Position numbers and translations under genes: made by a program
The notes under the pieces: model-generated
What the model was told of the DNA's origin: nothing
What the model saw: the letters and a program-made list of their open reading frames with translations, nothing else
The model's database searches: none
Shown here: positions 1 through 64,000 of the stretch, in pieces
How positions within the stretch are numbered: the stretch's first letter is position 1
Layout of the letters: each line of letters starts with the position of its first letter
IMG/VR virus record: IMGVR_UViG_3300033149_004564
Location: 1 to 64,000 of that record
Reading direction: 5' to 3' (one strand)
From: a virus
DNA: 64,000 nucleotides

Positions 1-142
1 TAAGTGATTCAAGAAATATAATTCTATATCTCCAAATTGGAGAGCTTGAGCAATCAATTAATATGTTAAAACAGCAATTAAAAATTGCTGGCATTATCTA
101 TAATTAATAATTTTTAGCTTACCAATTTATCGGGAGTTTATA

Positions 143-298
143 GTGCAAAGTTCAAATCTTGTCTTCTGTGGTTGGGCAAATCAAAACGCCCAAAAAGAAT
201 CAAACTTACTTGATACATATGAGGATTATTTTTTAACTCTATCCGATGAACAACAGGTTAATATAATTGAGGCTGAAATTAGTGAAAACCAAAATTGA
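143..298 (+). CDS. small hypothetical protein, GTG start
   Basis: A 51-residue reading frame opens with GTG ten bases after the start of a GGGAG ribosome-binding site and closes with TGA at 296-298. The product is acidic and glutamine/asparagine-rich (ends in SENQN), with no recognisable domain. It is the first complete gene of the rightward run at the left edge and its stop overlaps the next frame. Function unknown. The good ribosome-binding site and the compositional match to its neighbours are the reasons for calling it. Confidence 0.5.
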   Translation: MQSSNLVFCGWANQNAQKESNLLDTYEDYFLTLSDEQQVNIIEAEISENQN

Positions 299-339
299 TT
301 TATATGGACCACCAACACAATTTTTATATGGGGTTAGAG

Positions 340-513
340 ATGAAACAGATTATGCACGAACAAGCGGACAGGTTTCGCAAGGTTGCTGAAAGTAATGAAT
401 TTAGGGCGTTTCCCTGCTCTTGCGGCAAGGTTAACCATTTACGGGTTGATAAAAGCGGCAAGATGTCTGATTACGTAGATCGACACTGTTGGAATTGTCA
501 TAGAATATTTTAG
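340..513 (+). CDS. small zinc-ribbon-like protein
   Basis: The 57-residue product carries CSCGK near residue 25 and CWNC near the C-terminus, two cysteine pairs spaced as in a zinc ribbon, so it probably binds one zinc ion. I chose the ATG at 340 because GGGGTTAGAG lies just upstream. In-frame alternatives are ATG at 304 and TTG at 295, the latter overlapping the previous stop and implying translational coupling. Such mini zinc proteins are frequent in phage early regions, often as modulators of host proteins, but nothing here shows the target. Confidence 0.6.
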   Translation: MKQIMHEQADRFRKVAESNEFRAFPCSCGKVNHLRVDKSGKMSDYVDRHCWNCHRIF

Positions 514-558
514 GCGCATTCTTTCTAATGTAGTTTAACACAATTCAAGGGGTTAAAA

Positions 559-825
559 ATGAATAGCACAGCAGTTTTAAGCTTTGAAACTGAAGGTTAT
601 TTGTGGGATGGCACTTTAGCAACACGTCCAGGATCGGCAAGTTGCTCAATCAATAAAAGTCGCATCTCATTTAGAAATTGGATAAATGAGATTGGCAAGA
701 AAGAGGCGCGCACCGACTTCGAACGTATTTTCGCCTTGCGGAATGTTTTTCTAACTGTCATACATTGCAAGTCAAGCGGAACAGAGATTAAACGCACTCG
801 ATTTCTTGGAGACTATGAGGTTTAA
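559..825 (+). CDS. hypothetical protein
   Basis: An 88-residue product with ATG preceded by GGGGTTAAAA. The middle is rich in basic and aromatic residues (SRISFRNWINEIGKKEAR) and could bind nucleic acid, but no family is recognised. It sits in the rightward small-gene run with short spacers on both sides, which suggests one transcript. An antisense frame at 597-797 is a shadow of this gene. Confidence 0.6.
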   Translation: MNSTAVLSFETEGYLWDGTLATRPGSASCSINKSRISFRNWINEIGKKEARTDFERIFALRNVFLTVIHCKSSGTEIKRTRFLGDYEV

Positions 826-860
826 TCTTTGATAATTAATATTTTAATAAGGGAGTAAAT

Positions 861-1151
861 ATGTCAATGCATATTATTACGAATAATCAGCCTCGCAATT
901 TGTTATATGGAAATGAGCTATCAGAGAAAGAAAGGAAAGAATTTGATTATATAGATTCAGAGGAATTTGATTCTGATTCTTTCATTAGATATCGTGGACA
1001 GATATATGATTTTTTAGAGTTTCTACAAATTAATAAAGACTCAATATTTTTTAAAGATTGGGACGGTTATATTGCTAATACTGCTTTTTCTGGTGTATTA
1101 GCAAAGTTGATTGATCATGATAAAGTTATCATGGCTCGATTTTACTGTTAA
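861..1151 (+). CDS. hypothetical acidic protein
   Basis: A 96-residue acidic protein (DYIDSEEFDSDSF in the first half) with ATG seven bases after AAGGGAG. No transmembrane segment, signal peptide or cysteine cluster is visible and the family is not recognised. It lies between two other unknown genes of the same rightward run, with spacers of roughly 30 bases. Small acidic phage proteins can act as inhibitors that mimic nucleic acid, but that is only a possibility. Confidence 0.65.
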   Translation: MSMHIITNNQPRNLLYGNELSEKERKEFDYIDSEEFDSDSFIRYRGQIYDFLEFLQINKDSIFFKDWDGYIANTAFSGVLAKLIDHDKVIMARFYC

Positions 1152-1178
1152 TTTATTTCATATTTAAGGAGCTATAAA

Positions 1179-1667
1179 ATGAACGAGAATAAAGTTACTT
1201 ATTATCAGAAGAAACTTGCAGATAGAATTGCAAACACAACTGATTTTATTATTGTTCGGAACACAGTTATTTCACTTGCTGAAAAAATGAAAGGGCAACA
1301 ACTGAATCGTAGATTCCTAACAGCTTTAAAAAAGGAATTGCCTAATTATTATATTAGCTATGAAAAAGGTTTAACCTACGTTTCATTAACTATTTGGGGT
1401 AATGGCGTTTATTATGATAAACGCCATATAATTTATCTTGCTGATACTGGTTACCTTAGTGGAAAACCAGAGTTTGAGATTGACCCAGAAACGATTAAAA
1501 GTCATAATCCAAGCGGCATACTTGAGACCGATAGACTTATCAAGTATAAAGCTGCAAAGCGCAAGATTGCTGGCTGGTTAAAACGCAAGGATAAGATTGC
1601 ACTTGCTGAACAGAAATTACAGGATGATATGCAAGTTTATGATTTAACTTTTCTTTTTAACAAATAA
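1179..1667 (+). CDS. hypothetical protein
   Basis: A 162-residue product with a strong ribosome-binding site (AAGGAG) before its ATG. It reads as a basic, mostly helical N-terminal half, a short beta-rich centre (YVSLTIWGNGVYY) and a lysine-rich C-terminal helix. I do not recognise a family. It is the largest gene of the left-hand rightward run and may be a phage-specific DNA-binding or host-interaction protein; neither is demonstrated by the sequence. Confidence 0.7.
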   Translation: MNENKVTYYQKKLADRIANTTDFIIVRNTVISLAEKMKGQQLNRRFLTALKKELPNYYISYEKGLTYVSLTIWGNGVYYDKRHIIYLADTGYLSGKPEFEIDPETIKSHNPSGILETDRLIKYKAAKRKIAGWLKRKDKIALAEQKLQDDMQVYDLTFLFNK

Positions 1668-1681
1668 TTGGGAGTATAAAA

Positions 1682-1762
1682 ATGTTTAATATTGATTGCG
1701 GGACCCAAGATTGTGAAACTTGTCCACTGTATGAACTGTGTGCAATAGATGACACTGCCTAA
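1682..1762 (+). CDS. 26-residue cysteine-rich mini-protein
   Basis: The frame starts with ATG six bases after GGGAG and ends with TAA. The peptide has four cysteines in the pattern C-x4-C-x2-CP-x5-C, enough to bind a zinc ion or a small iron-sulfur site. It lies 14 bases after the previous gene. Its size makes it uncertain, but the ribosome-binding site and cysteine pattern argue for expression. Confidence 0.45.
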   Translation: MFNIDCGTQDCETCPLYELCAIDDTA

Positions 1763-1793
1763 AAACTGAATAGCTATTAAACAAAGGAGTATC

Positions 1794-1889
1794 ATGCCTT
1801 TTCTTATTCTTAAAGGTGAGATCCAAATAATGATTGTTGTCGCTGTTTTTATTCTCTACATTAAATATCGGTTTTTTGACAATAATTGA
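1794..1889 (+). CDS. 31-residue single-pass membrane mini-protein
   Basis: ATG follows AAAGGAGT at good spacing. Residues about 12-22 (IMIVVAVFILY) form a single hydrophobic segment followed by a basic tail, so the product is probably a small inner-membrane protein. The stop codon at 1887-1889 lies just before the ribosome-binding site of the next gene. Function unknown; small membrane peptides of phages can act in lysis or superinfection control. Confidence 0.45.
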   Translation: MPFLILKGEIQIMIVVAVFILYIKYRFFDNN

Positions 1890-1900
1890 TCGGAGATAAA

Positions 1901-2086
1901 ATGAAAAATCTAATAACTGTACCACAAGCGGCAAATCTTTTAAATGTCAGTGCTGTGCGTGTAAGGCAACTTTGTATAACGGGGCAGCTTGCAGCACAAA
2001 AACCCGGCCGTGATTGGATTATCAGCACACAATCAATTAATAATCGAATTAGAAGCAAGCCGCAGTCTGGTAGGCCGAGAAAGTAA
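1901..2086 (+). CDS. excisionase/MerR-type helix-turn-helix protein
   Basis: The 61-residue protein has the layout of excisionase-family winged helix proteins: TVPQAANLLNVSAVRVRQLC is the helix-turn-helix, followed by a wing with GQLAAQKPGRDWII and a basic tail ending in GRPRK. It should bind DNA as a small regulator. ATG at 1901 follows GGAGAT; an in-frame TTG at 1886 lacks its own site. It is the last gene before a strong terminator. No integrase is seen, so a regulatory role is likelier than excision. Confidence 0.75.
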   Translation: MKNLITVPQAANLLNVSAVRVRQLCITGQLAAQKPGRDWIISTQSINNRIRSKPQSGRPRK

Positions 2087-2130
2087 AGAAATAACGGCTA
2101 TATACATAAGCAACAATTTATAGCAATGCA

Positions 2131-2171
2131 AAGCCCTCAGACTTAAATAATAGTCTGAGGGCTTTTTTTTT
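2131..2171 (+). terminator. rho-independent terminator
   Basis: A perfect 13-bp stem (AAGCCCTCAGACT at 2131-2143 pairing with 2152-2164) with an 8-base loop is followed by a run of nine T. It closes the rightward small-gene operon 45 bases after the helix-turn-helix gene. Confidence 0.9.
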
Positions 2172-2260
2172 GTATCTAATCTAAATTGTATTAAATCATA
2201 TTATTGATCAATGTTGATATACTGCTAAAACAAGCGGACAGCGGTATCAGAGGTAGAAAA

Positions 2261-2329
2261 ATGATTTTATGTATGCAAGTGACCCCACTTAGTTTAAAAT
2301 CGCACCATGGCGCTCCCAGAGAATTTTAA
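2261..2329 (+). CDS. possible 22-residue peptide
   Basis: ATG follows AGAGGTAGAAAA and the frame runs to TAA at 2327. The peptide has no recognisable feature. It lies after the terminator in an otherwise non-coding stretch, so it may be a fortuitous frame. Confidence 0.2.
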   Translation: MILCMQVTPLSLKSHHGAPREF

Positions 2330-2384
2330 TCTGATATTCTTATCTTTTTATCTACTTACCCACAAGAGCGCATTATTGAAAACC

Positions 2385-2472
2385 GAAAACCGTGGCCTTT
2401 TTGGACTTTTTTGAGAATTAAAATTTAGAAAACAAAAATTTTTTTGAAAACCGTGGCCTTTTTGGACTTTTT
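2385..2472. repeat. 27-bp direct repeat, two copies
   Basis: Positions 2385-2411 and 2446-2472 are identical over 27 bases; the unit begins GAAAACCGTGGCC and ends in a T-run. The copies start 61 bp apart, and a partial GAAAACC precedes the first. The T-rich ends could make them weak terminators or protein-binding sites on the plus strand. Confidence 0.7.
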
Positions 2473-2524
2473 AAAAAGATTTTACATTTAATAAATATTT
2501 ATTTTTTAAAAAACACAAAATAAA

Positions 2525-2662
2525 TTAGCTTCTATTTAAAAATTCCCTAAGCGTTTTGTTCAAACTCTTTTTATCAAAGCCTATTATCCAAGCCCCCTTT
2601 TGTATTAAGCAGTTATTTATAATTGTATCTTTCTTTAAAATGTAAGAATTTAATTTTTTCAT
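2525..2662 (-). CDS. small basic hypothetical protein
   Basis: A 45-residue basic protein (MKKLNSYILKK at the start, KSLNKTLREFLNRS at the end) read leftward. An AGGAAGG site lies 14 bases before its ATG, rather far. It is the last gene of the leftward set, beyond the hairpin at 2880-2922, so it would need read-through or its own promoter. No family recognised. Confidence 0.5.
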   Translation of the reverse strand: MKKLNSYILKKDTIINNCLIQKGAWIIGFDKKSLNKTLREFLNRS

Positions 2663-2754
2663 AATTGATATAAATACCTTCCTATTTTAGTGCGTTATAA
2701 AAATTGAAATTTATTTAAACCTTTAGTTTTAATTTTATCTATTAAATAATACAA

Positions 2755-2872
2755 ATACCCCCGGGGGGTTAAAATCAGGATTTACTTTTTCTGAAAATAC
2801 CCCCATACCCCTTTACGGTGGTGGGGGTAAAATTTAAAATTATAATTTTCCTAAAATATCCCCACACCCTTA
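2755..2872. repeat. C-run/G-run rich segment
   Basis: Runs of four to six C or G stand out in AT-rich DNA: CCCCCGGGGGG near 2758-2769, then TACCCCCATACCCC and GGTGGTGGGGGTA near 2798-2829, then CCCCACACCC near 2860-2869. TACCCCCA can pair with the later GGGGGTA to form a hairpin, and the minus strand could form a G-quadruplex. It lies between two leftward genes. Confidence 0.5.
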
Positions 2873-2879
2873 TTATTTA

Positions 2880-2922
2880 ATTATTTAACTGTGCTTGGAC
2901 ATACCAAGCACAGTTAAATAAT
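2880..2922 (-). terminator. perfect 19-bp hairpin spanning a stop codon
   Basis: Positions 2880-2898 and 2904-2922 are perfect inverted repeats with a 5-base loop. The TAA stop of the leftward gene at 2885 lies inside the stem. The run following it on the minus strand is A/T-rich rather than a clean T-tract, so it may be an imperfect terminator or an mRNA-end stabiliser. Confidence 0.55.
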
Positions 2923-3202
2923 ATCGTATCTCAGTTTTAATATTAATAGATTTTTCAAGTAAGTTATCTCTAATCATTCTTTCAAGCACGGATTTTAAAG
3001 CATACTTAGAATTCTTCTTCTTACAATCTTTGTATGAGATTTTAAAATAAGCAGTAAATCTTTTTGATTCTTGTTCGTCATTTAATACAATAAAAGTTTT
3101 TCCCTTTTGTTTACGCCATACTTGTAACAACCAATCTATTTGTTTCTCATATACAGAACACTCTTTATTATACTTTTTATTGTTGTACATATTATTTTTC
3201 AT
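2885..3202 (-). CDS. hypothetical basic protein
   Basis: A 105-residue lysine-rich protein (many N, K and Y residues; CKKKNSKYALKSVLERMIRDN in the middle suggests a basic helix). It has no cysteine cluster or membrane segment. The helical C-terminal half looks like a winged-helix DNA-binding fold but I cannot assign a family. Its last ten codons form one arm of the perfect hairpin at 2880-2922, an unusual constraint on the C-terminus. Confidence 0.6.
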   Translation of the reverse strand: MKNNMYNNKKYNKECSVYEKQIDWLLQVWRKQKGKTFIVLNDEQESKRFTAYFKISYKDCKKKNSKYALKSVLERMIRDNLLEKSINIKTEIRYYLTVLGMSKHS

Positions 3203-3272
3203 CTGTGCTTATCTCAATAGGTGGTTTTGTTTTAATCTCTGAAATATCAATGCTTCCATTTTGGTTTATCAT
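3192..3272 (-). CDS. possible protein fragment without a normal start
   Basis: A convincing leftward frame runs from about 3332 to TAA at 3192 and reads like protein (IDYSNGIDYTAEASV then NGSIDISEIKTKPPIEIST). The only ATG in it is at 3272, giving 26 residues; the upstream part has no ATG, GTG or TTG before the in-frame stop at 3333. It may be a decayed gene, use a non-standard start, or be a 3' fragment. Coordinates here use the ATG. Confidence 0.3.
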   Translation of the reverse strand: MINQNGSIDISEIKTKPPIEISTDEK

Positions 3273-3322
3273 AACAGACGCTTCTGCTGTATAATCAATT
3301 CCATTTGAATAATCTATTACTA

Positions 3323-3628
3323 TTATTTTCTTTTAAAAAAATGAAAACCAAAACGCAATATTGCTATAAACATCCAATCATCTTTTCTTAATATCTTAAA
3401 TAAAAAATCTGTTTTTTCAACATAAATATCCCAATTTTTTGTTTTTATTTTTAAATTGCCCCTTATTTTAAATTTACTATCCCAATCTGATTCAACTACC
3501 ATACAACAACAATTACATTTTATAATTTTTCCTTCGTGTTCTATATTCAATTCTATAAGATCACCAATTTTACAGAAGGGACATTTTTTATTAAGATGGC
3601 GTTTTGATATAAGCTTATTTTTGTTCAT
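3323..3628 (-). CDS. zinc-ribbon hypothetical protein
   Basis: A 101-residue protein whose N-terminal half contains CPFC (about residues 16-19) and CNCC (about 38-41), a zinc-ribbon spacing. The C-terminal half is rich in aromatic residues. ATG is preceded by AGGAGAATAAAA, an excellent site, and the TAG of the upstream gene overlaps that site. It could bind nucleic acid or be a structural zinc protein; no specific family is recognised. Confidence 0.65.
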   Translation of the reverse strand: MNKNKLISKRHLNKKCPFCKIGDLIELNIEHEGKIIKCNCCCMVVESDWDSKFKIRGNLKIKTKNWDIYVEKTDFLFKILRKDDWMFIAILRFGFHFFKRK

Positions 3629-3638
3629 TTTTATTCTC

Positions 3639-3806
3639 CTATCGTTTATTTTTTATTGCAGTAGAAATTGAAAATAAAGAAAAACAGATTGCAGCTACAC
3701 AAACACAATTTGTGTAGCTTGGTGCTTGTTGTAAAGACAACCAAAGCGGTGGAGAATAAATTGAATACAACCCGAATAATAAAAGTATTACTGAAATTGC
3801 TTTCAT
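3639..3806 (-). CDS. small two-helix membrane protein
   Basis: A 55-residue product with ATG after AGGAGAAATAAC. Residues about 3-16 (AISVILLLFGLYSIY) and about 30-45 (NCVCVAAICFSLFSI) are hydrophobic, giving a probable helical hairpin with a basic tail (KNKR). Size and topology resemble class II holins or small membrane modulators, but no lysin is adjacent and the role is open. Confidence 0.5.
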   Translation of the reverse strand: MKAISVILLLFGLYSIYSPPLWLSLQQAPSYTNCVCVAAICFSLFSISTAIKNKR

Positions 3807-3809
3807 TTG

Positions 3810-4076
3810 TTATTTCTCCTTTTTAATTTGTTCCATGGCTTTCTTTAAGTCTGATGGATAAATAATATTTAATACACAAAAAAGTACACATAAAATTAAT
3901 ACAAAACTGAGCACAGATAAAAATATCCAAGTGTACCACTCTAATGGTCCTGAGCACGAAAACGGATAATTAATAGCTCGATTAGTTATTTCATCATATA
4001 AACATCCAATAAAAGCAACAATAAGACAAAGTCCAACAAAGCTACTAATTCTAACGCCCATATCCTGTGTATTCAT
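3810..4076 (-). CDS. membrane protein with two transmembrane segments
   Basis: An 88-residue product. I start it at ATG 4076 because TTGGAGTATCGG lies directly upstream; an in-frame extension to 4124 has no such site. Two hydrophobic stretches (SFVGLCLIVAFIGCLY and WIFLSVLSFVLILCVLFCV) flank a short loop, and the tail is basic. It is followed by another small membrane protein, so the two may act together. Function unknown. Confidence 0.6.
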   Translation of the reverse strand: MNTQDMGVRISSFVGLCLIVAFIGCLYDEITNRAINYPFSCSGPLEWYTWIFLSVLSFVLILCVLFCVLNIIYPSDLKKAMEQIKKEK

Positions 4077-4236
4077 CCGATACTCCAAATTAAGTTTGTT
4101 TGTTATTAGCCCTCTCAGAAGCAAACAGTTTGTTTAGACATGCTATCATCTCTTTTAGTTTTAAATCGCTCTGTAAGACTCTCAGCCGTTCCTATGCTGT
4201 GTTTTGTCTCTGAATTGTATTAGCTGAGTGTTGACA

Positions 4237-4455
4237 TTATTCACCCATTAAATTCGGTTCCCAAGATTTCATTGCACGTAAGCAGCCACCACAAAGTTCT
4301 GCACTTTTTCCATCTTTAATTAATAACAAAGCTTCTTGAAAAGTTATTGCAGCATTAAAAACAGGCAGACTTCGGGTACCACAACAAAGGGAGCTTTCTG
4401 GAAATACTTTATTTTTCACATGAATTTTTTGTGTTTTATCTCTCAGTCTTGGCAT
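4237..4455 (-). CDS. small zinc-finger-like protein
   Basis: A 72-residue protein with LCCGT near residue 25 and CGGC near residue 56, consistent with a four-cysteine zinc site. The N-terminus is basic (MPRLRDKTQKIHVKNK). ATG follows AAAGGAGTAATTTA. It lies just downstream of the sigma-factor gene on the same strand, 14 bases away, so they share a transcript. Possible DNA- or RNA polymerase-binding accessory protein, by analogy only. Confidence 0.6.
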   Translation of the reverse strand: MPRLRDKTQKIHVKNKVFPESSLCCGTRSLPVFNAAITFQEALLLIKDGKSAELCGGCLRAMKSWEPNLMGE

Positions 4456-4469
4456 TAAATTACTCCTTT

Positions 4470-5165
4470 CTAAAGTGGTGTGTCTGTTGATTCAAGTTGT
4501 TTCATTCGTTTTTTAATAAATTCTACCGCCTTGGGTAAAATTTGACACACCCTACTTTCAGAAACATTTAAAACAGCCCTGGCTTGTTTCATTGTAAATC
4601 CGTTTAAATAATAAAGTCTGAATGCTTTTCCTTGTTTAAAAGGTAGCTCATAAGAAACTTGTTTGATCAAATCAAGTCTCTCTTGTTTTATATATTCTTC
4701 TTCTATATCTACTTGTGGATCAATTAATGTATCAAGTAGGGTTCTTTTATTAAATGGATTATCTTCATAAAACTCCTTATCTATTGAATCAACCCGCCTA
4801 ATATTTTGTTTGTGTCCTTTTCTACCAAGCTCTGCCCTAAAAAAATCTACTATAGCATAATTAGTTGCTTTCAACATTATATATTTTGATAATTTATGTA
4901 TTTTACCATTTTGAATACCAATAAATATTTTAAGAAAAGTATCATTTGCAATTTCCTCTGCTGATTCTCTTGCACAGATATAGTAAGTTCTACTCATTGG
5001 TACAAATATATATTTAAAAATTAATCCCCAATATCTCCTCATAATTTCTTGTTGTGCTACATAATCTTTTTCAACAATATCAAGTAAAAGTGAATCAAGC
5101 CCTTTAAAGGTTAATCTATCCCAATTACTGGGCCAACCAAAACCCGCTGATGTTTTATATTTCAT
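4470..5165 (-). CDS. ECF-type sigma-70 family sigma factor
   Basis: The 231-residue protein shows both domains of a small sigma factor. Residues about 38-115 match region 2 (core binding and -10 recognition: ESAEEIANDTFLKIF, then a basic helix with VDFFRAELGRK). Residues about 163-222 match region 4, with helix-turn-helix GFTMKQARAVLNVSESRVCQ. It would bind host core RNA polymerase and redirect it to phage promoters with a -35-like element. The start overlaps the upstream stop (ATGA). A second sigma-like gene is at 47690. Confidence 0.8.
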   Translation of the reverse strand: MKYKTSAGFGWPSNWDRLTFKGLDSLLLDIVEKDYVAQQEIMRRYWGLIFKYIFVPMSRTYYICARESAEEIANDTFLKIFIGIQNGKIHKLSKYIMLKATNYAIVDFFRAELGRKGHKQNIRRVDSIDKEFYEDNPFNKRTLLDTLIDPQVDIEEEYIKQERLDLIKQVSYELPFKQGKAFRLYYLNGFTMKQARAVLNVSESRVCQILPKAVEFIKKRMKQLESTDTPL

Positions 5166-5350
5166 TGATCAATTCCTATTATTTCTTTATCTACAACATA
5201 ATAATTATTTAAAGCATCACTTTGAATAATATAAAAACCAGCAACAATTTCTTTTATTCTTCCAACACAAATACCTAATTCATTTTTATTAGTGGCATTT
5301 GAAATATCAATTTTGAATTTAACTCTGCCTCCAATTTTATATTTATTCAT
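5162..5350 (-). CDS. small beta-rich hypothetical protein
   Basis: A 62-residue protein. I start at ATG 5350, seven bases after GGAG; an in-frame ATG at 5362 is part of that site. The sequence alternates short beta strands (KIGGRVKFKI, ICVGRIKEIV, FYIIQSD, YYVVDKEIIG) and looks like a small SH3-like or KOW-like barrel. Its TGA overlaps the sigma-factor start (ATGA), so the two are translationally coupled and may be functionally linked. Confidence 0.6.
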   Translation of the reverse strand: MNKYKIGGRVKFKIDISNATNKNELGICVGRIKEIVAGFYIIQSDALNNYYVVDKEIIGIDQ

Positions 5351-5363
5351 ATATTTCTCCAAT

Positions 5364-5969
5364 TCATTTTAAAAAACCCCCACTATTTTGTTTTTCTTCA
5401 ATTTCACGCCAAAGTCCTTCGTTCATCAAACAATACACCCTTAAGTCATTCATTGTATCTCTAACGGTTTCAGAATCAATTTTTAATTCATTTGCTGTAA
5501 GAACCTGTATTGCTCGTTTTAATTTATCAAGTGAGCGCGTAAGAATACCAATTAAACCTAAATCTCTAAATGAATCTCTATAATCTGTATTTTTTGCAAT
5601 AAATATTTTTATGTCTGCTTTTTGAATTTCTTTTAATAGAGCAACAAAATCAGGATTGGTATTTTTCATTGCTACTGCATTAAACTTCTCAATTATATAT
5701 AACATAAAAAGTTCTGCTGATTCTGTTCTTTTTCCTGTAAATTCTAATTCTCCTTTATTTGTAACTTCTAATCTACCAATTTCTTTATCATTTTCATCAT
5801 TAAAAACAAGCAACGATGAAATATGCGGTTTGTTCTTTATAACTTTTATTTCATTTTTAATTTCGTTTATGCTTTGGCCTACAGGTTTGCTTTTAGGACG
5901 AGGCACAGTTGGATAATTATTTGTACCGCCCTTAAAACATTTACCCTCTTGAATTTTACTTGTTTTCAT
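5364..5969 (-). CDS. Nmad1/DUF1599-like protein
   Basis: A 201-residue protein. The C-terminal half (about residues 120-195) resembles the nucleotide modification-associated domain 1: DYRDSF, then GLIGILTRSLDKLKRA, then ETVRDTMNDLRVYCLM. Members of that domain family are found next to DNA-modification genes in phages; their biochemical role is not settled. The N-terminal third is proline/lysine-rich. ATG follows CTGGAGGATTAAAAGA. A QueC-like gene lies at 35348, which also hints at nucleobase modification. Confidence 0.55.
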   Translation of the reverse strand: MKTSKIQEGKCFKGGTNNYPTVPRPKSKPVGQSINEIKNEIKVIKNKPHISSLLVFNDENDKEIGRLEVTNKGELEFTGKRTESAELFMLYIIEKFNAVAMKNTNPDFVALLKEIQKADIKIFIAKNTDYRDSFRDLGLIGILTRSLDKLKRAIQVLTANELKIDSETVRDTMNDLRVYCLMNEGLWREIEEKQNSGGFLK

Positions 5970-5973
5970 TCTT

Positions 5974-6312
5974 TTAATCCTCCAGGTTAGCCAGCTTGCA
6001 GATTGCTGAGATTATGGATACGCGAAGCTCCCGTGGAGCCGAAAAAAACCAGCTTGTCCACTCGTAGTGCGCCCGCTCTTGGGTTGTGTATTTCGCTGCC
6101 ACCGCAAACCAGCCCCCTATCAGCACTTCAAGCCGGACTTCGTTCTCGTTGTGGGGGTCACACCAGTCAATCGCGCCGCCCTTGAACGCCGGTTCAAGAT
6201 CACACCCCACATAGTAATCACCGACATATAGTCCGGGGTAGTAATCATCCTCCCGTGTTTCCTGTACTGCTTCCAGTGCCAGCCAGAACGCTGGTCGGTT
6301 AGCTTGTTTCAT
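5974..6312 (-). CDS. hypothetical protein of the GC-rich island
   Basis: A 112-residue protein starting at ATG 6312, which overlaps the previous stop as ATGA; a GTG at 6333 would add seven residues. It is rich in W, Y and acidic residues (REDDYYPGLYVGDYYVGCD; WFAVAAKYTTQERAHYEW), and reads like a mixed alpha/beta domain. It is the last gene of the G+C-richer island. No family recognised. Confidence 0.6.
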   Translation of the reverse strand: MKQANRPAFWLALEAVQETREDDYYPGLYVGDYYVGCDLEPAFKGGAIDWCDPHNENEVRLEVLIGGWFAVAAKYTTQERAHYEWTSWFFSAPRELRVSIISAICKLANLED

Positions 6313-6833
6313 TGGCTGCCACCTTGTCTCCACATCAAAATATAGTGAAAAATTGTTTGTTCTATCCCAGATGCATTCATTCTCACCGGCTTTCTTTTAA
6401 TTCGCAGCCGCTGTCCCGTTGCCGTCACTTCTATTAATCCACACTCCGGCGAAAGCCGGTTTATTTCGCTCTTACTAAGCATTCCATTGGGAACGGCAAA
6501 ATAAAACTGGTTGCAATACGGCCAGTAATCCGGGAATTTTCTGTCACCGTAGAAATCGGCCCGGCTGCATTTAATCTCATAGGCAATAGTATTTACCATG
6601 CCGTTCTTTTCGCGCCGCAATGCCCACACGTCTATCCTCCCAGGGTCAAAAGACACTAAAGCCGCCATCTGTTTCCTGTAACTATTCATCGCCTTGTGGT
6701 CAAGAGGCAATGCAGCCACCTGCCTCTGCCGCTCAGTGTACCCCTTACAACCCACACCCGTTTTGCATTGGGGCAGACAAAAATCTCGGCGATGCCTCTT
6801 AATCAAGAGGGCCGTTATGTCGGCTTCTTTCAT
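6309..6833 (-). CDS. MmcB-like PD-(D/E)XK nuclease-fold protein
   Basis: A 174-residue protein. RIDVWALRRE followed by AYEIKCSRADFYGDRKF and CNQFYFAVPNGML matches the core of the MmcB-like/restriction-endonuclease-like fold: the Asp of RIDV and the E-x-K of YEIK are the metal-binding residues. Related proteins act in DNA repair or as nucleases. Cysteines near the N-terminus (CLPQCKTGVGC) may bind zinc. ATG follows GAGGTAACGACA. Stop and next start overlap (ATGA). Confidence 0.65.
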   Translation of the reverse strand: MKEADITALLIKRHRRDFCLPQCKTGVGCKGYTERQRQVAALPLDHKAMNSYRKQMAALVSFDPGRIDVWALRREKNGMVNTIAYEIKCSRADFYGDRKFPDYWPYCNQFYFAVPNGMLSKSEINRLSPECGLIEVTATGQRLRIKRKPVRMNASGIEQTIFHYILMWRQGGSQ

Positions 6834-7107
6834 TGTCGTTACCTCTATTCAATTCAATGGTCATCGTTCTATTCCGCTTGTTAGCCAAGCATTTCTGGTA
6901 TTTCTCAACTTCTGCCACTTGATCCCTGTTTTTATCGCTTCCTTTCCACCATCGCTTAATTACGCGAAAGATAACGTATACTACCAACAGTTGGACGGCA
7001 ATTAAGGCTATAATAATACAAAAGTCAAAGTCGGTAGGATACATTCCGCCATCCAAGCCGTAAAAGATATTCCCGTCCTTATCAACAACAACCCCTTCCG
7101 ATGTCAT
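6799..7107 (-). CDS. single-pass membrane protein
   Basis: I start at ATG 7107 because GGGGGAGTTAACA lies directly upstream; the open frame extends to 7218 but that part is probably a shadow. The 102-residue product has a short extracytoplasmic N-terminus (DKDGNIFYGLDGGMYP), one transmembrane helix (FCIIIALIAVQLLVVYVIF) and a basic cytoplasmic tail. It overlaps the start of the next gene by 35 bases. Function unknown. Confidence 0.55.
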   Translation of the reverse strand: MTSEGVVVDKDGNIFYGLDGGMYPTDFDFCIIIALIAVQLLVVYVIFRVIKRWWKGSDKNRDQVAEVEKYQKCLANKRNRTMTIELNRGNDNERSRHNGPLD

Positions 7108-7109
7108 TG

Positions 7110-7181
7110 TTAACTCCCCCACAGGATTAGACAAGCCCCACCAAGTGCCAGCAGGAAACCAATGCTTATTCCCGTGAGCAC
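7110..7181 (-). CDS. possible membrane mini-protein in the read-through frame
   Basis: In the frame that directly continues the gene at 7215-7502 past its TGA, 34 codons lead to TAA at 7110 and encode RPDYWRGVLTGISIGFLLAL and a further hydrophobic stretch, a clear membrane segment. There is no ATG; the only usual start is GTG at 7181. The TAA sits right before the ribosome-binding site of the next gene, as for a real gene. Stop-codon read-through or frameshifting is possible. Confidence 0.35.
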   Translation of the reverse strand: MLTGISIGFLLALGGACLILWGS

Positions 7182-7214
7182 ACCTCGCCAGTAATCTGGG
7201 CGCGAGCATTGTTG

Positions 7215-7502
7215 TCATTCATCGGTTGTTTCCTCATCAGTGGGCGGGTCTTTAGTATATGTTGCTTCAAAAACATCCCTCTTGCAAGGATATAGTTCAC
7301 CCTTAATCCCACGGATCAAAACATCTTTGCCGGGGTCATACTTATGCGTCCCCTCAAGCGTGGTAATTTCGAGGGGTACTGGTGGGGCGGCAAATTCAAC
7401 TTGCACAGGTCGTTTCCAGCACCTAAACCACTCAGCGGATTCCACAGCCTCACGAATCTCAACCTCTTTTGCAGCCATGCAATCGGAATAGCCATCACTC
7501 AT
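7215..7502 (-). CDS. phage hypothetical protein
   Basis: A 95-residue protein started at ATG 7502, preceded by AAGGAGAGAATA. The second half (DVLIRGIKGELYPCKRDVFE then ATY) matches a conserved segment I recall from small phage proteins of unknown function. The start overlaps the previous gene by eight bases. Possibly structural or a host modulator; no activity can be inferred. Confidence 0.6.
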   Translation of the reverse strand: MSDGYSDCMAAKEVEIREAVESAEWFRCWKRPVQVEFAAPPVPLEITTLEGTHKYDPGKDVLIRGIKGELYPCKRDVFEATYTKDPPTDEETTDE

Positions 7503-7713
7503 TATTCTCTCCTTCGACGGGCTGGCCCTTGAGGTAAGCGTCAAGTCGGCAGCCGGGAGCGTGGCCGCTTAAATTGCCATGAAAGCAGATAGGGCATCCG
7601 TCCCTTGCGCTCCACTCCAACTCCCGCAGCAGGGCGTTGGCCTCATCCCGTTCTTTCTTTGCCTTGGCAAACTCAGTGTGGAGTTTCGCAATTTCATAGC
7701 CCGTTTGAGTCAT
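7495..7713 (-). CDS. small zinc-binding hypothetical protein
   Basis: A 72-residue protein beginning at ATG 7713, overlapping the previous TGA (ATGA) and preceded by a G-run site. An N-terminal helix (EIAKLHTEFAKAKKERDEAN) is followed by CPICFHG and HAPGC, a C-x2-C...H-x3-C zinc knuckle, then a short tail. The same helix-plus-knuckle design occurs in the next gene upstream, so they may be distant relatives. Confidence 0.65.
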   Translation of the reverse strand: MTQTGYEIAKLHTEFAKAKKERDEANALLRELEWSARDGCPICFHGNLSGHAPGCRLDAYLKGQPVEGENNE

Positions 7714-8063
7714 TTCCCCCCCCACGCAAGTCTCTCTGTAAGCTTCTCGTTAATATCTTGCAAGTGCGCTACGTCCAGCGTAGTATTACAGGCCGGACAC
7801 CAATACTCTCCAGGCTCAGCCACGTAACCCTTGTCAGCCTTCATCCAAGTAAACTCACCTTGATAACCACAAGCAGGACACTTGGCGGTGAGAAAGTGCT
7901 GTAGACGCTTCTTTGTTTCGGCAAGCTCCTCCTTCATCGCGTACCACTGTTCACGAGTGGCCTTGAGCGTTCCAAGTGCGTTGCCCAATTCTTGCCCAAG
8001 CCCTTTGATCCGTTCCAACGCCTCCACCAGTTCACCCTCTGTTTGTTTATGATCCTGTGGCAT
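7710..8063 (-). CDS. coiled-coil zinc-ribbon protein
   Basis: A 117-residue protein. Residues about 8-58 form a long amphipathic helix or coiled coil (EGELVEALERIKGLGQELGN; KEELAETKKRLQHFL). Then CPACGY (about 62-67) and CPAC (about 89-92) form a zinc ribbon, followed by another helix. ATG follows GGAGGGTGAGTA. Overlaps the next gene by ATGA. Probably a small protein- or nucleic-acid-binding factor; unknown function. Confidence 0.65.
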   Translation of the reverse strand: MPQDHKQTEGELVEALERIKGLGQELGNALGTLKATREQWYAMKEELAETKKRLQHFLTAKCPACGYQGEFTWMKADKGYVAEPGEYWCPACNTTLDVAHLQDINEKLTERLAWGGK

Positions 8064-8066
8064 TAC

Positions 8067-8330
8067 TCACCCTCCGGCTCTGTATTTGAACACCAATACC
8101 AACCAAACTGTATTGACCACAACGATTAGCACCCCACCAGCAAAACTGAACCATTGGTCAAGTGACGGATAATAGTATAGGTTCCACATTCCCCACGCCG
8201 TGAAAAAACATACTGGCAACCAGCTTACCCCCGCGACTACTTTGTCAATTAGGAGCCGCCTGACATTCAGCGTTAGTAAAGCCGCACCAACCAATTCAAA
8301 GCAACCGTTGATCAAGTCATTGTGCTGCAC
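8067..8330 (-). CDS. small membrane protein, GTG start
   Basis: I start at GTG 8330: GGAGGAATA lies just upstream and the G is shared with the TAG of the previous gene. The longer open frame to 8387 is antisense-like shadow of that gene. The 87-residue product has three hydrophobic segments (ELVGAALLTLNV, VAGVSWLPVCFFTAWGMW, FAGGVLIVVVNTVWLVLVF), fitting a polytopic inner-membrane protein of the kind found in many phages, perhaps with a holin-like role. Confidence 0.6.
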   Translation of the reverse strand: MQHNDLINGCFELVGAALLTLNVRRLLIDKVVAGVSWLPVCFFTAWGMWNLYYYPSLDQWFSFAGGVLIVVVNTVWLVLVFKYRAGG

Positions 8331-8482
8331 TATTCCTCCAATGCTCTCGCAATCTTCCTGTTTATCTCTTCCTGTGTTCCCATCCATTTAGCAATCACTG
8401 CAAGACCCCGGTTGATTCGTATGACGTACAGCGTTAGCGTTGCAATGGCTCCTGTAAGAACGCCAACTATAGCGAGTTCCAT
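8330..8482 (-). CDS. 50-residue membrane-anchored mini-protein
   Basis: MELAIVGVLTGAIATLTLYV opens the product as an N-terminal transmembrane helix, followed by a charged helix (EEINRKIARALEE). ATG 8482 is preceded by CCGGAGGAATAA. Its TAG overlaps the GTG of the downstream membrane protein, indicating tight coupling. The design resembles small phage membrane proteins with a cytoplasmic amphipathic tail. Confidence 0.6.
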   Translation of the reverse strand: MELAIVGVLTGAIATLTLYVIRINRGLAVIAKWMGTQEEINRKIARALEE

Positions 8483-8515
8483 TTATTCCTCCGGCTTAAA
8501 GGGTATTTCTTGCTC

Positions 8516-8671
8516 CTACGGAACATCATCCCAGTCTAATGAATCAGGGCGCTTGTCTTCTACCAGTAGATTCCCTAACAACGCAAAGAGCATTGGGGGA
8601 ATTACAGTAATAACCAAACAGCCGAGGACTATCCATTCCGCAACCATGCGCAACATCCGCAATAAGAACAT
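8516..8671 (-). CDS. 51-residue membrane protein
   Basis: ATG 8671 is preceded by CCGGAGGAATAA, the same ribosome-binding context as the next gene. Residues about 12-35 (EWIVLGCLVITVIPPMLFAL) are one long hydrophobic segment; the tail is acidic (DSLDWDDVP). Between its TAG and the next gene the DNA encodes a short remnant, EQEIPFKPEE plus stop, that matches the C-terminus of the secreted paralogues at 8672 and 10136. Confidence 0.55.
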   Translation of the reverse strand: MFLLRMLRMVAEWIVLGCLVITVIPPMLFALLGNLLVEDKRPDSLDWDDVP

Positions 8672-9196
8672 TTATTCCTCCGGCTCAAAGGATATTTTGT
8701 AGCGGGTGAAGGTTTCCCAACAGGTATCTACAACAGCCCCAATGTCCAGTGTGTCTACCCGTACCAGCCGCCGACTCCCTGCGTATGTTAGTGATAAGGG
8801 GCAGGGCACTACTTTATAATCAACCACAGCCACCACATGCGCCCGCGCCAGCTTCGCCTCAAGGCTGTCGATACGGGCCGCATCAGACATTATGGGAGTG
8901 GTGCTCTTGACCACCCCAAAAGTATAAGCCGTGCCCTTTTCAAGAACCACACTTTTAGAGTGTGTGGCGAGGTCATCGCGGATATCCTCGCGGACATCCT
9001 CCACTATTCGTATCAACTCAAAGTCTTTTTCCATGAGATTGCGCCACAGCCAGGGGAACCCTTTGCGAATCGAGCCGTCAGGATAGTGTACAATTACATC
9101 ATCACAGGCCGTATCTCTTATCACTATGACGCTATCCATCCGCGCCATTCCCGGCAACGCACACAGGAGCAGGGCTGCCACGAGTAGTCTAATCAT
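8672..9196 (-). CDS. secreted protein, paralogue 1
   Basis: Started at ATG 9196, which overlaps the previous stop by eight bases; the open frame upstream of it is a shadow. The 174-residue product begins with a signal peptide (IRLLVAALLLCALPGMA). The mature part has a beta-rich N-terminal half, a helical segment DSLEAKLARAHVVAVVD and the C-terminal motif TRYKISFEPEE. The gene at 10136 has the same signal peptide core, helix and C-terminus, so they are paralogues. Likely exported to the periplasm or surface; role unknown. Confidence 0.65.
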   Translation of the reverse strand: MIRLLVAALLLCALPGMARMDSVIVIRDTACDDVIVHYPDGSIRKGFPWLWRNLMEKDFELIRIVEDVREDIRDDLATHSKSVVLEKGTAYTFGVVKSTTPIMSDAARIDSLEAKLARAHVVAVVDYKVVPCPLSLTYAGSRRLVRVDTLDIGAVVDTCWETFTRYKISFEPEE

Positions 9197-9668
9197 TGGT
9201 TGCCTTCCTTTCGGCCAACCAGAGCAGGATGGCGATGTAGGCTTCGGGTTCGGTGCTGGCGGTCTTCTCAAACGGCTTACCCTTCTTGCAATAAAGAGTA
9301 GGGATTAAACTCACTTTGTGTTCTTTTAACGTGCCCTGTGTCTCGCTAACCCACTCATCATACTCATAGCGTAGTTTATATCTTAAACCACACATCTCTC
9401 GCACCTTATCGCTGATTTGTTTCTGCCAATAAGGATTCCGATAATTACAATGCCTTGCTTCCACAAGGTCCATACCAGAAGTGCCAGATTTGACAAGGCC
9501 GCTAAGAAACTCGCTTCTACTTCCCTCTATTTCCCCCAGCGCCCTTGCTATCTCCTCGCTGTCAGCGTACCCTTGCCGTGTCGGTATAATGTCACACTCG
9601 CAATCCTCAAAATGACGGTGACACTTATCGCAGGTACATTCAATGCCCCCTGTCTTGCTGTCAGTCAT
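9189..9668 (-). CDS. zinc-finger hypothetical protein
   Basis: Started at ATG 9668, five bases after the beginning of the previous stop region, giving 159 residues. The N-terminus contains CTCDKCHRHFEDCEC, a dense cysteine/histidine cluster for zinc. The rest is mixed alpha/beta with several conserved-looking aromatic residues. It lies within the tight island operon, so it is co-translated with its neighbours. No family recognised. Confidence 0.6.
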   Translation of the reverse strand: MTDSKTGGIECTCDKCHRHFEDCECDIIPTRQGYADSEEIARALGEIEGSRSEFLSGLVKSGTSGMDLVEARHCNYRNPYWQKQISDKVREMCGLRYKLRYEYDEWVSETQGTLKEHKVSLIPTLYCKKGKPFEKTASTEPEAYIAILLWLAERKATND

Positions 9669-9957
9669 CAGCTGCCTCCAATGTCTCACATAGAGCAGGA
9701 ATCGGGCTATCGGCTTCACCTACCAAATAAGCCCGAATCGCGCTTGGTATCTCTTCCAGAATTGTTGTTTTAGTTCTGATCTCTGTCGTGGCCAAGTACC
9801 GCTCACGCGCCGCAACAATCAACCGAGGAAGCCAGAAGTAAGGATCGAGAGTTGCACTATTTTTTCTATCAAAGGCTTTTGGATTACAATAATGATTCCT
9901 TTTTAGCTTCAACACCCTTGTGCACCGTTCGGCCTCAGCCTGCATTAGCTGTTTCAT
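9661..9957 (-). CDS. hypothetical helical protein
   Basis: Started at ATG 9957, overlapping the upstream TGA (ATGA) with AGGAG seven bases before; a GTG at 9963 is less likely. The 98-residue product is basic in its first third (RCTRVLKLKRNHYCNPKAFD) and helical and acidic toward the end. Its short overlaps on both sides indicate translational coupling. Unknown function. Confidence 0.6.
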   Translation of the reverse strand: MKQLMQAEAERCTRVLKLKRNHYCNPKAFDRKNSATLDPYFWLPRLIVAARERYLATTEIRTKTTILEEIPSAIRAYLVGEADSPIPALCETLEAADD

Positions 9958-10139
9958 CTCCACACTCCTATCCAGCCCGGATTACCAAAGCAAACCTCGC
10001 GCTTATATGTTTGCTGATAGCCACACTTGGTGCAGGTTCGTACTTGCCCCAACTCAGGATCATGCAGTGTAGGATACTTCCACTTATGGTCACACCGAGC
10101 AGATGTTCCGGTAGTCCAGCTATGCGTTAGCCGTTTCAT
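9954..10139 (-). CDS. zinc-ribbon mini-protein
   Basis: A 61-residue product with CDHKW (residue 16) and CTKCGYQQ (about 36-43); together with a later Cys this forms a treble or zinc ribbon of the kind seen in many small phage proteins that recognise RNA or polymerase. ATG overlaps the stop of the secreted protein gene (ATGA). Unknown function. Confidence 0.6.
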   Translation of the reverse strand: MKRLTHSWTTGTSARCDHKWKYPTLHDPELGQVRTCTKCGYQQTYKREVCFGNPGWIGVWR

Positions 10140-10714
10140 CTCACCTCTGGCTCAAAGGAGATTTCGTAGCGAGTAAAATAGTGCATCTCTCTTGTTGTAT
10201 ATTCAGTGCCCTCAATCGGAATCGACTCCCGTCCTTGCTGCATATATGCTCTGCGTGTTATTATTGCCATGCCAGAATCGGGTATTGCCACCACATGCGC
10301 CCGCTTCAGCACGGCCTCAAGGCTGTCAACCCTGTTCATCGTTTCATCGGCGGCTGCGAGGCGGGACGACACGCCTATCATCCATCTTTGGAACACAGCA
10401 AACTGTGGGTCGTTATACCTTGCCTCTGGCAGCAAAGTTAAAAGTCTTGCCATTTGATCCTCAAGGCTATCGGTGCGGGCCTCAAGCTTGATAATTGTAC
10501 TATCTACAACAGACATTTGCATAGGGGGCAGTAGCAAATCCCACCGCAGTGGCGCAGAACCCTCCTCTAACGAGATTCTCCGAACACGGGTAGATATTAT
10601 CGAACTTATGGTATCGGGCCGGAAGCGATACCAAACCTCATGGTCATCCTGCGCCATTCCCGGCAGCGCACACAACAGCAGGGCCAATGTGGTTAGTATA
10701 ATTAGCTGTTTCAT
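10136..10714 (-). CDS. secreted protein, paralogue 2
   Basis: Started at ATG 10714, preceded by GAAGGGGAAGAACAA and overlapping the TGA of the gene upstream. The 192-residue product has a signal peptide (KQLIILTTLALLLCALPGMA) and a mature domain with helices containing EARTDSLEDQMARLL and DSLEAVLKRAHVVAIPD, ending TRYEISFEPEVR. It shares the ALLLCALPGMA core, the DSLEA-L-RAHVV helix and the C-terminus with the gene at 8672. Probably trimeric or coiled-coil surface or periplasmic protein; function unknown. Confidence 0.65.
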   Translation of the reverse strand: MKQLIILTTLALLLCALPGMAQDDHEVWYRFRPDTISSIISTRVRRISLEEGSAPLRWDLLLPPMQMSVVDSTIIKLEARTDSLEDQMARLLTLLPEARYNDPQFAVFQRWMIGVSSRLAAADETMNRVDSLEAVLKRAHVVAIPDSGMAIITRRAYMQQGRESIPIEGTEYTTREMHYFTRYEISFEPEVR

Positions 10715-10827
10715 TTGTTCTTCCCCTTCTTGTCTCTCAGTTTCAGCGCACTCATAACATCTTCGTAAGGCATGTCGATATATATCCATTTACCATACAG
10801 ATATATCATAGAACTGGTGCCCTTCAT
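10711..10827 (-). CDS. 38-residue hypothetical protein
   Basis: ATG 10827 lies 16 bases after the previous stop with only a weak AGGC site; TGA overlaps the start of the secreted protein gene (ATGA), strong evidence for coupling. The peptide has a short aromatic stretch (IYLYGKWIYIDMPY) and a basic tail (RDKKGKNK). It might associate with the membrane surface. Unknown function. Confidence 0.45.
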   Translation of the reverse strand: MKGTSSMIYLYGKWIYIDMPYEDVMSALKLRDKKGKNK

Positions 10828-10842
10828 TGTGCTTTTGGCGGC

Positions 10843-11076
10843 CTACACAAACGACGGTTTAACGAATAGCGTTATCGTTCTGCCCTTGAGTTCTACAGGT
10901 CTATATTCAGCCTCAATATCTCTCATAATTTGGGCGGTGTTCCTGTTTTTATCCACAGGGAAAGATGTGGCAGTGGTCCGAAGCGTAGGCTTTGGCAGAT
11001 GAATATAAGGCGGTGGCTGTTCTGTGGCGCACCCAACTAACAGGACAAAAAGCAAAATCAGCATTAAGTATCTCAT
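10843..11076 (-). CDS. small lipoprotein
   Basis: The 77-residue product starts with a lipoprotein signal peptide: MRYLMLILLFVLLVGC, with Cys16 as the lipidated residue of the lipobox LVGC. The mature part is a proline-rich linker (EQPPPYIHLPKP) and a small domain. Phage-encoded lipoproteins often block superinfection by binding receptors from inside the outer membrane, but that is only an analogy. It is at the upstream end of the G+C-richer island. Confidence 0.65.
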   Translation of the reverse strand: MRYLMLILLFVLLVGCATEQPPPYIHLPKPTLRTTATSFPVDKNRNTAQIMRDIEAEYRPVELKGRTITLFVKPSFV

Positions 11077-11133
11077 GTTTTCAACCCCAGATAAATGGCA
11101 AATAGTCTAATCATTTTTTCATTTCCATTTCTA

Positions 11134-11226
11134 TTAAATATTTATTTGTTGTTCCCGTTTCATAATTGTTACAGGAATTGAACAAGATATAAAAATCAAT
11201 ATTATAAAAAATAATACTTTATTCAT
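11134..11226 (-). CDS. 30-residue putative lipoprotein or membrane peptide
   Basis: MNKVLFFIILIFISC resembles a lipoprotein signal with Cys15; the mature tail is only 15 residues (SIPVTIMKREQQINI). Ribosome-binding site is weak (AGGG). Rz1-like spanins are small lipoproteins, but the tail is not proline-rich. Alternatively a membrane mini-peptide. Moderate doubt that it is expressed. Confidence 0.35.
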   Translation of the reverse strand: MNKVLFFIILIFISCSIPVTIMKREQQINI

Positions 11227-11255
11227 AATTGATAAACCCTATCTAAAATTTTTTA

Positions 11256-11468
11256 TTATAATGAACAGTCAATAAAACAAATCAATATGCAAATAAATAA
11301 AGCAATAAAAAGTATAATTTCTTTGCCAGTTATTCTACCCATTTGATTCTCTCGCTGAGAAAAGGTTTTAGAAATAACAAGATAAAACTTAACAAATAAA
11401 AATATTATAATTACTGGCATAACTATCTGCATTCTAACACCAATAAACTCTATAGTTGATTCTAACAT
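11256..11468 (-). CDS. two-helix membrane protein
   Basis: A 70-residue product with two hydrophobic segments (MQIVMPVIIIFLFVKFYLVI and EIILFIALFICILICFI) joined by a charged loop (SKTFSQRENQMGRITGK). It follows the candidate small RNA at 11497-11578 on the same strand. Topology would fit a holin or a small membrane modulator. No ribosome-binding site of consensus strength is seen. Confidence 0.5.
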   Translation of the reverse strand: MLESTIEFIGVRMQIVMPVIIIFLFVKFYLVISKTFSQRENQMGRITGKEIILFIALFICILICFIDCSL

Positions 11469-11496
11469 TATTTATCCTAAATTAAAAAAAGTAAAA

Positions 11497-11578
11497 AGAA
11501 GAGAAGCGGTATCACCTTGGGTTATCAATAGTCACGCCAGCTATTTTAGTACGACCCAAGCTCCCATGCTTCTCTTCT
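11497..11578 (-). ncRNA. structured RNA A with own promoter and terminator-like tail
   Basis: An 11-bp outer stem (11497-11507 with 11568-11578) encloses a second stem (CTTGGGT at 11516-11522 with ACCCAAG at 11554-11560) and a small inner hairpin. On the minus strand the outer stem is followed by a T-rich run, as in an intrinsic terminator. One of the six repeated phage promoter motifs lies 19 bp upstream. This gives a compact transcription unit of about 110 nt with no open reading frame. Not a known family to my recognition. Confidence 0.55.
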
Positions 11579-11596
11579 CCGAATAAATATTTTTTA

Positions 11597-11614
11597 CCCT
11601 CTATTATATTATAC
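11597..11614 (-). promoter_or_regulatory. phage promoter motif, copy 1
   Basis: Minus-strand 18-mer GTATAATATAATAGAGGG. It contains TATAAT with no recognisable -35 box and lies immediately upstream of structured RNA A. Five other copies occur in this window, all on the minus strand. Confidence 0.7.
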
Positions 11615-11660
11615 TAAATTTTGGGAAAACTAAGATGTAAATTTATAAAGTTTTTTTATC

Positions 11661-12620
11661 CTATTCCTTTTTAAATATAAGTCCATATTCGTGGCGCTTT
11701 GGAATTGTCTTTGTCTCAATTATCTTTTGTGCAAATGTAGCACCAAATGGATATCCAAGATCAATGATCACAATATCTTTTATTGTAAAACCAGCCTTTT
11801 TCATACAGGTTATAGTATCATTATGATAGGAATAAAAAACCCCGCCTTTTCTAAAATCATTCACAAACCAAGCACAATATGCACCATGCTTCAAGCATCT
11901 ATAGTTCTCTTTCATAATTAGAAATAAATTTTTCATAAACTTTCTATACGTCACCTGTTTTCCAAGCTGTTCTGGTTCATCACCATATTGTTCAATATCC
12001 CAATATGGTGGACTCGTAATAGTAAAATCACCATATTCATCAGAAGTAAATTTCATGTCTCTACTATCTTGTTCAAACAATTCTATTTTACACTCAAATT
12101 GTTTTCTTAACTTTACTGCTATTTCTTTATTTATTTCCATAAAATTATGGCTAATATCATAACCATGATAATTACGTCCTTCTCGTACAGTCATTTCCAT
12201 CCTACTATTATGTCCTGCGAAAGGGTCAACAAACACATCACCAGGATTTGTATAAAGTCTAATCAAAATATTACCAACATTGTCTGGAAACTTTGAAAGT
12301 GCGCCACGCCGACCACCTTGACTACTACGCCCTAATCCTGAAGCTAATTTTAAAATTGAATTTGAAGGAAAACCAGTTTTATTCCTACCAAGTTTAATTC
12401 CTTTTACAGTTTTATCCATTGATTCAAGATAGCTATTTGCAGCATGTTTATCAGATATTTTTGAATTCTTAGTAGCTACCATAATAGAAGTAGGAATCTC
12501 ACCACCAAAAAGTTTAATGATCTCTTTTCTTCTTGATTTACTATATGCAAGTGCGTTGATTGTTTTTCCTTTTACTTTTTGTGGTTTGTCTGATACAAAA
12601 GATTTTAATTTCTCCGTCAC
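11661..12620 (-). CDS. DNA methyltransferase (N4-cytosine/N6-adenine type)
   Basis: The 319-residue enzyme transfers a methyl group from S-adenosylmethionine to an exocyclic amino group in DNA. The SAM-binding motif is DPFAGHNSR (residues about 132-140) and the catalytic motif IV is TSPPYW (about 202-207); the SPPYW form is typical of N4-cytosine enzymes. Motif order (SAM site first) is gamma-like. The first 110 residues may help target recognition. No restriction enzyme is adjacent, so it is probably a solitary methylase protecting phage DNA from host restriction. Confidence 0.85.
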   Translation of the reverse strand: MTEKLKSFVSDKPQKVKGKTINALAYSKSRRKEIIKLFGGEIPTSIMVATKNSKISDKHAANSYLESMDKTVKGIKLGRNKTGFPSNSILKLASGLGRSSQGGRRGALSKFPDNVGNILIRLYTNPGDVFVDPFAGHNSRMEMTVREGRNYHGYDISHNFMEINKEIAVKLRKQFECKIELFEQDSRDMKFTSDEYGDFTITSPPYWDIEQYGDEPEQLGKQVTYRKFMKNLFLIMKENYRCLKHGAYCAWFVNDFRKGGVFYSYHNDTITCMKKAGFTIKDIVIIDLGYPFGATFAQKIIETKTIPKRHEYGLIFKKE

Positions 12621-12651
12621 TTTTTAATCCTATTCTAAGTTTTTTGGAAAA

Positions 12652-12912
12652 CTAAGACTTAAATCTACTAATCTTAAATTTTGCCCTAACAACCTTTCCA
12701 CCGCAAAGAGAAGCAAGTTTGTTTGCTGTATCTTTACACATAACTTCAGAAATTGAATTATCAGAAAACAATATTTGATGCTTGCCCCATCTTTTATTAA
12801 ATTTTTTGTTTTTATGTCTACCAGAAGGACCAAAAATTAAAATCTTAATTAACCACAATAATCCAACTAATACTATAAGTATTCCATAACACTGTAAAAA
12901 TAAAATAAACAC
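12652..12912 (-). CDS. membrane-anchored hypothetical protein, GTG start
   Basis: GTG 12912 follows AAAGGATAAATT. The 86-residue product has an N-terminal membrane anchor (LFLQCYGILIVLVGLLWLIK) and a soluble basic domain (GKHQILFSDNSISEV then KLASLCGGKVVRAKFKISRF). An overlapping frame at 12630-12833 is a shadow. Function unknown. Confidence 0.5.
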   Translation of the reverse strand: MFILFLQCYGILIVLVGLLWLIKILIFGPSGRHKNKKFNKRWGKHQILFSDNSISEVMCKDTANKLASLCGGKVVRAKFKISRFKS

Positions 12913-12915
12913 AAT

Positions 12916-13134
12916 TTATCCTTTCTGTGCTTTGATCTCTGCTTTTGCTTCTTTAAGTAAAGTTTTTATTGCATTAAAAAAATCTTCTGGGACAACCCAC
13001 TCAGGGTGTCCGGTCATACCTGTAATTTTAACTAACTTTGTATCTGGCTTTTCTGATGGATATGCAGGATATTCAAAGAAAATTGGAAAAGTCTGTAAAA
13101 AATTTCTTGTAGTATGTACCAGGACTTTAGCCAT
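12916..13134 (-). CDS. hypothetical protein
   Basis: A 72-residue product with ATG following GGAGCTATA. It reads as a small globular domain (PDTKLVKITGMTGHPEWVVP then a helical C-terminus LLKEAKAEIKAQKG). No cysteine cluster or membrane segment. It overlaps the stop of the upstream zinc protein by one base, so they are co-translated. Unknown function. Confidence 0.6.
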   Translation of the reverse strand: MAKVLVHTTRNFLQTFPIFFEYPAYPSEKPDTKLVKITGMTGHPEWVVPEDFFNAIKTLLKEAKAEIKAQKG

Positions 13135-13346
13135 TATAGCTCCTGTCTGAGATTAGTAACAAATGCAGTACCATATATTTGTTTTAAGCAAGAGAAGCAA
13201 ATTGTTTTCTTGTTCTTTACATGAAATAATTGCTTTTTTAAAATAGAATTAACTTTTTCTGTATTATCAATTGTCTTACCACAATACATTATTGAACAAT
13301 TATTGAACAAAGTGCAATGACGTATATGTGTTTTATTTTTACTCAT
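13134..13346 (-). CDS. small cysteine-rich protein
   Basis: A 70-residue product with cysteines at about 11, 17, 22, and CFSC at about 50-53, a probable zinc site. It is the first gene after promoter motif copy 2, whose TATAAT lies about 35 bases upstream of the ATG. No family recognised. Confidence 0.55.
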   Translation of the reverse strand: MSKNKTHIRHCTLFNNCSIMYCGKTIDNTEKVNSILKKQLFHVKNKKTICFSCLKQIYGTAFVTNLRQEL

Positions 13347-13371
13347 TTTACATCCAATTTAGTTTATTTTA

Positions 13372-13389
13372 CTCTCTACTATATTATAC
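13372..13389 (-). promoter_or_regulatory. phage promoter motif, copy 2
   Basis: Minus-strand 18-mer GTATAATATAGTAGAGAG, matching the other copies at 16 of 18 or more positions. It sits between the MazG-like gene and the cluster 12652-13346, with TATAAT and no -35 box. Confidence 0.7.
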
Positions 13390-13395
13390 AAAAAA

Positions 13396-13854
13396 TCATT
13401 CACCACCAGCAGAACTATCTTTGTTCCAATCGCGCTTTAGCACTTTTTTACCTACATCATTAATTGCTGCTTCAAGACTAATACCATATAAATTGCAATA
13501 ATTCAGCAAATAAACAATAATGTCTCCAATAGCATCTATTCTATCATGCTGTGCTTTGTCTGGCTCTGATAGAAGCTTCTCACGGGTATATTCTCTAATA
13601 CACTGCTCTTCTTTCAAGTCAACATGTGAAAGCTCACCAAGCTCTTCTATTAAGCCGGTACGCTGTTGATTAGCAAGCATTCTGCGATAAAACTCTTCTG
13701 GTATGATAACAGTATGCTTATTTGAAGGACAAATATAATTTTCTGGCCTAGTAGCGGTCTTTATTAATTTTTCTTTACAAATAGAACAACGTAAAGAAAA
13801 GTTTTCATTTAACCATACACCAAATCTTGCTTGTAATGAGCTTATATCAATCAT
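13396..13854 (-). CDS. MazG-like nucleotide pyrophosphohydrolase
   Basis: Started at ATG 13854 (AAGGACGG upstream), giving 152 residues. The C-terminal two thirds have the all-alpha NTP-PPase motifs: GLIEELGELSHVD (first acidic helix) and DRIDAIGDIIVYLLNYC (second, with the D-x3-D pair), which coordinate magnesium to split nucleoside triphosphates into monophosphates and pyrophosphate. An N-terminal zinc ribbon (CSICKEKL...CPSNKH) is fused to it. Phage MazG-like enzymes adjust nucleotide pools or (p)ppGpp signalling. Confidence 0.75.
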   Translation of the reverse strand: MIDISSLQARFGVWLNENFSLRCSICKEKLIKTATRPENYICPSNKHTVIIPEEFYRRMLANQQRTGLIEELGELSHVDLKEEQCIREYTREKLLSEPDKAQHDRIDAIGDIIVYLLNYCNLYGISLEAAINDVGKKVLKRDWNKDSSAGGE

Positions 13855-14020
13855 TGGGTTTTCCGTCCTTTCGAGTGATGGGAACTGTAACTGATTCTGC
13901 ATAAACAGGACAACTACAAATTGTCATCACAGGCTCTTTTGGTAAAGAACAACCGCTATTTTTAATATTTTCTCCGTTTTTCTTTTGTACTGTTGCTCTA
14001 CATTTGATAATAATTTCCAT
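13847..14020 (-). CDS. 57-residue cysteine-containing protein
   Basis: ATG 14020 follows AAGGATTTTATATT, and the stop overlaps the MazG-like start by eight bases, so they are coupled. The product has Cys near residues 7, 24, 35 and 37 (TICSCP) and could bind zinc. Beta-rich; no family recognised. Confidence 0.55.
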   Translation of the reverse strand: MEIIIKCRATVQKKNGENIKNSGCSLPKEPVMTICSCPVYAESVTVPITRKDGKPND

Positions 14021-14105
14021 AATATAAAATCCTTATGTATAAAATAAAGAATAGACTAAAATAAATGCAATCTACCCAAAATAATTTTCTGAAATTTTAT
14101 AAGAT

Positions 14106-14918
14106 TTAAGTATCAAGCAATAGTTTTGATTTTGTTGCTTCACTAATTTCTCCACCTAAATTACCATTTTCACCAACTTCAACAAATTCTGCTTCTACTA
14201 TTACCTGTTTTTTATCTGAACCATCATCGGACATAAGATATTTTTCAAATTCTTTTCTACTCTCACTCTCTGCTGGCAGTTTTAATAAATCTGCAAAGGT
14301 ATTTGCTTTAGTCTCAGTAGACGTTTTTTGTAGGTTTGTCATTGTATTAAAAAGTAATTCTGTCAATTTATTTTGTGCTGGTGCTTTGTCATGCAACTTC
14401 ACGCTGATTGAACCGTCTTTACGTTGAGATATTTCTTTTATTACTGTGGTATCACCCATTTTTCTTAATAATTTAAGAGATTTATTTTTAATATAAACTT
14501 TATCTCTCATGTACCCAGTAATAGGATCGGGTATTTTCTTTACACCAACAAAATCTGTAATATCAGAATTAGCTATTTTTATAAGCTCACTAACTATTTT
14601 ATATGCTGTAATATCAAAATCAAGTAACATCGGAAGTAAAATTTGACGAACCCTACGCCTAACAAGCGGTTTCTTCCAGTAGTAATGTGCTGTTTTGTTT
14701 ATTGAGGTTCTTGAAGCTTTTTTAGTAATCGAACCGGTAGCAATAGCAGCTTTTGTTAAACTACCGTATGCTGCATATGCATGAGCAAATTTTTCTTCCC
14801 TAATTGGAAGATTAATCTCTTCAAGCATTAATTCTCTATCAGCAGCCTCAATACTTTTTGTCTGCTCGATTAGAGCAGAGATATTGATATTTTTATTTGT
14901 ATTCTGATTAGCACCCAC
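14106..14918 (-). CDS. terminase small subunit-like protein
   Basis: The 270-residue protein has the terminase small-subunit pattern: REEKFAHAYAAYGSLTKAAI then a trihelical DNA-binding segment with YWKKPLVRRRVRQIL (residues about 40-92), a middle helix ending NSDITDFVGV, and a basic beta hairpin followed by LHDKAPAQNKLTELL. It recognises packaging sites on phage DNA and hands them to the large terminase. No large subunit is adjacent; it must be elsewhere. Low similarity keeps some doubt. Confidence 0.65.
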   Translation of the reverse strand: MGANQNTNKNINISALIEQTKSIEAADRELMLEEINLPIREEKFAHAYAAYGSLTKAAIATGSITKKASRTSINKTAHYYWKKPLVRRRVRQILLPMLLDFDITAYKIVSELIKIANSDITDFVGVKKIPDPITGYMRDKVYIKNKSLKLLRKMGDTTVIKEISQRKDGSISVKLHDKAPAQNKLTELLFNTMTNLQKTSTETKANTFADLLKLPAESESRKEFEKYLMSDDGSDKKQVIVEAEFVEVGENGNLGGEISEATKSKLLLDT

Positions 14919-14943
14919 CTATTTCTTCCTCCATTAGAAAAAT

Positions 14944-15063
14944 TTAATTGGCTTTCTTTTTCCATTTAGGCTTAGGGATTATTCTCATCACTGCACCACA
15001 GCCTAAACATTTAATTTCATTCTTACTAATTAGCTTTACAAGCACATCATGGCATTTACACAT
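14944..15063 (-). CDS. 39-residue zinc-ribbon mini-protein
   Basis: ATG 15063 is preceded by GGAGTGTATA. CKCH at residues 2-5 and CLGCG at about 19-23 form a compact zinc ribbon, followed by a strongly basic tail (KPKWKKKAN). It lies between the small terminase and the HslV-like gene. Possibly a nucleic-acid-binding mini-protein. Confidence 0.5.
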   Translation of the reverse strand: MCKCHDVLVKLISKNEIKCLGCGAVMRIIPKPKWKKKAN

Positions 15064-15080
15064 TATACACTCCATTCATT

Positions 15081-15584
15081 TTATTTCTCCTTTGACATTT
15101 TTATTTCTATAATTGGCTCTGAGCAATAAATATTATATTTACATGCTGTTTTAACGGCCTCTGCTGGAGAAAATCCCATATCTAATGCCGCATACGCATA
15201 TTCTCTGCCAGACCCGATTGCTATGTGTGTTTTTACTTCATCAACAAAAAAACCAACTGACCGAAAGGCTCTTCCAGCCACCCCATAAATATATGAATTT
15301 TCTATTTTATGTTCTCCTTGTTTCTCTTTTTTCCAACTGGCAAACTCAACCAGTAATTCTAAAATTGAACCAACTTCACCAGACTTCGGGCAATGTGTCC
15401 TTAAAAATACACAAAACATTGCTGCCTCATCACATTTACCCACAGCACCCAGAACAATATCTTTTACTTGAATCAGCTTGACAAATGTTGTTTCCTTCGT
15501 ATTTTGCATATCACCGCTCGTTATTGCTGAGTCAGCAGCAAATTCTATTTTATCCCCCTTGATTCTGCAAGTCACGACACTCAT
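15081..15584 (-). CDS. HslV/proteasome-like Ntn hydrolase
   Basis: The 167-residue protein aligns by pattern with HslV: MSVVTCRIKGDKIEFAADSA at the start, a lysine-containing strand (TFVKLIQVKD), GAVGKCDEA, and the late motif IGSGREYAYAALDMG followed by a helix (SPAEAVKTACKY). In HslV the mature N-terminal Thr is the nucleophile; here residue 2 is Ser, with Asp18 and Lys36 at the expected offsets. It would be an ATP-dependent or self-compartmentalised protease working with a host unfoldase. ATG follows AAAAAGGAAGATTAAA. Such genes are known in some large phages. Confidence 0.65.
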   Translation of the reverse strand: MSVVTCRIKGDKIEFAADSAITSGDMQNTKETTFVKLIQVKDIVLGAVGKCDEAAMFCVFLRTHCPKSGEVGSILELLVEFASWKKEKQGEHKIENSYIYGVAGRAFRSVGFFVDEVKTHIAIGSGREYAYAALDMGFSPAEAVKTACKYNIYCSEPIIEIKMSKEK

Positions 15585-15651
15585 TTTAATCTTCCTTTTT
15601 GTTTAGTTTCCAATTGCTACAAGACATACGGCCTCAAAACTTATGAATATC

Positions 15652-15728
15652 TGGTCGGGACGGCCAGATTTGAACTGGCGACCACTCGCTTCCAAGGCGA
15701 GTGCGCTACCTGACTGCGCTACGTCCCA
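15652..15728 (-). tRNA. tRNA-Pro (anticodon TGG), CCA encoded
   Basis: A full cloverleaf can be drawn: acceptor TGGGACG/CGTCCCG (first pair U-G), D stem GCGC/GCGC, anticodon stem CTCGC/GCGAG with loop CTTGGAA (anticodon TGG, codon CCA), variable TGGTC, T arm GCCAG-TTCAAAT-CTGGC, then A and genomic CCA. It reads leftward and would help translate proline CCN codons. Confidence 0.95.
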
Positions 15729-15739
15729 AGAATCTAATC

Positions 15740-15853
15740 CCGAAGTGGACCCCAACTATGATCGGCAATCTCTACCTGCGCGTCCACAGGCCGATAGCAC
15801 GTTTACAAGAGATCGCGTTGGCACCGTGTGTCTGCATTCAGCAGCCACTTCGG
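15740..15853 (-). ncRNA. structured segment B
   Basis: CCGAAGTGG (15740-15748) pairs perfectly with CCACTTCGG (15845-15853). Inside, ATCGGC pairs with GCCGAT and AATCTCT with AGAGATC, which suggests a branched fold, although the two inner pairings interlock and may be alternatives. It lies between tRNA-Pro and a tRNA-like remnant and is much richer in G+C than neighbouring genes. No convincing gene is present. The strand is assumed from the neighbours. Confidence 0.35.
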
Positions 15854-15864
15854 AATATTTAACC

Positions 15865-15929
15865 TGCCGGGGCCGGATTTGAACCGGCTATCAACGTCCG
15901 ATACGCTTACCGCACCACGCCGCCCGGTA
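15865..15929 (-). tRNA. tRNA-like remnant
   Basis: A canonical T arm (GCCGG-TTCAAAT-CCGGC) is followed by CCCGGCA, which pairs with TACCGGG at the 5' end with one A-C mismatch. A D-loop-like GTGGTGCGGTA is present. The anticodon stem is short (TATC/GATA), the loop GGACGTT lacks U33 (it would read ACG, Arg), there is no variable loop and no CCA. It is probably a decayed tRNA rather than a working one. Confidence 0.4.
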
Positions 15930-15931
15930 GG

Positions 15932-16168
15932 TTATTCTTTATACCTAAAAAAATGATTTCTTATCTTAGCTCGTTCAATAGATACATCTCGTTTTATTTT
16001 TACAAAAAAACCTGAATATTTTCTTTTTGCTTCATCTGCATTTCCACAAGTAAAAACTAAAAATTCATACAATAATTTTGACCAACAAATATCAGATATT
16101 TTCCCAGCAAGATAAAAACCAAAACAAAAAGCTAATATAGCAGTTATAATTATAATTAGATAAATCAT
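15932..16168 (-). CDS. membrane-anchored hypothetical protein
   Basis: A 78-residue product: an N-terminal transmembrane helix (MIYLIIIITAILAFCFGFYL) and a basic cytoplasmic part (RKYSGFFVKIKRD). Its ATG overlaps the upstream TGA (ATGA), showing coupling. Its stop codon lies within the stem that bounds the tRNA-like remnant. Unknown function; a role with neighbouring small membrane proteins is possible. Confidence 0.55.
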   Translation of the reverse strand: MIYLIIIITAILAFCFGFYLAGKISDICWSKLLYEFLVFTCGNADEAKRKYSGFFVKIKRDVSIERAKIRNHFFRYKE

Positions 16169-16383
16169 AATAAAATCGTCTTTTTTAGTTCTTCAACAGT
16201 TGTTATTGCAATTAGCTTCTCTCCAATTAAATAACTAACTTCAATGTTTGGCTCTGCTTCAAAGCACCAACCATGCACGGCGCCTTCTCCGTCATAAGCT
16301 ACAGTACCGAGTGGTGAGATGGGAAGGAAGACAATTGCTTCCTTCCCATCATTTGTTAGAAATTTAAATGGCTTAACTCGCAA
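16165..16383 (-). CDS. hypothetical protein, TTG start
   Basis: TTG 16383 lies within the end of the preceding gene, with GAGGTTATAA just upstream. The 72-residue product is beta-rich (KFLTNDGKEAIVFLPISPLG then GTVAYDGEGAVHGWCFEAEP) and ends in a helix. No family recognised. Coupled on both sides. Confidence 0.55.
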   Translation of the reverse strand: MRVKPFKFLTNDGKEAIVFLPISPLGTVAYDGEGAVHGWCFEAEPNIEVSYLIGEKLIAITTVEELKKTILL

Positions 16384-16798
16384 TTATAACCTCTGGTTTA
16401 ATCCCATCAAGAATAGCCTGAATTTCTTCCGGCGTATCAACTGCATCGGGCTTTAAAAACGTCAGTGCAGCTATAAGCAATCTGTCAGCCTGCATATCAT
16501 CAAGCTTGGCCTTTGCTCTAAATTCAGGCATAAGCAATAATTCTTTGAATGTAACAGCACTAACAGTTTTAACAATTGTGCCTTTACTCTCTTTTGTTAT
16601 TGCAGGCACATCAATCCAATCGAGCCCATCATCACTAACTGAACCAGGAATAAACTTATCGCCAATAGTGTTGACCATGGCTACAATTATATCATCAATT
16701 GGAGTTTTTGTCTGTGCTGCCCGCATACCAAGAATGAAAGTAAGAAAATCAAGCCCCTTAGCAAAAAGAGACCACAAGAAATTTCGTGGGTTGCTCAT
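16373..16798 (-). CDS. hypothetical protein
   Basis: A 141-residue protein with a hydrophobic stretch near the N-terminus (LFAKGLDFLTFILGMRAA) and a helical C-terminal half ending in TPEEIQAILDGIKPEVIIAS. It belongs to the leftward block of small genes 15932-18426 that could be a host-takeover or lysis set. No family recognised. Confidence 0.55.
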   Translation of the reverse strand: MSNPRNFLWSLFAKGLDFLTFILGMRAAQTKTPIDDIIVAMVNTIGDKFIPGSVSDDGLDWIDVPAITKESKGTIVKTVSAVTFKELLLMPEFRAKAKLDDMQADRLLIAALTFLKPDAVDTPEEIQAILDGIKPEVIIAS

Positions 16799-16810
16799 AG
16801 TTTTAGACCC

Positions 16811-17131
16811 CTAACTATCGAGTAAATAATTGTATCTCTTTTCAAACAGTTTAAGCTTGCTTGTTATCTGTAAAATAACTGCTTTGTCTGCTTTAACTCC
16901 TTTTGCTTTCTTTAAATCTGTACGTAATTTTTCTCTATCTGCACACCGTCTTACTTGTACAAGTTCAAATAGCTTTCTCATTGCATCATCACCGGTTTGG
17001 CAACGACCTACCTCAATTATTTTGTCTGTGGTTTCTCCTATTAATTCAAGTTTACCAAAAAATAAACCGATCTTTTCATCACACGCACAAGTAACTGCCC
17101 CAAATTCTAACAACTTTGAAAAAGTATTCAT
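16811..17131 (-). CDS. hypothetical protein
   Basis: A 106-residue protein with CACDEK near residue 15 and a lysine-rich helical C-terminal half (KAKGVKADKAVILQITSKLK). No membrane segment. It ends directly adjacent to neighbours, 12 bases upstream of the next gene and one base from the previous. Unknown function. Confidence 0.55.
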   Translation of the reverse strand: MNTFSKLLEFGAVTCACDEKIGLFFGKLELIGETTDKIIEVGRCQTGDDAMRKLFELVQVRRCADREKLRTDLKKAKGVKADKAVILQITSKLKLFEKRYNYLLDS

Positions 17132-17419
17132 CTACTTTTCTCCTCCATTTGATAAGTTGGTTTCTAACTTCTCTTTTTTAGCAAGATAAACATCGATGCT
17201 TTTAATCATTGCTCGTAATATCCACGCAACAAAAGTAAGTCGTAAAGTTACAATACATTTCTCTCGATGAGTTAATTTTTTATACCTACTACTAAGTATT
17301 CTAAGCCTTTTCTCCATCAATTCTTTTACATTATCAAATTCAGCTTCATCAAACTTTGGTTTGTCTGGCTCATTCTCCTCTAAATATCTAAATAAATAAT
17401 CCGAATTCTTATTAAACAT
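17132..17419 (-). CDS. hypothetical protein with one hydrophobic segment
   Basis: A 95-residue protein, charged and helical (NEPDKPKFDEAEFDNVKELM then a basic region), with a hydrophobic segment CIVTLRLTFVAWILRAMI at about residues 54-71 that could insert in the membrane. Possibly part of the same membrane-associated set as 17444. Unknown function. Confidence 0.55.
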   Translation of the reverse strand: MFNKNSDYLFRYLEENEPDKPKFDEAEFDNVKELMEKRLRILSSRYKKLTHREKCIVTLRLTFVAWILRAMIKSIDVYLAKKEKLETNLSNGGEK

Positions 17420-17443
17420 TTTTATGGCCCCTTAGCATGAAAA

Positions 17444-17734
17444 TCACTTTGATTTATTCCACAACCAACCGCGTATTCTACCCTCAAATTCATCAACAAT
17501 AGGATAGACCGCTTCACCAAATTGTGCATACTCTTTTTCAGTTACAACATGGTCAGCAGAAATCTCTCTATACTTTATTAAAATAGCATTAAGACGCTTT
17601 GCAGTTTTCTTTAAAGCAAATTTCTTTGCAAGCATTGGAAACAAACCAACAAGCAAACTTGAAACACCTACAAGTATTTCTGGTAAATTATCAAATAACA
17701 TAGTAAGAAGCATTCTGATTATTTCATTATCCAA
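17444..17734 (-). CDS. membrane-anchored protein, holin-like size
   Basis: A 96-residue protein with a hydrophobic helix near the N-terminus (PEILVGVSSLLVGLFPMLA) followed by a basic segment and a helical C-terminus. One clear transmembrane segment and small size are compatible with a class III holin, and it sits next to the gene at 17737, but neither is established as a lysis gene. Confidence 0.5.
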   Translation of the reverse strand: MDNEIIRMLLTMLFDNLPEILVGVSSLLVGLFPMLAKKFALKKTAKRLNAILIKYREISADHVVTEKEYAQFGEAVYPIVDEFEGRIRGWLWNKSK

Positions 17735-17736
17735 AA

Positions 17737-18426
17737 TTAACCTCCACGTTTAGCAGTTACAAGCAACTGCTGTAACTGAAGAAATTCAGAATAAATTCCA
17801 TTGTCTGGTAATGACATAATTTCTACATCAAACTCCTCATTTTGAATATCAATTGGACGAACCTTTGAAAAAATAGTAGCAAGAAATCTATCAAACTGTG
17901 TATGATCTATAGTTGGACAACCTTTACTTAAAACTCTTGATGCATAATATCTATTTCCTTTATGTATCTCAACATCAAATTTTGAAAGCTTGTTGTTTCC
18001 TTGTTTAGTTAAAAGATCAATTTTTCCTCTTTGATCATGTATTTCAACAGAGACACCATTAATATTAAATATACAAGCTCTTTCAAGAAGAATAAAGTCA
18101 TTATCTAAATCACAAAGAGAAATCGCAATATGATTGCCAGCACCACTATTTATTGGAGCAAACGGTGATTCAATATCTTTAAACGAAGTTGTAAAATGAA
18201 CACCAAATTTTCCTTTATATCGTTGTTTCTGTATTGATTGAAATCTGCTATCTGTACTTGATACTCTACCATCAAATGTTGCTATTGTTTTATTGTTCAT
18301 AATTAAATCAACATCGTGGTCATTTGCAATTGGCCAACCAGCACTATTTCTTAATTCACTAATCGGTAAACTATTTAACAATTGTTGTATTTCATCATTG
18401 CTTTTTGGTGTAAATAATATTTTCAT
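17737..18426 (-). CDS. hypothetical protein, possible cell-wall enzyme
   Basis: A 229-residue protein. The segment SKGCPTIDHTQFDRF (about residues 166-180) with an upstream GNHIAIS resembles the Ser-x-Gly-Cys motif of L,D-transpeptidase-like enzymes, but the rest of that family signature is not evident. The centre is beta-rich. It lies next to a holin-sized membrane protein. The lysis assignment is tentative; no other family is recognised. Confidence 0.4.
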   Translation of the reverse strand: MKILFTPKSNDEIQQLLNSLPISELRNSAGWPIANDHDVDLIMNNKTIATFDGRVSSTDSRFQSIQKQRYKGKFGVHFTTSFKDIESPFAPINSGAGNHIAISLCDLDNDFILLERACIFNINGVSVEIHDQRGKIDLLTKQGNNKLSKFDVEIHKGNRYYASRVLSKGCPTIDHTQFDRFLATIFSKVRPIDIQNEEFDVEIMSLPDNGIYSEFLQLQQLLVTAKRGG

Positions 18427-18429
18427 TTG

Positions 18430-18978
18430 TTATTCTCCCATTTCTGATATTTGATGAATTGCCTGTAAATTTCTATATTTATCATTTAGACCAATCCCGT
18501 AGCCAACAAGAAATTTATTATTTGCTATTAATCCATAAAAATCTGGATTAAATGTTGAAAAACTCTTTTTTATTAATACACAGGAAAAAACCTCTTTCGG
18601 ATTATACTGCTCATTTATTCTTCTTTTCAAAGCTTTTAATGTTGCACCAGAATCACAAACACTATCTAAAATTACAACAACATTATTATCAATATTTTCA
18701 CCTTCTAAATTATAATATAAAAGTTCTGGAAGTCCAAGAGATGTTTTATATTTATCAATCTCCTGCTCTTTTGTATAAACAAAAGTATAACGAAATGGAA
18801 ATAATAATTTATCAAACAAACTAAAAGCAAATTTACCGCCGCTTTTCAAAACAACAACAAATATTATTTCACGCTTTGCGCAATAAAATTCTAAACGCGC
18901 TGCTAACATAGATGATAACTTATTAGTAGCAATATCAATATCATTTGCTGTAAAAATTTTGGTGTGCTCATTAAACAT
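18430..18978 (-). CDS. hpt: hypoxanthine phosphoribosyltransferase-like protein
   Basis: The 182-residue protein has the type I PRTase core: LKSGGKF near residue 44 (pyrophosphate loop), the PRPP-binding motif VVILDSVCDSGATL at residues 101-114, and the hypoxanthine-family C-terminal hallmark FLVGYGIGLNDKYRNL. It would salvage hypoxanthine or guanine with PRPP to IMP or GMP. Phage versions presumably increase purine nucleotides for replication. The stop of the upstream gene overlaps its start. Confidence 0.8.
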   Translation of the reverse strand: MFNEHTKIFTANDIDIATNKLSSMLAARLEFYCAKREIIFVVVLKSGGKFAFSLFDKLLFPFRYTFVYTKEQEIDKYKTSLGLPELLYYNLEGENIDNNVVVILDSVCDSGATLKALKRRINEQYNPKEVFSCVLIKKSFSTFNPDFYGLIANNKFLVGYGIGLNDKYRNLQAIHQISEMGE

Positions 18979-19613
18979 TATTTATTAACCTTTCGGCATT
19001 TGCACCCCAACGCCTTCAACGGTAGGACATTGGCACAGTAACTACGCAAGTCGGCCATTTTGCCGGGATCGTTGATTGCACCTTGGGCCTTACAACAAAC
19101 TTCGTTGATGAGTGAAAAAAGAGCATCGTGGCTCTGATATATTCCTACGCGGTTCACTTGCAAATCTGCGATAGCCCGATCCTTCTTCATCAGCTGCCTC
19201 CGCAAGTGCTCGGCGTATTCATCAACACCCCTTAGCTGTTCCTGTAAATAGGCGGCCCGTTCCCTCGCCTCGTCCCGTTGAGATTGTAAATGACGAAGCT
19301 TTTCTTGAAGCTCATCTATCAGTTGCGCAAAACTGATTGCCCGCACTTTTTCGGGCGGTTTTGTTTCTCCGTTCTGTTCCAACATCGGTGCTCCTTCCTT
19401 AGGTCCATTACACTTGCCTTTGTCCATTCCGCCGTAGATAACAAAACATTCCCGCCTTGTCGCAAACCATTCTATGCCACAACCGCCCCGGAATTTTGGG
19501 TATTTTCCGCGCAACATAGGCACAGATTCATAGCCAATAAATACGGCCCTTTCTCCTGCGTGTGGGTGTGGCTCTCGAAAAATTACGCAATCTCCGACCG
19601 ATAAACTCATCAT
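18978..19613 (-). CDS. coiled-coil protein with SH3-like N-terminus
   Basis: A 211-residue protein, two ATGs in tandem (19613 and 19610) behind a G-run ribosome-binding site. Residues 1-60 look beta-rich (VGDCVIFREPHPHAGERAVF), residues about 93-150 are a coiled coil (LIDELQEKLRHLQSQRDEAR, LQEQLRGVDEYAEHLRRQ), and the C-terminus has several cysteines (CANVL, CKCRK). G+C is clearly higher than in the flanking AT-rich genes, so it may be a recent import. Confidence 0.6.
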   Translation of the reverse strand: MMSLSVGDCVIFREPHPHAGERAVFIGYESVPMLRGKYPKFRGGCGIEWFATRRECFVIYGGMDKGKCNGPKEGAPMLEQNGETKPPEKVRAISFAQLIDELQEKLRHLQSQRDEARERAAYLQEQLRGVDEYAEHLRRQLMKKDRAIADLQVNRVGIYQSHDALFSLINEVCCKAQGAINDPGKMADLRSYCANVLPLKALGCKCRKVNK

Positions 19614-19726
19614 TCCCCCCTCCTCTGCTGTAATCAGAAGGATTTACCCGGCGCTACCACGCCGCCGCTTCGGAATATTTCACTATCAAAACATTTTTGT
19701 CATGTTAAAGAATTAACCTGCCGTTG
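19614..19726. other. non-coding spacer with repeated modules
   Basis: About 113 bases without a gene, G+C-rich on the left. It carries CTTCGGAATATTT (also beside segment B near 15848) and CCTGCCG/CGGCAGG pieces seen again at 15861 and 19978. These shared short modules link this spacer with the two other GC-rich spacers. Confidence 0.4.
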
Positions 19727-19975
19727 TTAAGTTATCCTAAACTCGCCGATGTCCTGCGGCGTGTTTATATCCAGTTCGTTGATCGCGTTATGGTAGTAAA
19801 CTGCTGTTCCTGATGCGTTGTTCCGCAAGTAGGTTAACACCCTAAAGAAGGTGTCCAACTCGTTCTGTGTTATCGTATCCATTGTTGCTCCCGTTAAAGT
19901 GCCGGTGGGGCGGAAGACGTTTTTGCTTTGATCTCCGTCCTCCACCCGATATCGCAGAGTGGAACCTCTGTTCAT
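19727..19975 (-). CDS. hypothetical protein of a GC-rich cassette
   Basis: An 82-residue protein whose ATG follows CCGGCAGGTTAA. The sequence is beta-rich at the start (STLRYRVEDGDQSKNVFRPT) then helical (TITQNELDTFFRVLTYLRNN). Its downstream side carries another CGGCAGGTTAA copy, so the gene is bracketed by the same short motif. No family recognised. Confidence 0.5.
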   Translation of the reverse strand: MNRGSTLRYRVEDGDQSKNVFRPTGTLTGATMDTITQNELDTFFRVLTYLRNNASGTAVYYHNAINELDINTPQDIGEFRIT

Positions 19976-19977
19976 TT

Positions 19978-20088
19978 AACCTGCCGGTGTCAGAACTACG
20001 TGCTATGCCGCTGTCCCAAGTATTATTCTGACATTCCTCAGCAACAACGAGCACTGGAGTCCGGTCGCTGTGCGCCGCCCGGCAGGTT
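19978..20088 (-). repeat. GC-rich hairpin leader
   Basis: AACCTGCCGG (19978-19987) pairs perfectly with CCGGCAGGTT (20079-20088); an internal perfect 8-bp pair TGTCAGAA/TTCTGACA lies within. The right arm is almost identical to the outer arm flanking the tRNA-like remnant (CGCCCGGTAGGTTATT near 15921). It precedes the gene at 19727 and may fold in its 5' leader. A possible frame at 19842-20054 crosses it but has no supporting features. Confidence 0.5.
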
Positions 20089-20093
20089 ATTAT

Positions 20094-20372
20094 TTACTTT
20101 TCCTGCTTCTTTTTCTCTCTTCTTTCTATTTCTTCTTTAATTGCCCTTACAACTTTATGTTTAATTTTAGGGTGTCTTGTTATAGAAAGAAAAATCTGAT
20201 CATTCTTTTTATTTTTGGCCAATAAAATTTTCTGTATTGTAGGATCAACCATATATTGTGCTACACGTTTTAAAAGTTCTGATAATTTATCTTGTCGTTC
20301 TTTATTTTCTTTATATTCATTTGATGTGTTTTTATTTTTGTCTGCAACTTTTAAAATTTTCTTTTTTAACAT
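20094..20372 (-). CDS. small basic protein
   Basis: A 92-residue lysine-rich, helical protein (ERREKKKQEK tail) with no cysteine cluster. It is the first gene after promoter motif copy 3, whose 18-mer lies 10 bases upstream of the ATG region. Likely an early-type nucleic-acid-binding protein; unknown function. Confidence 0.55.
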   Translation of the reverse strand: MLKKKILKVADKNKNTSNEYKENKERQDKLSELLKRVAQYMVDPTIQKILLAKNKKNDQIFLSITRHPKIKHKVVRAIKEEIERREKKKQEK

Positions 20373-20381
20373 TTCGCATCC

Positions 20382-20399
20382 CCCTCTATTATATTATAC
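20382..20399 (-). promoter_or_regulatory. phage promoter motif, copy 3
   Basis: Minus-strand 18-mer GTATAATATAATAGAGGG, identical to copies 1 and 5. It lies between the recombination operon (20426 onward) and the gene at 20094, so it would start a new transcript for 20372 leftward. Confidence 0.7.
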
Positions 20400-20425
20400 A
20401 AGATTTTTATTTTTAACCAACAAAA

Positions 20426-21043
20426 TTATTCCGTAATCTGTGCTACTTTGCTACCAATTGATTCTTTTTTCTCAGTTACTATATATGCTTTATCAAGATA
20501 ATCAATAAAATTCTGAGAATGTGTTGTTAAAATACATTGAATACCAAGCGATTTAAATGTTTCACGCATCATTTCTGCTGCTGTTCTCTCATTGCTCTCA
20601 GAAACAGATTTAAATGGTTCATCTAAACTAAAAGAGTGTGATTTTTCATCACTAATAGCCCAAATAGCAAGCCTAAAACCAAAACTCAGTATATCAACAA
20701 CGCCCTCACCACATTCATCTTGAATACGTCTTGGTTTTCCATATTTATATAATATTGGATTGGCTTCTACTTGGTTTCTTTTTACTTCATAATTTAATTC
20801 AAAAGAATATTTATTACCAAAAACAGCTTTTAATGCCAAATTACTAATAACTTCAATTATTTCCCTGGCCTCTTGGCTACAATCAATAAAAAGTTTTGTA
20901 ATTACAGATTGGGCTTCAAGCAACTCTGATCTATCTTTTCTTCGTACAAATAGCTGTTGTTTTCTCTCTTTAAGCGCACCCTCGAAGAGGTCACGCTCAT
21001 TTGTGAGTCTTGTTATATATAACACATGCTCATCTGTAGACAT
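20426..21043 (-). CDS. SbcC/Rad50-like ATPase, C-terminal half
   Basis: The 205-residue protein has the second half of an SMC-type ATPase: a short coiled coil, the signature segment GEGVVDILSFGFRLAIW (about residues 112-128), Walker B FSLDEPF (about 138-144) and the H-loop ILTTHSQ. Walker A is absent here and is found in the separate protein at 22506. It should pair with that protein and the SbcD-like nuclease at 21303 to form a DNA-end-processing complex like T4 gp46/47. Overlaps the next gene by one base. Confidence 0.8.
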   Translation of the reverse strand: MSTDEHVLYITRLTNERDLFEGALKERKQQLFVRRKDRSELLEAQSVITKLFIDCSQEAREIIEVISNLALKAVFGNKYSFELNYEVKRNQVEANPILYKYGKPRRIQDECGEGVVDILSFGFRLAIWAISDEKSHSFSLDEPFKSVSESNERTAAEMMRETFKSLGIQCILTTHSQNFIDYLDKAYIVTEKKESIGSKVAQITE

Positions 21044-21306
21044 TAGCTTAAATCTCTTTCCATGAGTTTATTTAATTCACCAAGTGTGGTTTGCAATTTC
21101 TCTTCCTTCTTTCGCAACACAAGATAATTTTTCTCAATTAGTTCTTTGGCTGCTGTAATATTTAATACACCAAAATCTGCTTTTAACGCATTTAAAATTC
21201 TTTTCTTCTCCTCTTTTAGTTGCTCAAGCCTACCCTTATTTTTCTCACTTTTGCTTCGTAATCTATTTATTTTTTCAGAAAGTGCATCAAGAGATAGTGC
21301 CATCAT
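21043..21306 (-). CDS. small coiled-coil protein between SbcD and SbcC halves
   Basis: An 87-residue protein that is almost entirely heptad-like helix (LSEKINRLRSKSEKNKGRLE, ELIEKNYLVLRKKEEKLQTT). ATG overlaps the SbcD stop (ATGA), and its end overlaps the SbcC C-terminal half. It probably represents part of the SbcC coiled coil now encoded separately, or an accessory factor. Confidence 0.65.
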   Translation of the reverse strand: MMALSLDALSEKINRLRSKSEKNKGRLEQLKEEKKRILNALKADFGVLNITAAKELIEKNYLVLRKKEEKLQTTLGELNKLMERDLS

Positions 21307-22229
21307 TCACCCTCCAAGTTAGTATAAATACCATCAAATATTTTTATAACGTGCGTGCCAATTTTATCAGCAATGCACTTCTTAACAAGTCTTTCTCTAA
21401 ATGTTAATTGCTGGCTAATTGATACGTTTTTAATTTCTCTTGCAAGTAAGCCCCATTCCATTGCTGCTTTCTCCAATACCTTTGATTTTTTTGAAAGATC
21501 AAAGATATCTTTAGCTTGTTTGTGTGGAATTTCTATTTGTTTAATTTCCTTAGTTTCACAATTAAAAATATACATTGCCGGTTTGTGGTCTCTTACAACA
21601 TCTATTACTGATTTTCTGCATAATATACCAGCATTTATAACAATGGTACTTTTAAATTTACGTATATATTTATAATGATAATCTCCAGCTATAATTAAAT
21701 CAAAACCTTTGTATTTCTTAACTACTCCTTTTGCTGTTAAAAAATCTACTCCTGGTCCAATAGCTTCTGCTGCCACTTGCGTATGCACTACAAGAATATT
21801 TGTTTTACATTTTTTATTAAAGGTGGGAGTTTCATTTGTTTCACCATAACTTAAACCAGAAATAAATGTATTATCATCTAAAAATCTACCAGTTTTATTT
21901 AATATCTGCAAAGTTTTTAATCGTTGTAAAAATACAATAGGAGATGTTCTTTTATTCAAATATCTAAAAGTTAAATCATGCTGCCCAACAATTACTTTTA
22001 ATAATATATTATATTTTTTTATCAATCTATAAATATCAATTATAACACCAAGATTTACTACAGGTTTATCAAAAATATCTCCTGGCATAATTAAAAATTT
22101 TATATTCTTTTGTTCACAAGTTAAACAAACAAATTCCAATTTACCCAACAATGCTTCATAATAGTTATCCGTTCTATTCCCCGGCTGACTATCATCTATG
22201 TGTGGATCACCTATAAATGCTATTTCCAT
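21303..22229 (-). CDS. sbcD: SbcD/Mre11-like nuclease
   Basis: The 308-residue protein carries the metallophosphatase motifs: GDPHIDD (residues 7-13), PGDIFD (49-54), GQHD (82-85), VVHT (147-150) and GDYHY (182-186), which bind two manganese ions. It should be the exo/endonuclease partner of the split SbcC proteins, trimming DNA ends during recombination-dependent replication. It lies between the two SbcC halves, an unusual arrangement. The expected GHxH motif is AGDYHY here. Confidence 0.85.
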   Translation of the reverse strand: MEIAFIGDPHIDDSQPGNRTDNYYEALLGKLEFVCLTCEQKNIKFLIMPGDIFDKPVVNLGVIIDIYRLIKKYNILLKVIVGQHDLTFRYLNKRTSPIVFLQRLKTLQILNKTGRFLDDNTFISGLSYGETNETPTFNKKCKTNILVVHTQVAAEAIGPGVDFLTAKGVVKKYKGFDLIIAGDYHYKYIRKFKSTIVINAGILCRKSVIDVVRDHKPAMYIFNCETKEIKQIEIPHKQAKDIFDLSKKSKVLEKAAMEWGLLAREIKNVSISQQLTFRERLVKKCIADKIGTHVIKIFDGIYTNLEGE

Positions 22230-22253
22230 TTTATTGCACCAACGATTTAAATT

Positions 22254-22478
22254 TTAGTAGAATTCCTGGGATCCACGGATAAAACAATCCCTTGCACTGA
22301 TATTACACGCAGAGGCAACGGTGGCGATCATGTTTACAATATTCTCAATCATCTCGCAATTATAGCCCCACTTCAAAAGCGCCTTCACGCAAGGCTCAAC
22401 CTCTCCCATGGAAAAAGGAAGCGCCAAGCACGGCCTCTCTGCAATCTGGAATGAGTTGTTCTTCATAGCGGCACCCAT
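22254..22478 (-). CDS. hypothetical protein in the SbcCD cluster
   Basis: A 74-residue helical protein (first ATG used; a second at 22466). Cysteines are present but not in a zinc pattern. Its base composition is richer in G+C than the surrounding recombination genes, hinting at insertion. It separates the SbcC N-terminal half from SbcD. No family recognised. Confidence 0.55.
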   Translation of the reverse strand: MGAAMKNNSFQIAERPCLALPFSMGEVEPCVKALLKWGYNCEMIENIVNMIATVASACNISARDCFIRGSQEFY

Positions 22479-22505
22479 AATATTTTGTGTTTCTTCTGAA
22501 ACAAT

Positions 22506-23627
22506 TTACTTTTTCCTAAGTACTGTATTACATAGTGGACACACATCAAGTTTATCAAATATAACTTTTAATTCACTTTCTGCTTGTATAATATCCTGCT
22601 CTATTATTTTCTCTGCTTTATGGTTAACTAAAAAGGTATTTAAATAATCCCCTAACTTTTTTGTTTCTTCTATTAATTTCAACATACCAACAAAAAATAA
22701 ATCATCAGCTTTTGATAAAACAATAATATCTTTCTCAGCAATAATGCAATTACCATACTCACTAATCTGTTCTTTAAGAAAACACGTATCACTATCAAGC
22801 GAATCAATATTAGTATAAAGTTCATCAAGATTATTCAATTCTTTATCATCTATTACTTTATTTCCAATTAACTGCTCTCTGTCTTTTATATCTGCAAATT
22901 GTCTCATAAGTATTATAATATTTTCATTTTTATTTCTAATTTTTTTTATTTTGTCTAATATCATTAATTTAAGTCTTAATTTATTTTGAAATTTTTCTAT
23001 ATTTCTAAATCGTTTTTCATTTAACTTTTTTTTACTCTCAGTTATTTTATCTTCTATACTTTCAATAGTATCATCAACTTTACCAATTTTAATTTTAACC
23101 TTACTAATAACTTTATCAACTCTACCAATTCCTTTTGTCATGTTAATTAACTGTGCAATCTTACCTGCTGTATCAAGAATAAAATATGCTGTTTCTCTTT
23201 GAGTCTGTAAATTTATTTCTCCAAAGTTACCAAATTTTGCTATTACTTCCTCGGGTACGTTTTTACCTATAACTTTGCGTTCTTCTTTAGTCCCATCTGG
23301 TTCTTTAATTACATATTTATTTGATCCTTTTCTATACATATGCATTATAACTTTAGACTTATCGCTAAACTCAACACCAATTACTGCTTTCTTTTCTCCA
23401 TCTCTTATATAACGAGTACCAGCACCAATTGGTCTATTAAATCTTAATAAAGTTAATACTCGTAAACTTAAAGCAGTTTTACCTACATCATTTGTACCAA
23501 CCAAACCGGTAATACCATCAGAAAGAATAATCTTACTCTTTTTATGGCTTTGAAAATTAATAGCCCAAATGGCTTTAATTCTATGTTTTATAACATTGTC
23601 GCAAGTGCTTGTACTGGAAGTAACCAT
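22506..23627 (-). CDS. SbcC/Rad50-like ATPase, N-terminal half
   Basis: The 373-residue protein holds Walker A GTNDVGKT (residues 44-51), a Q-loop-like region with LQTQRETAYFILD, and a long coiled coil ending in CPLC (residues 363-366), the zinc-hook motif of Rad50. It stops there, so the chain ends at the hook; the returning coil and Walker B lie on 20426. Partner proteins are the SbcD-like nuclease and the coiled-coil protein. ATG follows AGGAAAAACG. Confidence 0.8.
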   Translation of the reverse strand: MVTSSTSTCDNVIKHRIKAIWAINFQSHKKSKIILSDGITGLVGTNDVGKTALSLRVLTLLRFNRPIGAGTRYIRDGEKKAVIGVEFSDKSKVIMHMYRKGSNKYVIKEPDGTKEERKVIGKNVPEEVIAKFGNFGEINLQTQRETAYFILDTAGKIAQLINMTKGIGRVDKVISKVKIKIGKVDDTIESIEDKITESKKKLNEKRFRNIEKFQNKLRLKLMILDKIKKIRNKNENIIILMRQFADIKDREQLIGNKVIDDKELNNLDELYTNIDSLDSDTCFLKEQISEYGNCIIAEKDIIVLSKADDLFFVGMLKLIEETKKLGDYLNTFLVNHKAEKIIEQDIIQAESELKVIFDKLDVCPLCNTVLRKK

Positions 23628-23866
23628 CGTTTTTCCTGATTCTCCCTGATAGATTTATGGGTAGGTAAAAATGAATAATGATCAAGATATAAATACAAAT
23701 CTGGATAAAAATAAGGTAAATCTTTACTATTTTGAAATTCGATGTAAAAATCCTGTACTGTAAAATCTATATATTTAGAAGTAAAAAAATCTATTTTAAT
23801 TTGCTCAACCCAAAATCTATAAATATCTCGTAAGATCGGATCAAAATATTTATGTCCTCTACTCAT
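23588..23866 (-). CDS. hypothetical protein upstream of split SbcC
   Basis: A 92-residue protein rich in aromatic residues (YFDPILRDIYRFWVEQIKID, YFYPDLYLYLDHYSFL). ATG 23866 is used because the in-frame codon before it is TTG. Its end overlaps the SbcC start by 40 bases, implying translational coupling. Unknown function, perhaps recombination-related by position. Confidence 0.6.
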   Translation of the reverse strand: MSRGHKYFDPILRDIYRFWVEQIKIDFFTSKYIDFTVQDFYIEFQNSKDLPYFYPDLYLYLDHYSFLPTHKSIRENQEKRWLLPVQALATML

Positions 23867-24593
23867 CAAATTCTCCTATAAAATTATACCCAAGATAATT
23901 CACTTTTCTTTTTGGTGTAGTGTTAAGTAAAAGTTTTCTTCTCTTATCTGTTAAATCATTTTTTAGATTCATATCACCAGTACGCAATAAAATTTCTGTT
24001 CTAAGCATATGAGCAAGCCAATAAGCATCTGCAAGATCAGAAGCAGGACACTCTACACGATCTTTACCACTTTTTGTTTCTATTACAGATAATAAACGAT
24101 CATTAGCAAGCGCATCAAAATTACCATCAACAATTGCATTTTGTATCATAGCTACTTTATGATTCACATTACCAACACCAGCCCATGACTGAATAGTTTT
24201 TGGGGAATAAGTACGCATTAAAATTTTTCTATTATATAATATACTTTTAACACCCTCAACTAAACCACCAATTTGATACATTGATCTACTTGTACTTGCA
24301 AAAGAAAAACCCTCGATAGCTGCATGGGTAATTATCATATTTCTTTTCTTCATATCTTTTACAACACCTAAAATCCACTGTCTTACTAATCTACTTCTAA
24401 CAACCTCTCTTGTTTCTGTATTATTTGTATTCAATTTTAATCTTTTATTAAAACAAACACAAACTTGTTTGCTTAATACAAATTTCTGTTTATCTGTTAT
24501 ATAAGCATAAAAACAAACTTCACCAGTTTTTATATTGAGTGCAGTAAATCCAGTATGATTTAAACTTATATCAAGTCCAATTACAACATTCAT
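23859..24593 (-). CDS. RuvC-like Holliday junction resolvase
   Basis: The 244-residue protein has the RNase H-fold acidic residues of RuvC: Asp8 in GLDISLNHTGF, Glu94 in AAIEGFSFA, and Asp186/Asp189 in SDLADAYWLAH. It would cleave four-way junctions during recombination and packaging. It is longer than bacterial RuvC by a C-terminal extension rich in K and N. It lies in the recombination operon, overlapping the next gene slightly. Confidence 0.75.
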   Translation of the reverse strand: MNVVIGLDISLNHTGFTALNIKTGEVCFYAYITDKQKFVLSKQVCVCFNKRLKLNTNNTETREVVRSRLVRQWILGVVKDMKKRNMIITHAAIEGFSFASTSRSMYQIGGLVEGVKSILYNRKILMRTYSPKTIQSWAGVGNVNHKVAMIQNAIVDGNFDALANDRLLSVIETKSGKDRVECPASDLADAYWLAHMLRTEILLRTGDMNLKNDLTDKRRKLLLNTTPKRKVNYLGYNFIGEFDE

Positions 24594-24611
24594 TTTACTT
24601 GCCCCAATTTA

Positions 24612-25814
24612 TCAAGTTGCTTTAATATTATGTAGTGGAATAAGTCGATCAATGATTTCTGCCGTTGGGCTTATAGTTGATTCAATTAACGCCGTATCCT
24701 TATAAGCCATAGGAGCTTCATCAAGCGTGCTCTCGACCACCGACTGGCTGTAGATGCCCTCCATCGATGCGGTAAAATCCTCCATCGGTATCTTTGCCTT
24801 CGCCGCAGTGCGAGACAGCACCCTTCCAGCCCCATGTGGTGCACTATAGTTCCAGTCTGGATTACCTTTGCCCTCAACAATAAATGTCCCATCACGCATA
24901 TTCAGAGGAACGATTGCAAGCTGGCCTTTGTTGCATTGAATAGCACCTTTACGAATAATATTGTCATCAAAGTTAATATAGTTATGCACAGATTCAATTT
25001 CATCAGACGGCACACATCCTGGAAGCAGTTCAATAATCAATCTCGCTATCGTATGACGATTAAGTTCTGCATATTCTTGGGCGGCTTTCATATCACGTAA
25101 ATAACCAACTAACTCAGCACCCTCTAAGTATTCCAACCCTCTATCCATTTGAGTACAATTGGCTTTTAACGCATTGACCCTCTGCCCTATTTCTTCATTG
25201 GTTGAGGTTGTTTCTTTAAGTGCTTTAACCTTCTCTGCAAAATCCTTTTTTTGTGATACCCTATTCTTAGCTTGCTTCTGCCAGTAATCACAAATACACT
25301 TGCCAAAATTTCTTGATCCAGTATGAACAATAAGCCATATATCTCCATTTCTAAATGATCTTGAAAACTCAATAAAATGATTACCACCACCAAGAGTTCC
25401 TATACTTTTAAATGCTCTTTTTTCAGCTGCTCCTACTCTATAACATATCTCAAACCATGTTGGTTTACCGTCTATTGCCATAGAGCGAACAGCAAACCCC
25501 ATTGGTACTACTTTTCTAATATCATCATCAAAGTCTTTTGTGCCAATACGCTCCAGCAATTCTGAATTATTCCCTAAGTTCACAGCTAATACTCCACAGC
25601 CAATATCTACCCCCACAATATTAGGGGCCAGCTTATTGCCGAGCTTCATAGTAAAACCAATAACAGAACCGTATCCTGCATGGCAGTCCGGCATAATAGC
25701 AATAGGATTAGTAAATTGCTCATTATTAACCATTTGACTAATTTGCTCTAAACAAGATTGTTCAACATTATCAACATAGATAAGTGCTGAAGTATATTTA
25801 CCATTTATCATCAT
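24612..25814 (-). CDS. rtcB: RtcB-type RNA ligase
   Basis: The 400-residue protein has the RtcB signatures in order: DCHAGYG (about 43), GVDIGCG (about 69), LGGGNHFIE (about 141), HTGSRNFG (about 162) and HGAGRVLS (about 337, near the guanylated histidine region). RtcB joins RNA ends bearing 2',3'-cyclic phosphate to 5'-OH using GTP and manganese. In phages it probably repairs tRNAs cut by host defence. Part of the C-terminal third (about 24680-24900) is much richer in G+C than the rest, hinting at mosaic origin. Confidence 0.85.
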   Translation of the reverse strand: MMINGKYTSALIYVDNVEQSCLEQISQMVNNEQFTNPIAIMPDCHAGYGSVIGFTMKLGNKLAPNIVGVDIGCGVLAVNLGNNSELLERIGTKDFDDDIRKVVPMGFAVRSMAIDGKPTWFEICYRVGAAEKRAFKSIGTLGGGNHFIEFSRSFRNGDIWLIVHTGSRNFGKCICDYWQKQAKNRVSQKKDFAEKVKALKETTSTNEEIGQRVNALKANCTQMDRGLEYLEGAELVGYLRDMKAAQEYAELNRHTIARLIIELLPGCVPSDEIESVHNYINFDDNIIRKGAIQCNKGQLAIVPLNMRDGTFIVEGKGNPDWNYSAPHGAGRVLSRTAAKAKIPMEDFTASMEGIYSQSVVESTLDEAPMAYKDTALIESTISPTAEIIDRLIPLHNIKAT

Positions 25815-25815
25815 C

Positions 25816-26997
25816 TTAGAATCTCACTTTCTCCTTTATTCTCTCTTCAACCTTATAGATTTCTTGCCAAGTTTTATAAACAAGTTTTCTCAATCGTAAT
25901 TCAAGATTCTTTCTGCTAATAAACTCAACCATATCAGAAAGCTTTTGCTTTTTTACACCACAAAATTCATACCAGCCACGACCACAAATTGCTTTAATTT
26001 TCTTTTTTAATTCAAGTTCAACTTGTCGCTTTACCTTTTTCGGTGTGTTATAATCAGGATGCTCTGTAATTTCATCTTCTAATTCTTGTCTCATTTTTTC
26101 AAGCTGCTCTTTCTCTATAGGCTTGTTTTCTTTTAACCACTGTAATGAAGTACCAATATCATCAATACCATCTGCAAACATGAAACGAAATTTTCCATCA
26201 CGAAATGGTGGAGAAACTTTATTTTTCTTAATTAAAAAACCAACCTCAATACCAATAACAACACCACGTTCATTCTTGATTTTTTCACCGGTTAAATCAA
26301 GTAAAATTTGTACATCAGAATAAAACTTTATTGCACGACCACCAGAATAAACTTTTCCAGCACCCATTTTAAAACTATCACGCAATTGATCAATTACTAT
26401 AATAGCAAGCCCAGCTTTCGTTATATCTCTAAGCAATTTGCGGTAGGCTTTACCAAATTGTTTTGCTCTATCTCCACCATAAGTTGCTTCACCAAGATCC
26501 ATTGTTAAATCTACAGCAGCACTTAAAGCAGTTAAAGAATCAATTGAGACTGCACATTTGCTTTCAAGTTTTTCGTCTTTCATCATTTTTAGAATTCTTG
26601 GAATTATCTTACCAAAGGTTTCTTCGATAGTTCGTGGATTATAAATTTCAAAATCGGTTCTTAACTTCTGCTTTCCATTCTTATCTGTATCAAGTATTTT
26701 AACTCCGTTTGTTTCAGCCCAATCAAAATCAAGTGAGCATTCAACATCAACTAAAAATGCTTTACCACCCTTTCTCTGAGCAGCACCAAGCGGTTCTAAT
26801 GCTAAAACTGACTTAGTAGTACTTGGATCCCCAAAAATGTGTGTGATACGGCCGCCGGGGAACCCACCGGGGAGTTTATTAGCTACAGCTAAATCAAGTA
26901 TTGTACAACCAGAACTAAACCAACTTTTTACTGGTGGTGTTTTTAATCGAGTAATACTATTACTCTGTACCAAAGACTCCGCTTTCTTCTTTGTCAT
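25816..26997 (-). CDS. RecA/UvsX-like recombinase
   Basis: Started at ATG 26997 (GAGGATAGAGAAG upstream), 393 residues; an in-frame extension reaches 27048. RecA features: LDLAVANKLPGGFPGGRITH, Walker A region GDPSTTKS (residues 56-63), Walker B-like CAVSIDSLTAL, and VIDQLRD near loop 2. The Walker A has Thr where Gly is expected (GxxxxGKS), worth noting. It would coat single-stranded DNA and promote strand exchange. It overlaps the previous gene by 38 bases. Confidence 0.8.
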   Translation of the reverse strand: MTKKKAESLVQSNSITRLKTPPVKSWFSSGCTILDLAVANKLPGGFPGGRITHIFGDPSTTKSVLALEPLGAAQRKGGKAFLVDVECSLDFDWAETNGVKILDTDKNGKQKLRTDFEIYNPRTIEETFGKIIPRILKMMKDEKLESKCAVSIDSLTALSAAVDLTMDLGEATYGGDRAKQFGKAYRKLLRDITKAGLAIIVIDQLRDSFKMGAGKVYSGGRAIKFYSDVQILLDLTGEKIKNERGVVIGIEVGFLIKKNKVSPPFRDGKFRFMFADGIDDIGTSLQWLKENKPIEKEQLEKMRQELEDEITEHPDYNTPKKVKRQVELELKKKIKAICGRGWYEFCGVKKQKLSDMVEFISRKNLELRLRKLVYKTWQEIYKVEERIKEKVRF

Positions 26998-27610
26998 CTT
27001 CTCTATCCTCATTCTTTTTATTGCGTTGGATGGCTTTCTTAGCAGCAACTACTTGTTCACGCTTATTATCCATAGTTTTCTCTTTAATTGCACGAGAAAG
27101 ATATACTGGTTGATCAACCTGGAAATATTCACCATTATATAAACGCTCTTCAATTCTAAGAGATGAACGGCGGTGCTCAAGTGTAAGCATTGCATTTTTA
27201 ACCTTTTCTACTACACGAGAAATCAAATTTGAAAATGTTTGTGACTTAAAATACTCAGCAGATTGAACATAAACTTCATCAATAGCTTTTTCTGTCACTT
27301 TCCCAAGTCCAAATCTTTCTGGATTACTTCTAATCAAAAAACGAAGTGTACCATCAATTGTCTCTTGCAATAGCCCCGCTTCTTTCTCAATATAGTGTAT
27401 ATCTGCAAACAAATTTCCAATATCTGATACTAATTCTGGCTGCTCTGCACACTGCTTTTCAAGCTGTAGTGTGTTTATTTTACTTGAAGATTCTTGTAGT
27501 GTTTTTATCTGAGAGAGAGAATCTTCTGCCTGAGAAACCAGCTTTTTAAGGTCGATAAGAAGGGGCCTTATCTCAGGTAAGAACCCCTTCTTATCTTGCT
27601 TACTACTCAT
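26960..27610 (-). CDS. hypothetical helical protein next to recA
   Basis: A 216-residue, mostly helical protein with heptad-like stretches (QAEDSLSQIKTLQESSSKIN), a basic central helix (RRSSLRIEERLYNGEYF) and an acidic tail (KKNEDREDDKEESGVFGTE). It lies directly upstream of the recombinase and downstream of the SSB, so a recombination mediator is plausible by context. The family is not recognised. Confidence 0.65.
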   Translation of the reverse strand: MSSKQDKKGFLPEIRPLLIDLKKLVSQAEDSLSQIKTLQESSSKINTLQLEKQCAEQPELVSDIGNLFADIHYIEKEAGLLQETIDGTLRFLIRSNPERFGLGKVTEKAIDEVYVQSAEYFKSQTFSNLISRVVEKVKNAMLTLEHRRSSLRIEERLYNGEYFQVDQPVYLSRAIKEKTMDNKREQVVAAKKAIQRNKKNEDREDDKEESGVFGTE

Positions 27611-28793
27611 TATTTCTCCTTTTCTTAGATTTATTAGCAGCTTGCTTTTTTTCTGCTGCTTTTTTCTGCAATCTTTGTTTAGCTGTTAACTGCTTTTCGT
27701 CCTCTTCATCATCTTCATCCTCGTTTTCCTCTTCATCCTCATTTTCACTAAAAGGGAGATCATCATCTTCATCCTCCTCTTCATCTTCATCTAATTCAAG
27801 TTCCTCCTCATCAAAATCTTCATCTTCAACCGCCTTCTTTTTCTTTTTATCAGTTGAAGATTTCTTACTCTTTTTCTTTGTTGCTACTTCTTCACCATCA
27901 AATTCAAAATCATCATCCTCATCGTCCTCAGATTCTTCAACTGCTTTCTTTTCGCTCTTTTTCTTACTACCCTTCTTACTAACCTCTAATTCATCATCAT
28001 CTTCATCATCAAAATCATCTTCACTATCATCAAAATCATCTTCATCATCTTCCATTCCTTCATTATCTTCATTTTCAACTTCTGGTTCTTCAACTTCATC
28101 AACAAGGTTTGAAAGAAACTCATCATTTGAATTAACAAGCAACTCATCAAGCATTGGCAAATTCTTTAGATACTTACTCGGTAAAGCATTTTTCATTTGT
28201 CGAACTTTTAAACCCTTATAATCAGGATAACCACCAGAACCCTTAACAATATATCTAAATGTAATCAAACATGGATGCTCAGGATCAGCGATATAAACAA
28301 TTTCTCCATCCTGATCATCGCTTTGTTCAAAAATTAGTTCTTCAACAGTCTTAGCAGCAGGATAAACCTGCACACCAAAAGATTTTGTTTCTGCATCTGT
28401 CATATCAAGAATAAAAAACATAGAACGAAAAGTATAAGAGGAAAGCTGACGTAGGGTTTCTTCATCGGCACCCTGCTTTTTAAGCTTTGTTCTTAATTGA
28501 CAAATTGGACAAGTACGTCCTTTCTCATGATATGTTGGACACAGCACATCTATATAACTTGCACCCATACCACGATGAAGATGAATCTTTTTTGACCAAT
28601 GATCGTCACTATCAACATGATCAATAATGATAAACTTATTCAACTCTTTTGGAGTATAAACCATCATCCCATGTTTTTCAAGCATCTCGTGATTCAAATA
28701 CTTATATCGTGTAAGCTCAGAATCAAAATCACGACCCGTTTCTACTTCCTTTTGACGGCGCCTCATAGCTTCGATTTTCGCTCTTGAAACCAT
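27603..28793 (-). CDS. gp32-like single-stranded DNA-binding protein
   Basis: The 396-residue protein has the zinc site of T4 gp32, C-x3-H-x5-C-x2-C, at Cys85, His89, Cys95 and Cys98 (CPTYHEKGRTCPIC), within an OB-like core of about 230 residues. Beyond residue about 235 it becomes a very long acidic/lysine-rich low-complexity tail (alternating D/E blocks and K blocks), far longer than the acidic tail of gp32. That tail likely recruits other replication proteins. It overlaps the recA-side gene by eight bases. Confidence 0.8.
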   Translation of the reverse strand: MVSRAKIEAMRRRQKEVETGRDFDSELTRYKYLNHEMLEKHGMMVYTPKELNKFIIIDHVDSDDHWSKKIHLHRGMGASYIDVLCPTYHEKGRTCPICQLRTKLKKQGADEETLRQLSSYTFRSMFFILDMTDAETKSFGVQVYPAAKTVEELIFEQSDDQDGEIVYIADPEHPCLITFRYIVKGSGGYPDYKGLKVRQMKNALPSKYLKNLPMLDELLVNSNDEFLSNLVDEVEEPEVENEDNEGMEDDEDDFDDSEDDFDDEDDDELEVSKKGSKKKSEKKAVEESEDDEDDDFEFDGEEVATKKKSKKSSTDKKKKKAVEDEDFDEEELELDEDEEEDEDDDLPFSENEDEEENEDEDDEEDEKQLTAKQRLQKKAAEKKQAANKSKKRRNNE

Positions 28794-28959
28794 ACGTCAA
28801 TCTCCTGATGAATGAATTTCTTGAAATAAGAAAAGCAGTAGTTATTGCTCGTGTAATAATAGATGCAAAATAAAATAACACCAACCCAATAAGCATTAAT
28901 ACACATTCAATATATAAAAATTGATACCCCCAAGTTAAACTAAAAAATATATCTAACAT
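28729..28959 (-). CDS. membrane-anchored small protein
   Basis: ATG 28959 follows AAGGAATAAAA. The N-terminal half has two hydrophobic segments (LDIFFSLTWGYQFLY, CVLMLIGLVLFYFASIIT); the C-terminal third overlaps the SSB start by 65 bases and reads like a shadow (SENRSYEAPSKGSRNGS). It may be a short membrane protein whose tail is unimportant. Unknown function. Confidence 0.45.
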   Translation of the reverse strand: MLDIFFSLTWGYQFLYIECVLMLIGLVLFYFASIITRAITTAFLISRNSFIRRLTYGFKSENRSYEAPSKGSRNGS

Positions 28960-28985
28960 TTTTATTCCTTAATTAATTATTTACT

Positions 28986-29057
28986 GGGAGTTGGCTCAAG
29001 GGTTGCTCCTTTCGAGAGTTCTTGATTTGTGTTAACTATAACTAAATACCAACTCCC
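28986..29057 (-). ncRNA. structured RNA E with own promoter
   Basis: GGGAGTTGG (28986-28994) pairs perfectly with CCAACTCCC (29049-29057), closing a loop of 54 bases that has only weak internal pairing. Promoter motif copy 4 lies 45 bp upstream on the same strand. The only open frame between them and the next gene starts further down (28959), so a leader RNA or a small RNA is likely. No family recognised. Confidence 0.4.
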
Positions 29058-29101
29058 AAATATGCACCAATTTTAAATTTAAGAAAAGACATTTATTTTT
29101 G

Positions 29102-29119
29102 TCCTCTACTATATTATAC
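29102..29119 (-). promoter_or_regulatory. phage promoter motif, copy 4
   Basis: Minus-strand 18-mer GTATAATATAGTAGAGGA, the same motif with two substitutions. It is 43 bases right of structured RNA E and would start leftward transcription of the SSB-recA-rtcB-SbcCD block. Confidence 0.7.
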
Positions 29120-29183
29120 AAAACCCAGCTCTAAAATATGTAAAAAAGTTATTATTACTTAAAGCATGAATAAAACTTCTTCA

Positions 29184-30173
29184 CTATTCAACAACCGCTT
29201 CTATACATTGTGCAGAAAAACCAGCAAACCCAGTATTAAAAGTAGATTCAGAGAATATAGCTGATAGTAACAAACAATATTGGATTTTTTTAATATCAGA
29301 TTTTGGATTAAGCAAAACAGCATTAATATATCCAAGCACTCCACGCCGTGCAGCTTCGGCATTTATATTTTCAGAGCGAAGTTTAAATAATATATTTTGA
29401 ACCCTTCTTAATCTTGCCTGTTTATTTATAGAACTAAATAACAATTTTGATATTTCAAACACCTCTGGAGAATCGTCTATAAACACTATTGAATCTATTA
29501 TTTCAAGGCAACTTGTTGTTTTCTTATCCTCTAAAAGTTTTGTGTTTGCTATTACAAAACTTATTTGATCTAACATTTTTAATATGTTTCTTGGTATTCC
29601 TGCACCCTTTTCTATCAAAGCATCAAATACATCATCAGATATTAAATCAATGTCTATCTCTGCCTTTTCACAAATAGATAAAAGATAGCTTTCTGACTCT
29701 TTTGAACTAAGTGGTTTTATCTGATAAATTGAACACCTATTTCTGAGGGTTGGTAAAAAACTCGCTGGGTCTGTTGTACAAAAAATAAAATATACTCCTG
29801 CTGGTGGTTCTTCAGTATCTTTTAATAAACACTCTTGAGCATTTTTTGTTAGCATATGACATTCATCATAGATAAGTGTCTTACTTCTACCCCCACCGAC
29901 CATTTTAAGACGTAGTGAGCGTATATCAGCACGAACAGTATCAATACCATTGGTATTTGCTGCATTGCGCTCTATGATGCTTATATCAGTACAGCCAACC
30001 TTATGGGCAAATATTCTTGCAAGGGTTGTTTTTCCGGTTCCACTTTGGCCGGTAAATAAAATACTTCTCGGCGGTCGTTTCGCTTTTAGCTTTTTAACTA
30101 AATCATATACTACAATTTTATTTCCATAAAAATCTTTAAATGTTTTTGGTCTTAAATCAGTTATTAATGACAT
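29184..30173 (-). CDS. clamp-loader AAA+ ATPase (RFC/DnaX-like)
   Basis: The 329-residue protein has Walker A GQSGTGKTT (residues about 42-50), Walker B LIYDECHM (about 100-107), sensor segment TTDPASF and the SRC-like RNRC (about 146-149), the arginine finger region of clamp-loader subunits. It should load the sliding clamp at 34286 onto primer-template DNA. It has no additional collar domain of DnaX-gamma length. No second subunit gene (gp62-like) is recognised here. Confidence 0.8.
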   Translation of the reverse strand: MSLITDLRPKTFKDFYGNKIVVYDLVKKLKAKRPPRSILFTGQSGTGKTTLARIFAHKVGCTDISIIERNAANTNGIDTVRADIRSLRLKMVGGGRSKTLIYDECHMLTKNAQECLLKDTEEPPAGVYFIFCTTDPASFLPTLRNRCSIYQIKPLSSKESESYLLSICEKAEIDIDLISDDVFDALIEKGAGIPRNILKMLDQISFVIANTKLLEDKKTTSCLEIIDSIVFIDDSPEVFEISKLLFSSINKQARLRRVQNILFKLRSENINAEAARRGVLGYINAVLLNPKSDIKKIQYCLLLSAIFSESTFNTGFAGFSAQCIEAVVE

Positions 30174-30198
30174 TTTTAAATTTTCTCCACTATTTTAT

Positions 30199-30609
30199 CT
30201 ATTTAGGTACAGCATAAATACAAAAAGAACTAAGAGCCATACCATCTGTTATTAAAATCATATCTGAATTACCAAGAAACAAACGAAGCAAACCGCTTAC
30301 TGGTAAACAATCAATATTCCAATCTATGGGTCTAATCTTATTTGGCACACCCAATCCATCTTCACTCCACTTATACCCAAAACCCCCAATGCCATTTATA
30401 TGCAATACATCACTACATCCAGATAATCTACATATAGCAGTATCTTTCTTACAAGCAACAAAATCAATACACCTATACCCACTATCATGTCTATGCCGTT
30501 GTGGTAATATTACAATAGAATCAAAATTTATGTTTGCCCTATCCAAACTATCAATATATGATACAGCATCAAAATCTTTTCGTGTCATTTTAGTTATGCT
30601 TTTCATCAT
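30199..30609 (-). CDS. hypothetical protein between polymerase and clamp loader
   Basis: Started at the ATG at 30609 because GGGGGAATG is nearby; the open frame upstream overlaps the polymerase gene. The 136-residue product is beta-rich with aromatic residues (GGFGYKWSEDGLGVPNKIRP). No family recognised; by position could be a replication accessory protein. Confidence 0.55.
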   Translation of the reverse strand: MMKSITKMTRKDFDAVSYIDSLDRANINFDSIVILPQRHRHDSGYRCIDFVACKKDTAICRLSGCSDVLHINGIGGFGYKWSEDGLGVPNKIRPIDWNIDCLPVSGLLRLFLGNSDMILITDGMALSSFCIYAVPK

Positions 30610-30623
30610 TCCCCCTATATTTT

Positions 30624-33182
30624 TTAAATTTTCTCCATCGATAGCCAATTAGTTCCAAAAGTCCAGGAAACGGTAATTGGAACATCACGCATCCACGGCC
30701 ACCGATTTCTTCTAAACTCTCTATCTACTATATCAAATACATCATCAAGTTCATCACTCACTGTATCAACTGTTACTGCATCATGCACCTCAATATTCAT
30801 ACCACTTTTAAATCTTTCTCCTATCATAATCTTATCAATTTCAACCATACCGCCAAACATAATCCAAGTAGCAAGGTGTTGAATTGGTGTATTAATAACC
30901 TGCTTTTCATCAAGTGGACCACGCCGTCTAAAACCTGTGGGCATTTCTACATAACCGGTCCGTTTATAATCTTGTTTAGTCTGCTCTTGCCATTCAAATA
31001 AATCTTTATATTCATTCTCAAGCATTCTAATACAATGAATAATATGCTTTTTCGGTAAATTATATCCAGCTTGCATAAAATGCCCACAAATTGAATCATC
31101 TTGACTACCATAAAATTTTGGAAACACAAAATTACTTTTTGTAAAATCTCTATTTTTCTCAGCCACCCTATCAGTAGCAACATCAAATAATTTTGCTGCC
31201 CATTTTGAGTGTATATCAACCCTGTCTTTTATTTGTTTTGTTAAAATTTTATCTTCAGAAACCATAGCCATTACCGCAACTTCCATTGCTTTACCATCAC
31301 CCTCAAGAAAATAATCAAACTTTGGTATTATACATTTACGAACAACTTTTTGCTCTTCATCTCTTTTTGGTACATTCTGCAAATTTGGATCGTGTGAATT
31401 ACTTCTAATTGTATCAGTCATTAAATCAAAAGATGGATGAATTAAATTATCTTCATCAACCAGGGTGCGCCAAGAGTGTAAATATGTTTTCAAAAACTTA
31501 GTTGTTTTTTTACAATCAATAACCTTTGTAATAAAAATTTTTATTTCTTTACTTTTTACTCTATCTTTTAATTCAATCAAACTTGCTGCATCAACTTTAT
31601 ATTTACCGGTTGCTGTTTTTCTTCCATCATAATCTATACCAAGAATTGAATAAAACAGTGTTGCAAGCTGATCTGGGCTGTTTATATTTAATCGTTTTCC
31701 TTCTTTGCTATAAAATTTTTTACCAAACAAATCGGCACACTCTCGTTTTAATCTATCAATTTTTTTCTGTCCTGCTTTGTATTGTTTATCAAGTTCTTCT
31801 AAATCTATTTTTATTCCACGCTGTTCCATTCTTGCAAACACATGTAAAACTTTCTCTTGTATCTTATGCCCTTTTAATAAATGTTTATCCATTATTTTTA
31901 GTTGCCACTGCTGAATCATCTTTGTATATCTTGCATCAAGAATACCATACATTACAGCTTTCTGTAATGGATACATTTCTAATCGTTTAACATCTATATC
32001 TGAATCATATGTTGAACCAGCCAAACAAAATACTTGTGTTTTTAGTCCAGATAATCCTTTCCTTTCATCAAGTAAATGAGCAGTATGTTGAGTACAAAAT
32101 GAAACATTTGTAGGCCAAACACCTAAATGTTTAATAACCCAACGCATGTCAAATTTTCTGTTCTGGGCTATTTTAAGCGTCTTATGCTGCAATAATTGTT
32201 GCAGCAAAATAACTATATCTTTTCTCTCAGTTTCAGTCCAACCGGGCCAGTATGAACCTTGAGAAGGAAAATCAATCGGAACCCCATAACCAATTTTACT
32301 TGAAAATGCTATTGAAAATATTAAAATTTTTGCATCAGCAACATAGGGATTTAATCCTCTTGTTTCAAGATCAAAAGAAAACGGTTTAAGGTTTTCGTCT
32401 GCTATCCAAGAGCTTAATAATTCTTTAATCTCTTTATATTTAATCAATATTTTGTTGCCAGTATTCTCATCAAGCTTTGGAAAATCATGCGAACCAATCT
32501 CAAGTAAATGTTTCAATTCAGCATTAAACAAATGCCTAACAGAATCATCATCATTGTTGTAAACAACATGAGCAGGATGATATGAAAATCCTATTTTACA
32601 ATTATATTTATTTGACCAAAAAACAGTTTTTCTTGCAAGCTGCCAAGTCATATCTACGCGCCTTGAATCTGATGCTTCCAACATATAATTATAAACATTC
32701 TCACCAAAACAAAGGATCAAATCTGGTTTATACTCAGCAAGTTGTAAATCAAGCCTTTGTTGCATACAGCTAACAACAATATTTTTAGCTGGAAATTTAT
32801 TTGCTTTATCAACAGCGGGTGGAAGCGGCCTACACTGCACAAGATTAAATTGTCTTAAATCTTTATCAAGTGAAATATTAAGTTTTGAAAATGCTCTTTT
32901 TAATACCTTACCAGATTTTCCACGAAACGGTTTATTTTTATTATCCTCTTCTCTACCAGGAGATTCACCAACAACAGCAATTGAAAGCTCTCCGCCGCCG
33001 TATGGTTCCATTTGTGGAGAAAGCGGAGCATTAAATAGTGGGCACTGTTTACCACACTCAATTAATTTTGTGCTTTCCCTTCCCTTACCCTTTCTTTTTG
33101 TACTCACTTTAGAATAATATGATTCATCAATGTGGCGGCCCAACAGATAACTAACATCAAGGTCAAAATTTTTATCTGCCAT
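30624..33182 (-). CDS. DNA polymerase I fused to a uracil-DNA glycosylase-like domain
   Basis: The 852-residue protein begins with a family 4/5-type UDG-like domain: VVGESPGREED and KPFRGKSG (residues 71-91) and FSYHPAHV (about 199-206). It continues with a DEDD 3'-5' exonuclease (DLETRG at about 271; QNRKFDMRW; GILDARYT) and a family A polymerase (motif A LEGDGKAMEVAVMA, motif B FVFPKFYGSQDD, motif C EVHDAVTVD). Motif C has Ala where the classical Glu sits (VHDE). SPO1 polymerase also has an N-terminal UDG domain. It replicates the phage genome. Confidence 0.85.
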   Translation of the reverse strand: MADKNFDLDVSYLLGRHIDESYYSKVSTKRKGKGRESTKLIECGKQCPLFNAPLSPQMEPYGGGELSIAVVGESPGREEDNKNKPFRGKSGKVLKRAFSKLNISLDKDLRQFNLVQCRPLPPAVDKANKFPAKNIVVSCMQQRLDLQLAEYKPDLILCFGENVYNYMLEASDSRRVDMTWQLARKTVFWSNKYNCKIGFSYHPAHVVYNNDDDSVRHLFNAELKHLLEIGSHDFPKLDENTGNKILIKYKEIKELLSSWIADENLKPFSFDLETRGLNPYVADAKILIFSIAFSSKIGYGVPIDFPSQGSYWPGWTETERKDIVILLQQLLQHKTLKIAQNRKFDMRWVIKHLGVWPTNVSFCTQHTAHLLDERKGLSGLKTQVFCLAGSTYDSDIDVKRLEMYPLQKAVMYGILDARYTKMIQQWQLKIMDKHLLKGHKIQEKVLHVFARMEQRGIKIDLEELDKQYKAGQKKIDRLKRECADLFGKKFYSKEGKRLNINSPDQLATLFYSILGIDYDGRKTATGKYKVDAASLIELKDRVKSKEIKIFITKVIDCKKTTKFLKTYLHSWRTLVDEDNLIHPSFDLMTDTIRSNSHDPNLQNVPKRDEEQKVVRKCIIPKFDYFLEGDGKAMEVAVMAMVSEDKILTKQIKDRVDIHSKWAAKLFDVATDRVAEKNRDFTKSNFVFPKFYGSQDDSICGHFMQAGYNLPKKHIIHCIRMLENEYKDLFEWQEQTKQDYKRTGYVEMPTGFRRRGPLDEKQVINTPIQHLATWIMFGGMVEIDKIMIGERFKSGMNIEVHDAVTVDTVSDELDDVFDIVDREFRRNRWPWMRDVPITVSWTFGTNWLSMEKI

Positions 33183-33185
33183 TTA

Positions 33186-33587
33186 TTACTCCGAGTTTTC
33201 CCAGTTCCGTAGTTGTTCGTCTGTTACACCGTTTCTAAATTGGGGTAACTTTTTTATCATTTTCTTTTCGCGCAACTCAAGCACCTTGCATTCCATCCAA
33301 AAGAGCATTGCATAATTGGCTAAATCTGCTGCTTCAATTTGCATACAAGCTGGGTGTCTTGTTACACCAGATATTATTTTACGTTCTTCAAGCTGCATTG
33401 AAATCTGATTTAGCTTTTTTACAAGCTTATGATAAAGCTCCTCTGTTTGATAACTTGTATAGTGCTTTTCTCCATATTTACAATCGCCGTACGACATACG
33501 CTTCTTACACTGATCAAAGAACTTATCCATAATTTGATCTTGAGTAAGTTTTAACTTTGGTTTCTTTTTATTTTTCTTTTTCATCAA
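33186..33587 (-). CDS. hypothetical basic protein upstream of the polymerase
   Basis: A 133-residue protein beginning with a strongly basic stretch (MMKKKNKKKPKLKLTQDQIM) and then helical, with a conserved-looking CMQIEAADLANYAML segment. It ends three bases before the polymerase start, so it is co-transcribed. Function unknown; nucleic-acid binding is plausible. Confidence 0.6.
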   Translation of the reverse strand: MMKKKNKKKPKLKLTQDQIMDKFFDQCKKRMSYGDCKYGEKHYTSYQTEELYHKLVKKLNQISMQLEERKIISGVTRHPACMQIEAADLANYAMLFWMECKVLELREKKMIKKLPQFRNGVTDEQLRNWENSE

Positions 33588-33607
33588 TTACCACCCCATA
33601 CCTAAAC

Positions 33608-33850
33608 TTATACACATTTTTCGTAAACCCCATTTTCTTGATTCCAACTATACACAGCATTAAAAACATCTAACTTAACATCTGAAACCGCTTCTGCTTT
33701 CCTAATGGAAAAGTTAGATGCAACTGGAGTTTCTTTTGTAAACTTCTGACGTTCTAATGCTGCTAAAGCTTCCTGAGCTTCATCATATAAACCATCAACT
33801 AAATCGTAACCCCCAACAAGTTTATAAAACACCCCATATTGAATTTTCAT
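33608..33850 (-). CDS. hypothetical protein
   Basis: Started at ATG 33850, which overlaps the TGA of the HNH fragment (ATGA) behind GGGTGGGTCAGA. The 80-residue product has a beta-rich start (IQYGVFYKLVGGYDLVDGLY) and a helical C-terminus. The start sits in a G+C-richer patch shared with the HNH fragment, but the coding part is AT-rich. Unknown function. Confidence 0.55.
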   Translation of the reverse strand: MKIQYGVFYKLVGGYDLVDGLYDEAQEALAALERQKFTKETPVASNFSIRKAEAVSDVKLDVFNAVYSWNQENGVYEKCV

Positions 33851-33999
33851 TCTGACCCACCCAGCGGCTTCAATACCCGCTCCCGCCCACACCCACACCG
33901 GCAGAGCCAGGTGATATTTTTGCGCTTGTCACGCCCGGCTATTCTCAGCACCACCCAGCGCCCATATCGTTGCCCTATTATATCAATAAACTTACCCAT
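33847..33999 (-). CDS. truncated HNH-type homing endonuclease fragment
   Basis: A 50-residue product, GQRYGRWVVLRIAGRDKRKN then ITWLCRCGCGRER, matching the N-terminal GQ/GK-x-GRW...WLCxCxCGRE segment of the full endonuclease at 46988. It ends after the zinc motif, before any HNH region, so it cannot cleave DNA. It is likely a decayed homing endonuclease or a recombination product, kept within the cassette of the repressor-like gene. Confidence 0.5.
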   Translation of the reverse strand: MGKFIDIIGQRYGRWVVLRIAGRDKRKNITWLCRCGCGRERVLKPLGGSE

Positions 34000-34001
34000 A
34001 T

Positions 34002-34196
34002 TTAATTCTCGTCATTAAAAATGTCCCCAGTCGTACATCCTAAAGTCTTTGCCCAGGTTTTCTTTTCTGCGTCCGAAAGCGTCTGTCGCCCACAGACAAC
34101 CCTTGAGATTGTTTGTTCTTGCGTCCTAACGGCTCGCGCAAAGCTGAATTGGGTTTTGAATTGTTCAATGATCTTAATTTTCAACACAGTATTCAT
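34002..34196 (-). CDS. Cro/CI-type helix-turn-helix repressor
   Basis: The 64-residue protein is an XRE-like DNA-binding domain: QFKTQFSFARAVRTQEQTIS is the helix-turn-helix, followed by RVVCGRQTLSDAEKKTWAKT and a short tail. It is preceded by a consensus sigma-70 promoter. A single small repressor of this kind often controls a divergent or downstream gene; here it leads into the HNH fragment. Host-type promoter and gene size suggest an acquired control cassette. Confidence 0.7.
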   Translation of the reverse strand: MNTVLKIKIIEQFKTQFSFARAVRTQEQTISRVVCGRQTLSDAEKKTWAKTLGCTTGDIFNDEN

Positions 34197-34230
34197 GCTT
34201 GTTCCTATTTTAAGTGTACGCTATAATAAC

Positions 34231-34259
34231 ATTATAATACAAGAACTCCACGTTGTCAA
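34231..34259 (-). promoter_or_regulatory. consensus sigma-70 promoter
   Basis: On the minus strand TTGACA (34254-34259), a 17-bp spacer and TATAAT (34231-34236) form a perfect host sigma-70 consensus. It lies 35 bp upstream of the repressor gene start and would drive it leftward. It contrasts with the -35-less phage motif used elsewhere. Confidence 0.85.
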
Positions 34260-34285
34260 GCCCATCTTTGTGAATCTTCTATTTG

Positions 34286-35326
34286 CTACTCATCGTCCGA
34301 CTCTCCCATCACAAAGTAGTTGAAGTTTTGCTCAACAAATTCTATCATAACAGGATTTTGATAAATAATAACTTTTGGGTTATACTTCAAAATGTCTTTC
34401 AGCAGTAATGGATTAATCTGAAAAGCAATCTTTGTTTTGCCTAAATCATTCTCAAGTTTTATCTTCTCAATTATCTTGCCACGACTTGAGATTGATCTGA
34501 TAGTTACAACATTTGATGAAAATTCAAGTTTAATTCTTTTCTCTAATTCTGGTAAATCACCAAGCATAATTTCATGTCTGCTTAAAGCATCTTTCATTGA
34601 TTCAGGAAAAACCCCAATCTCAATAAATTCTTTGCTTCTAAATTTTTTAATTGTTGCAAGTGGTGAAACAGTAAGATCAAACTTCAACAAACTACCAAAT
34701 AATCTTGTATCACCAGCAGAAAAAACAATTTCATCTCCATCATCATTCTCTTTAATACAATATGAATCCAAATCATGGTCAATTAATTTAGATGCAAAAT
34801 CTGGTGTCATTACATAAATATCATCAATCTTTGTTCCTAAATTTACCATCATTAAATTATATCTATCAATTGCAAAAGCGTATTTTTTATAAAAAATTAT
34901 CCCAGTTCTGCAACCAAGAGATATATCAGTTGAAACAGCAAACCTACAAACTTGCAATGCCTCTTTATAATTCTTAGGAATTTTCCGTACATCTACAAGA
35001 TTAAAATCTAATTCTGGAAATGCTATATCATCTAAACATTTTATACTACCAATCAATGACTTTGTCCTAACACTAATTGTATCTGCTTTACACCCAAGAT
35101 TAATCTCTTTCGTTTTAATAGATGAAATTAATTTATAAAAAATATCACCAGGAATTAACCCATTAATATCAGCAAGACTAAAAGAAACTTGTATACCATT
35201 ATATCCATCGTATGCTTGCAATAGTTTACCGGTAGAGTTAATTACAGAAAATTCTTGCATTTCTCCACCAGCCTGTAAAAAAGGCATTAACTTTCCAACT
35301 GTGGTAACAACATCTGCTCTATCCAT
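34286..35326 (-). CDS. DNA polymerase sliding clamp (beta-clamp-like)
   Basis: The 346-residue protein, started at ATG 35326 with GAGGAAAACC upstream, reads as three repeats of the clamp fold: beta-strand-rich blocks with FSVINSTGKLLQAYDGYNGI, VSPLATIKKFRSKEF and a C-terminal block ending FNYFVMGESDDE. It should encircle DNA and tether the polymerase; in T4 the equivalent clamp also activates late transcription with gp55 and gp33. Sequence identity to characterised clamps is low. Confidence 0.7.
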   Translation of the reverse strand: MDRADVVTTVGKLMPFLQAGGEMQEFSVINSTGKLLQAYDGYNGIQVSFSLADINGLIPGDIFYKLISSIKTKEINLGCKADTISVRTKSLIGSIKCLDDIAFPELDFNLVDVRKIPKNYKEALQVCRFAVSTDISLGCRTGIIFYKKYAFAIDRYNLMMVNLGTKIDDIYVMTPDFASKLIDHDLDSYCIKENDDGDEIVFSAGDTRLFGSLLKFDLTVSPLATIKKFRSKEFIEIGVFPESMKDALSRHEIMLGDLPELEKRIKLEFSSNVVTIRSISSRGKIIEKIKLENDLGKTKIAFQINPLLLKDILKYNPKVIIYQNPVMIEFVEQNFNYFVMGESDDE

Positions 35327-35347
35327 GGTTTTCCTCAATTATAACTA

Positions 35348-36046
35348 TCAAAGATTAAGATATCGAGAAACAGCAGTAATTATATTTTTTCTTTTCTTCT
35401 CATCTATAATCAATAATTTAGATTGTGCTTTTTGATACATTTCTAAAAATAGCTTTTTATTATCAAACCTAAGTTCAACACCATTCAGATAAAGAGCAAG
35501 CCATTTATCAAAACAACCGTGACAAGCACCACAATAGCTGTCTACACTATTTGTATCACAACAGGTGGTTGTGTTTAATAAATGTGCTATTTTCTGTTCA
35601 GCAATACCAAATCCATTTGAAAAATACCACTCAACAACTTCAACTTTTGAAAGATGCCAAAATGGACTGAGTACTGTTATTTTTCTATGATTTAATTCTG
35701 ATAAAAATTTTGAAAATGATTTAAATATTTGTGGTGTTAGCCTTGTTTCTCCTTGCACTTCTACAAGATAAATTGTATCAGAATATTGTGTAGCAAAAAA
35801 AGCAAAAAACAATTCTCTATACACCGCAAAATCATAAGCAGGAGAAAAAATTTTATTTAAAATATCTTTATACCTATAAAAAGAATCATCAATTATTGTA
35901 GCTGGCAATAATTTATTGATAGCATTAAATTCTTTTTTATTATCTGTTTTAAAAAATAAGGTAGGAACATTACCAAGATATGACTGAGCTATAAACGAGC
36001 TTAATCCACCAGATACTAATAATATTGTAGGAAATTTATCTGACAT
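35348..36046 (-). CDS. QueC-like ATP-pyrophosphatase
   Basis: The 232-residue protein resembles 7-cyano-7-deazaguanine synthase: VSGGLSSF (residues 11-18) in place of SGGxDS, WHLSKVEVVEW (about 130-140) like the WxxSKxxI region, and a zinc knuckle CC-x8-C-x2-C-x2-C (about 162-178). The Asp of the pyrophosphatase loop is Ser. QueC makes preQ0 from CDG with ATP; phage relatives feed deazaguanine DNA modification, and QueC-like proteins also occur in the Qat defence system. The structured leader lies just upstream. Confidence 0.6.
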   Translation of the reverse strand: MSDKFPTILLVSGGLSSFIAQSYLGNVPTLFFKTDNKKEFNAINKLLPATIIDDSFYRYKDILNKIFSPAYDFAVYRELFFAFFATQYSDTIYLVEVQGETRLTPQIFKSFSKFLSELNHRKITVLSPFWHLSKVEVVEWYFSNGFGIAEQKIAHLLNTTTCCDTNSVDSYCGACHGCFDKWLALYLNGVELRFDNKKLFLEMYQKAQSKLLIIDEKKRKNIITAVSRYLNL

Positions 36047-36055
36047 TATATTTTA

Positions 36056-36166
36056 AAAATAGTCTGACTGCTCTATTTTACCTGCAACCTGCTCTTTTTT
36101 ACCTGCAACCACACGAGTGGCAGAAGCATTTAGGGTAAAATTCCCAGGAAACAGTCAGACTATTTT
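36056..36166 (-). ncRNA. structured leader C of the QueC-like gene
   Basis: A perfect 15-bp stem (36056-36070 with 36152-36166) encloses about 80 nt. It includes a 21-nt tandem repeat (36069-36089 and 36090-36110, one mismatch) with TACCTGCAACC near the right of each unit. The element lies in the leader of the QueC-like gene, whose ATG is about 10 nt beyond. It could be a riboswitch-type regulator or an attenuator; it does not match preQ1 classes by eye. Confidence 0.5.
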
Positions 36167-36195
36167 GCCCCATTCAAATGTGAAAGAGAATAAAA

Positions 36196-36906
36196 TTATC
36201 CGATGCTAAGAATACCCTTCTTACTCACTTTCACAACCCAACCATAGGCAATACCCCAACGATATAGGCGCCACCACATATCATATTTAGCCCGTGTATG
36301 TCCCTTTTTCTTCTCATTCATCAACCGATCAATAATATCATCCTCTGTACACTTCTTTGACAAAATTGCAGAAAGAATAATTCCATGATCTGAGCCTTTA
36401 CGAAAACCAATAAACTCATTTGTAGTCTTTGACTTAAGCACACCAGCACCAACTCTGGGTTCTCTGGCCTTTGCTGGTTTATCAGCCTTCTTACTACTCT
36501 TCTTACTGCTCTTCTTACCAGTAGCTTTCTTCTTTACTGACTTTACTTCTTCAGGCTTCTCACTCTCAAGCTCAAGTTCATCTTCCACACCATCATCTTC
36601 TTCCTCAGTTTCCTCTTCTTCAAAACCATCTTCGGCGGCAACCGCCGTCTCGATTTCCTCTTTCTCGATTTCCTCTTTCTCGGTTTCCTCTTCCTCAAGT
36701 TCATCATCATCTACTTCTTCAGGCTCCTCTTCATCTAACTCTTCCTCAGATTCCTCTTCAGAATCATCATCAGAAAATTCAAGATCATCTTCATCTACAT
36801 CAACTTCTTCAAGCTCCTCTTCATCATCAATTTCATCAACAAGAGCTTTTTCATTCTTACTCTTATTCTTAATCTTTTCAGACTTTTTATTCTTCTTCTT
36901 CGACAT
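36196..36906 (-). CDS. acidic low-complexity protein with winged-helix-like C-terminus
   Basis: A 236-residue protein. Residues about 20-130 are an acidic low-complexity block of E/D runs, followed by a lysine-rich linker (KKKATGKKSSKKSSKKADKP). The last 90 residues form a likely helical domain (GVLKSKTTNEFIGFRKGSD; YDMWWRLYRWGIAYGWVVKV), possibly winged-helix. It may be a transcription or replication adaptor. The same acidic/basic design recurs in the SSB tail at 27603. Confidence 0.55.
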   Translation of the reverse strand: MSKKKNKKSEKIKNKSKNEKALVDEIDDEEELEEVDVDEDDLEFSDDDSEEESEEELDEEEPEEVDDDELEEEETEKEEIEKEEIETAVAAEDGFEEEETEEEDDGVEDELELESEKPEEVKSVKKKATGKKSSKKSSKKADKPAKAREPRVGAGVLKSKTTNEFIGFRKGSDHGIILSAILSKKCTEDDIIDRLMNEKKKGHTRAKYDMWWRLYRWGIAYGWVVKVSKKGILSIG

Positions 36907-36961
36907 TTTACAGCCCCTTAAATAAATAATAAAAAGAAAACAAACAAGTGAAAAATTTATT

Positions 36962-37417
36962 TCAGCAACAGTTATTTATAAATATCAAAAAGTTTTCCCC
37001 CCTAAAATAAAGTACTATTGGTTTTTCTTTATCGTGTTTGAATCGACCATCAAAAGGAATTTGAAGTTTAAGCTTTGCAGAAGGAAATATTTTCTTTATA
37101 GATTCAAAAGTGCCACCTCGGTTTATTTCAAAATTATTACCATAACCTTTATCAATGTGCACAATCCCAGTAGTCTGTACATTAAGTTGATTCCCTTTAC
37201 TATCAATCGCAGCAAAATCAGTGCAATCTATAATAATAACTGTATCACGGTGATTTGTTATTTCAATATGTAAATACCCCGCAAATCTAAGAAGCTTTGT
37301 GATTCGATACTCAATGCCATCAACCGTTCTCGGTGCGTCTTTTGTCTTTTTACCATCAATTTTAATAGCAAAAACCAATGACGGAAAAAGTAGCATAAGA
37401 AGAACCAAAGATTTCAT
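36962..37417 (-). CDS. secreted hypothetical protein
   Basis: A 151-residue protein with an N-terminal signal peptide (MKSLVLLMLLFPSLVFA) and a beta-rich mature domain (KLLRFAGYLHIEITNHRDTV, IVHIDKGYGNNFEIN) resembling an Ig-like or DUF4352-type fold. It ends CC. Probably exported; role unknown. Confidence 0.6.
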   Translation of the reverse strand: MKSLVLLMLLFPSLVFAIKIDGKKTKDAPRTVDGIEYRITKLLRFAGYLHIEITNHRDTVIIIDCTDFAAIDSKGNQLNVQTTGIVHIDKGYGNNFEINRGGTFESIKKIFPSAKLKLQIPFDGRFKHDKEKPIVLYFRGENFLIFINNCC

Positions 37418-37500
37418 TTCTCCCCCATATATATTGAACTTTTAGAATTAATGAATAAAAACAGAAAGATAAAACAAAACGCAACAACTAAATTAAATAT

Positions 37501-37820
37501 TGACATGGAAAGCATTCGGGATTTGAACCCGTAAATTGCGCAATTGAAATTAACGTCTCTATAACGTTAGAGCAACGAATCGGTATTTTCCCAGCATCAT
37601 CAAAGTTTTCGTTAATTCCTGGGAGTTGCGTCGTCCCTTCAAAGTTTTCAGTACAGGTTACCTAACTCTATTCTGCAATTCAAGAGGAGTTGTCTGCAAT
37701 TTCCGATTAACTCACAGACTACCGGTTTGTCCGTCTCTTCCTCTAACTCTGGAAAATAGAGGTTTGATCCACAGTACCTAAGCCGTAATCCGACTATCGG
37801 CTGCCATACTTCCCATGTCA
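37501..37820 (-). ncRNA. large structured RNA D with tRNA-like 3' end
   Basis: Minus-strand TGACATGGGAAGTAT (37820-37806) pairs with ATGCTTTCCATGTCA (37515-37501): 15 pairs, two of them G-U. Next to the stem on the 3' side is a canonical T-arm (CGGG-TTCAAAT-CCCG), then ATGCTTT and encoded CCA. About 270 nt lie between. This acceptor-stem plus T-arm arrangement without a normal anticodon arm is like the tRNA-like domain of tmRNA, but no conserved tag frame is found. It lies 48 bp downstream of promoter motif copy 5. Confidence 0.5.
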
Positions 37821-37867
37821 AAGAACAAACACAACAAAAAACCTTAAAATTATACTTGTTGATTTTA

Positions 37868-37885
37868 CCCTCTATTATATTATAC
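37868..37885 (-). promoter_or_regulatory. phage promoter motif, copy 5
   Basis: Minus-strand 18-mer GTATAATATAATAGAGGG, identical to copies 1 and 3. It drives structured RNA D and probably the leftward genes beyond it. Confidence 0.7.
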
Positions 37886-37903
37886 AAAATTTTCTTGGAA
37901 TTA

Positions 37904-38848
37904 TTAAATTTTTTCCGCGCTCTCCATTAACCCAAACATTTTTTCTCTACCAAGGCTGTCTGGATCTTCGCCGGCAGGCAAAATTAAAACCCTAACACAC
38001 TTAAAAAGTGGAGATATTGTCTCTGCAACTTTGATGCTTTTTATTGTTGCATCAGCATCCCAACCAATATATACAGTACGAATATCGTGTTGTAATAATA
38101 AAAGCAATTGGGCTTGTGTCAAATTATTTCTAAATGAAGCAACAGTGTTTGAACCCATACGCCATCGATCAAAAATTCCTTCAACGATTAATATCCAATT
38201 TTTCTTTTGCTTATGCAGCCAGTAAAGGTGTTCACCAAAAGAAAACCCAGGATTTAAATATGATAATATTCTTTTACTCTTTTTTCTTTGTAGATTTCTT
38301 GCTTGAAAAGAAACACGTTGTCCAATACTATTATAAATTGGTAAAATTATTCTATTTTTATATTTTCCTACACCACAAAAATACGCTTTATAATATTCAG
38401 CTTTCTTTTTTGAAAACCCCCTAAATTTTAAAAAAGACTCCATTGCTTTTATATCTTTTGTTCTTGGTGGTAATGCTATGCTACTTTTATATTTATTATT
38501 TATCACTTCTTTTTTTGGAAAAAACCTCTCTCTTAATTTAATGCTTGTTGGAGTTGGATCATTTATATAAGAATTTTTTACAAGCGAAAAAAATTCTGGA
38601 TACTTTATACCAGTTAATTTAGCAAGCAAGTCAAAAAGACTACCATTTGCACCACAACGGAAACAAGAGAAATTAAACGTTTCATTAAATATCCCACAAT
38701 GAAAACCACTATCAATAGAAGTGCAGAAAGGGCAACAAACACCAACAAAACAAGCTGTTCCAACGTTCTTGTGACCCGGCAATCGCCACTCAATTGAATA
38801 TTCATCGAGGTGGCCTTTCAAATCAAAGTTTTTTAAATTAAGTGGCAT
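37904..38848 (-). CDS. DNA primase (CHC2 zinc + TOPRIM)
   Basis: The 314-residue protein opens with a CHC2-type zinc site (CCPFC at 38-42, H50-C51, CFRC at 62-65), followed by a catalytic TOPRIM core: VEGIFD (about 222) and GWDADA (about 263). It would make RNA primers for the lagging strand. It lacks a helicase domain, which is encoded separately at 41602. Overlaps the helicase gene by eleven bases. Confidence 0.8.
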   Translation of the reverse strand: MPLNLKNFDLKGHLDEYSIEWRLPGHKNVGTACFVGVCCPFCTSIDSGFHCGIFNETFNFSCFRCGANGSLFDLLAKLTGIKYPEFFSLVKNSYINDPTPTSIKLRERFFPKKEVINNKYKSSIALPPRTKDIKAMESFLKFRGFSKKKAEYYKAYFCGVGKYKNRIILPIYNSIGQRVSFQARNLQRKKSKRILSYLNPGFSFGEHLYWLHKQKKNWILIVEGIFDRWRMGSNTVASFRNNLTQAQLLLLLQHDIRTVYIGWDADATIKSIKVAETISPLFKCVRVLILPAGEDPDSLGREKMFGLMESAEKI

Positions 38849-40364
38849 CTATCATCCCACCCTTTTTCTGCATCCATTTTAATTTTCTACGTGCAATTTT
38901 TCTTTCGTCATAACCACCTTTAATCAACTCTTCATCTACTGTGTCAATAACTACAAGATCAATAAACGTGCAGGTTTCTTTCTGCCCACCTCTAAATATT
39001 CTACCCTCGCATTGCTCTCTTGGCTTCGCTCCTTTACCTGAATTAGAATAAAAAATCATTGTACTACAAACCCTTTGAAAACCATCCATAGCTTCACCAC
39101 CACTTTGTATATTCAATACCATAACCTTTATCTTTTTGTTTCTTAAAAATGAATCGACTTGTTGTCGTTTATCTTTTATTTCACCACGCAAGGATGCAAA
39201 AAGAATTTTCTTCTTTCTTAAAAATTGTTCAATCATTCTGCCTTCTTGAACAAAGTGATGAAATACCATCGCTTTGCCTTCTATCTCTTGTAAAACTTCA
39301 TCAAATAATAAAAGCTTTGCAGTTGGAAATGTTGTCTTTACTTCACCAGCTTCAAGAAAGAAGCCGCTTACAATCTGTCTTAATTTATTAACCATACCAG
39401 CAGCATCAGCAATAGTTAATTCTTTACCACCAACTTTTGCAAAACCCTTTTTCAATAGTTTCTTGTAAATAGTGCTTTGCTTTGGTAATAAATTACTACC
39501 CCTTTCCTCTCTAATAATTTTTGGTAAATCAAAACATTCTGATTTATTAAACCGTAAAGTCACAGGAGAGACAAGTTTTAATATTTTCTTTGCCTTTTCT
39601 TTATTTTTTATCTCCCAACCTTTCCAATAATTCTGTTTAAAATAATTTAATTTAAATCTCCAAAATGAATTACCAAGAGTCTTACCAAGATCAAGTACAT
39701 AATACTCTGACCATAAACTAAGTTCACCAACAGGCATTGGACTACCCGTCATTAAAACAACTTTATCCATTTGCTTTGAGATTCGATAAGCTATTTTTGT
39801 TTGTATTGCAGTTTCATTTTGTAGTTTGTGTGCTTCATCTGCAATAAAACCAGTAAACCCAATTTTTTGTATCTCTTCAAGCCAACAATCATCAATCATA
39901 AATTTATTAATACTAACATACTCAGAACCCTGTTTACGAACAAGGTTTCTTTTAGCACCAAACAAAAATTTTAATCCCTCATAATTAATACAACAAACTA
40001 ATTTTTTGTGTTTATCCAAAGCAGAACTTGTAAATAACTTTCTGCGTTCATTTGTAGTACCAATTAAATCAACGTAATTATAATCTGTGTATTTTTTTAC
40101 TTGTTTTTTCCAAGTCTCACTTACTATACAAGAATTAGGACAAATAACAAACACCCTTTTAATTCCCCAAATATTCATCATATATAATGAAGTAATTGTT
40201 TTACCAGTACCTATATCGTGCCAAAACATCACTCTATTTTTTTCAAGCCCAAAAGCAAATGTTACATATTGATGCCATCTTGGAGACAGTTTAAATTTAT
40301 AATCACCAAATATTTCTTGTAGCTCAGGTAGCTCAAACTCTTTAAATGTTAATTTTCTATTCAC
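38838..40364 (-). CDS. SNF2-type DNA helicase/translocase, GTG start
   Basis: The 508-residue protein has a full SF2/SNF2 set: Walker A HDIGTGKT (about 49-56), DEAH-type ADEAHKL (about 175-181), MTGSPMP (motif III), AMVFHHF, and motif VI CEGRIFRGGQ (about 458-467). GTG 40364 follows AAAGAG. It could remodel protein-DNA complexes at forks or recombination intermediates; related phage proteins act like UvsW. Its upstream side is interrupted by the TnpB element. Confidence 0.8.
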   Translation of the reverse strand: MNRKLTFKEFELPELQEIFGDYKFKLSPRWHQYVTFAFGLEKNRVMFWHDIGTGKTITSLYMMNIWGIKRVFVICPNSCIVSETWKKQVKKYTDYNYVDLIGTTNERRKLFTSSALDKHKKLVCCINYEGLKFLFGAKRNLVRKQGSEYVSINKFMIDDCWLEEIQKIGFTGFIADEAHKLQNETAIQTKIAYRISKQMDKVVLMTGSPMPVGELSLWSEYYVLDLGKTLGNSFWRFKLNYFKQNYWKGWEIKNKEKAKKILKLVSPVTLRFNKSECFDLPKIIREERGSNLLPKQSTIYKKLLKKGFAKVGGKELTIADAAGMVNKLRQIVSGFFLEAGEVKTTFPTAKLLLFDEVLQEIEGKAMVFHHFVQEGRMIEQFLRKKKILFASLRGEIKDKRQQVDSFLRNKKIKVMVLNIQSGGEAMDGFQRVCSTMIFYSNSGKGAKPREQCEGRIFRGGQKETCTFIDLVVIDTVDEELIKGGYDERKIARRKLKWMQKKGGMIDAT

Positions 40365-40434
40365 TCTTTATTTCCCTTTCGGATACCTCGCAGCTTTACT
40401 GCGGAGAGGAGAAAAAGTTGACAGCAAAGAGATA

Positions 40435-41568
40435 ATGCGTTATTATACATATATGAAACGAACCATTTCCATAAAGTTAGAGACTACACAAGAGCAATCT
40501 CAAGCTCTTTCTAACTTGCAAGCCGAATATAACCGGACATGTAATCTGATTGTCCCGTTTGTCTGTGAAACTCGCTGCTGGAACCGCGTGGCCCTGCATC
40601 ACATTGTTTATTATAAAATCAGAGCACAATCGAAACTTGGTTCTCAAATGGTTTGCATTGCAATAAAGGCCGTTGCAGATGCTTATAAAACATTGAAACC
40701 CAAAAGAACAGAAGATGTTCCTCCCATTTCTTTTAAAACAACTTCCAGTGTTCATTTTGATGCCCGCACGTTTTCCATTCAAGATGAAGCTCTTTCCCTT
40801 TATACGTTGTCCAGTCGCATTCGTGTTAAAATGATACTCGGAGATTTTCAGAGAAAATATTTTGATAATGGAACAGTAAAAGAAGCTGATCTTGTTTGTA
40901 AGCACAAAATTTGGTATTTTAATCTCGTTCTGGATTTGCCTGATACTCCTCTTAAAACCGGAAATGGCAGTGCTGTCGGAGTTGATCTTGGAGAGAACAA
41001 CTTGGCCGCCATATCCACCGGAAAGCTTTTTGGTGGTGGTCAACTTCGACACGAACGTGATAAGCATCTTGCCCTTCGCCGCAGGCTTCAACGCAACGGC
41101 TCTCAAAGCGCAAAACAACTGCTTTGCAAAGTCTCTGGTCGAGAAGCCCGCCATGTTTCCCATGTTAACCACGAAGTAAGTAAAGCCATTATCACAGAAA
41201 CTCTGCAATCGGGAAGCAACACGATTATACTGGAGAACCTGACCAATATCCGCAAACGCATTAAAGGAAGTAAAAGGATTCGTTCCCGCCTGCATCGCTG
41301 GGCATGGGCAGAACTTCAACGCTTTATTGAGTATAAAGCACAAGCTGCTGGTATTTGTGTTGAATATGTTAATCCTGCATATACCAGTCAGACTTGTAGC
41401 ATTTGTGGTTCTCTCGGTTCTCGTGTTAAACATCATTTTTCCTGCTCCTGTGGAAGCCTCGCGCACAGCGACTTGAACGCCAGTCGAAATATTGCGAAGC
41501 TTGCATCATTCTTTAATGGTGCAACGGGCGCTGTGGGCCGTCCGAATGTGGCAACCGTTTCTGGTTGA
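40435..41568 (+). CDS. tnpB: TnpB (IS605 OrfB) RNA-guided nuclease
   Basis: The 377-residue protein has TnpB's RuvC-like triad: Asp in GVDLGENNLA (about 185), Glu in IILENLTNI (about 265), Asp in AHSDLNASRN (about 350), and the CSICG...CSCG zinc finger between them. It would use an omega RNA from the element's right end to cut target sites next to a TAM, helping element retention. ATG 40435 has AAAGAGATA upstream; a second ATG at 40453 is where family proteins usually begin. Its G+C differs from the phage genes. Confidence 0.8.
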   Translation: MRYYTYMKRTISIKLETTQEQSQALSNLQAEYNRTCNLIVPFVCETRCWNRVALHHIVYYKIRAQSKLGSQMVCIAIKAVADAYKTLKPKRTEDVPPISFKTTSSVHFDARTFSIQDEALSLYTLSSRIRVKMILGDFQRKYFDNGTVKEADLVCKHKIWYFNLVLDLPDTPLKTGNGSAVGVDLGENNLAAISTGKLFGGGQLRHERDKHLALRRRLQRNGSQSAKQLLCKVSGREARHVSHVNHEVSKAIITETLQSGSNTIILENLTNIRKRIKGSKRIRSRLHRWAWAELQRFIEYKAQAAGICVEYVNPAYTSQTCSICGSLGSRVKHHFSCSCGSLAHSDLNASRNIAKLASFFNGATGAVGRPNVATVSG

Positions 41569-41604
41569 CCATAATGCCTCGCCGCAGAACGGCGGGGTAG
41601 TTTA
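41569..41604 (+). ncRNA. putative omega RNA 3' scaffold end
   Basis: Directly after tnpB, a stable hairpin (CCTCGCCG/CGGCGGGG) precedes TAGTTTA, the usual site where the omega RNA scaffold gives way to the guide. The full RNA would start inside the tnpB 3' region. The guide would be the phage DNA after about 41604, that is the dnaB end. Confidence 0.45.
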
Positions 41605-43008
41605 CCCATAATCCTCATCATCTCCATCAATATCAAAAAGTTCCCCAGACGCTGAATATGGTATTGAATATTTTCTAAATTGTCCTGTTGCAAAATTAGT
41701 TCCTACTATACACTTTGCCCCAACAATTGCACTGTTTCTTGCTTTAATTATTTGAATACAAAGTTGATCATGTTCAAACATTTCATCAGTCTGTGAAAGA
41801 GTAATAATTGAATCTGCGTGTCCGGCTTTTTGTTTATTTATAGATAAATGCCTTAAACCTATTCTACAAGTTTTAGATGCGATCTCATCATTTATTTGGC
41901 TTGGAATAATTATAGCAACACCACGCTCATCTGCAATTCGTTTATGCCGCTTATAATTCTCATTTACCATTTCATAATCACCACCATCTGCCATTATATC
42001 AGGATAATCATTCAAAATTAAATCAGGCATAAAATTATCAAAACTTTCAAGCTGATCAAGCAGGTTTCTAATATCTATCATCGTAGCAGAACTCATTGGA
42101 AACTTTTTTATTCTTAATTTACCTGGCATTTTAGCTGTCATTTTTCGTATTCTTTGTACTACTTTATAATTTGTAATTGCAGGACGCTTTATATTTTTTT
42201 TATATAATTTTCCTTCTCGTTTATTATAATACCAAACTAAAATCTCTTTCTCTTTCTTTTGTGTAAGCGCACCAAAACTTTGATCATATCTAATTTTTAA
42301 TTCTGTCTCACTCATTTCATGGCTAATATGCAATACATTTAAACCTCGCTTCATTGCTTGTTTTGCAAGATGTATTAACCACCAACTTTTACCAATACCA
42401 TAATACCCTGCTATTGTCAACAATCTCCCACGATAAATACCACCAGTAATTTTATCTAACTGCGGAATACCAAACGGCATAAGCCAATCAACGTCAGTCT
42501 GTTCAAGTCTCGTTTCTAAGTCTTGTTGATCATGATAGTATTGCCCTTTATTTACAGTCTCTATTCCTGATTTCAATGCTGTGTAAAGTGTTTCCTTTGC
42601 TTCAGCTAATTTCCCATCTTCAAGTAATTCAGCAGACAATAATGTACCAATTTCAAGCTCTTTTGTAACAATAAATTCATTTAATCTTGTTTTGATGTAA
42701 GATGCTGTAGGTGGATGTAAATTTTGTAGTTTTTTTGCGTACTCAATAAAAATCTTTTTCTCTGTATTCTGCATTCGTTTCTGACTATCAAAAAATCTTT
42801 TCAACTCATCTGAAAAATGATTCTTTGGTGACTCATTATGAAAATCAAAAAAATTAATACAAAGTTTAAATAAACTCCTTGAATACTTTGAAGTAAAATA
42901 TTCTTCTTTAATAATTGCTCTTATCACTTTTACAAAACTTGTATCTGTAATCATTAATTGAATAATACTATCTTGAAAATTCTGAGATAATATATCTCTG
43001 TCGTTCAT
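41602..43008 (-). CDS. DnaB-like replicative helicase
   Basis: The 468-residue protein has an N-terminal helical domain (about 1-150), then a RecA-like motor: Walker A GYYGIGKS (residues 201-208), Walker B-like LNDYPDIM, and SQINDE...KQKAGHADSI around motifs H3/H4. It unwinds parental DNA at the fork with the primase at 37904. Its TAA stop overlaps the right end of the TnpB element, so the insertion may have altered the original C-terminus, which ends GDDEDYG. Confidence 0.8.
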   Translation of the reverse strand: MNDRDILSQNFQDSIIQLMITDTSFVKVIRAIIKEEYFTSKYSRSLFKLCINFFDFHNESPKNHFSDELKRFFDSQKRMQNTEKKIFIEYAKKLQNLHPPTASYIKTRLNEFIVTKELEIGTLLSAELLEDGKLAEAKETLYTALKSGIETVNKGQYYHDQQDLETRLEQTDVDWLMPFGIPQLDKITGGIYRGRLLTIAGYYGIGKSWWLIHLAKQAMKRGLNVLHISHEMSETELKIRYDQSFGALTQKKEKEILVWYYNKREGKLYKKNIKRPAITNYKVVQRIRKMTAKMPGKLRIKKFPMSSATMIDIRNLLDQLESFDNFMPDLILNDYPDIMADGGDYEMVNENYKRHKRIADERGVAIIIPSQINDEIASKTCRIGLRHLSINKQKAGHADSIITLSQTDEMFEHDQLCIQIIKARNSAIVGAKCIVGTNFATGQFRKYSIPYSASGELFDIDGDDEDYG

Positions 43009-43027
43009 ATTTATATATCTCCAGCAC

Positions 43028-43858
43028 TTAAGATAATTTTTTAAGGTACTGCGGAATTATAATAGTCCATGTATTTCGTGAACAAAGCTGTTTTGGTTGA
43101 ATAACAGTAAACTGCTCATGCAAAGCAGTAAACACTAAATCAGCAGCGGCTTTAATATTATTATTTTTCTTCATTCTCTTTTTTAGAATTTTTCTAAACT
43201 TAATAAAATATGTATGCTCTTTACTATTTGTTTCATATGTATATGTATTTTTACCCAAAAACTTTACTGCATACAAATCTGCCAGCATTTGTGTTACTCT
43301 TGGATCATCATCATCTATTATAATGACTGGCCTCTCCCACCAAGCTGAACCACCAGTTTTATGAAGTGCTAACAATTTTGTTAAAAACCCAACAACATTT
43401 TTAAATCCATGGTTTGTTGTGTCCCAAATGTGCTCCCCTTTTTCACAGGCAATAAAATAATTATTCATTTCTTCTTTTATTTTATCCGCCCCAATAGAAA
43501 TGATTGCTCTTTTTATAATCTTGGCAAAATCAATTCCAATCTTATCACAAGAAATTGAAAAATTGCGTCTTTCAAGTTCCCGATGTTTTTTAGCGTATGT
43601 AATAAACTTTGAGTTGTTCCAATATTCAATTATATCAAAAACTTCTGGTGGTAAATTTCTTTTATGCTGCAAGTACCTTCTTGTGTTCCCTTGCTTCATA
43701 ACTTCTTTTTTCTTCTTTTTTAATACCTCATGTTTTATTGCTGCAATATCCTGTAGTCTAAATTTTAAATCAATTGTACTTTCTTCACTCTGTAATTTCA
43801 ATAGTAAATCCTGAACAATGTTTTCTGGCACCGAAACAATCAAACGTATATTTTTCAT
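43028..43858 (-). CDS. hypothetical replication-associated protein
   Basis: The 276-residue protein is basic and helical, with a poly-lysine stretch (KKKKKEV) and a segment PPEVFDIIEYWNNSKFITYA reminiscent of replisome organisers, but no clear family. It is the first gene of the leftward replication operon after the origin-like region, next to the DnaB helicase, so it could be an initiator or helicase loader. The ATG lacks a strong ribosome-binding site. Confidence 0.55.
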   Translation of the reverse strand: MKNIRLIVSVPENIVQDLLLKLQSEESTIDLKFRLQDIAAIKHEVLKKKKKEVMKQGNTRRYLQHKRNLPPEVFDIIEYWNNSKFITYAKKHRELERRNFSISCDKIGIDFAKIIKRAIISIGADKIKEEMNNYFIACEKGEHIWDTTNHGFKNVVGFLTKLLALHKTGGSAWWERPVIIIDDDDPRVTQMLADLYAVKFLGKNTYTYETNSKEHTYFIKFRKILKKRMKKNNNIKAAADLVFTALHEQFTVIQPKQLCSRNTWTIIIPQYLKKLS

Positions 43859-44627
43859 TTTTCCTCACAAAATTGCAAATAAGTGTGCAGACTAACTTCA
43901 AATTATAACAAATAACGAGCATAGAGTGTGTGCCATTTAATTTTAACAAGTCAACTCATATCTCTTTATGTCTGAACAATAAAAGTTGTTTAGAACGGCT
44001 TATCTGCGTTCCCAATAAATTTTTTGATTTAATAACCTTTTCAATAATTAGTAGGATAAAAATAAAGTATTTTTTATCAAGAAAAATTTTCAGTCTTTTC
44101 AAAAAATTTTTCTATGTTTTTCGGTTTTTTGAAAAACATTTTTCTTTTGTTTATTTTCTTTTATTTATTTTCTTTCTTTATGTTACTTTCTTTCTTTTCT
44201 TTTAATTTTTGCACTTTTTATCAAGAAAAACCGCGTAAGTGTTTACTTGACAGAGCTTTAGCAAATGCTGCGCAAATGCTGCAATAATATTATGTCAAAT
44301 GTTGCATAAATGCTGCAATAGTATTTACGTTTTTCTACTCTATAAAATATGCTATAATTTGTGTGTTTGCAATAGCTTACTTAAATATTTGAAAATTATC
44401 TACACACTGAAAAAATATTATTGCAGCATTTACAAGACATTTAGAAACAGAAAAAAATTAAGCACACTTTTGGTAAGGCTGCTTAAATTAAACGTTCATT
44501 ATTCAAAAAAACCCGCAAACTACTCTTTTATTTTTAACAAACAACTTAAACTTTTCAAATAAAAATGTTGTAAATTTTAGGTCGCTTTTGACAATTTATA
44601 GCTAAGTTGTTATTTGATATTGTTTTC

Positions 44628-44645
44628 CTTTCTACTATATAATAC
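44628..44645 (-). promoter_or_regulatory. phage promoter motif, copy 6 (divergent)
   Basis: Minus-strand GTATTATATAGTAGAAAG, a weaker match (TATTAT core) to the other five. It points leftward into the origin-like region and the replication genes. Confidence 0.5.
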
Positions 44646-44665
44646 AAAATTTATTAAGAAAAGGC

Positions 44666-44694
44666 TTGACTAATCTTTAATCACATGTTAGATT
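44666..44694 (+). promoter_or_regulatory. candidate sigma-70 promoter for rightward genes
   Basis: TTGACT (44666-44671), 17-bp spacer and TAGATT (44689-44694) on the plus strand, 56 bp before the radical-SAM fragment. Divergent from copy 6 of the phage motif. Confidence 0.55.
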
Positions 44695-44749
44695 GTGTGC
44701 AGAATAAAAAAACAAACATTAATTTATTTTGAAACCGGGGATTTAGGAG

Positions 44750-44914
44750 ATGAAGAAACTAAGATTTTTATTGTGGGAAGATTGTAATAAGCAGTGTTCT
44801 GGTTGTTGTAACAAGCAGTTTGATTTGGATAATTTATTAAAAGTGTCAAGCACAGAGTTTCAATCCTATGATGAGATTGAATTGACTGGCGGTGGGTTTT
44901 TTAAGAGATTGTAA
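44750..44914 (+). pseudogene. truncated radical-SAM protein
   Basis: A 54-residue product: KLRFLLWEDCNKQCSGCCNK carries the C-x3-C-x2-C cluster that binds a 4Fe-4S centre in radical-SAM enzymes, and IELTGGG near the end is the first part of the GGE motif. It stops (TAA) just after, so the rest of the barrel is missing. GGGG lies 6 bases before the ATG. Remnant of a fuller gene; related enzymes include deazaguanine and activase-type proteins. Confidence 0.65.
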
Positions 44915-44949
44915 TATAAGGGGTTTAACTTACATTACAAGGATGAAAA

Positions 44950-45171
44950 ATGAAACAGTGTCCGGAATGTGGTGGCACAGAGTTCATTAGCCGCTACGAA
45001 AAACGAGAGACGGTTCGTGTTAAAACAGGTGCCGATGGAAGCCCTGAAATCATCATAGGTTCTGGCATTGATCTTACATATGGTTGGCGTTCTCTTTTCT
45101 ATTGTGCTAATTTAGACTGCAATGAGAATTTCTTATTCTGGGACAGTATTCCTGAAAAAGAAAAGAAATAA
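44950..45171 (+). CDS. zinc-ribbon protein
   Basis: The 73-residue product has CPECGG (residues 4-9) and CANLDC (about 52-57), a four-cysteine zinc ribbon, with a beta-rich middle (ETVRVKTGADGSPEIIIG). ATG follows AAGGATGAAAA. Possibly a nucleic-acid or polymerase-binding small protein. First intact gene of the rightward block beside the origin. Confidence 0.6.
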   Translation: MKQCPECGGTEFISRYEKRETVRVKTGADGSPEIIIGSGIDLTYGWRSLFYCANLDCNENFLFWDSIPEKEKK

Positions 45172-45207
45172 TACTTTTTCTCAGTATGATTAAACGGTGG
45201 AGGAAAA

Positions 45208-45570
45208 ATGACAAAGCATGAAGTCAAAGCCGCCCCGATAGGGATGCGGGTTGTAGTTGCCGACTGGTTGGTGCGTTACAGAGGCAACGATATTACCGGC
45301 GATAGCCGACATGTCTGGATGACAATATTTGAACGGCACTCTGGGGCCAAATGGGCCAAGGGAACACCACGCAACGGCTATCTTACTGGGTACGCTACCC
45401 TGCAAAACGGTACGCCTGAGTATGAGGACTTCGATCACGGCTGGCAATGCATGGGCCTGAGTAACATCGAGTACGTTTTCGCGGCCCGTATTAAGTTCTC
45501 AGCCCGTGGCCGCGAGCATTACGCCCGGCCAGAGGATATCAAGCCAATCAAAAGGGGTAGCCGTCCTTGA
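45208..45570 (+). CDS. hypothetical protein, GC-richer import
   Basis: The 120-residue protein is beta-rich (IGMRVVVADWLVRYRGNDIT) with a basic C-terminus (YARPEDIKPIKRGSRP). ATG follows GGTGGAGGAAAA. Its G+C is clearly higher than neighbours, matching the left island (5970-11080), so a shared source is likely. No family recognised. Confidence 0.6.
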   Translation: MTKHEVKAAPIGMRVVVADWLVRYRGNDITGDSRHVWMTIFERHSGAKWAKGTPRNGYLTGYATLQNGTPEYEDFDHGWQCMGLSNIEYVFAARIKFSARGREHYARPEDIKPIKRGSRP

Positions 45571-45699
45571 TAGGGGCGCTGTTGTGTGTTATTATAATAA
45601 AGAAAGGAGGATGATTATCGATATGACCGGACAACAAATTAGTCGCTTGGCGGTGTGAAAAATCTTTGTTAACTCTACCAGTTGAATGAGAAAACCAAA
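45571..45699 (+). other. spacer with strong ribosome-binding site and mini-frame
   Basis: AAAGGAGG at about 45604-45611 leads to ATG at about 45625 opening only ten codons (MTGQQISRLAV). A longer start 12 bases upstream adds four codons. The excellent site with no gene suggests a truncated gene remnant or a leader peptide. Confidence 0.35.
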
Positions 45700-45954
45700 A
45701 TGATACTTACAAAGGAATTTGCAGAACAACTTAAAAACAAAACAAAAATAAAATATAACTACGTAACCGATACAGAATTAAAATATAAAGAACCGGAAAT
45801 AAAACGCATTTATGAAAATGGTAAAGTTAAAAAAATTACTCTTTATCATTGTGAAAAACGAGCAGTCTTTCTTTCAAGAATTGGGGATGTTTTATCTTTT
45901 CAGTGTGTAGTTTGTTACAAACAATTTAACATAATTTTCAAACCGGAAGGTTAA
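45700..45954 (+). CDS. small zinc-binding protein
   Basis: Started at ATG 45700 (84 residues); a TTG at 45682 adds six residues. It has CEKR near residue 50 and CVVC near 70, a possible zinc site, within a lysine-rich beta/alpha protein. Ribosome-binding site is weak (GAGAAAA). Rightward block beside the origin. Unknown function. Confidence 0.5.
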   Translation: MILTKEFAEQLKNKTKIKYNYVTDTELKYKEPEIKRIYENGKVKKITLYHCEKRAVFLSRIGDVLSFQCVVCYKQFNIIFKPEG

Positions 45955-45970
45955 TAGGGAGGAGCATACA

Positions 45971-46246
45971 ATGACTTACGACCCAAAAGAAAAAATTCTA
46001 AATTGTGATGGTGATCAAGCTTTAAAACACTGTCATCAAGAGTTTACTCTAAATTTACCAAAGTATCATTTAAACCTCAAGTTTTTATGTAGTCGAGCAT
46101 ATGATTGGACACACTTTAAAATAGGAAGAAAAACTTATAGCCTTTGTCCAAGATGTACGATTGATTGCAAATCTCTTGCACTAACACCAACTCAGTATAT
46201 AGAACATTTGAGTAGGCAAATAAATAACAATAACTTGGAGGGTTAG
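45971..46246 (+). CDS. zinc-binding hypothetical protein
   Basis: The 91-residue protein contains CDGDQALKHCHQE, LCSRAYDW and LCPRCTIDC, several Cys/His pairs consistent with one or two zinc sites. ATG follows GGGAGGAGCATACA, an excellent site. Member of the rightward block of small genes. No family recognised. Confidence 0.6.
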   Translation: MTYDPKEKILNCDGDQALKHCHQEFTLNLPKYHLNLKFLCSRAYDWTHFKIGRKTYSLCPRCTIDCKSLALTPTQYIEHLSRQINNNNLEG

Positions 46247-46250
46247 TACG

Positions 46251-46649
46251 ATGGTACAAAACAATGATAAGAAGCTTCCGAAAATTGGACAGAGGATTAT
46301 TAGAATTCTCACTCTTAAACAAGATAGAAAAATAGCCGTTGTTACAAATGTTAATTATCAAAAAACACAGAGAAATAATTTTACCTTTCGAGCAGTAAAT
46401 TCAAAAGCACTTCCTTTCCTACGAGTAAAAGACAGCGAACTTTGGTTCTCTATGCCAAATGATAATGCTGGTATCGTTTGTTTTTGTCGAGAGGAGCCAC
46501 AAAAAAACACAATTGCTTTTGAAATTCTTGGTTATACAAAACAGAATAATGCCGTGTTTGTAAAACCAATTACTGGGAAATTTTCTGACCTATTGCAGCA
46601 CTACAATTTTAACATTGATAACTCAGAAATTGCCATTATAGAAGAATAA
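46251..46649 (+). CDS. hypothetical protein
   Basis: The 132-residue protein is beta-rich and basic (KIGQRIIRILTLKQDRKIAV, RVKDSELWFSMPNDNAGIVC). ATG follows GGAGGGTTAGTACG. No zinc cluster or membrane segment. It lies in the rightward small-gene block. Unknown function. Confidence 0.6.
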   Translation: MVQNNDKKLPKIGQRIIRILTLKQDRKIAVVTNVNYQKTQRNNFTFRAVNSKALPFLRVKDSELWFSMPNDNAGIVCFCREEPQKNTIAFEILGYTKQNNAVFVKPITGKFSDLLQHYNFNIDNSEIAIIEE

Positions 46650-46664
46650 TTCAGGGGCGTATCT

Positions 46665-46991
46665 ATGAAGAAAAAAGCAAAACCGTGGCTTGGAAAAACT
46701 CTTCCAGAGGAAATGAAAGGAAAGATTGCTGCTGGTAGAACCAGATTTGCTGCTGGAAACGAACCAAAAGCTCTCAGAGCAGAGATAAACTCACTTGTCA
46801 TTAAGAAAGACCTATACAAGTGTAGACGTTGTGGTCAATCTGGATTACTTGGACAGTCACTATCTGTTGAAGTACTTGATAAGAACAAATCAGTTTTAGA
46901 TTTGAATAATCTTGCCACAGTCTGCAAAAACTGTTTAAGTGACTGTTCCCTTACTACTTACTGTGATATTTCCGGGAAGATGGAAAAATGA
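46665..46991 (+). CDS. degenerate HNH-like zinc protein
   Basis: The 108-residue protein has CRRCG at about 54-58 and VCKNCLSDC at about 86-94 with LDLNNLATV between them, the zinc frame of HNH endonucleases, but the catalytic His pair is not seen. It precedes the real HNH endonuclease by an ATGA overlap, so they form a unit. It may be an inactive relative or a partner for target recognition. Confidence 0.55.
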   Translation: MKKKAKPWLGKTLPEEMKGKIAAGRTRFAAGNEPKALRAEINSLVIKKDLYKCRRCGQSGLLGQSLSVEVLDKNKSVLDLNNLATVCKNCLSDCSLTTYCDISGKMEK

Positions 46992-47596
46992 GACAGTTAG
47001 TTGATATGGCGGGAAAGAAGATAGGCAAGTGGACAGTACTTGAAGAGGCTGGATACAATAAGTATGGAAACATCACTTGGCTCTGTCAGTGTGAATGTGG
47101 TAGGGAAGTGGTTGTTGTGGGCAACAGCCTTCGTAGGGACAAGAGTAAGAAATGTAGAAGTTGTGTAAGGCTAACCCACGGAGAGTCCAGAACAAGACTT
47201 CACTGTGTCTGGCAGGATATGCGCTATCGTTGTAACAACAAAAACCACCACGACTTTAAATACTATGGTGGTCGTGGAATTAAAGTCTGTAAGGAGTGGA
47301 ACGGGAGCTTTGAAACCTTCCGCGATTGGGCACTGGCGAATGGATATCGGCAAGGGCTTTCCATTGATCGGATCAACAATTATGGGAATTATGCTCCTAA
47401 GAACTGTTGGTGGGCCACTATGAAACAGCAGAATCGGAATCGTAGAAATACTATTCATATTATGATTAATGGAGTAGAACGAACAATTGCAGAATGGGCT
47501 AAGGTTGCAGGAATTAGGTATATAACATTATATGCCAGATACCACAAAGGACAGCACGGAGAAGCTTTATTAGCTCCACCCAGAAAACATGGATGA
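46988..47596 (+). CDS. HNH/AP2-type homing endonuclease
   Basis: The 202-residue protein has the pattern of free-standing homing endonucleases: a zinc segment WLCQCECGRE (about 31-40) and CRSC (56-59), a DNA-contact region with VWQDMRYRCNNKNHHDFKYY, the HNH-like core LSIDRINNYGNYAPKNCWWA, and a C-terminal helix-turn-helix-like domain (GVERTIAEWAKVAGI). It would make a double-strand break to spread itself. A 50-residue relative of its N-terminus is at 33847. Confidence 0.75.
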   Translation: MRQLVDMAGKKIGKWTVLEEAGYNKYGNITWLCQCECGREVVVVGNSLRRDKSKKCRSCVRLTHGESRTRLHCVWQDMRYRCNNKNHHDFKYYGGRGIKVCKEWNGSFETFRDWALANGYRQGLSIDRINNYGNYAPKNCWWATMKQQNRNRRNTIHIMINGVERTIAEWAKVAGIRYITLYARYHKGQHGEALLAPPRKHG

Positions 47597-47689
47597 AAAA
47601 ATAATTCTTATTGAAATAACTTCTATCAGTAGCTTGCAAAATGTTAACTTTCTATTGTCTCTTAATCTTATCTCAGGGAGATTAATGCA

Positions 47690-48343
47690 ATGGCACAGAA
47701 ACAAAATAATTTAACCAGAGTAGTTGATAAACTTTTTAAAGATTCAGAAGGCATTATTTGGAAACTTGCAAAACAATATATAAAATATTTACCGGCGGAA
47801 TCTGTAATGTGTGATGAAGATTTATTTATGGAGGGTATGGCAATCTATTGCTCATTACTTAATACATTTGATAAATCAAAGAAAGTAAAATTTACAACCT
47901 ATTTATATTCTTGTGTTGCAAATAGATTTAAAACGATTATTGCACGAGAGACAACAAAATATAGTTTTTCATATAATGCGGTTCCAATCTCTGTGTTTGA
48001 TAAACCAACTAATAACAAATTTCTATATAATGCACCAGAAGAGTCGGTACAAATTACACTTTGCCATATCATAAGTGACGAACTTAGCTTTGAATCAAAA
48101 ATGTTGTTAGCTAAAATATTGGAATTGAAAATCCCAGAAAGATTAGATAAATGCTGGGATGGTATTGAAACTATAGTTGATGCACAGACAAAGAGAGTTC
48201 CTATTGCAGAGTGGATAAAAATTCTTTCCGTTTTAACTAATTCAAAAAATTCACAGATTTTAAAACTGAGACAAGAATTAATTGCTATCACGAAAGGAAA
48301 GCCCATAAATAAAATACAAGTGAATGCTCCCTTGTTGCATTAG
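47690..48343 (+). CDS. sigma-70 region 2 protein (gp55-like candidate)
   Basis: The 217-residue protein contains sigma region 2: DEDLFMEGMAIYCSLLNTFD then KFTTYLYSCVANRFKTIIAR (about residues 43-88), the part that binds core polymerase and melts and reads the -10 element. No region 4 helix-turn-helix for -35 recognition is recognisable afterwards; the C-terminal half is helical. T4 gp55 has this architecture and acts only at -10-type late promoters with a sliding clamp. ATG follows CAGGGAGATTAATGCA. The gene end abuts a TnpB element. Confidence 0.65.
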   Translation: MAQKQNNLTRVVDKLFKDSEGIIWKLAKQYIKYLPAESVMCDEDLFMEGMAIYCSLLNTFDKSKKVKFTTYLYSCVANRFKTIIARETTKYSFSYNAVPISVFDKPTNNKFLYNAPEESVQITLCHIISDELSFESKMLLAKILELKIPERLDKCWDGIETIVDAQTKRVPIAEWIKILSVLTNSKNSQILKLRQELIAITKGKPINKIQVNAPLLH

Positions 48344-49500
48344 GCTTCTAAGGATTAGAACCTAAACTCTGCATTCCCAGAGTTAGAATATTAATTGAGG
48401 CATTATGATCTCTATCAAGGATAAAATTACAAAATGGACAAGTAAAGACACGCTCAGAAAGTTTAAGCTTGTGTCTTTGTCCACACTTGGAGCATGTTTG
48501 GCTTGTGTATGCAGGATTGACTTTAATTACTTTTCTACCAGCCTCTTCCGCTTTGTAGGAAAGCAAGTCAACAAACATTCGCCAAGCAGCATCTCCAATA
48601 CTTTTGTTGATGCCCCTAAAATTACCATTTTGCATTTGATTAATATTAATATCTTCAACAACTATTATTCCAAAATGATTAACAATCTTTCTTGCTATCT
48701 TGTGAGTGAAATTATGCCGTCTATTGGAAATTCTTTCATGAATATATGCAATCACTTTTCTGGCTTTGTTTCTTTCCTTATTTTGTTTTTTAAGTTTAGA
48801 AAATTTTCTTTGTACCTTAGCAAGTTGTTTTTCCTCCTGTCTAAAAAATCGTGGGTTTTTAATTCTAACCCCGTTGGAAAGTGCAGCAAATGTTTTAAGA
48901 CCAACATCTATACCTATTGCTTTGTTTGATTTGCTTATTAATTTTGGACTAACAACACAGGAAAAAGTTATGAACCATTTTCCTGTAGCAGTTTTACGAA
49001 TGGTGCATGTTTTAATTTTACCTTCTATTTGTCTATATAATTTAATTTTAACTCTACCAATTTTAGAAAGTTGAATAACTTGTTTATCAATTAATAATTT
49101 AAATCCTTTTTGTGGATAAGTAAAAGAGTTATACCTAAATTTATTTTTAAATCTGGGGAATCCGGGCTTTTCTCCAGATTTAATTCTACGAAAGAAAGAT
49201 TTAAAAGCAAAATCTAATCGAGCAGCGGTATTTTGTAATATCTGACTATATATAGTAGAAAGAGCTTGATGATCTTGTTTTAGTTGTTTAAAAGAATTGC
49301 ACTGATCAAAATAGGAAATAGATTTTTGTTCTTGTTTCCAAACATTTTTACGTTGTTCAAGTAGGTAGTTATACAACCAACAACATCTACTCAGAGTTTT
49401 ATTAAGTAGGGTGGTTTGTCTTTTGCTTGGGTAGATTCGATATTTAAAAGTTTTGTTCATAGTTTAAGTAATAATAACCTTTTGCTTAAAAGTCAAGAAA
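48328..49500 (-). mobile_element. second IS605-family tnpB-only element
   Basis: tnpB is read leftward between the convergent ends of the sigma gene and the tail-tip gene. Just after its stop, GAAGCCTAATGC forms a weak hairpin AATGC/GCATT (about 48324-48342) within the sigma-gene C-terminus, resembling a degenerate right end. No tnpA. The left end is not defined, somewhere in 49461-49541. Base composition matches the phage, suggesting long residence. Confidence 0.5.
48348..49460 (-). CDS. tnpB: TnpB (IS605 OrfB) RNA-guided nuclease
   Basis: The 370-residue protein is a typical TnpB: start MNKTFKYRIYPSKRQ, RuvC-like catalytic Asp in IGIDVGLK (about 187), Glu in VVEDINI (about 272), Asp in LDRDHNASINI (about 350), zinc finger CSKCGQ...CPFC (about 323-343). 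It differs strongly from the TnpB at 40435. If active, its omega RNA comes from the 3' end and cuts DNA next to a TAM. Confidence 0.85.
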   Translation of the reverse strand: MNKTFKYRIYPSKRQTTLLNKTLSRCCWLYNYLLEQRKNVWKQEQKSISYFDQCNSFKQLKQDHQALSTIYSQILQNTAARLDFAFKSFFRRIKSGEKPGFPRFKNKFRYNSFTYPQKGFKLLIDKQVIQLSKIGRVKIKLYRQIEGKIKTCTIRKTATGKWFITFSCVVSPKLISKSNKAIGIDVGLKTFAALSNGVRIKNPRFFRQEEKQLAKVQRKFSKLKKQNKERNKARKVIAYIHERISNRRHNFTHKIARKIVNHFGIIVVEDININQMQNGNFRGINKSIGDAAWRMFVDLLSYKAEEAGRKVIKVNPAYTSQTCSKCGQRHKLKLSERVFTCPFCNFILDRDHNASINILTLGMQSLGSNP

Positions 49501-49541
49501 ATGCTTCAATTCATCTTTTGGGCTTGTCCCCTTTTTGTTAT

Positions 49542-52286
49542 TTAGTTTTCCACTACAGTAATATCAACACCACCACCAGAACGAAGCGTCTTTTCAACTA
49601 TTTCCCAACGCTTTGTTGTATAAGTAGCAGAAAACAGTTTTGCCAACATACTGTGTCTAACATTAATAATATCTCCTATGTCATATTCAAACGCTGACCA
49701 CCATGTTCTAAATGTAAAAGTCCACCAGCGTTTATACAGCCTTTCTAAATAGCGTTCAAGGATTGTTCCTGCTGTAACTTGATCACGCACAAAATCTAAT
49801 TCTAATTTTAAAGTTGCATCAGCATCAGCAGGAGAAGCAGCTATTAAAGTTTGCAAATCTGTTACAGCATGATTTTCTAAATCACCATCTACAAGATTAG
49901 TAGTACCATCAGAATATATATAAAGCATTGAATCAAATTTATTAGCACCATAATTATAATTATAGTTGACTATAAAATTAGAATAACAATCATTCGTAGG
50001 TGTCAACTTTATATCATTTATATTTAATATAGGGTGTTTTGTAAATTTACCAGTGCCAGTAGACCAAGCACCAGTTTGATCAAAAATATCAAGATCATTT
50101 GGGGTATTTGTCCTACTAACTTTAAATGTTTTTGTACTATCATATTTAACATTTGACCAAACACCAGCCTTGTTAACTATAATTTTAGATGCTGTCTGTT
50201 TAGCAACAGTTTCAAGAAAGTCAATCGTATCCATTTGATCTATTAAAGTAAACGCAAATTTTGTACTGTCTGCAAAAGAAAAATTTAATTCAGTTGTAGT
50301 AAATCCATTTTCTGCTATCAATGCATGAGCAACACAAAAGAATGGATGATCTTGATAAGTACCAGCAGAAATTAAAGCATCAGAAGCAAAATCTTTTCTA
50401 CCTTTTATGTTTCCATAAAATTCCTTGGCATCTGCAAGTGATATCTGCCGTTCAAAAACAACACCAACAGAATAAATATCAATAATATCTATATGAGTCC
50501 TATCACCAGTCGTTCCACCACCGCGAAGAATGAGAGCAGCATGTTTATTAATTAAACCTTTTGGGTCTGTAATTCCTTCTAATTCCACTCTGTTATCTCT
50601 ATAAACATCATCATCACCATCTATTGCATCAATAAATGCTGGTAAAGCATAAATAGTACCATCATCAGAAGTTGCACCAGTAAGAAATTTCCCTAAAATA
50701 AATCTCTTTTGTAGAATGTGTGCAGCTTGTGGTGGTGTGTTTGATCCTTCAGATGCGGTTTCATCATAACTAAGAAAACGCAATTCAAGGCTCCAAAGAC
50801 AGGGACCACTGACAGCCGCTAAATCCCAAGCAAGCTTTATTGTTAAATATGCTTTTGAAAAATCAAGTTGTTCTCTGTTTGTTGTCTGTAAATATTTATA
50901 AAGCTGCATTAAGTCCCAATGTATTTCTTTATAATGAGCATTAAAATCATATACATTAAGTCTATTAGTTATACCACCAGTATTTAAAGTTGATTTAGTG
51001 GTTAAATCATTATTAATAGAATAATTTTCATTTGTATATTCGTGCCCAACATAAATACCAGCATCAAATTGTTGTATTGAAGGAGCAGCACCAGCAGTAT
51101 TAATAACTCTATCAAGTTCAACATAATCAAGAATCAAATTAAGTTTATCTCGTCCTATTAAATAACTCACATTGAAATCAATAATATGTAGAGTATGCCC
51201 ACCAACACTTGAAATTGTCTTTTCATATTGAGTAGAATCGAGTTGTAAGAATTTTTTTAGACCATCATCAAAAATGAAAGTTGGCTCTGCCACACCCGCC
51301 TCAGTTTGGAATCCTCCAACGGCAAAATTATCTCCAGCAAGTATTCTCCAAGCAGAATATTCTATATCAGCATCAAGAATTTCAAACACACAACCATTTG
51401 GTGAATTAACCCAATCTCTCATCTCTTCTGGAAAATCTGTATCTACTACTAAAGTTCCAGTGTTCGTACCGTGACTTACAGTAGAATTTGATGTTATTTT
51501 TTTTATTACACCAACAAGTGAATTATCATTATCTTCATCAGTTAAGGTCGAATGCTTGTCTGTTCCATAAATTATTTTTAAATATTTATTTGCAAGTGAA
51601 TTTAAAGTTGGGTATGTAGAACTTAACCACGTTACGTCAATCGTTTTTGTTGCTGCTGTATATGCAGTGCAAATTCCAATATGAATAACTTTATCTCTTC
51701 TATCTTTTGTCATAATTACAGGACTTCTATTTACTTCACCATAAACAATTGGAAAAACTTTACCAACTGCATCATCAGGTACATAAGTTCCTTCTTCTAT
51801 CAATCTATCATTACACGGTATTTTTTTATTTTCAATTGCGCTTAAAGAATCATCCCTACAACTAAGCTTTAAACTGCTCTCATCAAATGAAAAGTCATCA
51901 ATATAGCCACGCCATACCTCATAAGTTGAAATTAAAGCCCCTGGCGTGTTTTCTGCAAAAAAGATATATAGAACTACCTCTTTACCGATTAATGTCTGTG
52001 GTGCTGCTTCTACGAGCGCAGAATACACACTATCTACATCATTCAATTGTACTTCAAATCCAGAAGCGGCTTGTAGACCACTAAACCAATCGCATTCTTG
52101 TACTATATCAGAAATTGAGCCTATATTTCCTGGGACACTAAAACCAGAACTGTCTCCTGCTATTGCAGTAAATGTTTCTGAAGTTGTACCAGCAGCAAAA
52201 TAAACTGTAGTAGGTGCAGACAACACAGTAAACACCCAGCGAGGTGATAAGCCAACCCTTAAATAATCTGTATTTGGATATGTCAT
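49542..52286 (-). CDS. tail tip/baseplate-like protein
   Basis: The 914-residue protein is beta-rich. SIENKKIPCNDRLI...DDAVGKVFPIVYGEV (about residues 170-205) is typical of phage central tail-tip proteins, and the last 250 residues resemble a receptor-binding or hub region (FRTWWSAFEYDIGDIINVR). It lies downstream of the tape measure and distal-tail-like genes, the normal order for siphophage tail tips. It probably starts DNA ejection after contact with the host. Confidence 0.7.
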   Translation of the reverse strand: MTYPNTDYLRVGLSPRWVFTVLSAPTTVYFAAGTTSETFTAIAGDSSGFSVPGNIGSISDIVQECDWFSGLQAASGFEVQLNDVDSVYSALVEAAPQTLIGKEVVLYIFFAENTPGALISTYEVWRGYIDDFSFDESSLKLSCRDDSLSAIENKKIPCNDRLIEEGTYVPDDAVGKVFPIVYGEVNRSPVIMTKDRRDKVIHIGICTAYTAATKTIDVTWLSSTYPTLNSLANKYLKIIYGTDKHSTLTDEDNDNSLVGVIKKITSNSTVSHGTNTGTLVVDTDFPEEMRDWVNSPNGCVFEILDADIEYSAWRILAGDNFAVGGFQTEAGVAEPTFIFDDGLKKFLQLDSTQYEKTISSVGGHTLHIIDFNVSYLIGRDKLNLILDYVELDRVINTAGAAPSIQQFDAGIYVGHEYTNENYSINNDLTTKSTLNTGGITNRLNVYDFNAHYKEIHWDLMQLYKYLQTTNREQLDFSKAYLTIKLAWDLAAVSGPCLWSLELRFLSYDETASEGSNTPPQAAHILQKRFILGKFLTGATSDDGTIYALPAFIDAIDGDDDVYRDNRVELEGITDPKGLINKHAALILRGGGTTGDRTHIDIIDIYSVGVVFERQISLADAKEFYGNIKGRKDFASDALISAGTYQDHPFFCVAHALIAENGFTTTELNFSFADSTKFAFTLIDQMDTIDFLETVAKQTASKIIVNKAGVWSNVKYDSTKTFKVSRTNTPNDLDIFDQTGAWSTGTGKFTKHPILNINDIKLTPTNDCYSNFIVNYNYNYGANKFDSMLYIYSDGTTNLVDGDLENHAVTDLQTLIAASPADADATLKLELDFVRDQVTAGTILERYLERLYKRWWTFTFRTWWSAFEYDIGDIINVRHSMLAKLFSATYTTKRWEIVEKTLRSGGGVDITVVEN

Positions 52287-52287
52287 A

Positions 52288-52659
52288 TTAAGTTATCAAT
52301 TCTTCAAGAGTTAATTTTGCAATCCAATAATTTGGGCCATCAACTATGTAGTGTATTTTATCTTCAACTAATCTTACAGTATGAGCAATGCTATCTCTAT
52401 CAGTATATGTAAAAGATTCTACTCTCCCCTTTAAATCATTATTAACAAAAGATATCAAAAGGTCTCTGTCACCAAGACTCATTTTACCTGTAGTAAACTC
52501 ATAAATAGTTTTTATGCCTCCCCAACTTTCAACCATTGCAATACCACCAAGAGAATAATATGTACTGTCATTAAACACTTGCTCAACTCCATCAGAAGTT
52601 TGTAGTCCTTCATCAAAAGTTCGTGTTGTCGGGTCTTTATAAAAAGTTGGAGAAGCCAT
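52288..52659 (-). CDS. distal tail protein-like
   Basis: The 123-residue protein sits between tape measure and tail tip. It is beta-rich (ESWGGIKTIYEFTTGKMSLG, KIHYIVDGPNYWIAKLTLEE), the fold and position expected for a small distal tail or tail-hub adaptor. The start is directly downstream of the tape measure gene with a spacer of 5 bases. Assignment is by position. Confidence 0.55.
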   Translation of the reverse strand: MASPTFYKDPTTRTFDEGLQTSDGVEQVFNDSTYYSLGGIAMVESWGGIKTIYEFTTGKMSLGDRDLLISFVNNDLKGRVESFTYTDRDSIAHTVRLVEDKIHYIVDGPNYWIAKLTLEELIT

Positions 52660-52664
52660 TTCAG

Positions 52665-54869
52665 TTACCTCGTAGTTCTAAGAGAAGATGTACCTTGTCT
52701 TGAACGAACAAAATTACGATGTGTTCTAAATACTGTAAATGGATCAGTCCCAGTTTTATTAAAATTATAATAAACATCACCAACATAATTTTCAACCCTT
52801 GAACTGGGTATTCCACCTTTAGCATAACTGGGTAATTCACCGCTTCTATTAATATAATTGATACGATCAGCACCAAGATTTCTTACAGCACGGGCGTTTA
52901 AAATAGCTTCACCAGTACTTATTTGTGCAAGAATAGAATCACTTGTGCCATGACCGGGGCCAGAAACCATTCCACCACTTGAGATTCTACCATTAAACGC
53001 TTCTGATGCAATACCACCTTGAGCAAATGACGCTATCGCACCTTTAGCAGCTTCAAATGCAGCTGTAGCACCAAGAACTACTGCCAACGTATGCCACTTT
53101 CCCCAAGCTGAATCAAATGCAGCTTTTGCAATTGAGGCAAGTGCAAGTTTTTCAAGAAAGTCAACCAGCACCATTAATATACCCCTTAATCCTTCTTTCC
53201 AAGCCTTACCCTCTTTATCAAATATAGATGCACCCAATGCAAACCCAAGTTCGGCAGCCACATCTTTCATTAACTCCATTTTTTCTTTCCACTTGTCCCA
53301 ATCTTTAATTAAAGCCCTTGTATTTATACTCATTCTTTCTAATTCTGCATTTGTTAACTCAGCGGCACTTTTTATATTTTTTAATCCTTCAGCCATACCA
53401 GCTTCAATAAGTTCTTCAATAGATTTTTCTTCAATTTTAGGTAACTTTTGTAATCTTCCAGATAATGGTCCTAATAATCCACGTGCTTCCTCCTTAGCTT
53501 TTCGTGCCGCTTCTGCCGCTGCCGCTGCTCTTGCTGCTGCTTCTGATGCTGCTTCTGCTGCTGCAAATTCTTTCTCGGCTTTTTTTGCTCTTTGTATCAT
53601 TAAATCTGCATAGTTAATTTTTTTCTTTATAAGATTAATTTCATCATCATACCTTCCAGTTTTTTCATGTATTCCGAAAGGACCACGAGCAACTACTAAT
53701 TCTTCCTCTAATTCTGCTAACACTACTTTCCATGCTTCTAATACTGTCAGTTTTTCCTTCTTAGGAAAGAGCGCACTTAACCATTTATCCGTCCATCTTA
53801 TAACTTTTGTAAGCAGCACAATTGCTCCCCCATCACCAGCTAATGCATTAAAAATTGAAATTTGCAATGATTCAAAAGCACTACTTAATTCTCTAATCTT
53901 TCCTTCCCAACCACCCATTTTAATTTCAGCCATTTCTTTTGCGGCACCACCAGAGGCTATTACTTGTTTTGTAAACCCCTCTAATGCAGGCCCACCAATA
54001 TTCATCAATATAGCTGCTGCTGAAGCAGAACGAAGTCCGAATAATTCTTGTGCCTCTGCTGCACCAATTCCCATTTCATGTAATCTATCAAAAATTTCTG
54101 TTAGTGTATGTGTTTGTAAATTCATTCCACCCAATTTTTTTGATGCATCAGAACTTGCACCAGCTAATCTTAACATTACATTTCTTAGAGCAGTACCAGC
54201 AAGAGAACCATGAATACCACGATTAGCAAGTTCTCCCATAATAGCTGTTGTTTCTTCAAGAGACACACCGAGACTTGCTGCAACTGGAGCAGCATATTTC
54301 ATTGATTCTGCAAAACGTGTAATATTTAATGCACTGCTGGTAAAACTCATTGCCATAACATCTGAGACTCGCATTGCATCTTTTGCATCAATATTGAAAC
54401 CGCGCAATACATTACCAGCTATTTCTGCCGCTTGTGCAAGATCAGAGCCTGTTGCTTGAGCCATGTATAAAACACCTTCAGCAGCAGCATTAATTTGTTT
54501 TGCAGTGAAACCAAGTTTTGACAGCTCATGTTCAAGCTCACCAACTTGGGAAGCGGTATAAGTAGTAGTTTTACCAAAATGTCTTGCGGTCTTAGTTAGT
54601 GTCTGCATTTCTTTTTCAGTAGCTTTTGAAACAGCCTTAACCTTACGCATTGTAGTATCAAAATCAACGCCAACCTTTGCTATATCTTTTAATACCCTAA
54701 AACCGGCATAAGCCACTGCAAACCCAGTAAAAGCCCGTGTTAACTTTTTTAGACCACCAGCAGCGGTTTTCTTACCAGCTTTATCTAAACCCTTTATGCC
54801 TTTTTCTGCTTGTTTAAGCTTTCCAACTACATTTCCATCTTCAATTTTCAGTTCCATTATAATAGACAT
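52665..54869 (-). CDS. tail tape measure protein (TP901-type)
   Basis: The 734-residue protein has the TP901 tape measure core: VGVDFDTTMRKVKAVSKATE, TYTASQVGELEHELSKLGFT, NITRFAESMKYAAPVAASLG (residues about 65-200), a central coiled coil with alanine-rich repeats (AAEAASEAAARAAAAAEAAR), and a hydrophobic region (LMKDVAAELGFALGAS; SIAKAAFDSAWGKWHTLAVV). It sets tail length; by length it suggests a tail of roughly 100-150 nm by the usual rule. Upstream is the frameshifting chaperone. Confidence 0.85.
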   Translation of the reverse strand: MSIIMELKIEDGNVVGKLKQAEKGIKGLDKAGKKTAAGGLKKLTRAFTGFAVAYAGFRVLKDIAKVGVDFDTTMRKVKAVSKATEKEMQTLTKTARHFGKTTTYTASQVGELEHELSKLGFTAKQINAAAEGVLYMAQATGSDLAQAAEIAGNVLRGFNIDAKDAMRVSDVMAMSFTSSALNITRFAESMKYAAPVAASLGVSLEETTAIMGELANRGIHGSLAGTALRNVMLRLAGASSDASKKLGGMNLQTHTLTEIFDRLHEMGIGAAEAQELFGLRSASAAAILMNIGGPALEGFTKQVIASGGAAKEMAEIKMGGWEGKIRELSSAFESLQISIFNALAGDGGAIVLLTKVIRWTDKWLSALFPKKEKLTVLEAWKVVLAELEEELVVARGPFGIHEKTGRYDDEINLIKKKINYADLMIQRAKKAEKEFAAAEAASEAAARAAAAAEAARKAKEEARGLLGPLSGRLQKLPKIEEKSIEELIEAGMAEGLKNIKSAAELTNAELERMSINTRALIKDWDKWKEKMELMKDVAAELGFALGASIFDKEGKAWKEGLRGILMVLVDFLEKLALASIAKAAFDSAWGKWHTLAVVLGATAAFEAAKGAIASFAQGGIASEAFNGRISSGGMVSGPGHGTSDSILAQISTGEAILNARAVRNLGADRINYINRSGELPSYAKGGIPSSRVENYVGDVYYNFNKTGTDPFTVFRTHRNFVRSRQGTSSLRTTR

Positions 54870-54883
54870 AAAACCTCCTAAAC

Positions 54884-55138
54884 CTATCTATGCTTACTTC
54901 TCATTTTTTGTGCAATATGATTTACAGTTTTCAAATGTATAATCTCAAGTACTTCCCAAAAGAAAACAGGATCATCAAGCTCAATCGGTATGTTATTCAA
55001 CAAATCAAAATTGATAGTAATAGAACCAAAATCTGATACACTTGAAAACGACAACAATTTCTGATACACTTCCCACGCTACTGCAATATCACCAGTAAAT
55101 TTAATTTGCTCTCCATATAGTTTACAGCAATATGGCAT
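54884..55138 (-). CDS. tail assembly chaperone, frameshift extension
   Basis: An 84-residue frame starting at ATG 55138, in the -1 frame relative to the gene at 55153. It has CC near residue 4 and aromatic strands (VAWEVYQKLLSFSSVSDFGS). With the upstream frame it forms the longer form of a gpG/gpGT-type chaperone that holds the tape measure for tail-tube assembly. A free start is possible but the preceding in-frame codons make fusion more likely. Confidence 0.6.
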   Translation of the reverse strand: MPYCCKLYGEQIKFTGDIAVAWEVYQKLLSFSSVSDFGSITINFDLLNNIPIELDDPVFFWEVLEIIHLKTVNHIAQKMRSKHR

Positions 55139-55641
55139 ACCACTTTCAGTTACTACTTCTTCACATGTTTTTTCTTTGCACCTTTTGCAATCACTGGTTG
55201 GGTCGTATTCGTAGCTGAGACAGGTTTCAACCCATCCTGGGCGGGAGCGTCCAAGTCGGTCGATCCCGCCAGCAAGTTTTTTAACTTTTCTTCTCTCTCA
55301 CTTACTGCATTCCAAACAGCCATTAAAATAAATACAACCCGCTCTTGTGAAATAATTTCAAATGTTTTTAAAATCTGAAGTGCTTTCTCTTTAGAAAATG
55401 GAATAGCAAGATTTCTATTTGAATCAACAATGCCTTCCCATTTAACCATTATACGAATAAGAAATTCATACTGTTCTGTAAATGTTAGAGCAAATTTACC
55501 GTCCGTATGTTTGCTTGCAAAATCCCAAAGCCAATCACGCTCACCACGAAAATATATCTTCGCCGGTACATCATTCTCATCAACAGCAGGAATTTCTTCA
55601 ATATGATCAAAATGTTCTAATTGCTTCATGTCCAATTTCAT
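54884..55641 (-). CDS. tail assembly chaperone, -1 frameshift product
   Basis: The zero frame (55153-55641) ends KGAKKKHVKK. Six A in a row (55168-55173, preceded by G) let a ribosome slip back by one base, giving KKK-TCEEVVTESG-MPYCC and so joining the frame at 54884. A single P-site Lys-tRNA can re-pair perfectly on AAA after -1 slippage. This matches the gpG/gpGT logic conserved in siphophage tails. Predicted, not shown. Confidence 0.65.
55153..55641 (-). CDS. tail assembly chaperone, short form
   Basis: A 162-residue helical protein directly upstream of the tape measure, the standard place of gpG. A helical middle (LTFTEQYEFLIRIMVKWEGI) is followed by a low-complexity, lysine-rich end (KGAKKKHVKK). 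It binds the tape measure protein until the tail tube forms around it. The end carries the A6 slip site for frameshifting. Confidence 0.65.
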   Translation of the reverse strand: MKLDMKQLEHFDHIEEIPAVDENDVPAKIYFRGERDWLWDFASKHTDGKFALTFTEQYEFLIRIMVKWEGIVDSNRNLAIPFSKEKALQILKTFEIISQERVVFILMAVWNAVSEREEKLKNLLAGSTDLDAPAQDGLKPVSATNTTQPVIAKGAKKKHVKK

Positions 55642-55674
55642 GGTACGGCCCCTTCTATAAAAAGTTAAAAAGAA

Positions 55675-56016
55675 TTAAAGCTCATCAATATCATCATCAA
55701 TTTCAACTGTTGCTTTAACTGCTTTAGCTGCATCAATCTTGTTTCTAATAACTGAGAACTTTTCCATGTGTTCCCAAAGAGCTTGATCTTGGTTTGATTT
55801 AAAATAATGAAGCATTGCAGAACGAATTATATTCATTTCAATGCCGGTTAAATTAGAAATTACATACTCTCTTGAAGGACTTAAATATCTCTCAGTATGA
55901 TAAAAAGGCACTCCCTGTTGGGTGCTTTGATTCTGTTGCTGTTTTGCTACAGCTTTTCTACTACGATCTTCAAGCAACTTTTTTTTCTTCTTACTAATTT
56001 TCTTTTTATCTGACAT
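55675..56016 (-). CDS. hypothetical protein near tail chaperone
   Basis: A 113-residue protein: a basic, glutamine-rich N-terminus (KKKLLEDRSRKAVAKQQQNQ), helical middle and an acidic end (EIDDDIDEL). It lies between the tail-fibre region and the chaperone gene on the same strand. No family recognised. Confidence 0.55.
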   Translation of the reverse strand: MSDKKKISKKKKKLLEDRSRKAVAKQQQNQSTQQGVPFYHTERYLSPSREYVISNLTGIEMNIIRSAMLHYFKSNQDQALWEHMEKFSVIRNKIDAAKAVKATVEIDDDIDEL

Positions 56017-56160
56017 TGTGTGTGGCCCCTTTCTTAAATTTGAAACAGAGAGATAAAAACTGGGGCCTTAGTTTCTACCCCCCTGTCTCGTTCTCCGCAC
56101 ACTGGCAGCGTGGCGGAAAGAAATAAAATCAATTGATTCTTAAATACTATCTCACTTCTT
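56017..56160. other. short non-coding spacer
   Basis: About 144 bases without a gene. It contains a G/C-rich stretch (GGGGCC and CCCCCC near 56071-56090) of unclear function. Confidence 0.35.
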
Positions 56161-56361
56161 CTACTTTACTTCTACCGGGTAAGTACGTTTATAATATCCA
56201 TCACCCTCAAACAAAGCAATGTGAAGTCCACGCTTGCGGGCAATTACGTCAAGGGTAGACACAACCTCAACTAAATCTGAATCCTCAATAAGTCCTTGTA
56301 AAATCTGCTCAATTGTCAACTTGTCAATTGCTTCTAATAGTAATTCAGATATTCCAGACAT
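56161..56361 (-). CDS. small hypothetical protein
   Basis: A 66-residue helical, acidic protein (ISELLLEAIDKLTIEQILQG), beginning at ATG 56361 with AGGTAAACA upstream. It lies between a lipoprotein-like gene and the tail-chaperone region. Unknown function. Confidence 0.55.
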   Translation of the reverse strand: MSGISELLLEAIDKLTIEQILQGLIEDSDLVEVVSTLDVIARKRGLHIALFEGDGYYKRTYPVEVK

Positions 56362-56389
56362 TGTTTACCTCCGTGTTTTATTGCGTCTT

Positions 56390-56450
56390 GTGGTGCATAA
56401 AACACTCGTTCATGCACCACAACAGGGCTTGTTGTGTTTTCATGCACCAC
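56390..56450. repeat. hairpin with repeated ATGCACCAC arms
   Basis: GTGGTGCAT (56390-56398) pairs with ATGCACCAC (56412-56420), and the arm repeats again at 56442-56450. It follows the stop of the leftward lipoprotein gene and may act as a terminator-like element. Confidence 0.55.
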
Positions 56451-56893
56451 TACCTTTCAATCAGGCCGTGCTCCCTGAGAGCAGCCAGAAGTTGATTGAA
56501 CCTAATTACAACATCTTCCGGGTTTACCACGTCTGATATTGCTGATTGGCGTTTATTAAGAACCCTTTGATAATTAATAAACACACCACCCCCAAAAGCA
56601 AGAGACAGATTGCCCTTATTGTCTAAGCTTGTCTTGGGTTTAAGATTTTCATATAAAGCCAAGCCGTTAGGGGCGTACAGGGCGTTGATATTGCCAGCCC
56701 CATTATAAACGGAGAGAATACCATCCCCCTCTTTATTTTGGCTCAAATATGTTCTTGGTCCACTCTCATGACGAAAAACAAGTCCGTTTTGTACAACAGT
56801 CATCCCCGTATCTGGCACAATCTCTGTCGGCACGGCTTTTTCGCAACTAATCAAAAACAACAAACTAAAAAATAACACAAATAAGATTTTCAT
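56450..56893 (-). CDS. putative lipoprotein with a tail-fibre-like C-terminus
   Basis: The 147-residue protein starts with a lipoprotein signal (MKILFVLFFSLLFLISC, Cys17). Its end, FNQLLAALREHGLIE, closely matches the C-terminus of the fibre protein at 56911 (LNDLLARLRTHGLID). It sits beside that fibre gene. A lipoprotein with a fibre-like tail could be membrane-anchored in the host or be an assembly factor; unknown. Confidence 0.55.
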   Translation of the reverse strand: MKILFVLFFSLLFLISCEKAVPTEIVPDTGMTVVQNGLVFRHESGPRTYLSQNKEGDGILSVYNGAGNINALYAPNGLALYENLKPKTSLDNKGNLSLAFGGGVFINYQRVLNKRQSAISDVVNPEDVVIRFNQLLAALREHGLIER

Positions 56894-56910
56894 TAAAAGC
56901 CCCCTTGTTA

Positions 56911-58974
56911 TTAAGTATCAATTAATCCGTGCGTCCTGAGCCTTGCAAGTAGATCATTCAGTCGCGCCATTGTACTCGCTGGATCCGTAGCATCGGCAAC
57001 CGCCGCACCCCGGGTTCCGAGAACCTTATCAGTATTTGTATCATAAAGACCAGTAGTATATTTAAGGGCTATCGCAGTTACCGAAGTAAGATTTGACATT
57101 TCACGAGTACTATCACAAATTTCTGTTCCACCTATTCGTAAAGTGCCAGTCACTATATCGAAATGGCCCGTGGGCACTTTTACAACATCTGATGATCCTA
57201 AAACCTTGAGAATCAAATCATTATTTGCTTGAATTCTAAGATCATAATTGCCAGCGGTATATGTACTATCAGGAACAATAACACCACAACCCTCATAAGC
57301 GGCTGTAGTATGGATATAACGACCTATTGCTATTCCACTCCCATTTAAATCCATACGTCCACTAATAGATGAAGTCGGAAGACCCAACACTGTTACCCCC
57401 GGATGAACGCTATAGCCAACATCCCCGGTTCCCGAAGTAATGGTGAGTGCTGCAAAGTGGGTCGTAACCGCCGTATTCCACGCCTCAATGCCTGCATATC
57501 CGTAACTATCTTCTCCGATTGTTACCTTACGGGCCGCATCCCCAACCTGAATAATCAGCTTATCCGCATCTTTATCCCATTGCATATACTTGGTGGATGA
57601 ACCAATTACTACATCCCCAACATCAGCACCACCAACCATCACTTTGAAAACATCCGCCCCCACATTGTCGATTACTTGTATTCCCGTATTGACATCCGGG
57701 AATATCCGCACCCTGGCCCCGCTGGCTGCGCTGTTGTACGCCCCGCCGGTAGCGGTCAGTTTTGTATTAGCCACAGTATTATCAGTAGCGCCAGCATTGG
57801 CAGGGGCGTTATTAGTGTTCAAAACATTTATATCACTTTCAGCATTACTTGCTGCTGCCCAACCAGAAGAAAAAGTACAAGAACCACTAATCGCTATTTT
57901 ATTAGCTGCAATGTTTAATGTTCCACCATCCTCGTTGCTGGCGTTAATTGAAGCAATAACATTAGTATCTTGAACTGGAATAAAAGCAAGGGCAGAAAGA
58001 ATTACTGTACCAGTATAAATACTTCCACCATCAATTTGTGTTGTATCAGAACCGTGCGCCCAACCAGCAACAGAGGTTCCTAACAAACCATTTACATATG
58101 TTGTATCATTTGCTGTATTGCTTCCAGTAACATCTGCTCCACTTTCAGCAGGAGCGTGGGTTGTGTTCAAAACATCTATATCAGATTCAGCATTAGATGC
58201 TGCTGCCCAACCAGAGCTAAAGGTTGTAGTACCAGCAATAGCAATTCTGTCAGCGGTAATATTAAGCCCCTCAGAACTTGCGTTAATCGTAGCAACTACA
58301 TCATTTACTCCAGTTGCAGAATACAGTGGAGTAAAATTAAGAGTGCCAACATCAAGACTTCCAACTTGAATGTGTGCAGCAGTAAGTGTATTGGCTAAAA
58401 CTTCATTTCCTGTTACTACATTTGCTGCTAATATATCTGTTGTAATTATAGTTTTAACGCCACCAGCGACACCACCAAAAGCTTGATATTCTGCACTCTT
58501 TCCTGTATCTCCGTTTGGAGCTACAACAGCTATAAGAACTTTACCGACACCATTAGCATTAGCACTATTCGTAGTTGTCTGTAGTGTGGTTGTGCTGACA
58601 GAATAGTCAAAATATACATATGTTACTGTTGCAATATCTCCAGTATTACCAGAAAGTATAGAATGCGTTGTGCCTTTGCTAAATCTTATAATACCACCTG
58701 TCCAAGCAACTGTATTATAATCTACAGAGCTAAACGTAGCATCAAAGCTCCACCCTTGTAAATCAAGCGGAACACCACCACCACCGCCTCCGAACGTGTC
58801 AACGTACTTTTTATTCACCAGAGCATAATCTTCAACGGGATACGCAGATGGGCCGATAGGAAATTCATCAAAAGTTTTAACACCTTCAATAGTTTGTGCT
58901 ATATTTGCAGTCAAAACGCATTTTGCGTTTAGATTGACCGTGGATATTTCATCTGAATTATGCCATTGGCTCAT
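56911..58974 (-). CDS. tail fibre or receptor-binding protein
   Basis: Started at ATG 58974 (GGGGCTTTATA upstream), 687 residues. Two internal repeats (FSSGWAAASNAESDIDVLNT with a following ANDTTY block; and FSSGWAAASNAESDINVLNT) and beta-solenoid-like glycine-rich stretches are typical of fibre shafts. The C-terminus matches that of 56450. It probably contacts the host surface. Far removed from the tail tip gene; position between head-completion and tail genes is unusual but seen. Confidence 0.65.
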   Translation of the reverse strand: MSQWHNSDEISTVNLNAKCVLTANIAQTIEGVKTFDEFPIGPSAYPVEDYALVNKKYVDTFGGGGGGVPLDLQGWSFDATFSSVDYNTVAWTGGIIRFSKGTTHSILSGNTGDIATVTYVYFDYSVSTTTLQTTTNSANANGVGKVLIAVVAPNGDTGKSAEYQAFGGVAGGVKTIITTDILAANVVTGNEVLANTLTAAHIQVGSLDVGTLNFTPLYSATGVNDVVATINASSEGLNITADRIAIAGTTTFSSGWAAASNAESDIDVLNTTHAPAESGADVTGSNTANDTTYVNGLLGTSVAGWAHGSDTTQIDGGSIYTGTVILSALAFIPVQDTNVIASINASNEDGGTLNIAANKIAISGSCTFSSGWAAASNAESDINVLNTNNAPANAGATDNTVANTKLTATGGAYNSAASGARVRIFPDVNTGIQVIDNVGADVFKVMVGGADVGDVVIGSSTKYMQWDKDADKLIIQVGDAARKVTIGEDSYGYAGIEAWNTAVTTHFAALTITSGTGDVGYSVHPGVTVLGLPTSSISGRMDLNGSGIAIGRYIHTTAAYEGCGVIVPDSTYTAGNYDLRIQANNDLILKVLGSSDVVKVPTGHFDIVTGTLRIGGTEICDSTREMSNLTSVTAIALKYTTGLYDTNTDKVLGTRGAAVADATDPASTMARLNDLLARLRTHGLIDT

Positions 58975-59034
58975 TATAAAGCCCCACAAAAGAGATAATT
59001 TTTATTTACTATTCAATACTATAAAGTCCCAATT

Positions 59035-60210
59035 TTAGTACTCAGAATACAGGTTTCCTGAACGCGAATTTTGAAACATTGCCAAGACTGGGCCGTCCTT
59101 AATCGGCGTAACATCTTTCAACTGCGTTGCAGAATCAGTCCAGCCAGAAGGAATACTTGCAACAGGACAGCGAAAAGCTTTGCCTTCTATCATATGATTA
59201 GCCAATCCTGGACCGCCCACGTTGGGTGTCGGCACATCAAAATAGTCTATCTTGGGCAGAAACAATCCAAATTGATAATATTTACCTGTAGAACCTATCT
59301 GTGGGCCTATGTATTCAATTGAGACATACTCTGCATTACCTGAGTCTTTTTTGTCGAGCCACGTGTCTGCCTCGTAGCGAGGAAGCTCAAAACTAAACGT
59401 ACACTGTATAAAATCATTTCTCATCGGTTCAAGAATGAGCTGACTATCAGCAGTTCTACTATCAACAGCAAGTAAGTTTTGAATAACAAGCTCCCAACGA
59501 GTAACATAAATAACAGTTGTTTCTACTGTTACTGCTAATTGCGCTGGTTTAATAATCAAATCATCATAGCTGTTTTGTAGGTTTGTTTTAAGTGTCCACG
59601 CAGCAGAATTATAATCATTACGAGCCTCAGTTTGTGCAACTATATCTAAAGAGGCTTGTATTGACTCTGTATCACCAGTAAGAGTAAGCTGATTTATCAT
59701 AGCATCTGTGAGCCTATAATCTGAAACTTGCCTTGAAAGCCCAAGAGTGAAAGCACGAACTTTCTTGTCAGCGGCAGACCATGTGCCACCACCCGCACCT
59801 GAAGTCATTCTGTCCTCACCAGCAGTCCAGCCGTATCGTTCTGCTGTATCATCACACTCATAGACATGCTTGTAAACACCAGTAGCATAATTATGGGGAG
59901 AACCACCCTGATCATCATCGTTTGGGTTCTCATACCCAAGAGCAAGAGCGATTAAATCTTCTATACCACCCTCATAAAACAGTGGTAACACAATATTACC
60001 TGAAACTGTATGCCCAGTTTGATATGAGACTTGTCTACCATACGAACCATCAATAATATCTGGTATATTTACTGCACGTTCTCCGCTAATCTCAGCAGAT
60101 ATAAAAGGAACCTGATCGTTTGCACCAAGCGTTTCTGCATCACCAAAAGTTGATTGCGTCTCGCCCTTTTGGAATGACATTTTGGACAGGGCACCATTAA
60201 AATCAGCCAT
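59035..60210 (-). CDS. major tail tube protein-like
   Basis: The 391-residue protein has the beta-rich layout of tail tube proteins, with SGNIVLPLFYEGGIEDLIAL near the start and FDVPTPNVGGPGLANHMIEG near the end. It shares the N-terminal pattern (FNGxLxKxxxxxGE) with the next gene. One of the pair may be the true tail tube, the other a paralogue or decoration subunit. Confidence 0.6.
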   Translation of the reverse strand: MADFNGALSKMSFQKGETQSTFGDAETLGANDQVPFISAEISGERAVNIPDIIDGSYGRQVSYQTGHTVSGNIVLPLFYEGGIEDLIALALGYENPNDDDQGGSPHNYATGVYKHVYECDDTAERYGWTAGEDRMTSGAGGGTWSAADKKVRAFTLGLSRQVSDYRLTDAMINQLTLTGDTESIQASLDIVAQTEARNDYNSAAWTLKTNLQNSYDDLIIKPAQLAVTVETTVIYVTRWELVIQNLLAVDSRTADSQLILEPMRNDFIQCTFSFELPRYEADTWLDKKDSGNAEYVSIEYIGPQIGSTGKYYQFGLFLPKIDYFDVPTPNVGGPGLANHMIEGKAFRCPVASIPSGWTDSATQLKDVTPIKDGPVLAMFQNSRSGNLYSEY

Positions 60211-60225
60211 AATAACCCCAAAGTT

Positions 60226-61170
60226 TTATGTTTCGATTGTAAGTCGAACTTCTTTAGTAATTGCCGATAAATTAGTATTACGAGCAGCATTTAGATATGC
60301 AGTAAGCTCTATCGGCACTCCAGCAGGACCGGGCCCGCTGATAGGAACATTTGGTATCTGGGTTATTTTAAGAACTGGCAATTGAATTAAAGCATTATTA
60401 CTACCAGTACCGGGGATAGTAAAATCCATTTGCAATAGAGTTTCAGCAGCTTCCCACGTTGCATACTGATCTGTATCATATCTTGCAATTTCACCAGTTA
60501 CTTTTATTTCCCTAAAACCAGACTTCAAATGCTCTAATGGCAAATCAGAATTTGAACGATAAGCACCATCATCAAGATTATGGTTAATCTCGATTGAAGC
60601 GTTTGTCATATAAATTTGATCATCATCATCAAGTGCTGCATCTTGTATAGCCAATCTTATCTTTGTTGAATCAAATGCCCACGGCTCAGAACTGGTCAAT
60701 GAAATACCAGCAAAAGCTGTAGCAACACGATCTGAATCTTTAGACTTGAAATTAAAAGTACCTATCCAGTTTTCACCGGCAGAACCAGCAAGGGTGAAAC
60801 TATTTATTTTTGCTCCAAGTGCTTGAAAACGACTAACCGTTTTTTCAATCCAAAGAGTCAGTGAAAGGTGTTCGGTCTCTACAAGATCGTAAACACCACT
60901 TGATTCAGAACCAAACGCAGCCTCAAAAAGCAAATCATTGTTATCATAGTCCATTTCAATTTCTAAATCACCAGCAACAGTTTTGTTACCTCTTCTATCT
61001 TCTCTCTGTGCAGCAGTACCATCAAGGATTGGAGATGCTACCCTTGCAATCTCTGGACTAATACCTTCAGATAGCAAGCGTAACATTTCAGTTGCAGTAG
61101 CAACAGTACCATAAGCAGAAGTCTCTTCACCAATCCCAAGTTTTCCTAATACACCGTTAAACGTGCTCAC
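60226..61170 (-). CDS. tail tube-like protein, paralogue
   Basis: The 314-residue protein starts MSTFNGVLGKLGIGEETSAY, similar to its neighbour, and continues beta-rich with GDLEIEMDYDNNDLLFEAAF and the closing block ELTAYLNAARNTNLSAI. Two adjacent tube-like genes suggest a two-component tail tube or a duplicated structural gene. It sits downstream of the tail terminator as usual. Confidence 0.6.
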   Translation of the reverse strand: MSTFNGVLGKLGIGEETSAYGTVATATEMLRLLSEGISPEIARVASPILDGTAAQREDRRGNKTVAGDLEIEMDYDNNDLLFEAAFGSESSGVYDLVETEHLSLTLWIEKTVSRFQALGAKINSFTLAGSAGENWIGTFNFKSKDSDRVATAFAGISLTSSEPWAFDSTKIRLAIQDAALDDDDQIYMTNASIEINHNLDDGAYRSNSDLPLEHLKSGFREIKVTGEIARYDTDQYATWEAAETLLQMDFTIPGTGSNNALIQLPVLKITQIPNVPISGPGPAGVPIELTAYLNAARNTNLSAITKEVRLTIET

Positions 61171-61204
61171 AATAACACTCCTTTTTAATTAACAATTTGT
61201 TTTC

Positions 61205-61672
61205 TTACCACGCATTGTAAAGGTGTTTGAACGAAAGTGTGATAGCTATCCCACCTTGTATTTTTTCTGCACCTTCAATAATAGCAATGTCCTCTTTTGT
61301 TGGTTCAAAATGGTGTATTATACTAAATTCTTGGTCTATAAGGGCTGTAGATAATCTATTTAAAACGTCTTGTTTCATTTTTTCAACAATATCCTCTTTA
61401 TCTTCATCAGCTACCTCTGATGATGTGTCTTTTGTAATTACAATATAAATATTCAATTCTCTTTCAAAAGTTCTGTTAGCAAGTATTTTATCATCTACAT
61501 TAAGTTGTCTAATTTCAATTGTTGGATAAATATCTACTGCTAATGCTGAATGATCAAGTTGTCCACGCGCAACCTTACCATAAGTATAATTATATGTGTC
61601 TCCAGATTCAATAGAAGATAGAGCAGTTTTAATTTCTTCTAAAGCAGTTGTTATTTTAGATTCAGTAACCAT
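61205..61672 (-). CDS. tail terminator-like protein
   Basis: The 155-residue protein has alternating beta strands (YPTIEIRQLNVDD, ELNIYIVIT) and ends with KIQGGIAITLSFKHLYNAW, as in siphophage tail terminator/gp12-type proteins. Placed between head-completion and tail-tube genes. It would cap the tail tube at the head end. Assignment from order and fold-like pattern. Confidence 0.55.
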   Translation of the reverse strand: MVTESKITTALEEIKTALSSIESGDTYNYTYGKVARGQLDHSALAVDIYPTIEIRQLNVDDKILANRTFERELNIYIVITKDTSSEVADEDKEDIVEKMKQDVLNRLSTALIDQEFSIIHHFEPTKEDIAIIEGAEKIQGGIAITLSFKHLYNAW

Positions 61673-61675
61673 AAA

Positions 61676-62236
61676 TTATATCCTCTTTTTCATATGCTTT
61701 TTAAAATAACCACCAAATTTTTTATACAATTTATTCAGCTTTGCAGTATCACCAACAATTGGTTCTAAAAATGGTCTACGAGTCATACCAGCAACAGAAC
61801 TTTTAAATGACAAACTTTGAGTAAATTCTTTTCCATATATTTCTTCTTTTATTGTACCGCGTCCAGAAGCTCCTCTACGACCTGTGCCAAATTCAAGATA
61901 TTTATCATATGGCCCATCTTCTAATTCTTTTCTAAAACTACCAAGCAACCCTACAACTTTACCAGCTATTCTAACTACACGACCAATTATATTACCTTTC
62001 AAATTGCCTGCTACAACAGAAGGAAAACCAAAGGGTTTAGAACCACCAGCAGTAATTTTTCCTTTACTATCTTTTCTGACTGGTACTTTAGACATTTCAC
62101 GCTTAATTGTATTAGCAGAAGAAAGTACAAGTTGGTTCATTGCTCTTGCTTCTGCTGTTTTCAAGTTTTTGCCATAAAGAAGTTTAAATTTTCTTCTAAC
62201 TTCAGCAAGATTTTTTATGTGTAACATAGTAGCCAT
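61676..62236 (-). CDS. head-tail connector/tail completion (HK97 gp10-like)
   Basis: The 186-residue protein contains a basic helical N-terminal half (EARAMNQLVLSSANTIKREM) and a GRRGASGRGTIKEEIYGKEF region followed by TRRPFLEPIV, the pattern of HK97 gp10-like minor proteins, which join head and tail. The start overlaps the previous gene. Moderately sure. Confidence 0.6.
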   Translation of the reverse strand: MATMLHIKNLAEVRRKFKLLYGKNLKTAEARAMNQLVLSSANTIKREMSKVPVRKDSKGKITAGGSKPFGFPSVVAGNLKGNIIGRVVRIAGKVVGLLGSFRKELEDGPYDKYLEFGTGRRGASGRGTIKEEIYGKEFTQSLSFKSSVAGMTRRPFLEPIVGDTAKLNKLYKKFGGYFKKHMKKRI

Positions 62237-63159
62237 TAAACTACCACAATTCTTTTATATCTCTGGAGAACCGCTTTTGTATCAGCAGGTAAATCTTTAA
62301 CAACATAAGTTGTAGTTGCAGAATCAACTTGGGTTGATCGTCTTGTTTCTTGTATAATACCAATACGCTTACCGCCAATAAACGATCTTAAATATTCAAT
62401 TGCAGTAAGTTTGATTCCTTCTAATCGTATATCCTCCGGTATATCAGTCCACCCATAAGTATATGTTATTTTAATACTTCGTCTGCCCGACCGCCAAGAG
62501 CCTGAATTATAAAGTACAATCCCACTATCTGGCTCAAATGTATAGTTATCACTATCTACAAGAGAAACAGCATCCCAATCCCAATTTATATCATAGTAAA
62601 TACTATCTATTTCAGATATAGGATAATTCTTTAGAAGTAATTCACTATCACTTGGCCCATCATAATACTCGGTAATCTCTTGCACATCTAATTTTCTTTT
62701 CATATACCTTTCAAATGAAACTGTAACAGCCTCAAGAATTAATTGAAGTTGGTCATTTAAACGGTTGGTTTTAAACTGATTGTTAGTAGTGCCAACAAAG
62801 AATAATTTACTTACTCCAAGAACATCGGTAGCAGGAACATCAGTAAGGGTTAAAACAACACCATCTGTAGCTGCATAAAGATATGTAAACCACCCACTAA
62901 GTGCATCAATATAATCTGCCATCTCACCAAATGTGTCCCATGCTGTTCTACCCGCATTACTTGGATCATAATCAATAGTATAAACAGCAGCATCAACTCC
63001 ACCAACTATTGTCAAAACTACTTTATTTCCACCTATTTGTACTGTTGCTGATGTTGCATCAGTAGAAGTACAATAGATAGAGAAAGCAACAGTAGCTGGT
63101 TCAATATTTAAATAGTTTCTTAAATCCTCAAAAGAAGCAACAAGCCGATTAACTGACAT
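62236..63159 (-). CDS. head-tail connector (gp6-like)
   Basis: The 307-residue protein has an N-terminal beta-rich domain and a helical C-terminal half with SFERYMKRKLDVQEITEYYD, NYPISEIDSIYYD and GWTDIPEDIRLEGIKLTAIE. This second part matches phage gp6-like head-tail connectors, which form the ring below the portal. The first part may be a fused decoration-like domain. Confidence 0.7.
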   Translation of the reverse strand: MSVNRLVASFEDLRNYLNIEPATVAFSIYCTSTDATSATVQIGGNKVVLTIVGGVDAAVYTIDYDPSNAGRTAWDTFGEMADYIDALSGWFTYLYAATDGVVLTLTDVPATDVLGVSKLFFVGTTNNQFKTNRLNDQLQLILEAVTVSFERYMKRKLDVQEITEYYDGPSDSELLLKNYPISEIDSIYYDINWDWDAVSLVDSDNYTFEPDSGIVLYNSGSWRSGRRSIKITYTYGWTDIPEDIRLEGIKLTAIEYLRSFIGGKRIGIIQETRRSTQVDSATTTYVVKDLPADTKAVLQRYKRIVVV

Positions 63160-63164
63160 AATTA

Positions 63165-63479
63165 TTAACCCCCAGTATCACTTGCTAATTTTGTGATTAA
63201 AATTGATGTTAAAGTATCAAGTTGCTCTTTTATACTTTTCAGTTGTTCTTTCCCCTCACTTGCTTTTTCTTCTAATCGAACAACCTTAGAATCAATTCCT
63301 ACTTGCATTAATTCAAAATTTGCTGTGTATCGTAAATTATAAATAGTTAGTGTTAAAAAAATCATAATTAATCCATAAAGCACTTGCATAGATCGTTGTG
63401 AACAAAATTTAGGATAATATTCACGATCAAGATACAATTTAAATTTCGCTTGGTTTGGACTTAAATCAGAATCTTTCAT
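63165..63479 (-). CDS. membrane-anchored coiled-coil protein
   Basis: The 104-residue product has a transmembrane helix (MQVLYGLIMIFLTLTIYNL) and a C-terminal coiled coil (VVRLEEKASEGKEQLKSIKE). It overlaps the next gene by one base. The pair of membrane-anchored coiled-coil genes suggests a complex. Role unknown; resembles spanin- or lysis-type inner-membrane partners only by topology. Confidence 0.55.
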   Translation of the reverse strand: MKDSDLSPNQAKFKLYLDREYYPKFCSQRSMQVLYGLIMIFLTLTIYNLRYTANFELMQVGIDSKVVRLEEKASEGKEQLKSIKEQLDTLTSILITKLASDTGG

Positions 63480-63808
63480 TATATATCTCCACCTAATAAA
63501 ATAGGAATCAATGTAGTATCACTTTTTGTGTTTGAATTATTTAAATCTTCTTTTATATTTATAATATCTAAGCTGTCCAATAAAACAATTATTTTATTAA
63601 TTTCTTTTTGTATATCTTCAATAGCTTGTTCATTTTGATCGTATTTAATAATTAAACTATTAACACTATGTAAGGTTTTTGTAGCGTTTAATTTTGTAGT
63701 ATCTAAAACAAGTTTAGTAACTATCTCTTTATTAGTTTTCATTGTATCTGGAGCAGCAAATATTACAACTGCAACAAATATACAAGATATCAATAATAAC
63801 TTATACAT
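63479..63808 (-). CDS. secreted or membrane-anchored coiled-coil protein
   Basis: The 109-residue product begins with a signal-like hydrophobic segment (MYKLLLISCIFVAVVIFA) and continues as a coiled coil (LIIKYDQNEQAIEDIQKEIN). Its first cysteine (ISC) could form a lipobox. ATG follows TAGGAGATTTATAA. It pairs with the next gene. Function unknown. Confidence 0.55.
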   Translation of the reverse strand: MYKLLLISCIFVAVVIFAAPDTMKTNKEIVTKLVLDTTKLNATKTLHSVNSLIIKYDQNEQAIEDIQKEINKIIVLLDSLDIINIKEDLNNSNTKSDTTLIPILLGGDI

Positions 63809-63909
63809 TTATAAATCTCCTATTTTAATTTAATACTCTGAGTCTCTTCACTTTCTTGTGTTTACTGTTCGCCCATCAACTATCAATGCGCCACCAACGG
63901 CAGGGGTCT

Positions 63910-64000
63910 CTATTGTTTTCCACGCGCCGAAGCTCTTACCTCCGCAGCGTGGCTCCCTGTTTCCGTGATAGTGGTCGTATCGGCATCATTCCCCAGTGTC
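63910..64000 (-). CDS. partial gene at the right edge
   Basis: A leftward frame enters from the edge and reads protein-like (LGNDADTTTITETGSHAAEV, then RASARGKQ) to TAG at 63910. Its composition is richer in G+C than the next genes. A second frame (GAWKTIETPAVGGALIVDG then RTVNTRK, TGA at 63848) overlaps it and has no start; a frameshift between them is possible. Start lies outside the window. Confidence 0.5.
   Translation of the reverse strand, partial: TLGNDADTTTITETGSHAAEVRASARGKQ

Follow-up and report, generated by a model that had tools for sequence, protein, structure and literature searches.

A candidate phage non-coding RNA gene of about 320 nt with a tRNA-like T-arm and an acceptor-type stem

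The locus and its genome neighborhood

IMGVR_UViG_3300033149_004564 is a virus record of 66,381 bp. The sequence analyzed here (termed the window) comprises positions 1–64,000 and covers most of the record. The genome is that of a tailed phage and encodes a polymerase, clamp loader, primase, DnaB-type helicase, RecA-type protein, RtcB ligase and tail genes. The RtcB RNA ligase gene (24612–25814, minus strand; Pfam RtcB E-value = 7.8e-63) is not adjacent to the locus described below; its product is about 44% identical to RtcB from other uncultured phages.

The candidate RNA gene is located on the minus strand at positions 37500–37821 (about 322 nt). It lies in an intergenic gap of 486 bp, flanked upstream by a DnaG-like primase gene (37904–38848, minus strand; PHROG 47, E-value = 1.6e-37) and downstream by a gene for a 151 aa protein with a hydrophobic N-terminus (36962–37417, minus strand), for which no relatives were found.

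A motif was predicted to lie 48 nt upstream of the RNA, and an exact copy (TTGTATAATATAATAGAG) is indeed present at positions 37870–37887 of the minus strand, ending 48 nt before the RNA. The motif, TTGTATAATATARTAGAG, has eight matches in the window with three or fewer mismatches, all on the minus strand (0.43 expected). Since two other exact copies, at positions 20401 and 29121, directly precede start codons, TTGTATAATATARTAGAG likely acts as a promoter. Copies span positions 2737–44647 (minus strand), the strong ones being at 11616, 13391, 20401, 29121, 37887 and 44647. The phage encodes two sigma-like proteins (4470–5165 and 47690–48343), and these might recognize the motif.

Extent and coding status of the candidate RNA

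The two ends of the candidate RNA are joined by a terminal stem, termed P1. Its 5′ strand (UUGACAUGGGAAGUAU, positions 37806–37821, minus strand) pairs with its 3′ strand (AUGCUUUCCAUGUCAA, positions 37500–37515, minus strand), such that 37821–37806 is paired with 37515–37500. The fold prediction gives 16 bp, including two G-U pairs, with a pairing probability of 0.97; P1 is thus one pair longer than the 15-bp stem of the original prediction. A single base, A (37516), separates P1 from the T-arm.

A few 16-bp stems without other features are expected by chance within the window, and stems of 15–16 bp are found at several other places in it, including within genes. Because equally long stems arise elsewhere by chance, P1 taken alone says little, and it was tested jointly with the T-arm. 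The segment 3′ of the T-arm was kept fixed and the 400 nt upstream were dinucleotide-shuffled 3,000 times. None of the shuffled sequences provided this fixed segment with a 16-bp partner (the longest was 15 bp). P1 next to the T-arm exceeds chance.

Base composition, which is independent of pairing, delimits the same segment. In AT-rich genomes, G+C islands commonly mark structured RNA genes. The maximum-likelihood G+C island of the intergenic gap is at positions 37502–37819, with 43% G+C inside and 22% outside, and its edges are within 2 nt of the outer ends of P1. The log-likelihood gain is 11.1; in 60 permutations it did not exceed 10.5.

Open frames across the segment have per-codon scores of –0.26 to –0.46, which resemble those of off-frame runs (–0.27) and not those of the phage genes (+0.16). 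The segment was therefore rejected as protein-coding. An open reading frame at positions 37648–37887 was also rejected as a gene, as its start falls within the promoter motif and it scores as non-coding. The fold of the whole RNA is more stable than that of shuffled sequences (minimum free energy z = –4.9 in one run and –3.8 in another).

Because P1 with its T-arm, the matching G+C island, the non-coding statistics and the upstream promoter motif all point to the same segment, it is very probably a discrete RNA gene of about 320 nt, close to the ~310 nt that had been suggested.

The same arrangement can be read as a structured mRNA leader for the downstream genes (36962–37417 and 36196–36906), with the tRNA-like part serving as a processing signal, at which RNase P or another nuclease would trim the transcript or split it, and the RNA having no function in trans. 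This is the chief rival explanation. The RNA is on the same strand as these genes, the promoter motif is just upstream, and no terminator was found in the 82 nt that separate the candidate RNA from the next gene. Cleavage of non-tRNA phage RNAs by RNase P is established, e.g. for M3 RNA and C4 antisense RNA (PMC11143913). However, 16 bp exceeds the needs of a processing signal, and on general grounds a paired leader should impede the usual cleavage by RNase P and not promote it. The G+C island also extends beyond the T-arm side to span all 320 nt. A leader appears rather unlikely.

The tRNA-like end and the interior folds

A canonical T-arm had been noted before the 3′ stem strand. Positions 37517–37531 (minus strand) encode CGGG-UUCAAAU-CCCG, which has 4 bp (a fifth would be A-A), an exact T-loop consensus and a pairing probability of 0.97. 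GGTTCRANYCC was found twice in the window, against 0.13 occurrences expected in a shuffled one.

The original prediction also placed a CCA after the 3′ stem strand, and a free CCA end is not supported by the sequence. The “CCA” (positions 37508–37506) is inside the 3′ strand of P1, where it is paired with UGG, and it occurs one base too early for a tRNA acceptor end; it therefore does not form a free 3′ acceptor terminus. If pair numbering starts at the T-arm, pair 3–70 is A3-U70 and not G3-U70.

Several helices are predicted between the two strands of P1 (all minus strand). Helix P2 is formed by positions 37532–37539 (3′ strand, directly 5′ of the T-arm) and 37675–37682 (5′ strand), with a probability of 0.87, as a single-sequence prediction. 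A two-part hairpin (AGAGGA/UCCUCU and GUCUGUGA/UUGCAGAC) is predicted at positions 37683–37744 (probability 0.88–0.95). The acceptor strand is followed by a hairpin at positions 37776–37801 (GCCGAUAGUCGGAUUACGGC...), which resembles a D-arm. This stretch, 3′ of the acceptor strand, can be written as GCCG-AUAGUCGGAUUA-CGGC, but the lowest-energy fold pairs AGUCG with CGGCU, and forcing the GCCG/CGGC pairing costs 2.6 kcal/mol. When P1 and the T-arm are left out, the stability of the interior is just slightly above that of shuffled sequences (z = –1.2), and because of this the interior helices as drawn are tentative.

Tests against known RNA families

The original prediction had proposed a comparison with tmRNA, group I intron and tRNA covariance models; none of these reaches threshold at the site, nor does any other Rfam family. 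The best Rfam score is 17.5 bits, for tRNA (cut-off 29; E-value = 0.74), and it comes from the 3′ 74 nt of the RNA. ARAGORN at normal thresholds gives no tRNA, intron-bearing tRNA or tmRNA at the site. No proper anticodon arm was recognized in the candidate RNA, as had been expected. The RNA therefore has the consensus T-loop and T-arm of a tRNA, without a match to the tRNA model and without a free CCA after a 7-bp acceptor stem and discriminator.

These tRNA-like remains could represent a decayed tRNA gene, or a tRNA fragment gained with host DNA, that carries an insertion and is non-functional. The T-arm is intact and the D and anticodon arms are unrecognizable, which together with the weak tRNA score of the 3′ end would fit decay, and a second degenerate tRNA-like gene adjoins tRNA-Pro in this genome. 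Yet an acceptor stem would not grow to 16 bp during decay, and a tRNA with an insertion would keep its 7 bp; this makes decay less likely than a leader, and we consider it unlikely. An origin as the attP site of a temperate phage is unlikely, since a search with the Pfam model shows no tyrosine integrase in the record.

The presence of RtcB raises another explanation, an intron-containing pre-tRNA with a group I insert, or with a protein-spliced insert that is sealed by the phage RtcB. When the roughly 230 nt that follow acceptor position 7 are spliced out, ARAGORN reports a tRNA-Glu(UUC) at the 95% threshold. This was evaluated by joining every pair of flanks and scoring the result as a tRNA, with shuffled RNAs as controls. 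No joined flanks of the native RNA gave a tRNA at the full ARAGORN threshold, and at lower thresholds 35% of the shuffled controls equaled the native RNA. The group I intron model (RF00028) has no match at the site up to an E-value of 10, and a 2014 review places all phage group I introns in protein genes (PMC3984707). As shuffled controls give equal numbers of matches, a pre-tRNA with an insert was rejected and is quite improbable.

The likeness to tmRNA in the original prediction is not upheld. The general plan is similar, with tRNA-like ends, a helix directly 5′ of the T-arm, a long enclosed body and no anticodon arm. Phages with tmRNA are known, and one has the tRNA-like domain only (PMC4131195). 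These points would speak for a divergent tmRNA, or for a tmRNA inhibitor consisting of the tRNA-like domain alone. But the Rfam tmRNA model (RF00023) has no match at the site, ARAGORN gives none at its normal threshold, SmpB (Pfam model) is absent from the record, and the RNA lacks both G3-U70 and a free CCA. Short reading frames are present in the segment (e.g. one ending VALTL); in this one sequence, with no relatives for comparison, none shows a typical tag ending. tmRNA was rejected, and even a divergent form or an inhibitor is highly improbable.

A closer resemblance in plan is to the bacterial Y RNA YrlA (RF02553). YrlA consists of a large stem formed by the 5′ and 3′ ends together with D, T and acceptor-like arms, and connects Ro60 and PNPase (PMC8394870). 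The candidate RNA similarly has a long end-to-end stem, a tRNA-like T-arm and no anticodon arm. It differs in length (322 nt vs 90–150 nt), its D-arm is uncertain, the RF02553 model has no match at the site, and the Ro60/Rsr partner is missing: Ro60/TROVE (Pfam model) is absent from the phage record, although the host could supply one. YrlA proper was rejected because RF02553 fails at the site.

Other known RNAs share single properties with the candidate. The Bacillus cereus pseudo-tRNA tRNA-Other is a tRNA-like element in a larger, supposedly regulatory RNA; unlike the candidate it is a chromosomal, predicted pseudo-tRNA, and a long closing stem is not described in the abstract of its report (PMC3399842). 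M3 RNA and the C4 antisense RNA (P1/P7) are alike by description, as phage non-coding RNAs handled by the tRNA-processing machinery. GOLLD and ROOL are large structured phage non-coding RNAs that are often close to tRNAs; their Rfam models have no match at the site at the gathering threshold or at an E-value of 5 or less. GOLLD is far larger (many exceed 800 nt), and no extensive interior structure is evident in the candidate.

Search for related sequences

Blastn searches of phages and plasmids yielded no relatives of the RNA. Exact patterns taken from the T-arm/stem and from the D-like part found no relative in viral contigs and genomes. With the primase, RtcB, DNA polymerase, helicase, downstream gene and promoter motif as baits, nothing close that carries the RNA region was obtained. 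The sole near kin is a 7.7-kb fragment (termed L015) with 99.9% identity to the window, which ends before the RNA region. Within these collections the candidate RNA is an orphan, known from one sequence.

The L015 fragment lacks 51 bp (positions 33024–33074 of the window; 433–434 of the fragment) within the start of the DNA polymerase gene.

Possible function as a tRNA mimic

tRNA-mimic RNAs occur in plant viruses, and as tmRNA and Y RNA; to our knowledge few are known in phages. The explanation that we tentatively favor is that the phage encodes a non-coding RNA of about 320 nt with a tRNA-mimic handle, closest in plan to a bacterial Y RNA. The features that exceed chance are exactly those that form the T-arm/acceptor half of a tRNA. 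The name tRNA-mimic RNA, given in the original prediction, remains the best one in view of the T-arm and acceptor-like end, without the free CCA and tmRNA kinship that went with it.

P1 and the T-arm would stack as do the acceptor stem and T-arm of a tRNA, and so form an elbow. Among the factors known to bind this elbow in tRNAs are RNase P, RNase Z and modification enzymes (PMC4810234). The elbow of the candidate RNA might accordingly be held by RNase P, T-loop modifying enzymes, PNPase-type complexes or tRNA-cutting defense nucleases, and the long body in place of the anticodon arm would perform the specific work. Since a free CCA end is not formed, the RNA would be neither charged nor used in translation.

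During infection it would most likely serve as a tRNA mimic of the tethered or decoy type, in a phage that has the tRNA-mending RtcB as well. Such a scaffold or decoy role is suggested by analogy with Y RNA. YrlA genes accompany rtcBA in some bacteria (PMC8394870, PMC7790460), so that the wider YrlA system, like this phage, is tied to RtcB there. YrlA has been suggested to be a competitive inhibitor against a tRNA-cutting nuclease (PMC7790460), and PMC12282133 cites a report of YrlA in mycobacteriophages.

Besides the features of the locus itself, a tRNA mimic is favored by the RtcB gene in the same phage and by a second RNA (15862–15932) with an exact T-arm and a prolonged acceptor stem. On the other side are the low stability of the interior, the missing Ro60/TROVE, YrlA match and divergent homolog, and a length two to three times that of YrlA.

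The candidate might also represent a new class of large phage RNAs, in which the acceptor/T-arm half of a tRNA joined to a body of ~250 nt captures tRNA-binding factors, e.g. as a defense decoy, beside RtcB and the 15862–15932 RNA; this broader proposal is doubtful. A phage RNA with only a T-arm and acceptor, together with RtcB, would make mimicry against tRNA-cutting defenses directly testable, and likewise the redirection of RNA-processing enzymes by phage tRNA mimics; a single sequence underlies the idea at present.

Other elements in the window

The second odd tRNA-like RNA (positions 15862–15932, minus strand) has an exact T-arm (GCCGGUUCAAAUCCGGC) and an acceptor stem extended by five pairs (one mismatch). 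It has no variable loop and no CCA, and ARAGORN reports it as tRNA-Arg at a lowered threshold only. Between it and tRNA-Pro is an element of ~122 nt (15735–15856, minus strand) with a closing stem of 11–12 bp (UUCCGAAGUGG/CCACUUCGGGA), a fold z of about –3 and a possible internal pseudoknot; it has no Rfam match.

An inverted repeat of 18 bp, flanked on either side by A/T, lies at positions 36056–36166, and TACCTGCAACC recurs in its ~75-nt loop. This may be a two-way terminator that closes the transcription unit of the candidate RNA. A long AT-rich gap at positions 43880–44700 has GCAGCATTT repeats, inverted repeats of 16–21 bp, a copy of TTGTATAATATARTAGAG at positions 44647–44630 and no convincing genes, and is a possible replication origin.

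Two TnpB-like transposase genes are present, at positions 40435–41568 (plus strand) and 48348–49460 (minus strand). The first of these shares 53% identity with a gene of this kind from a Methylomarinovum plasmid.
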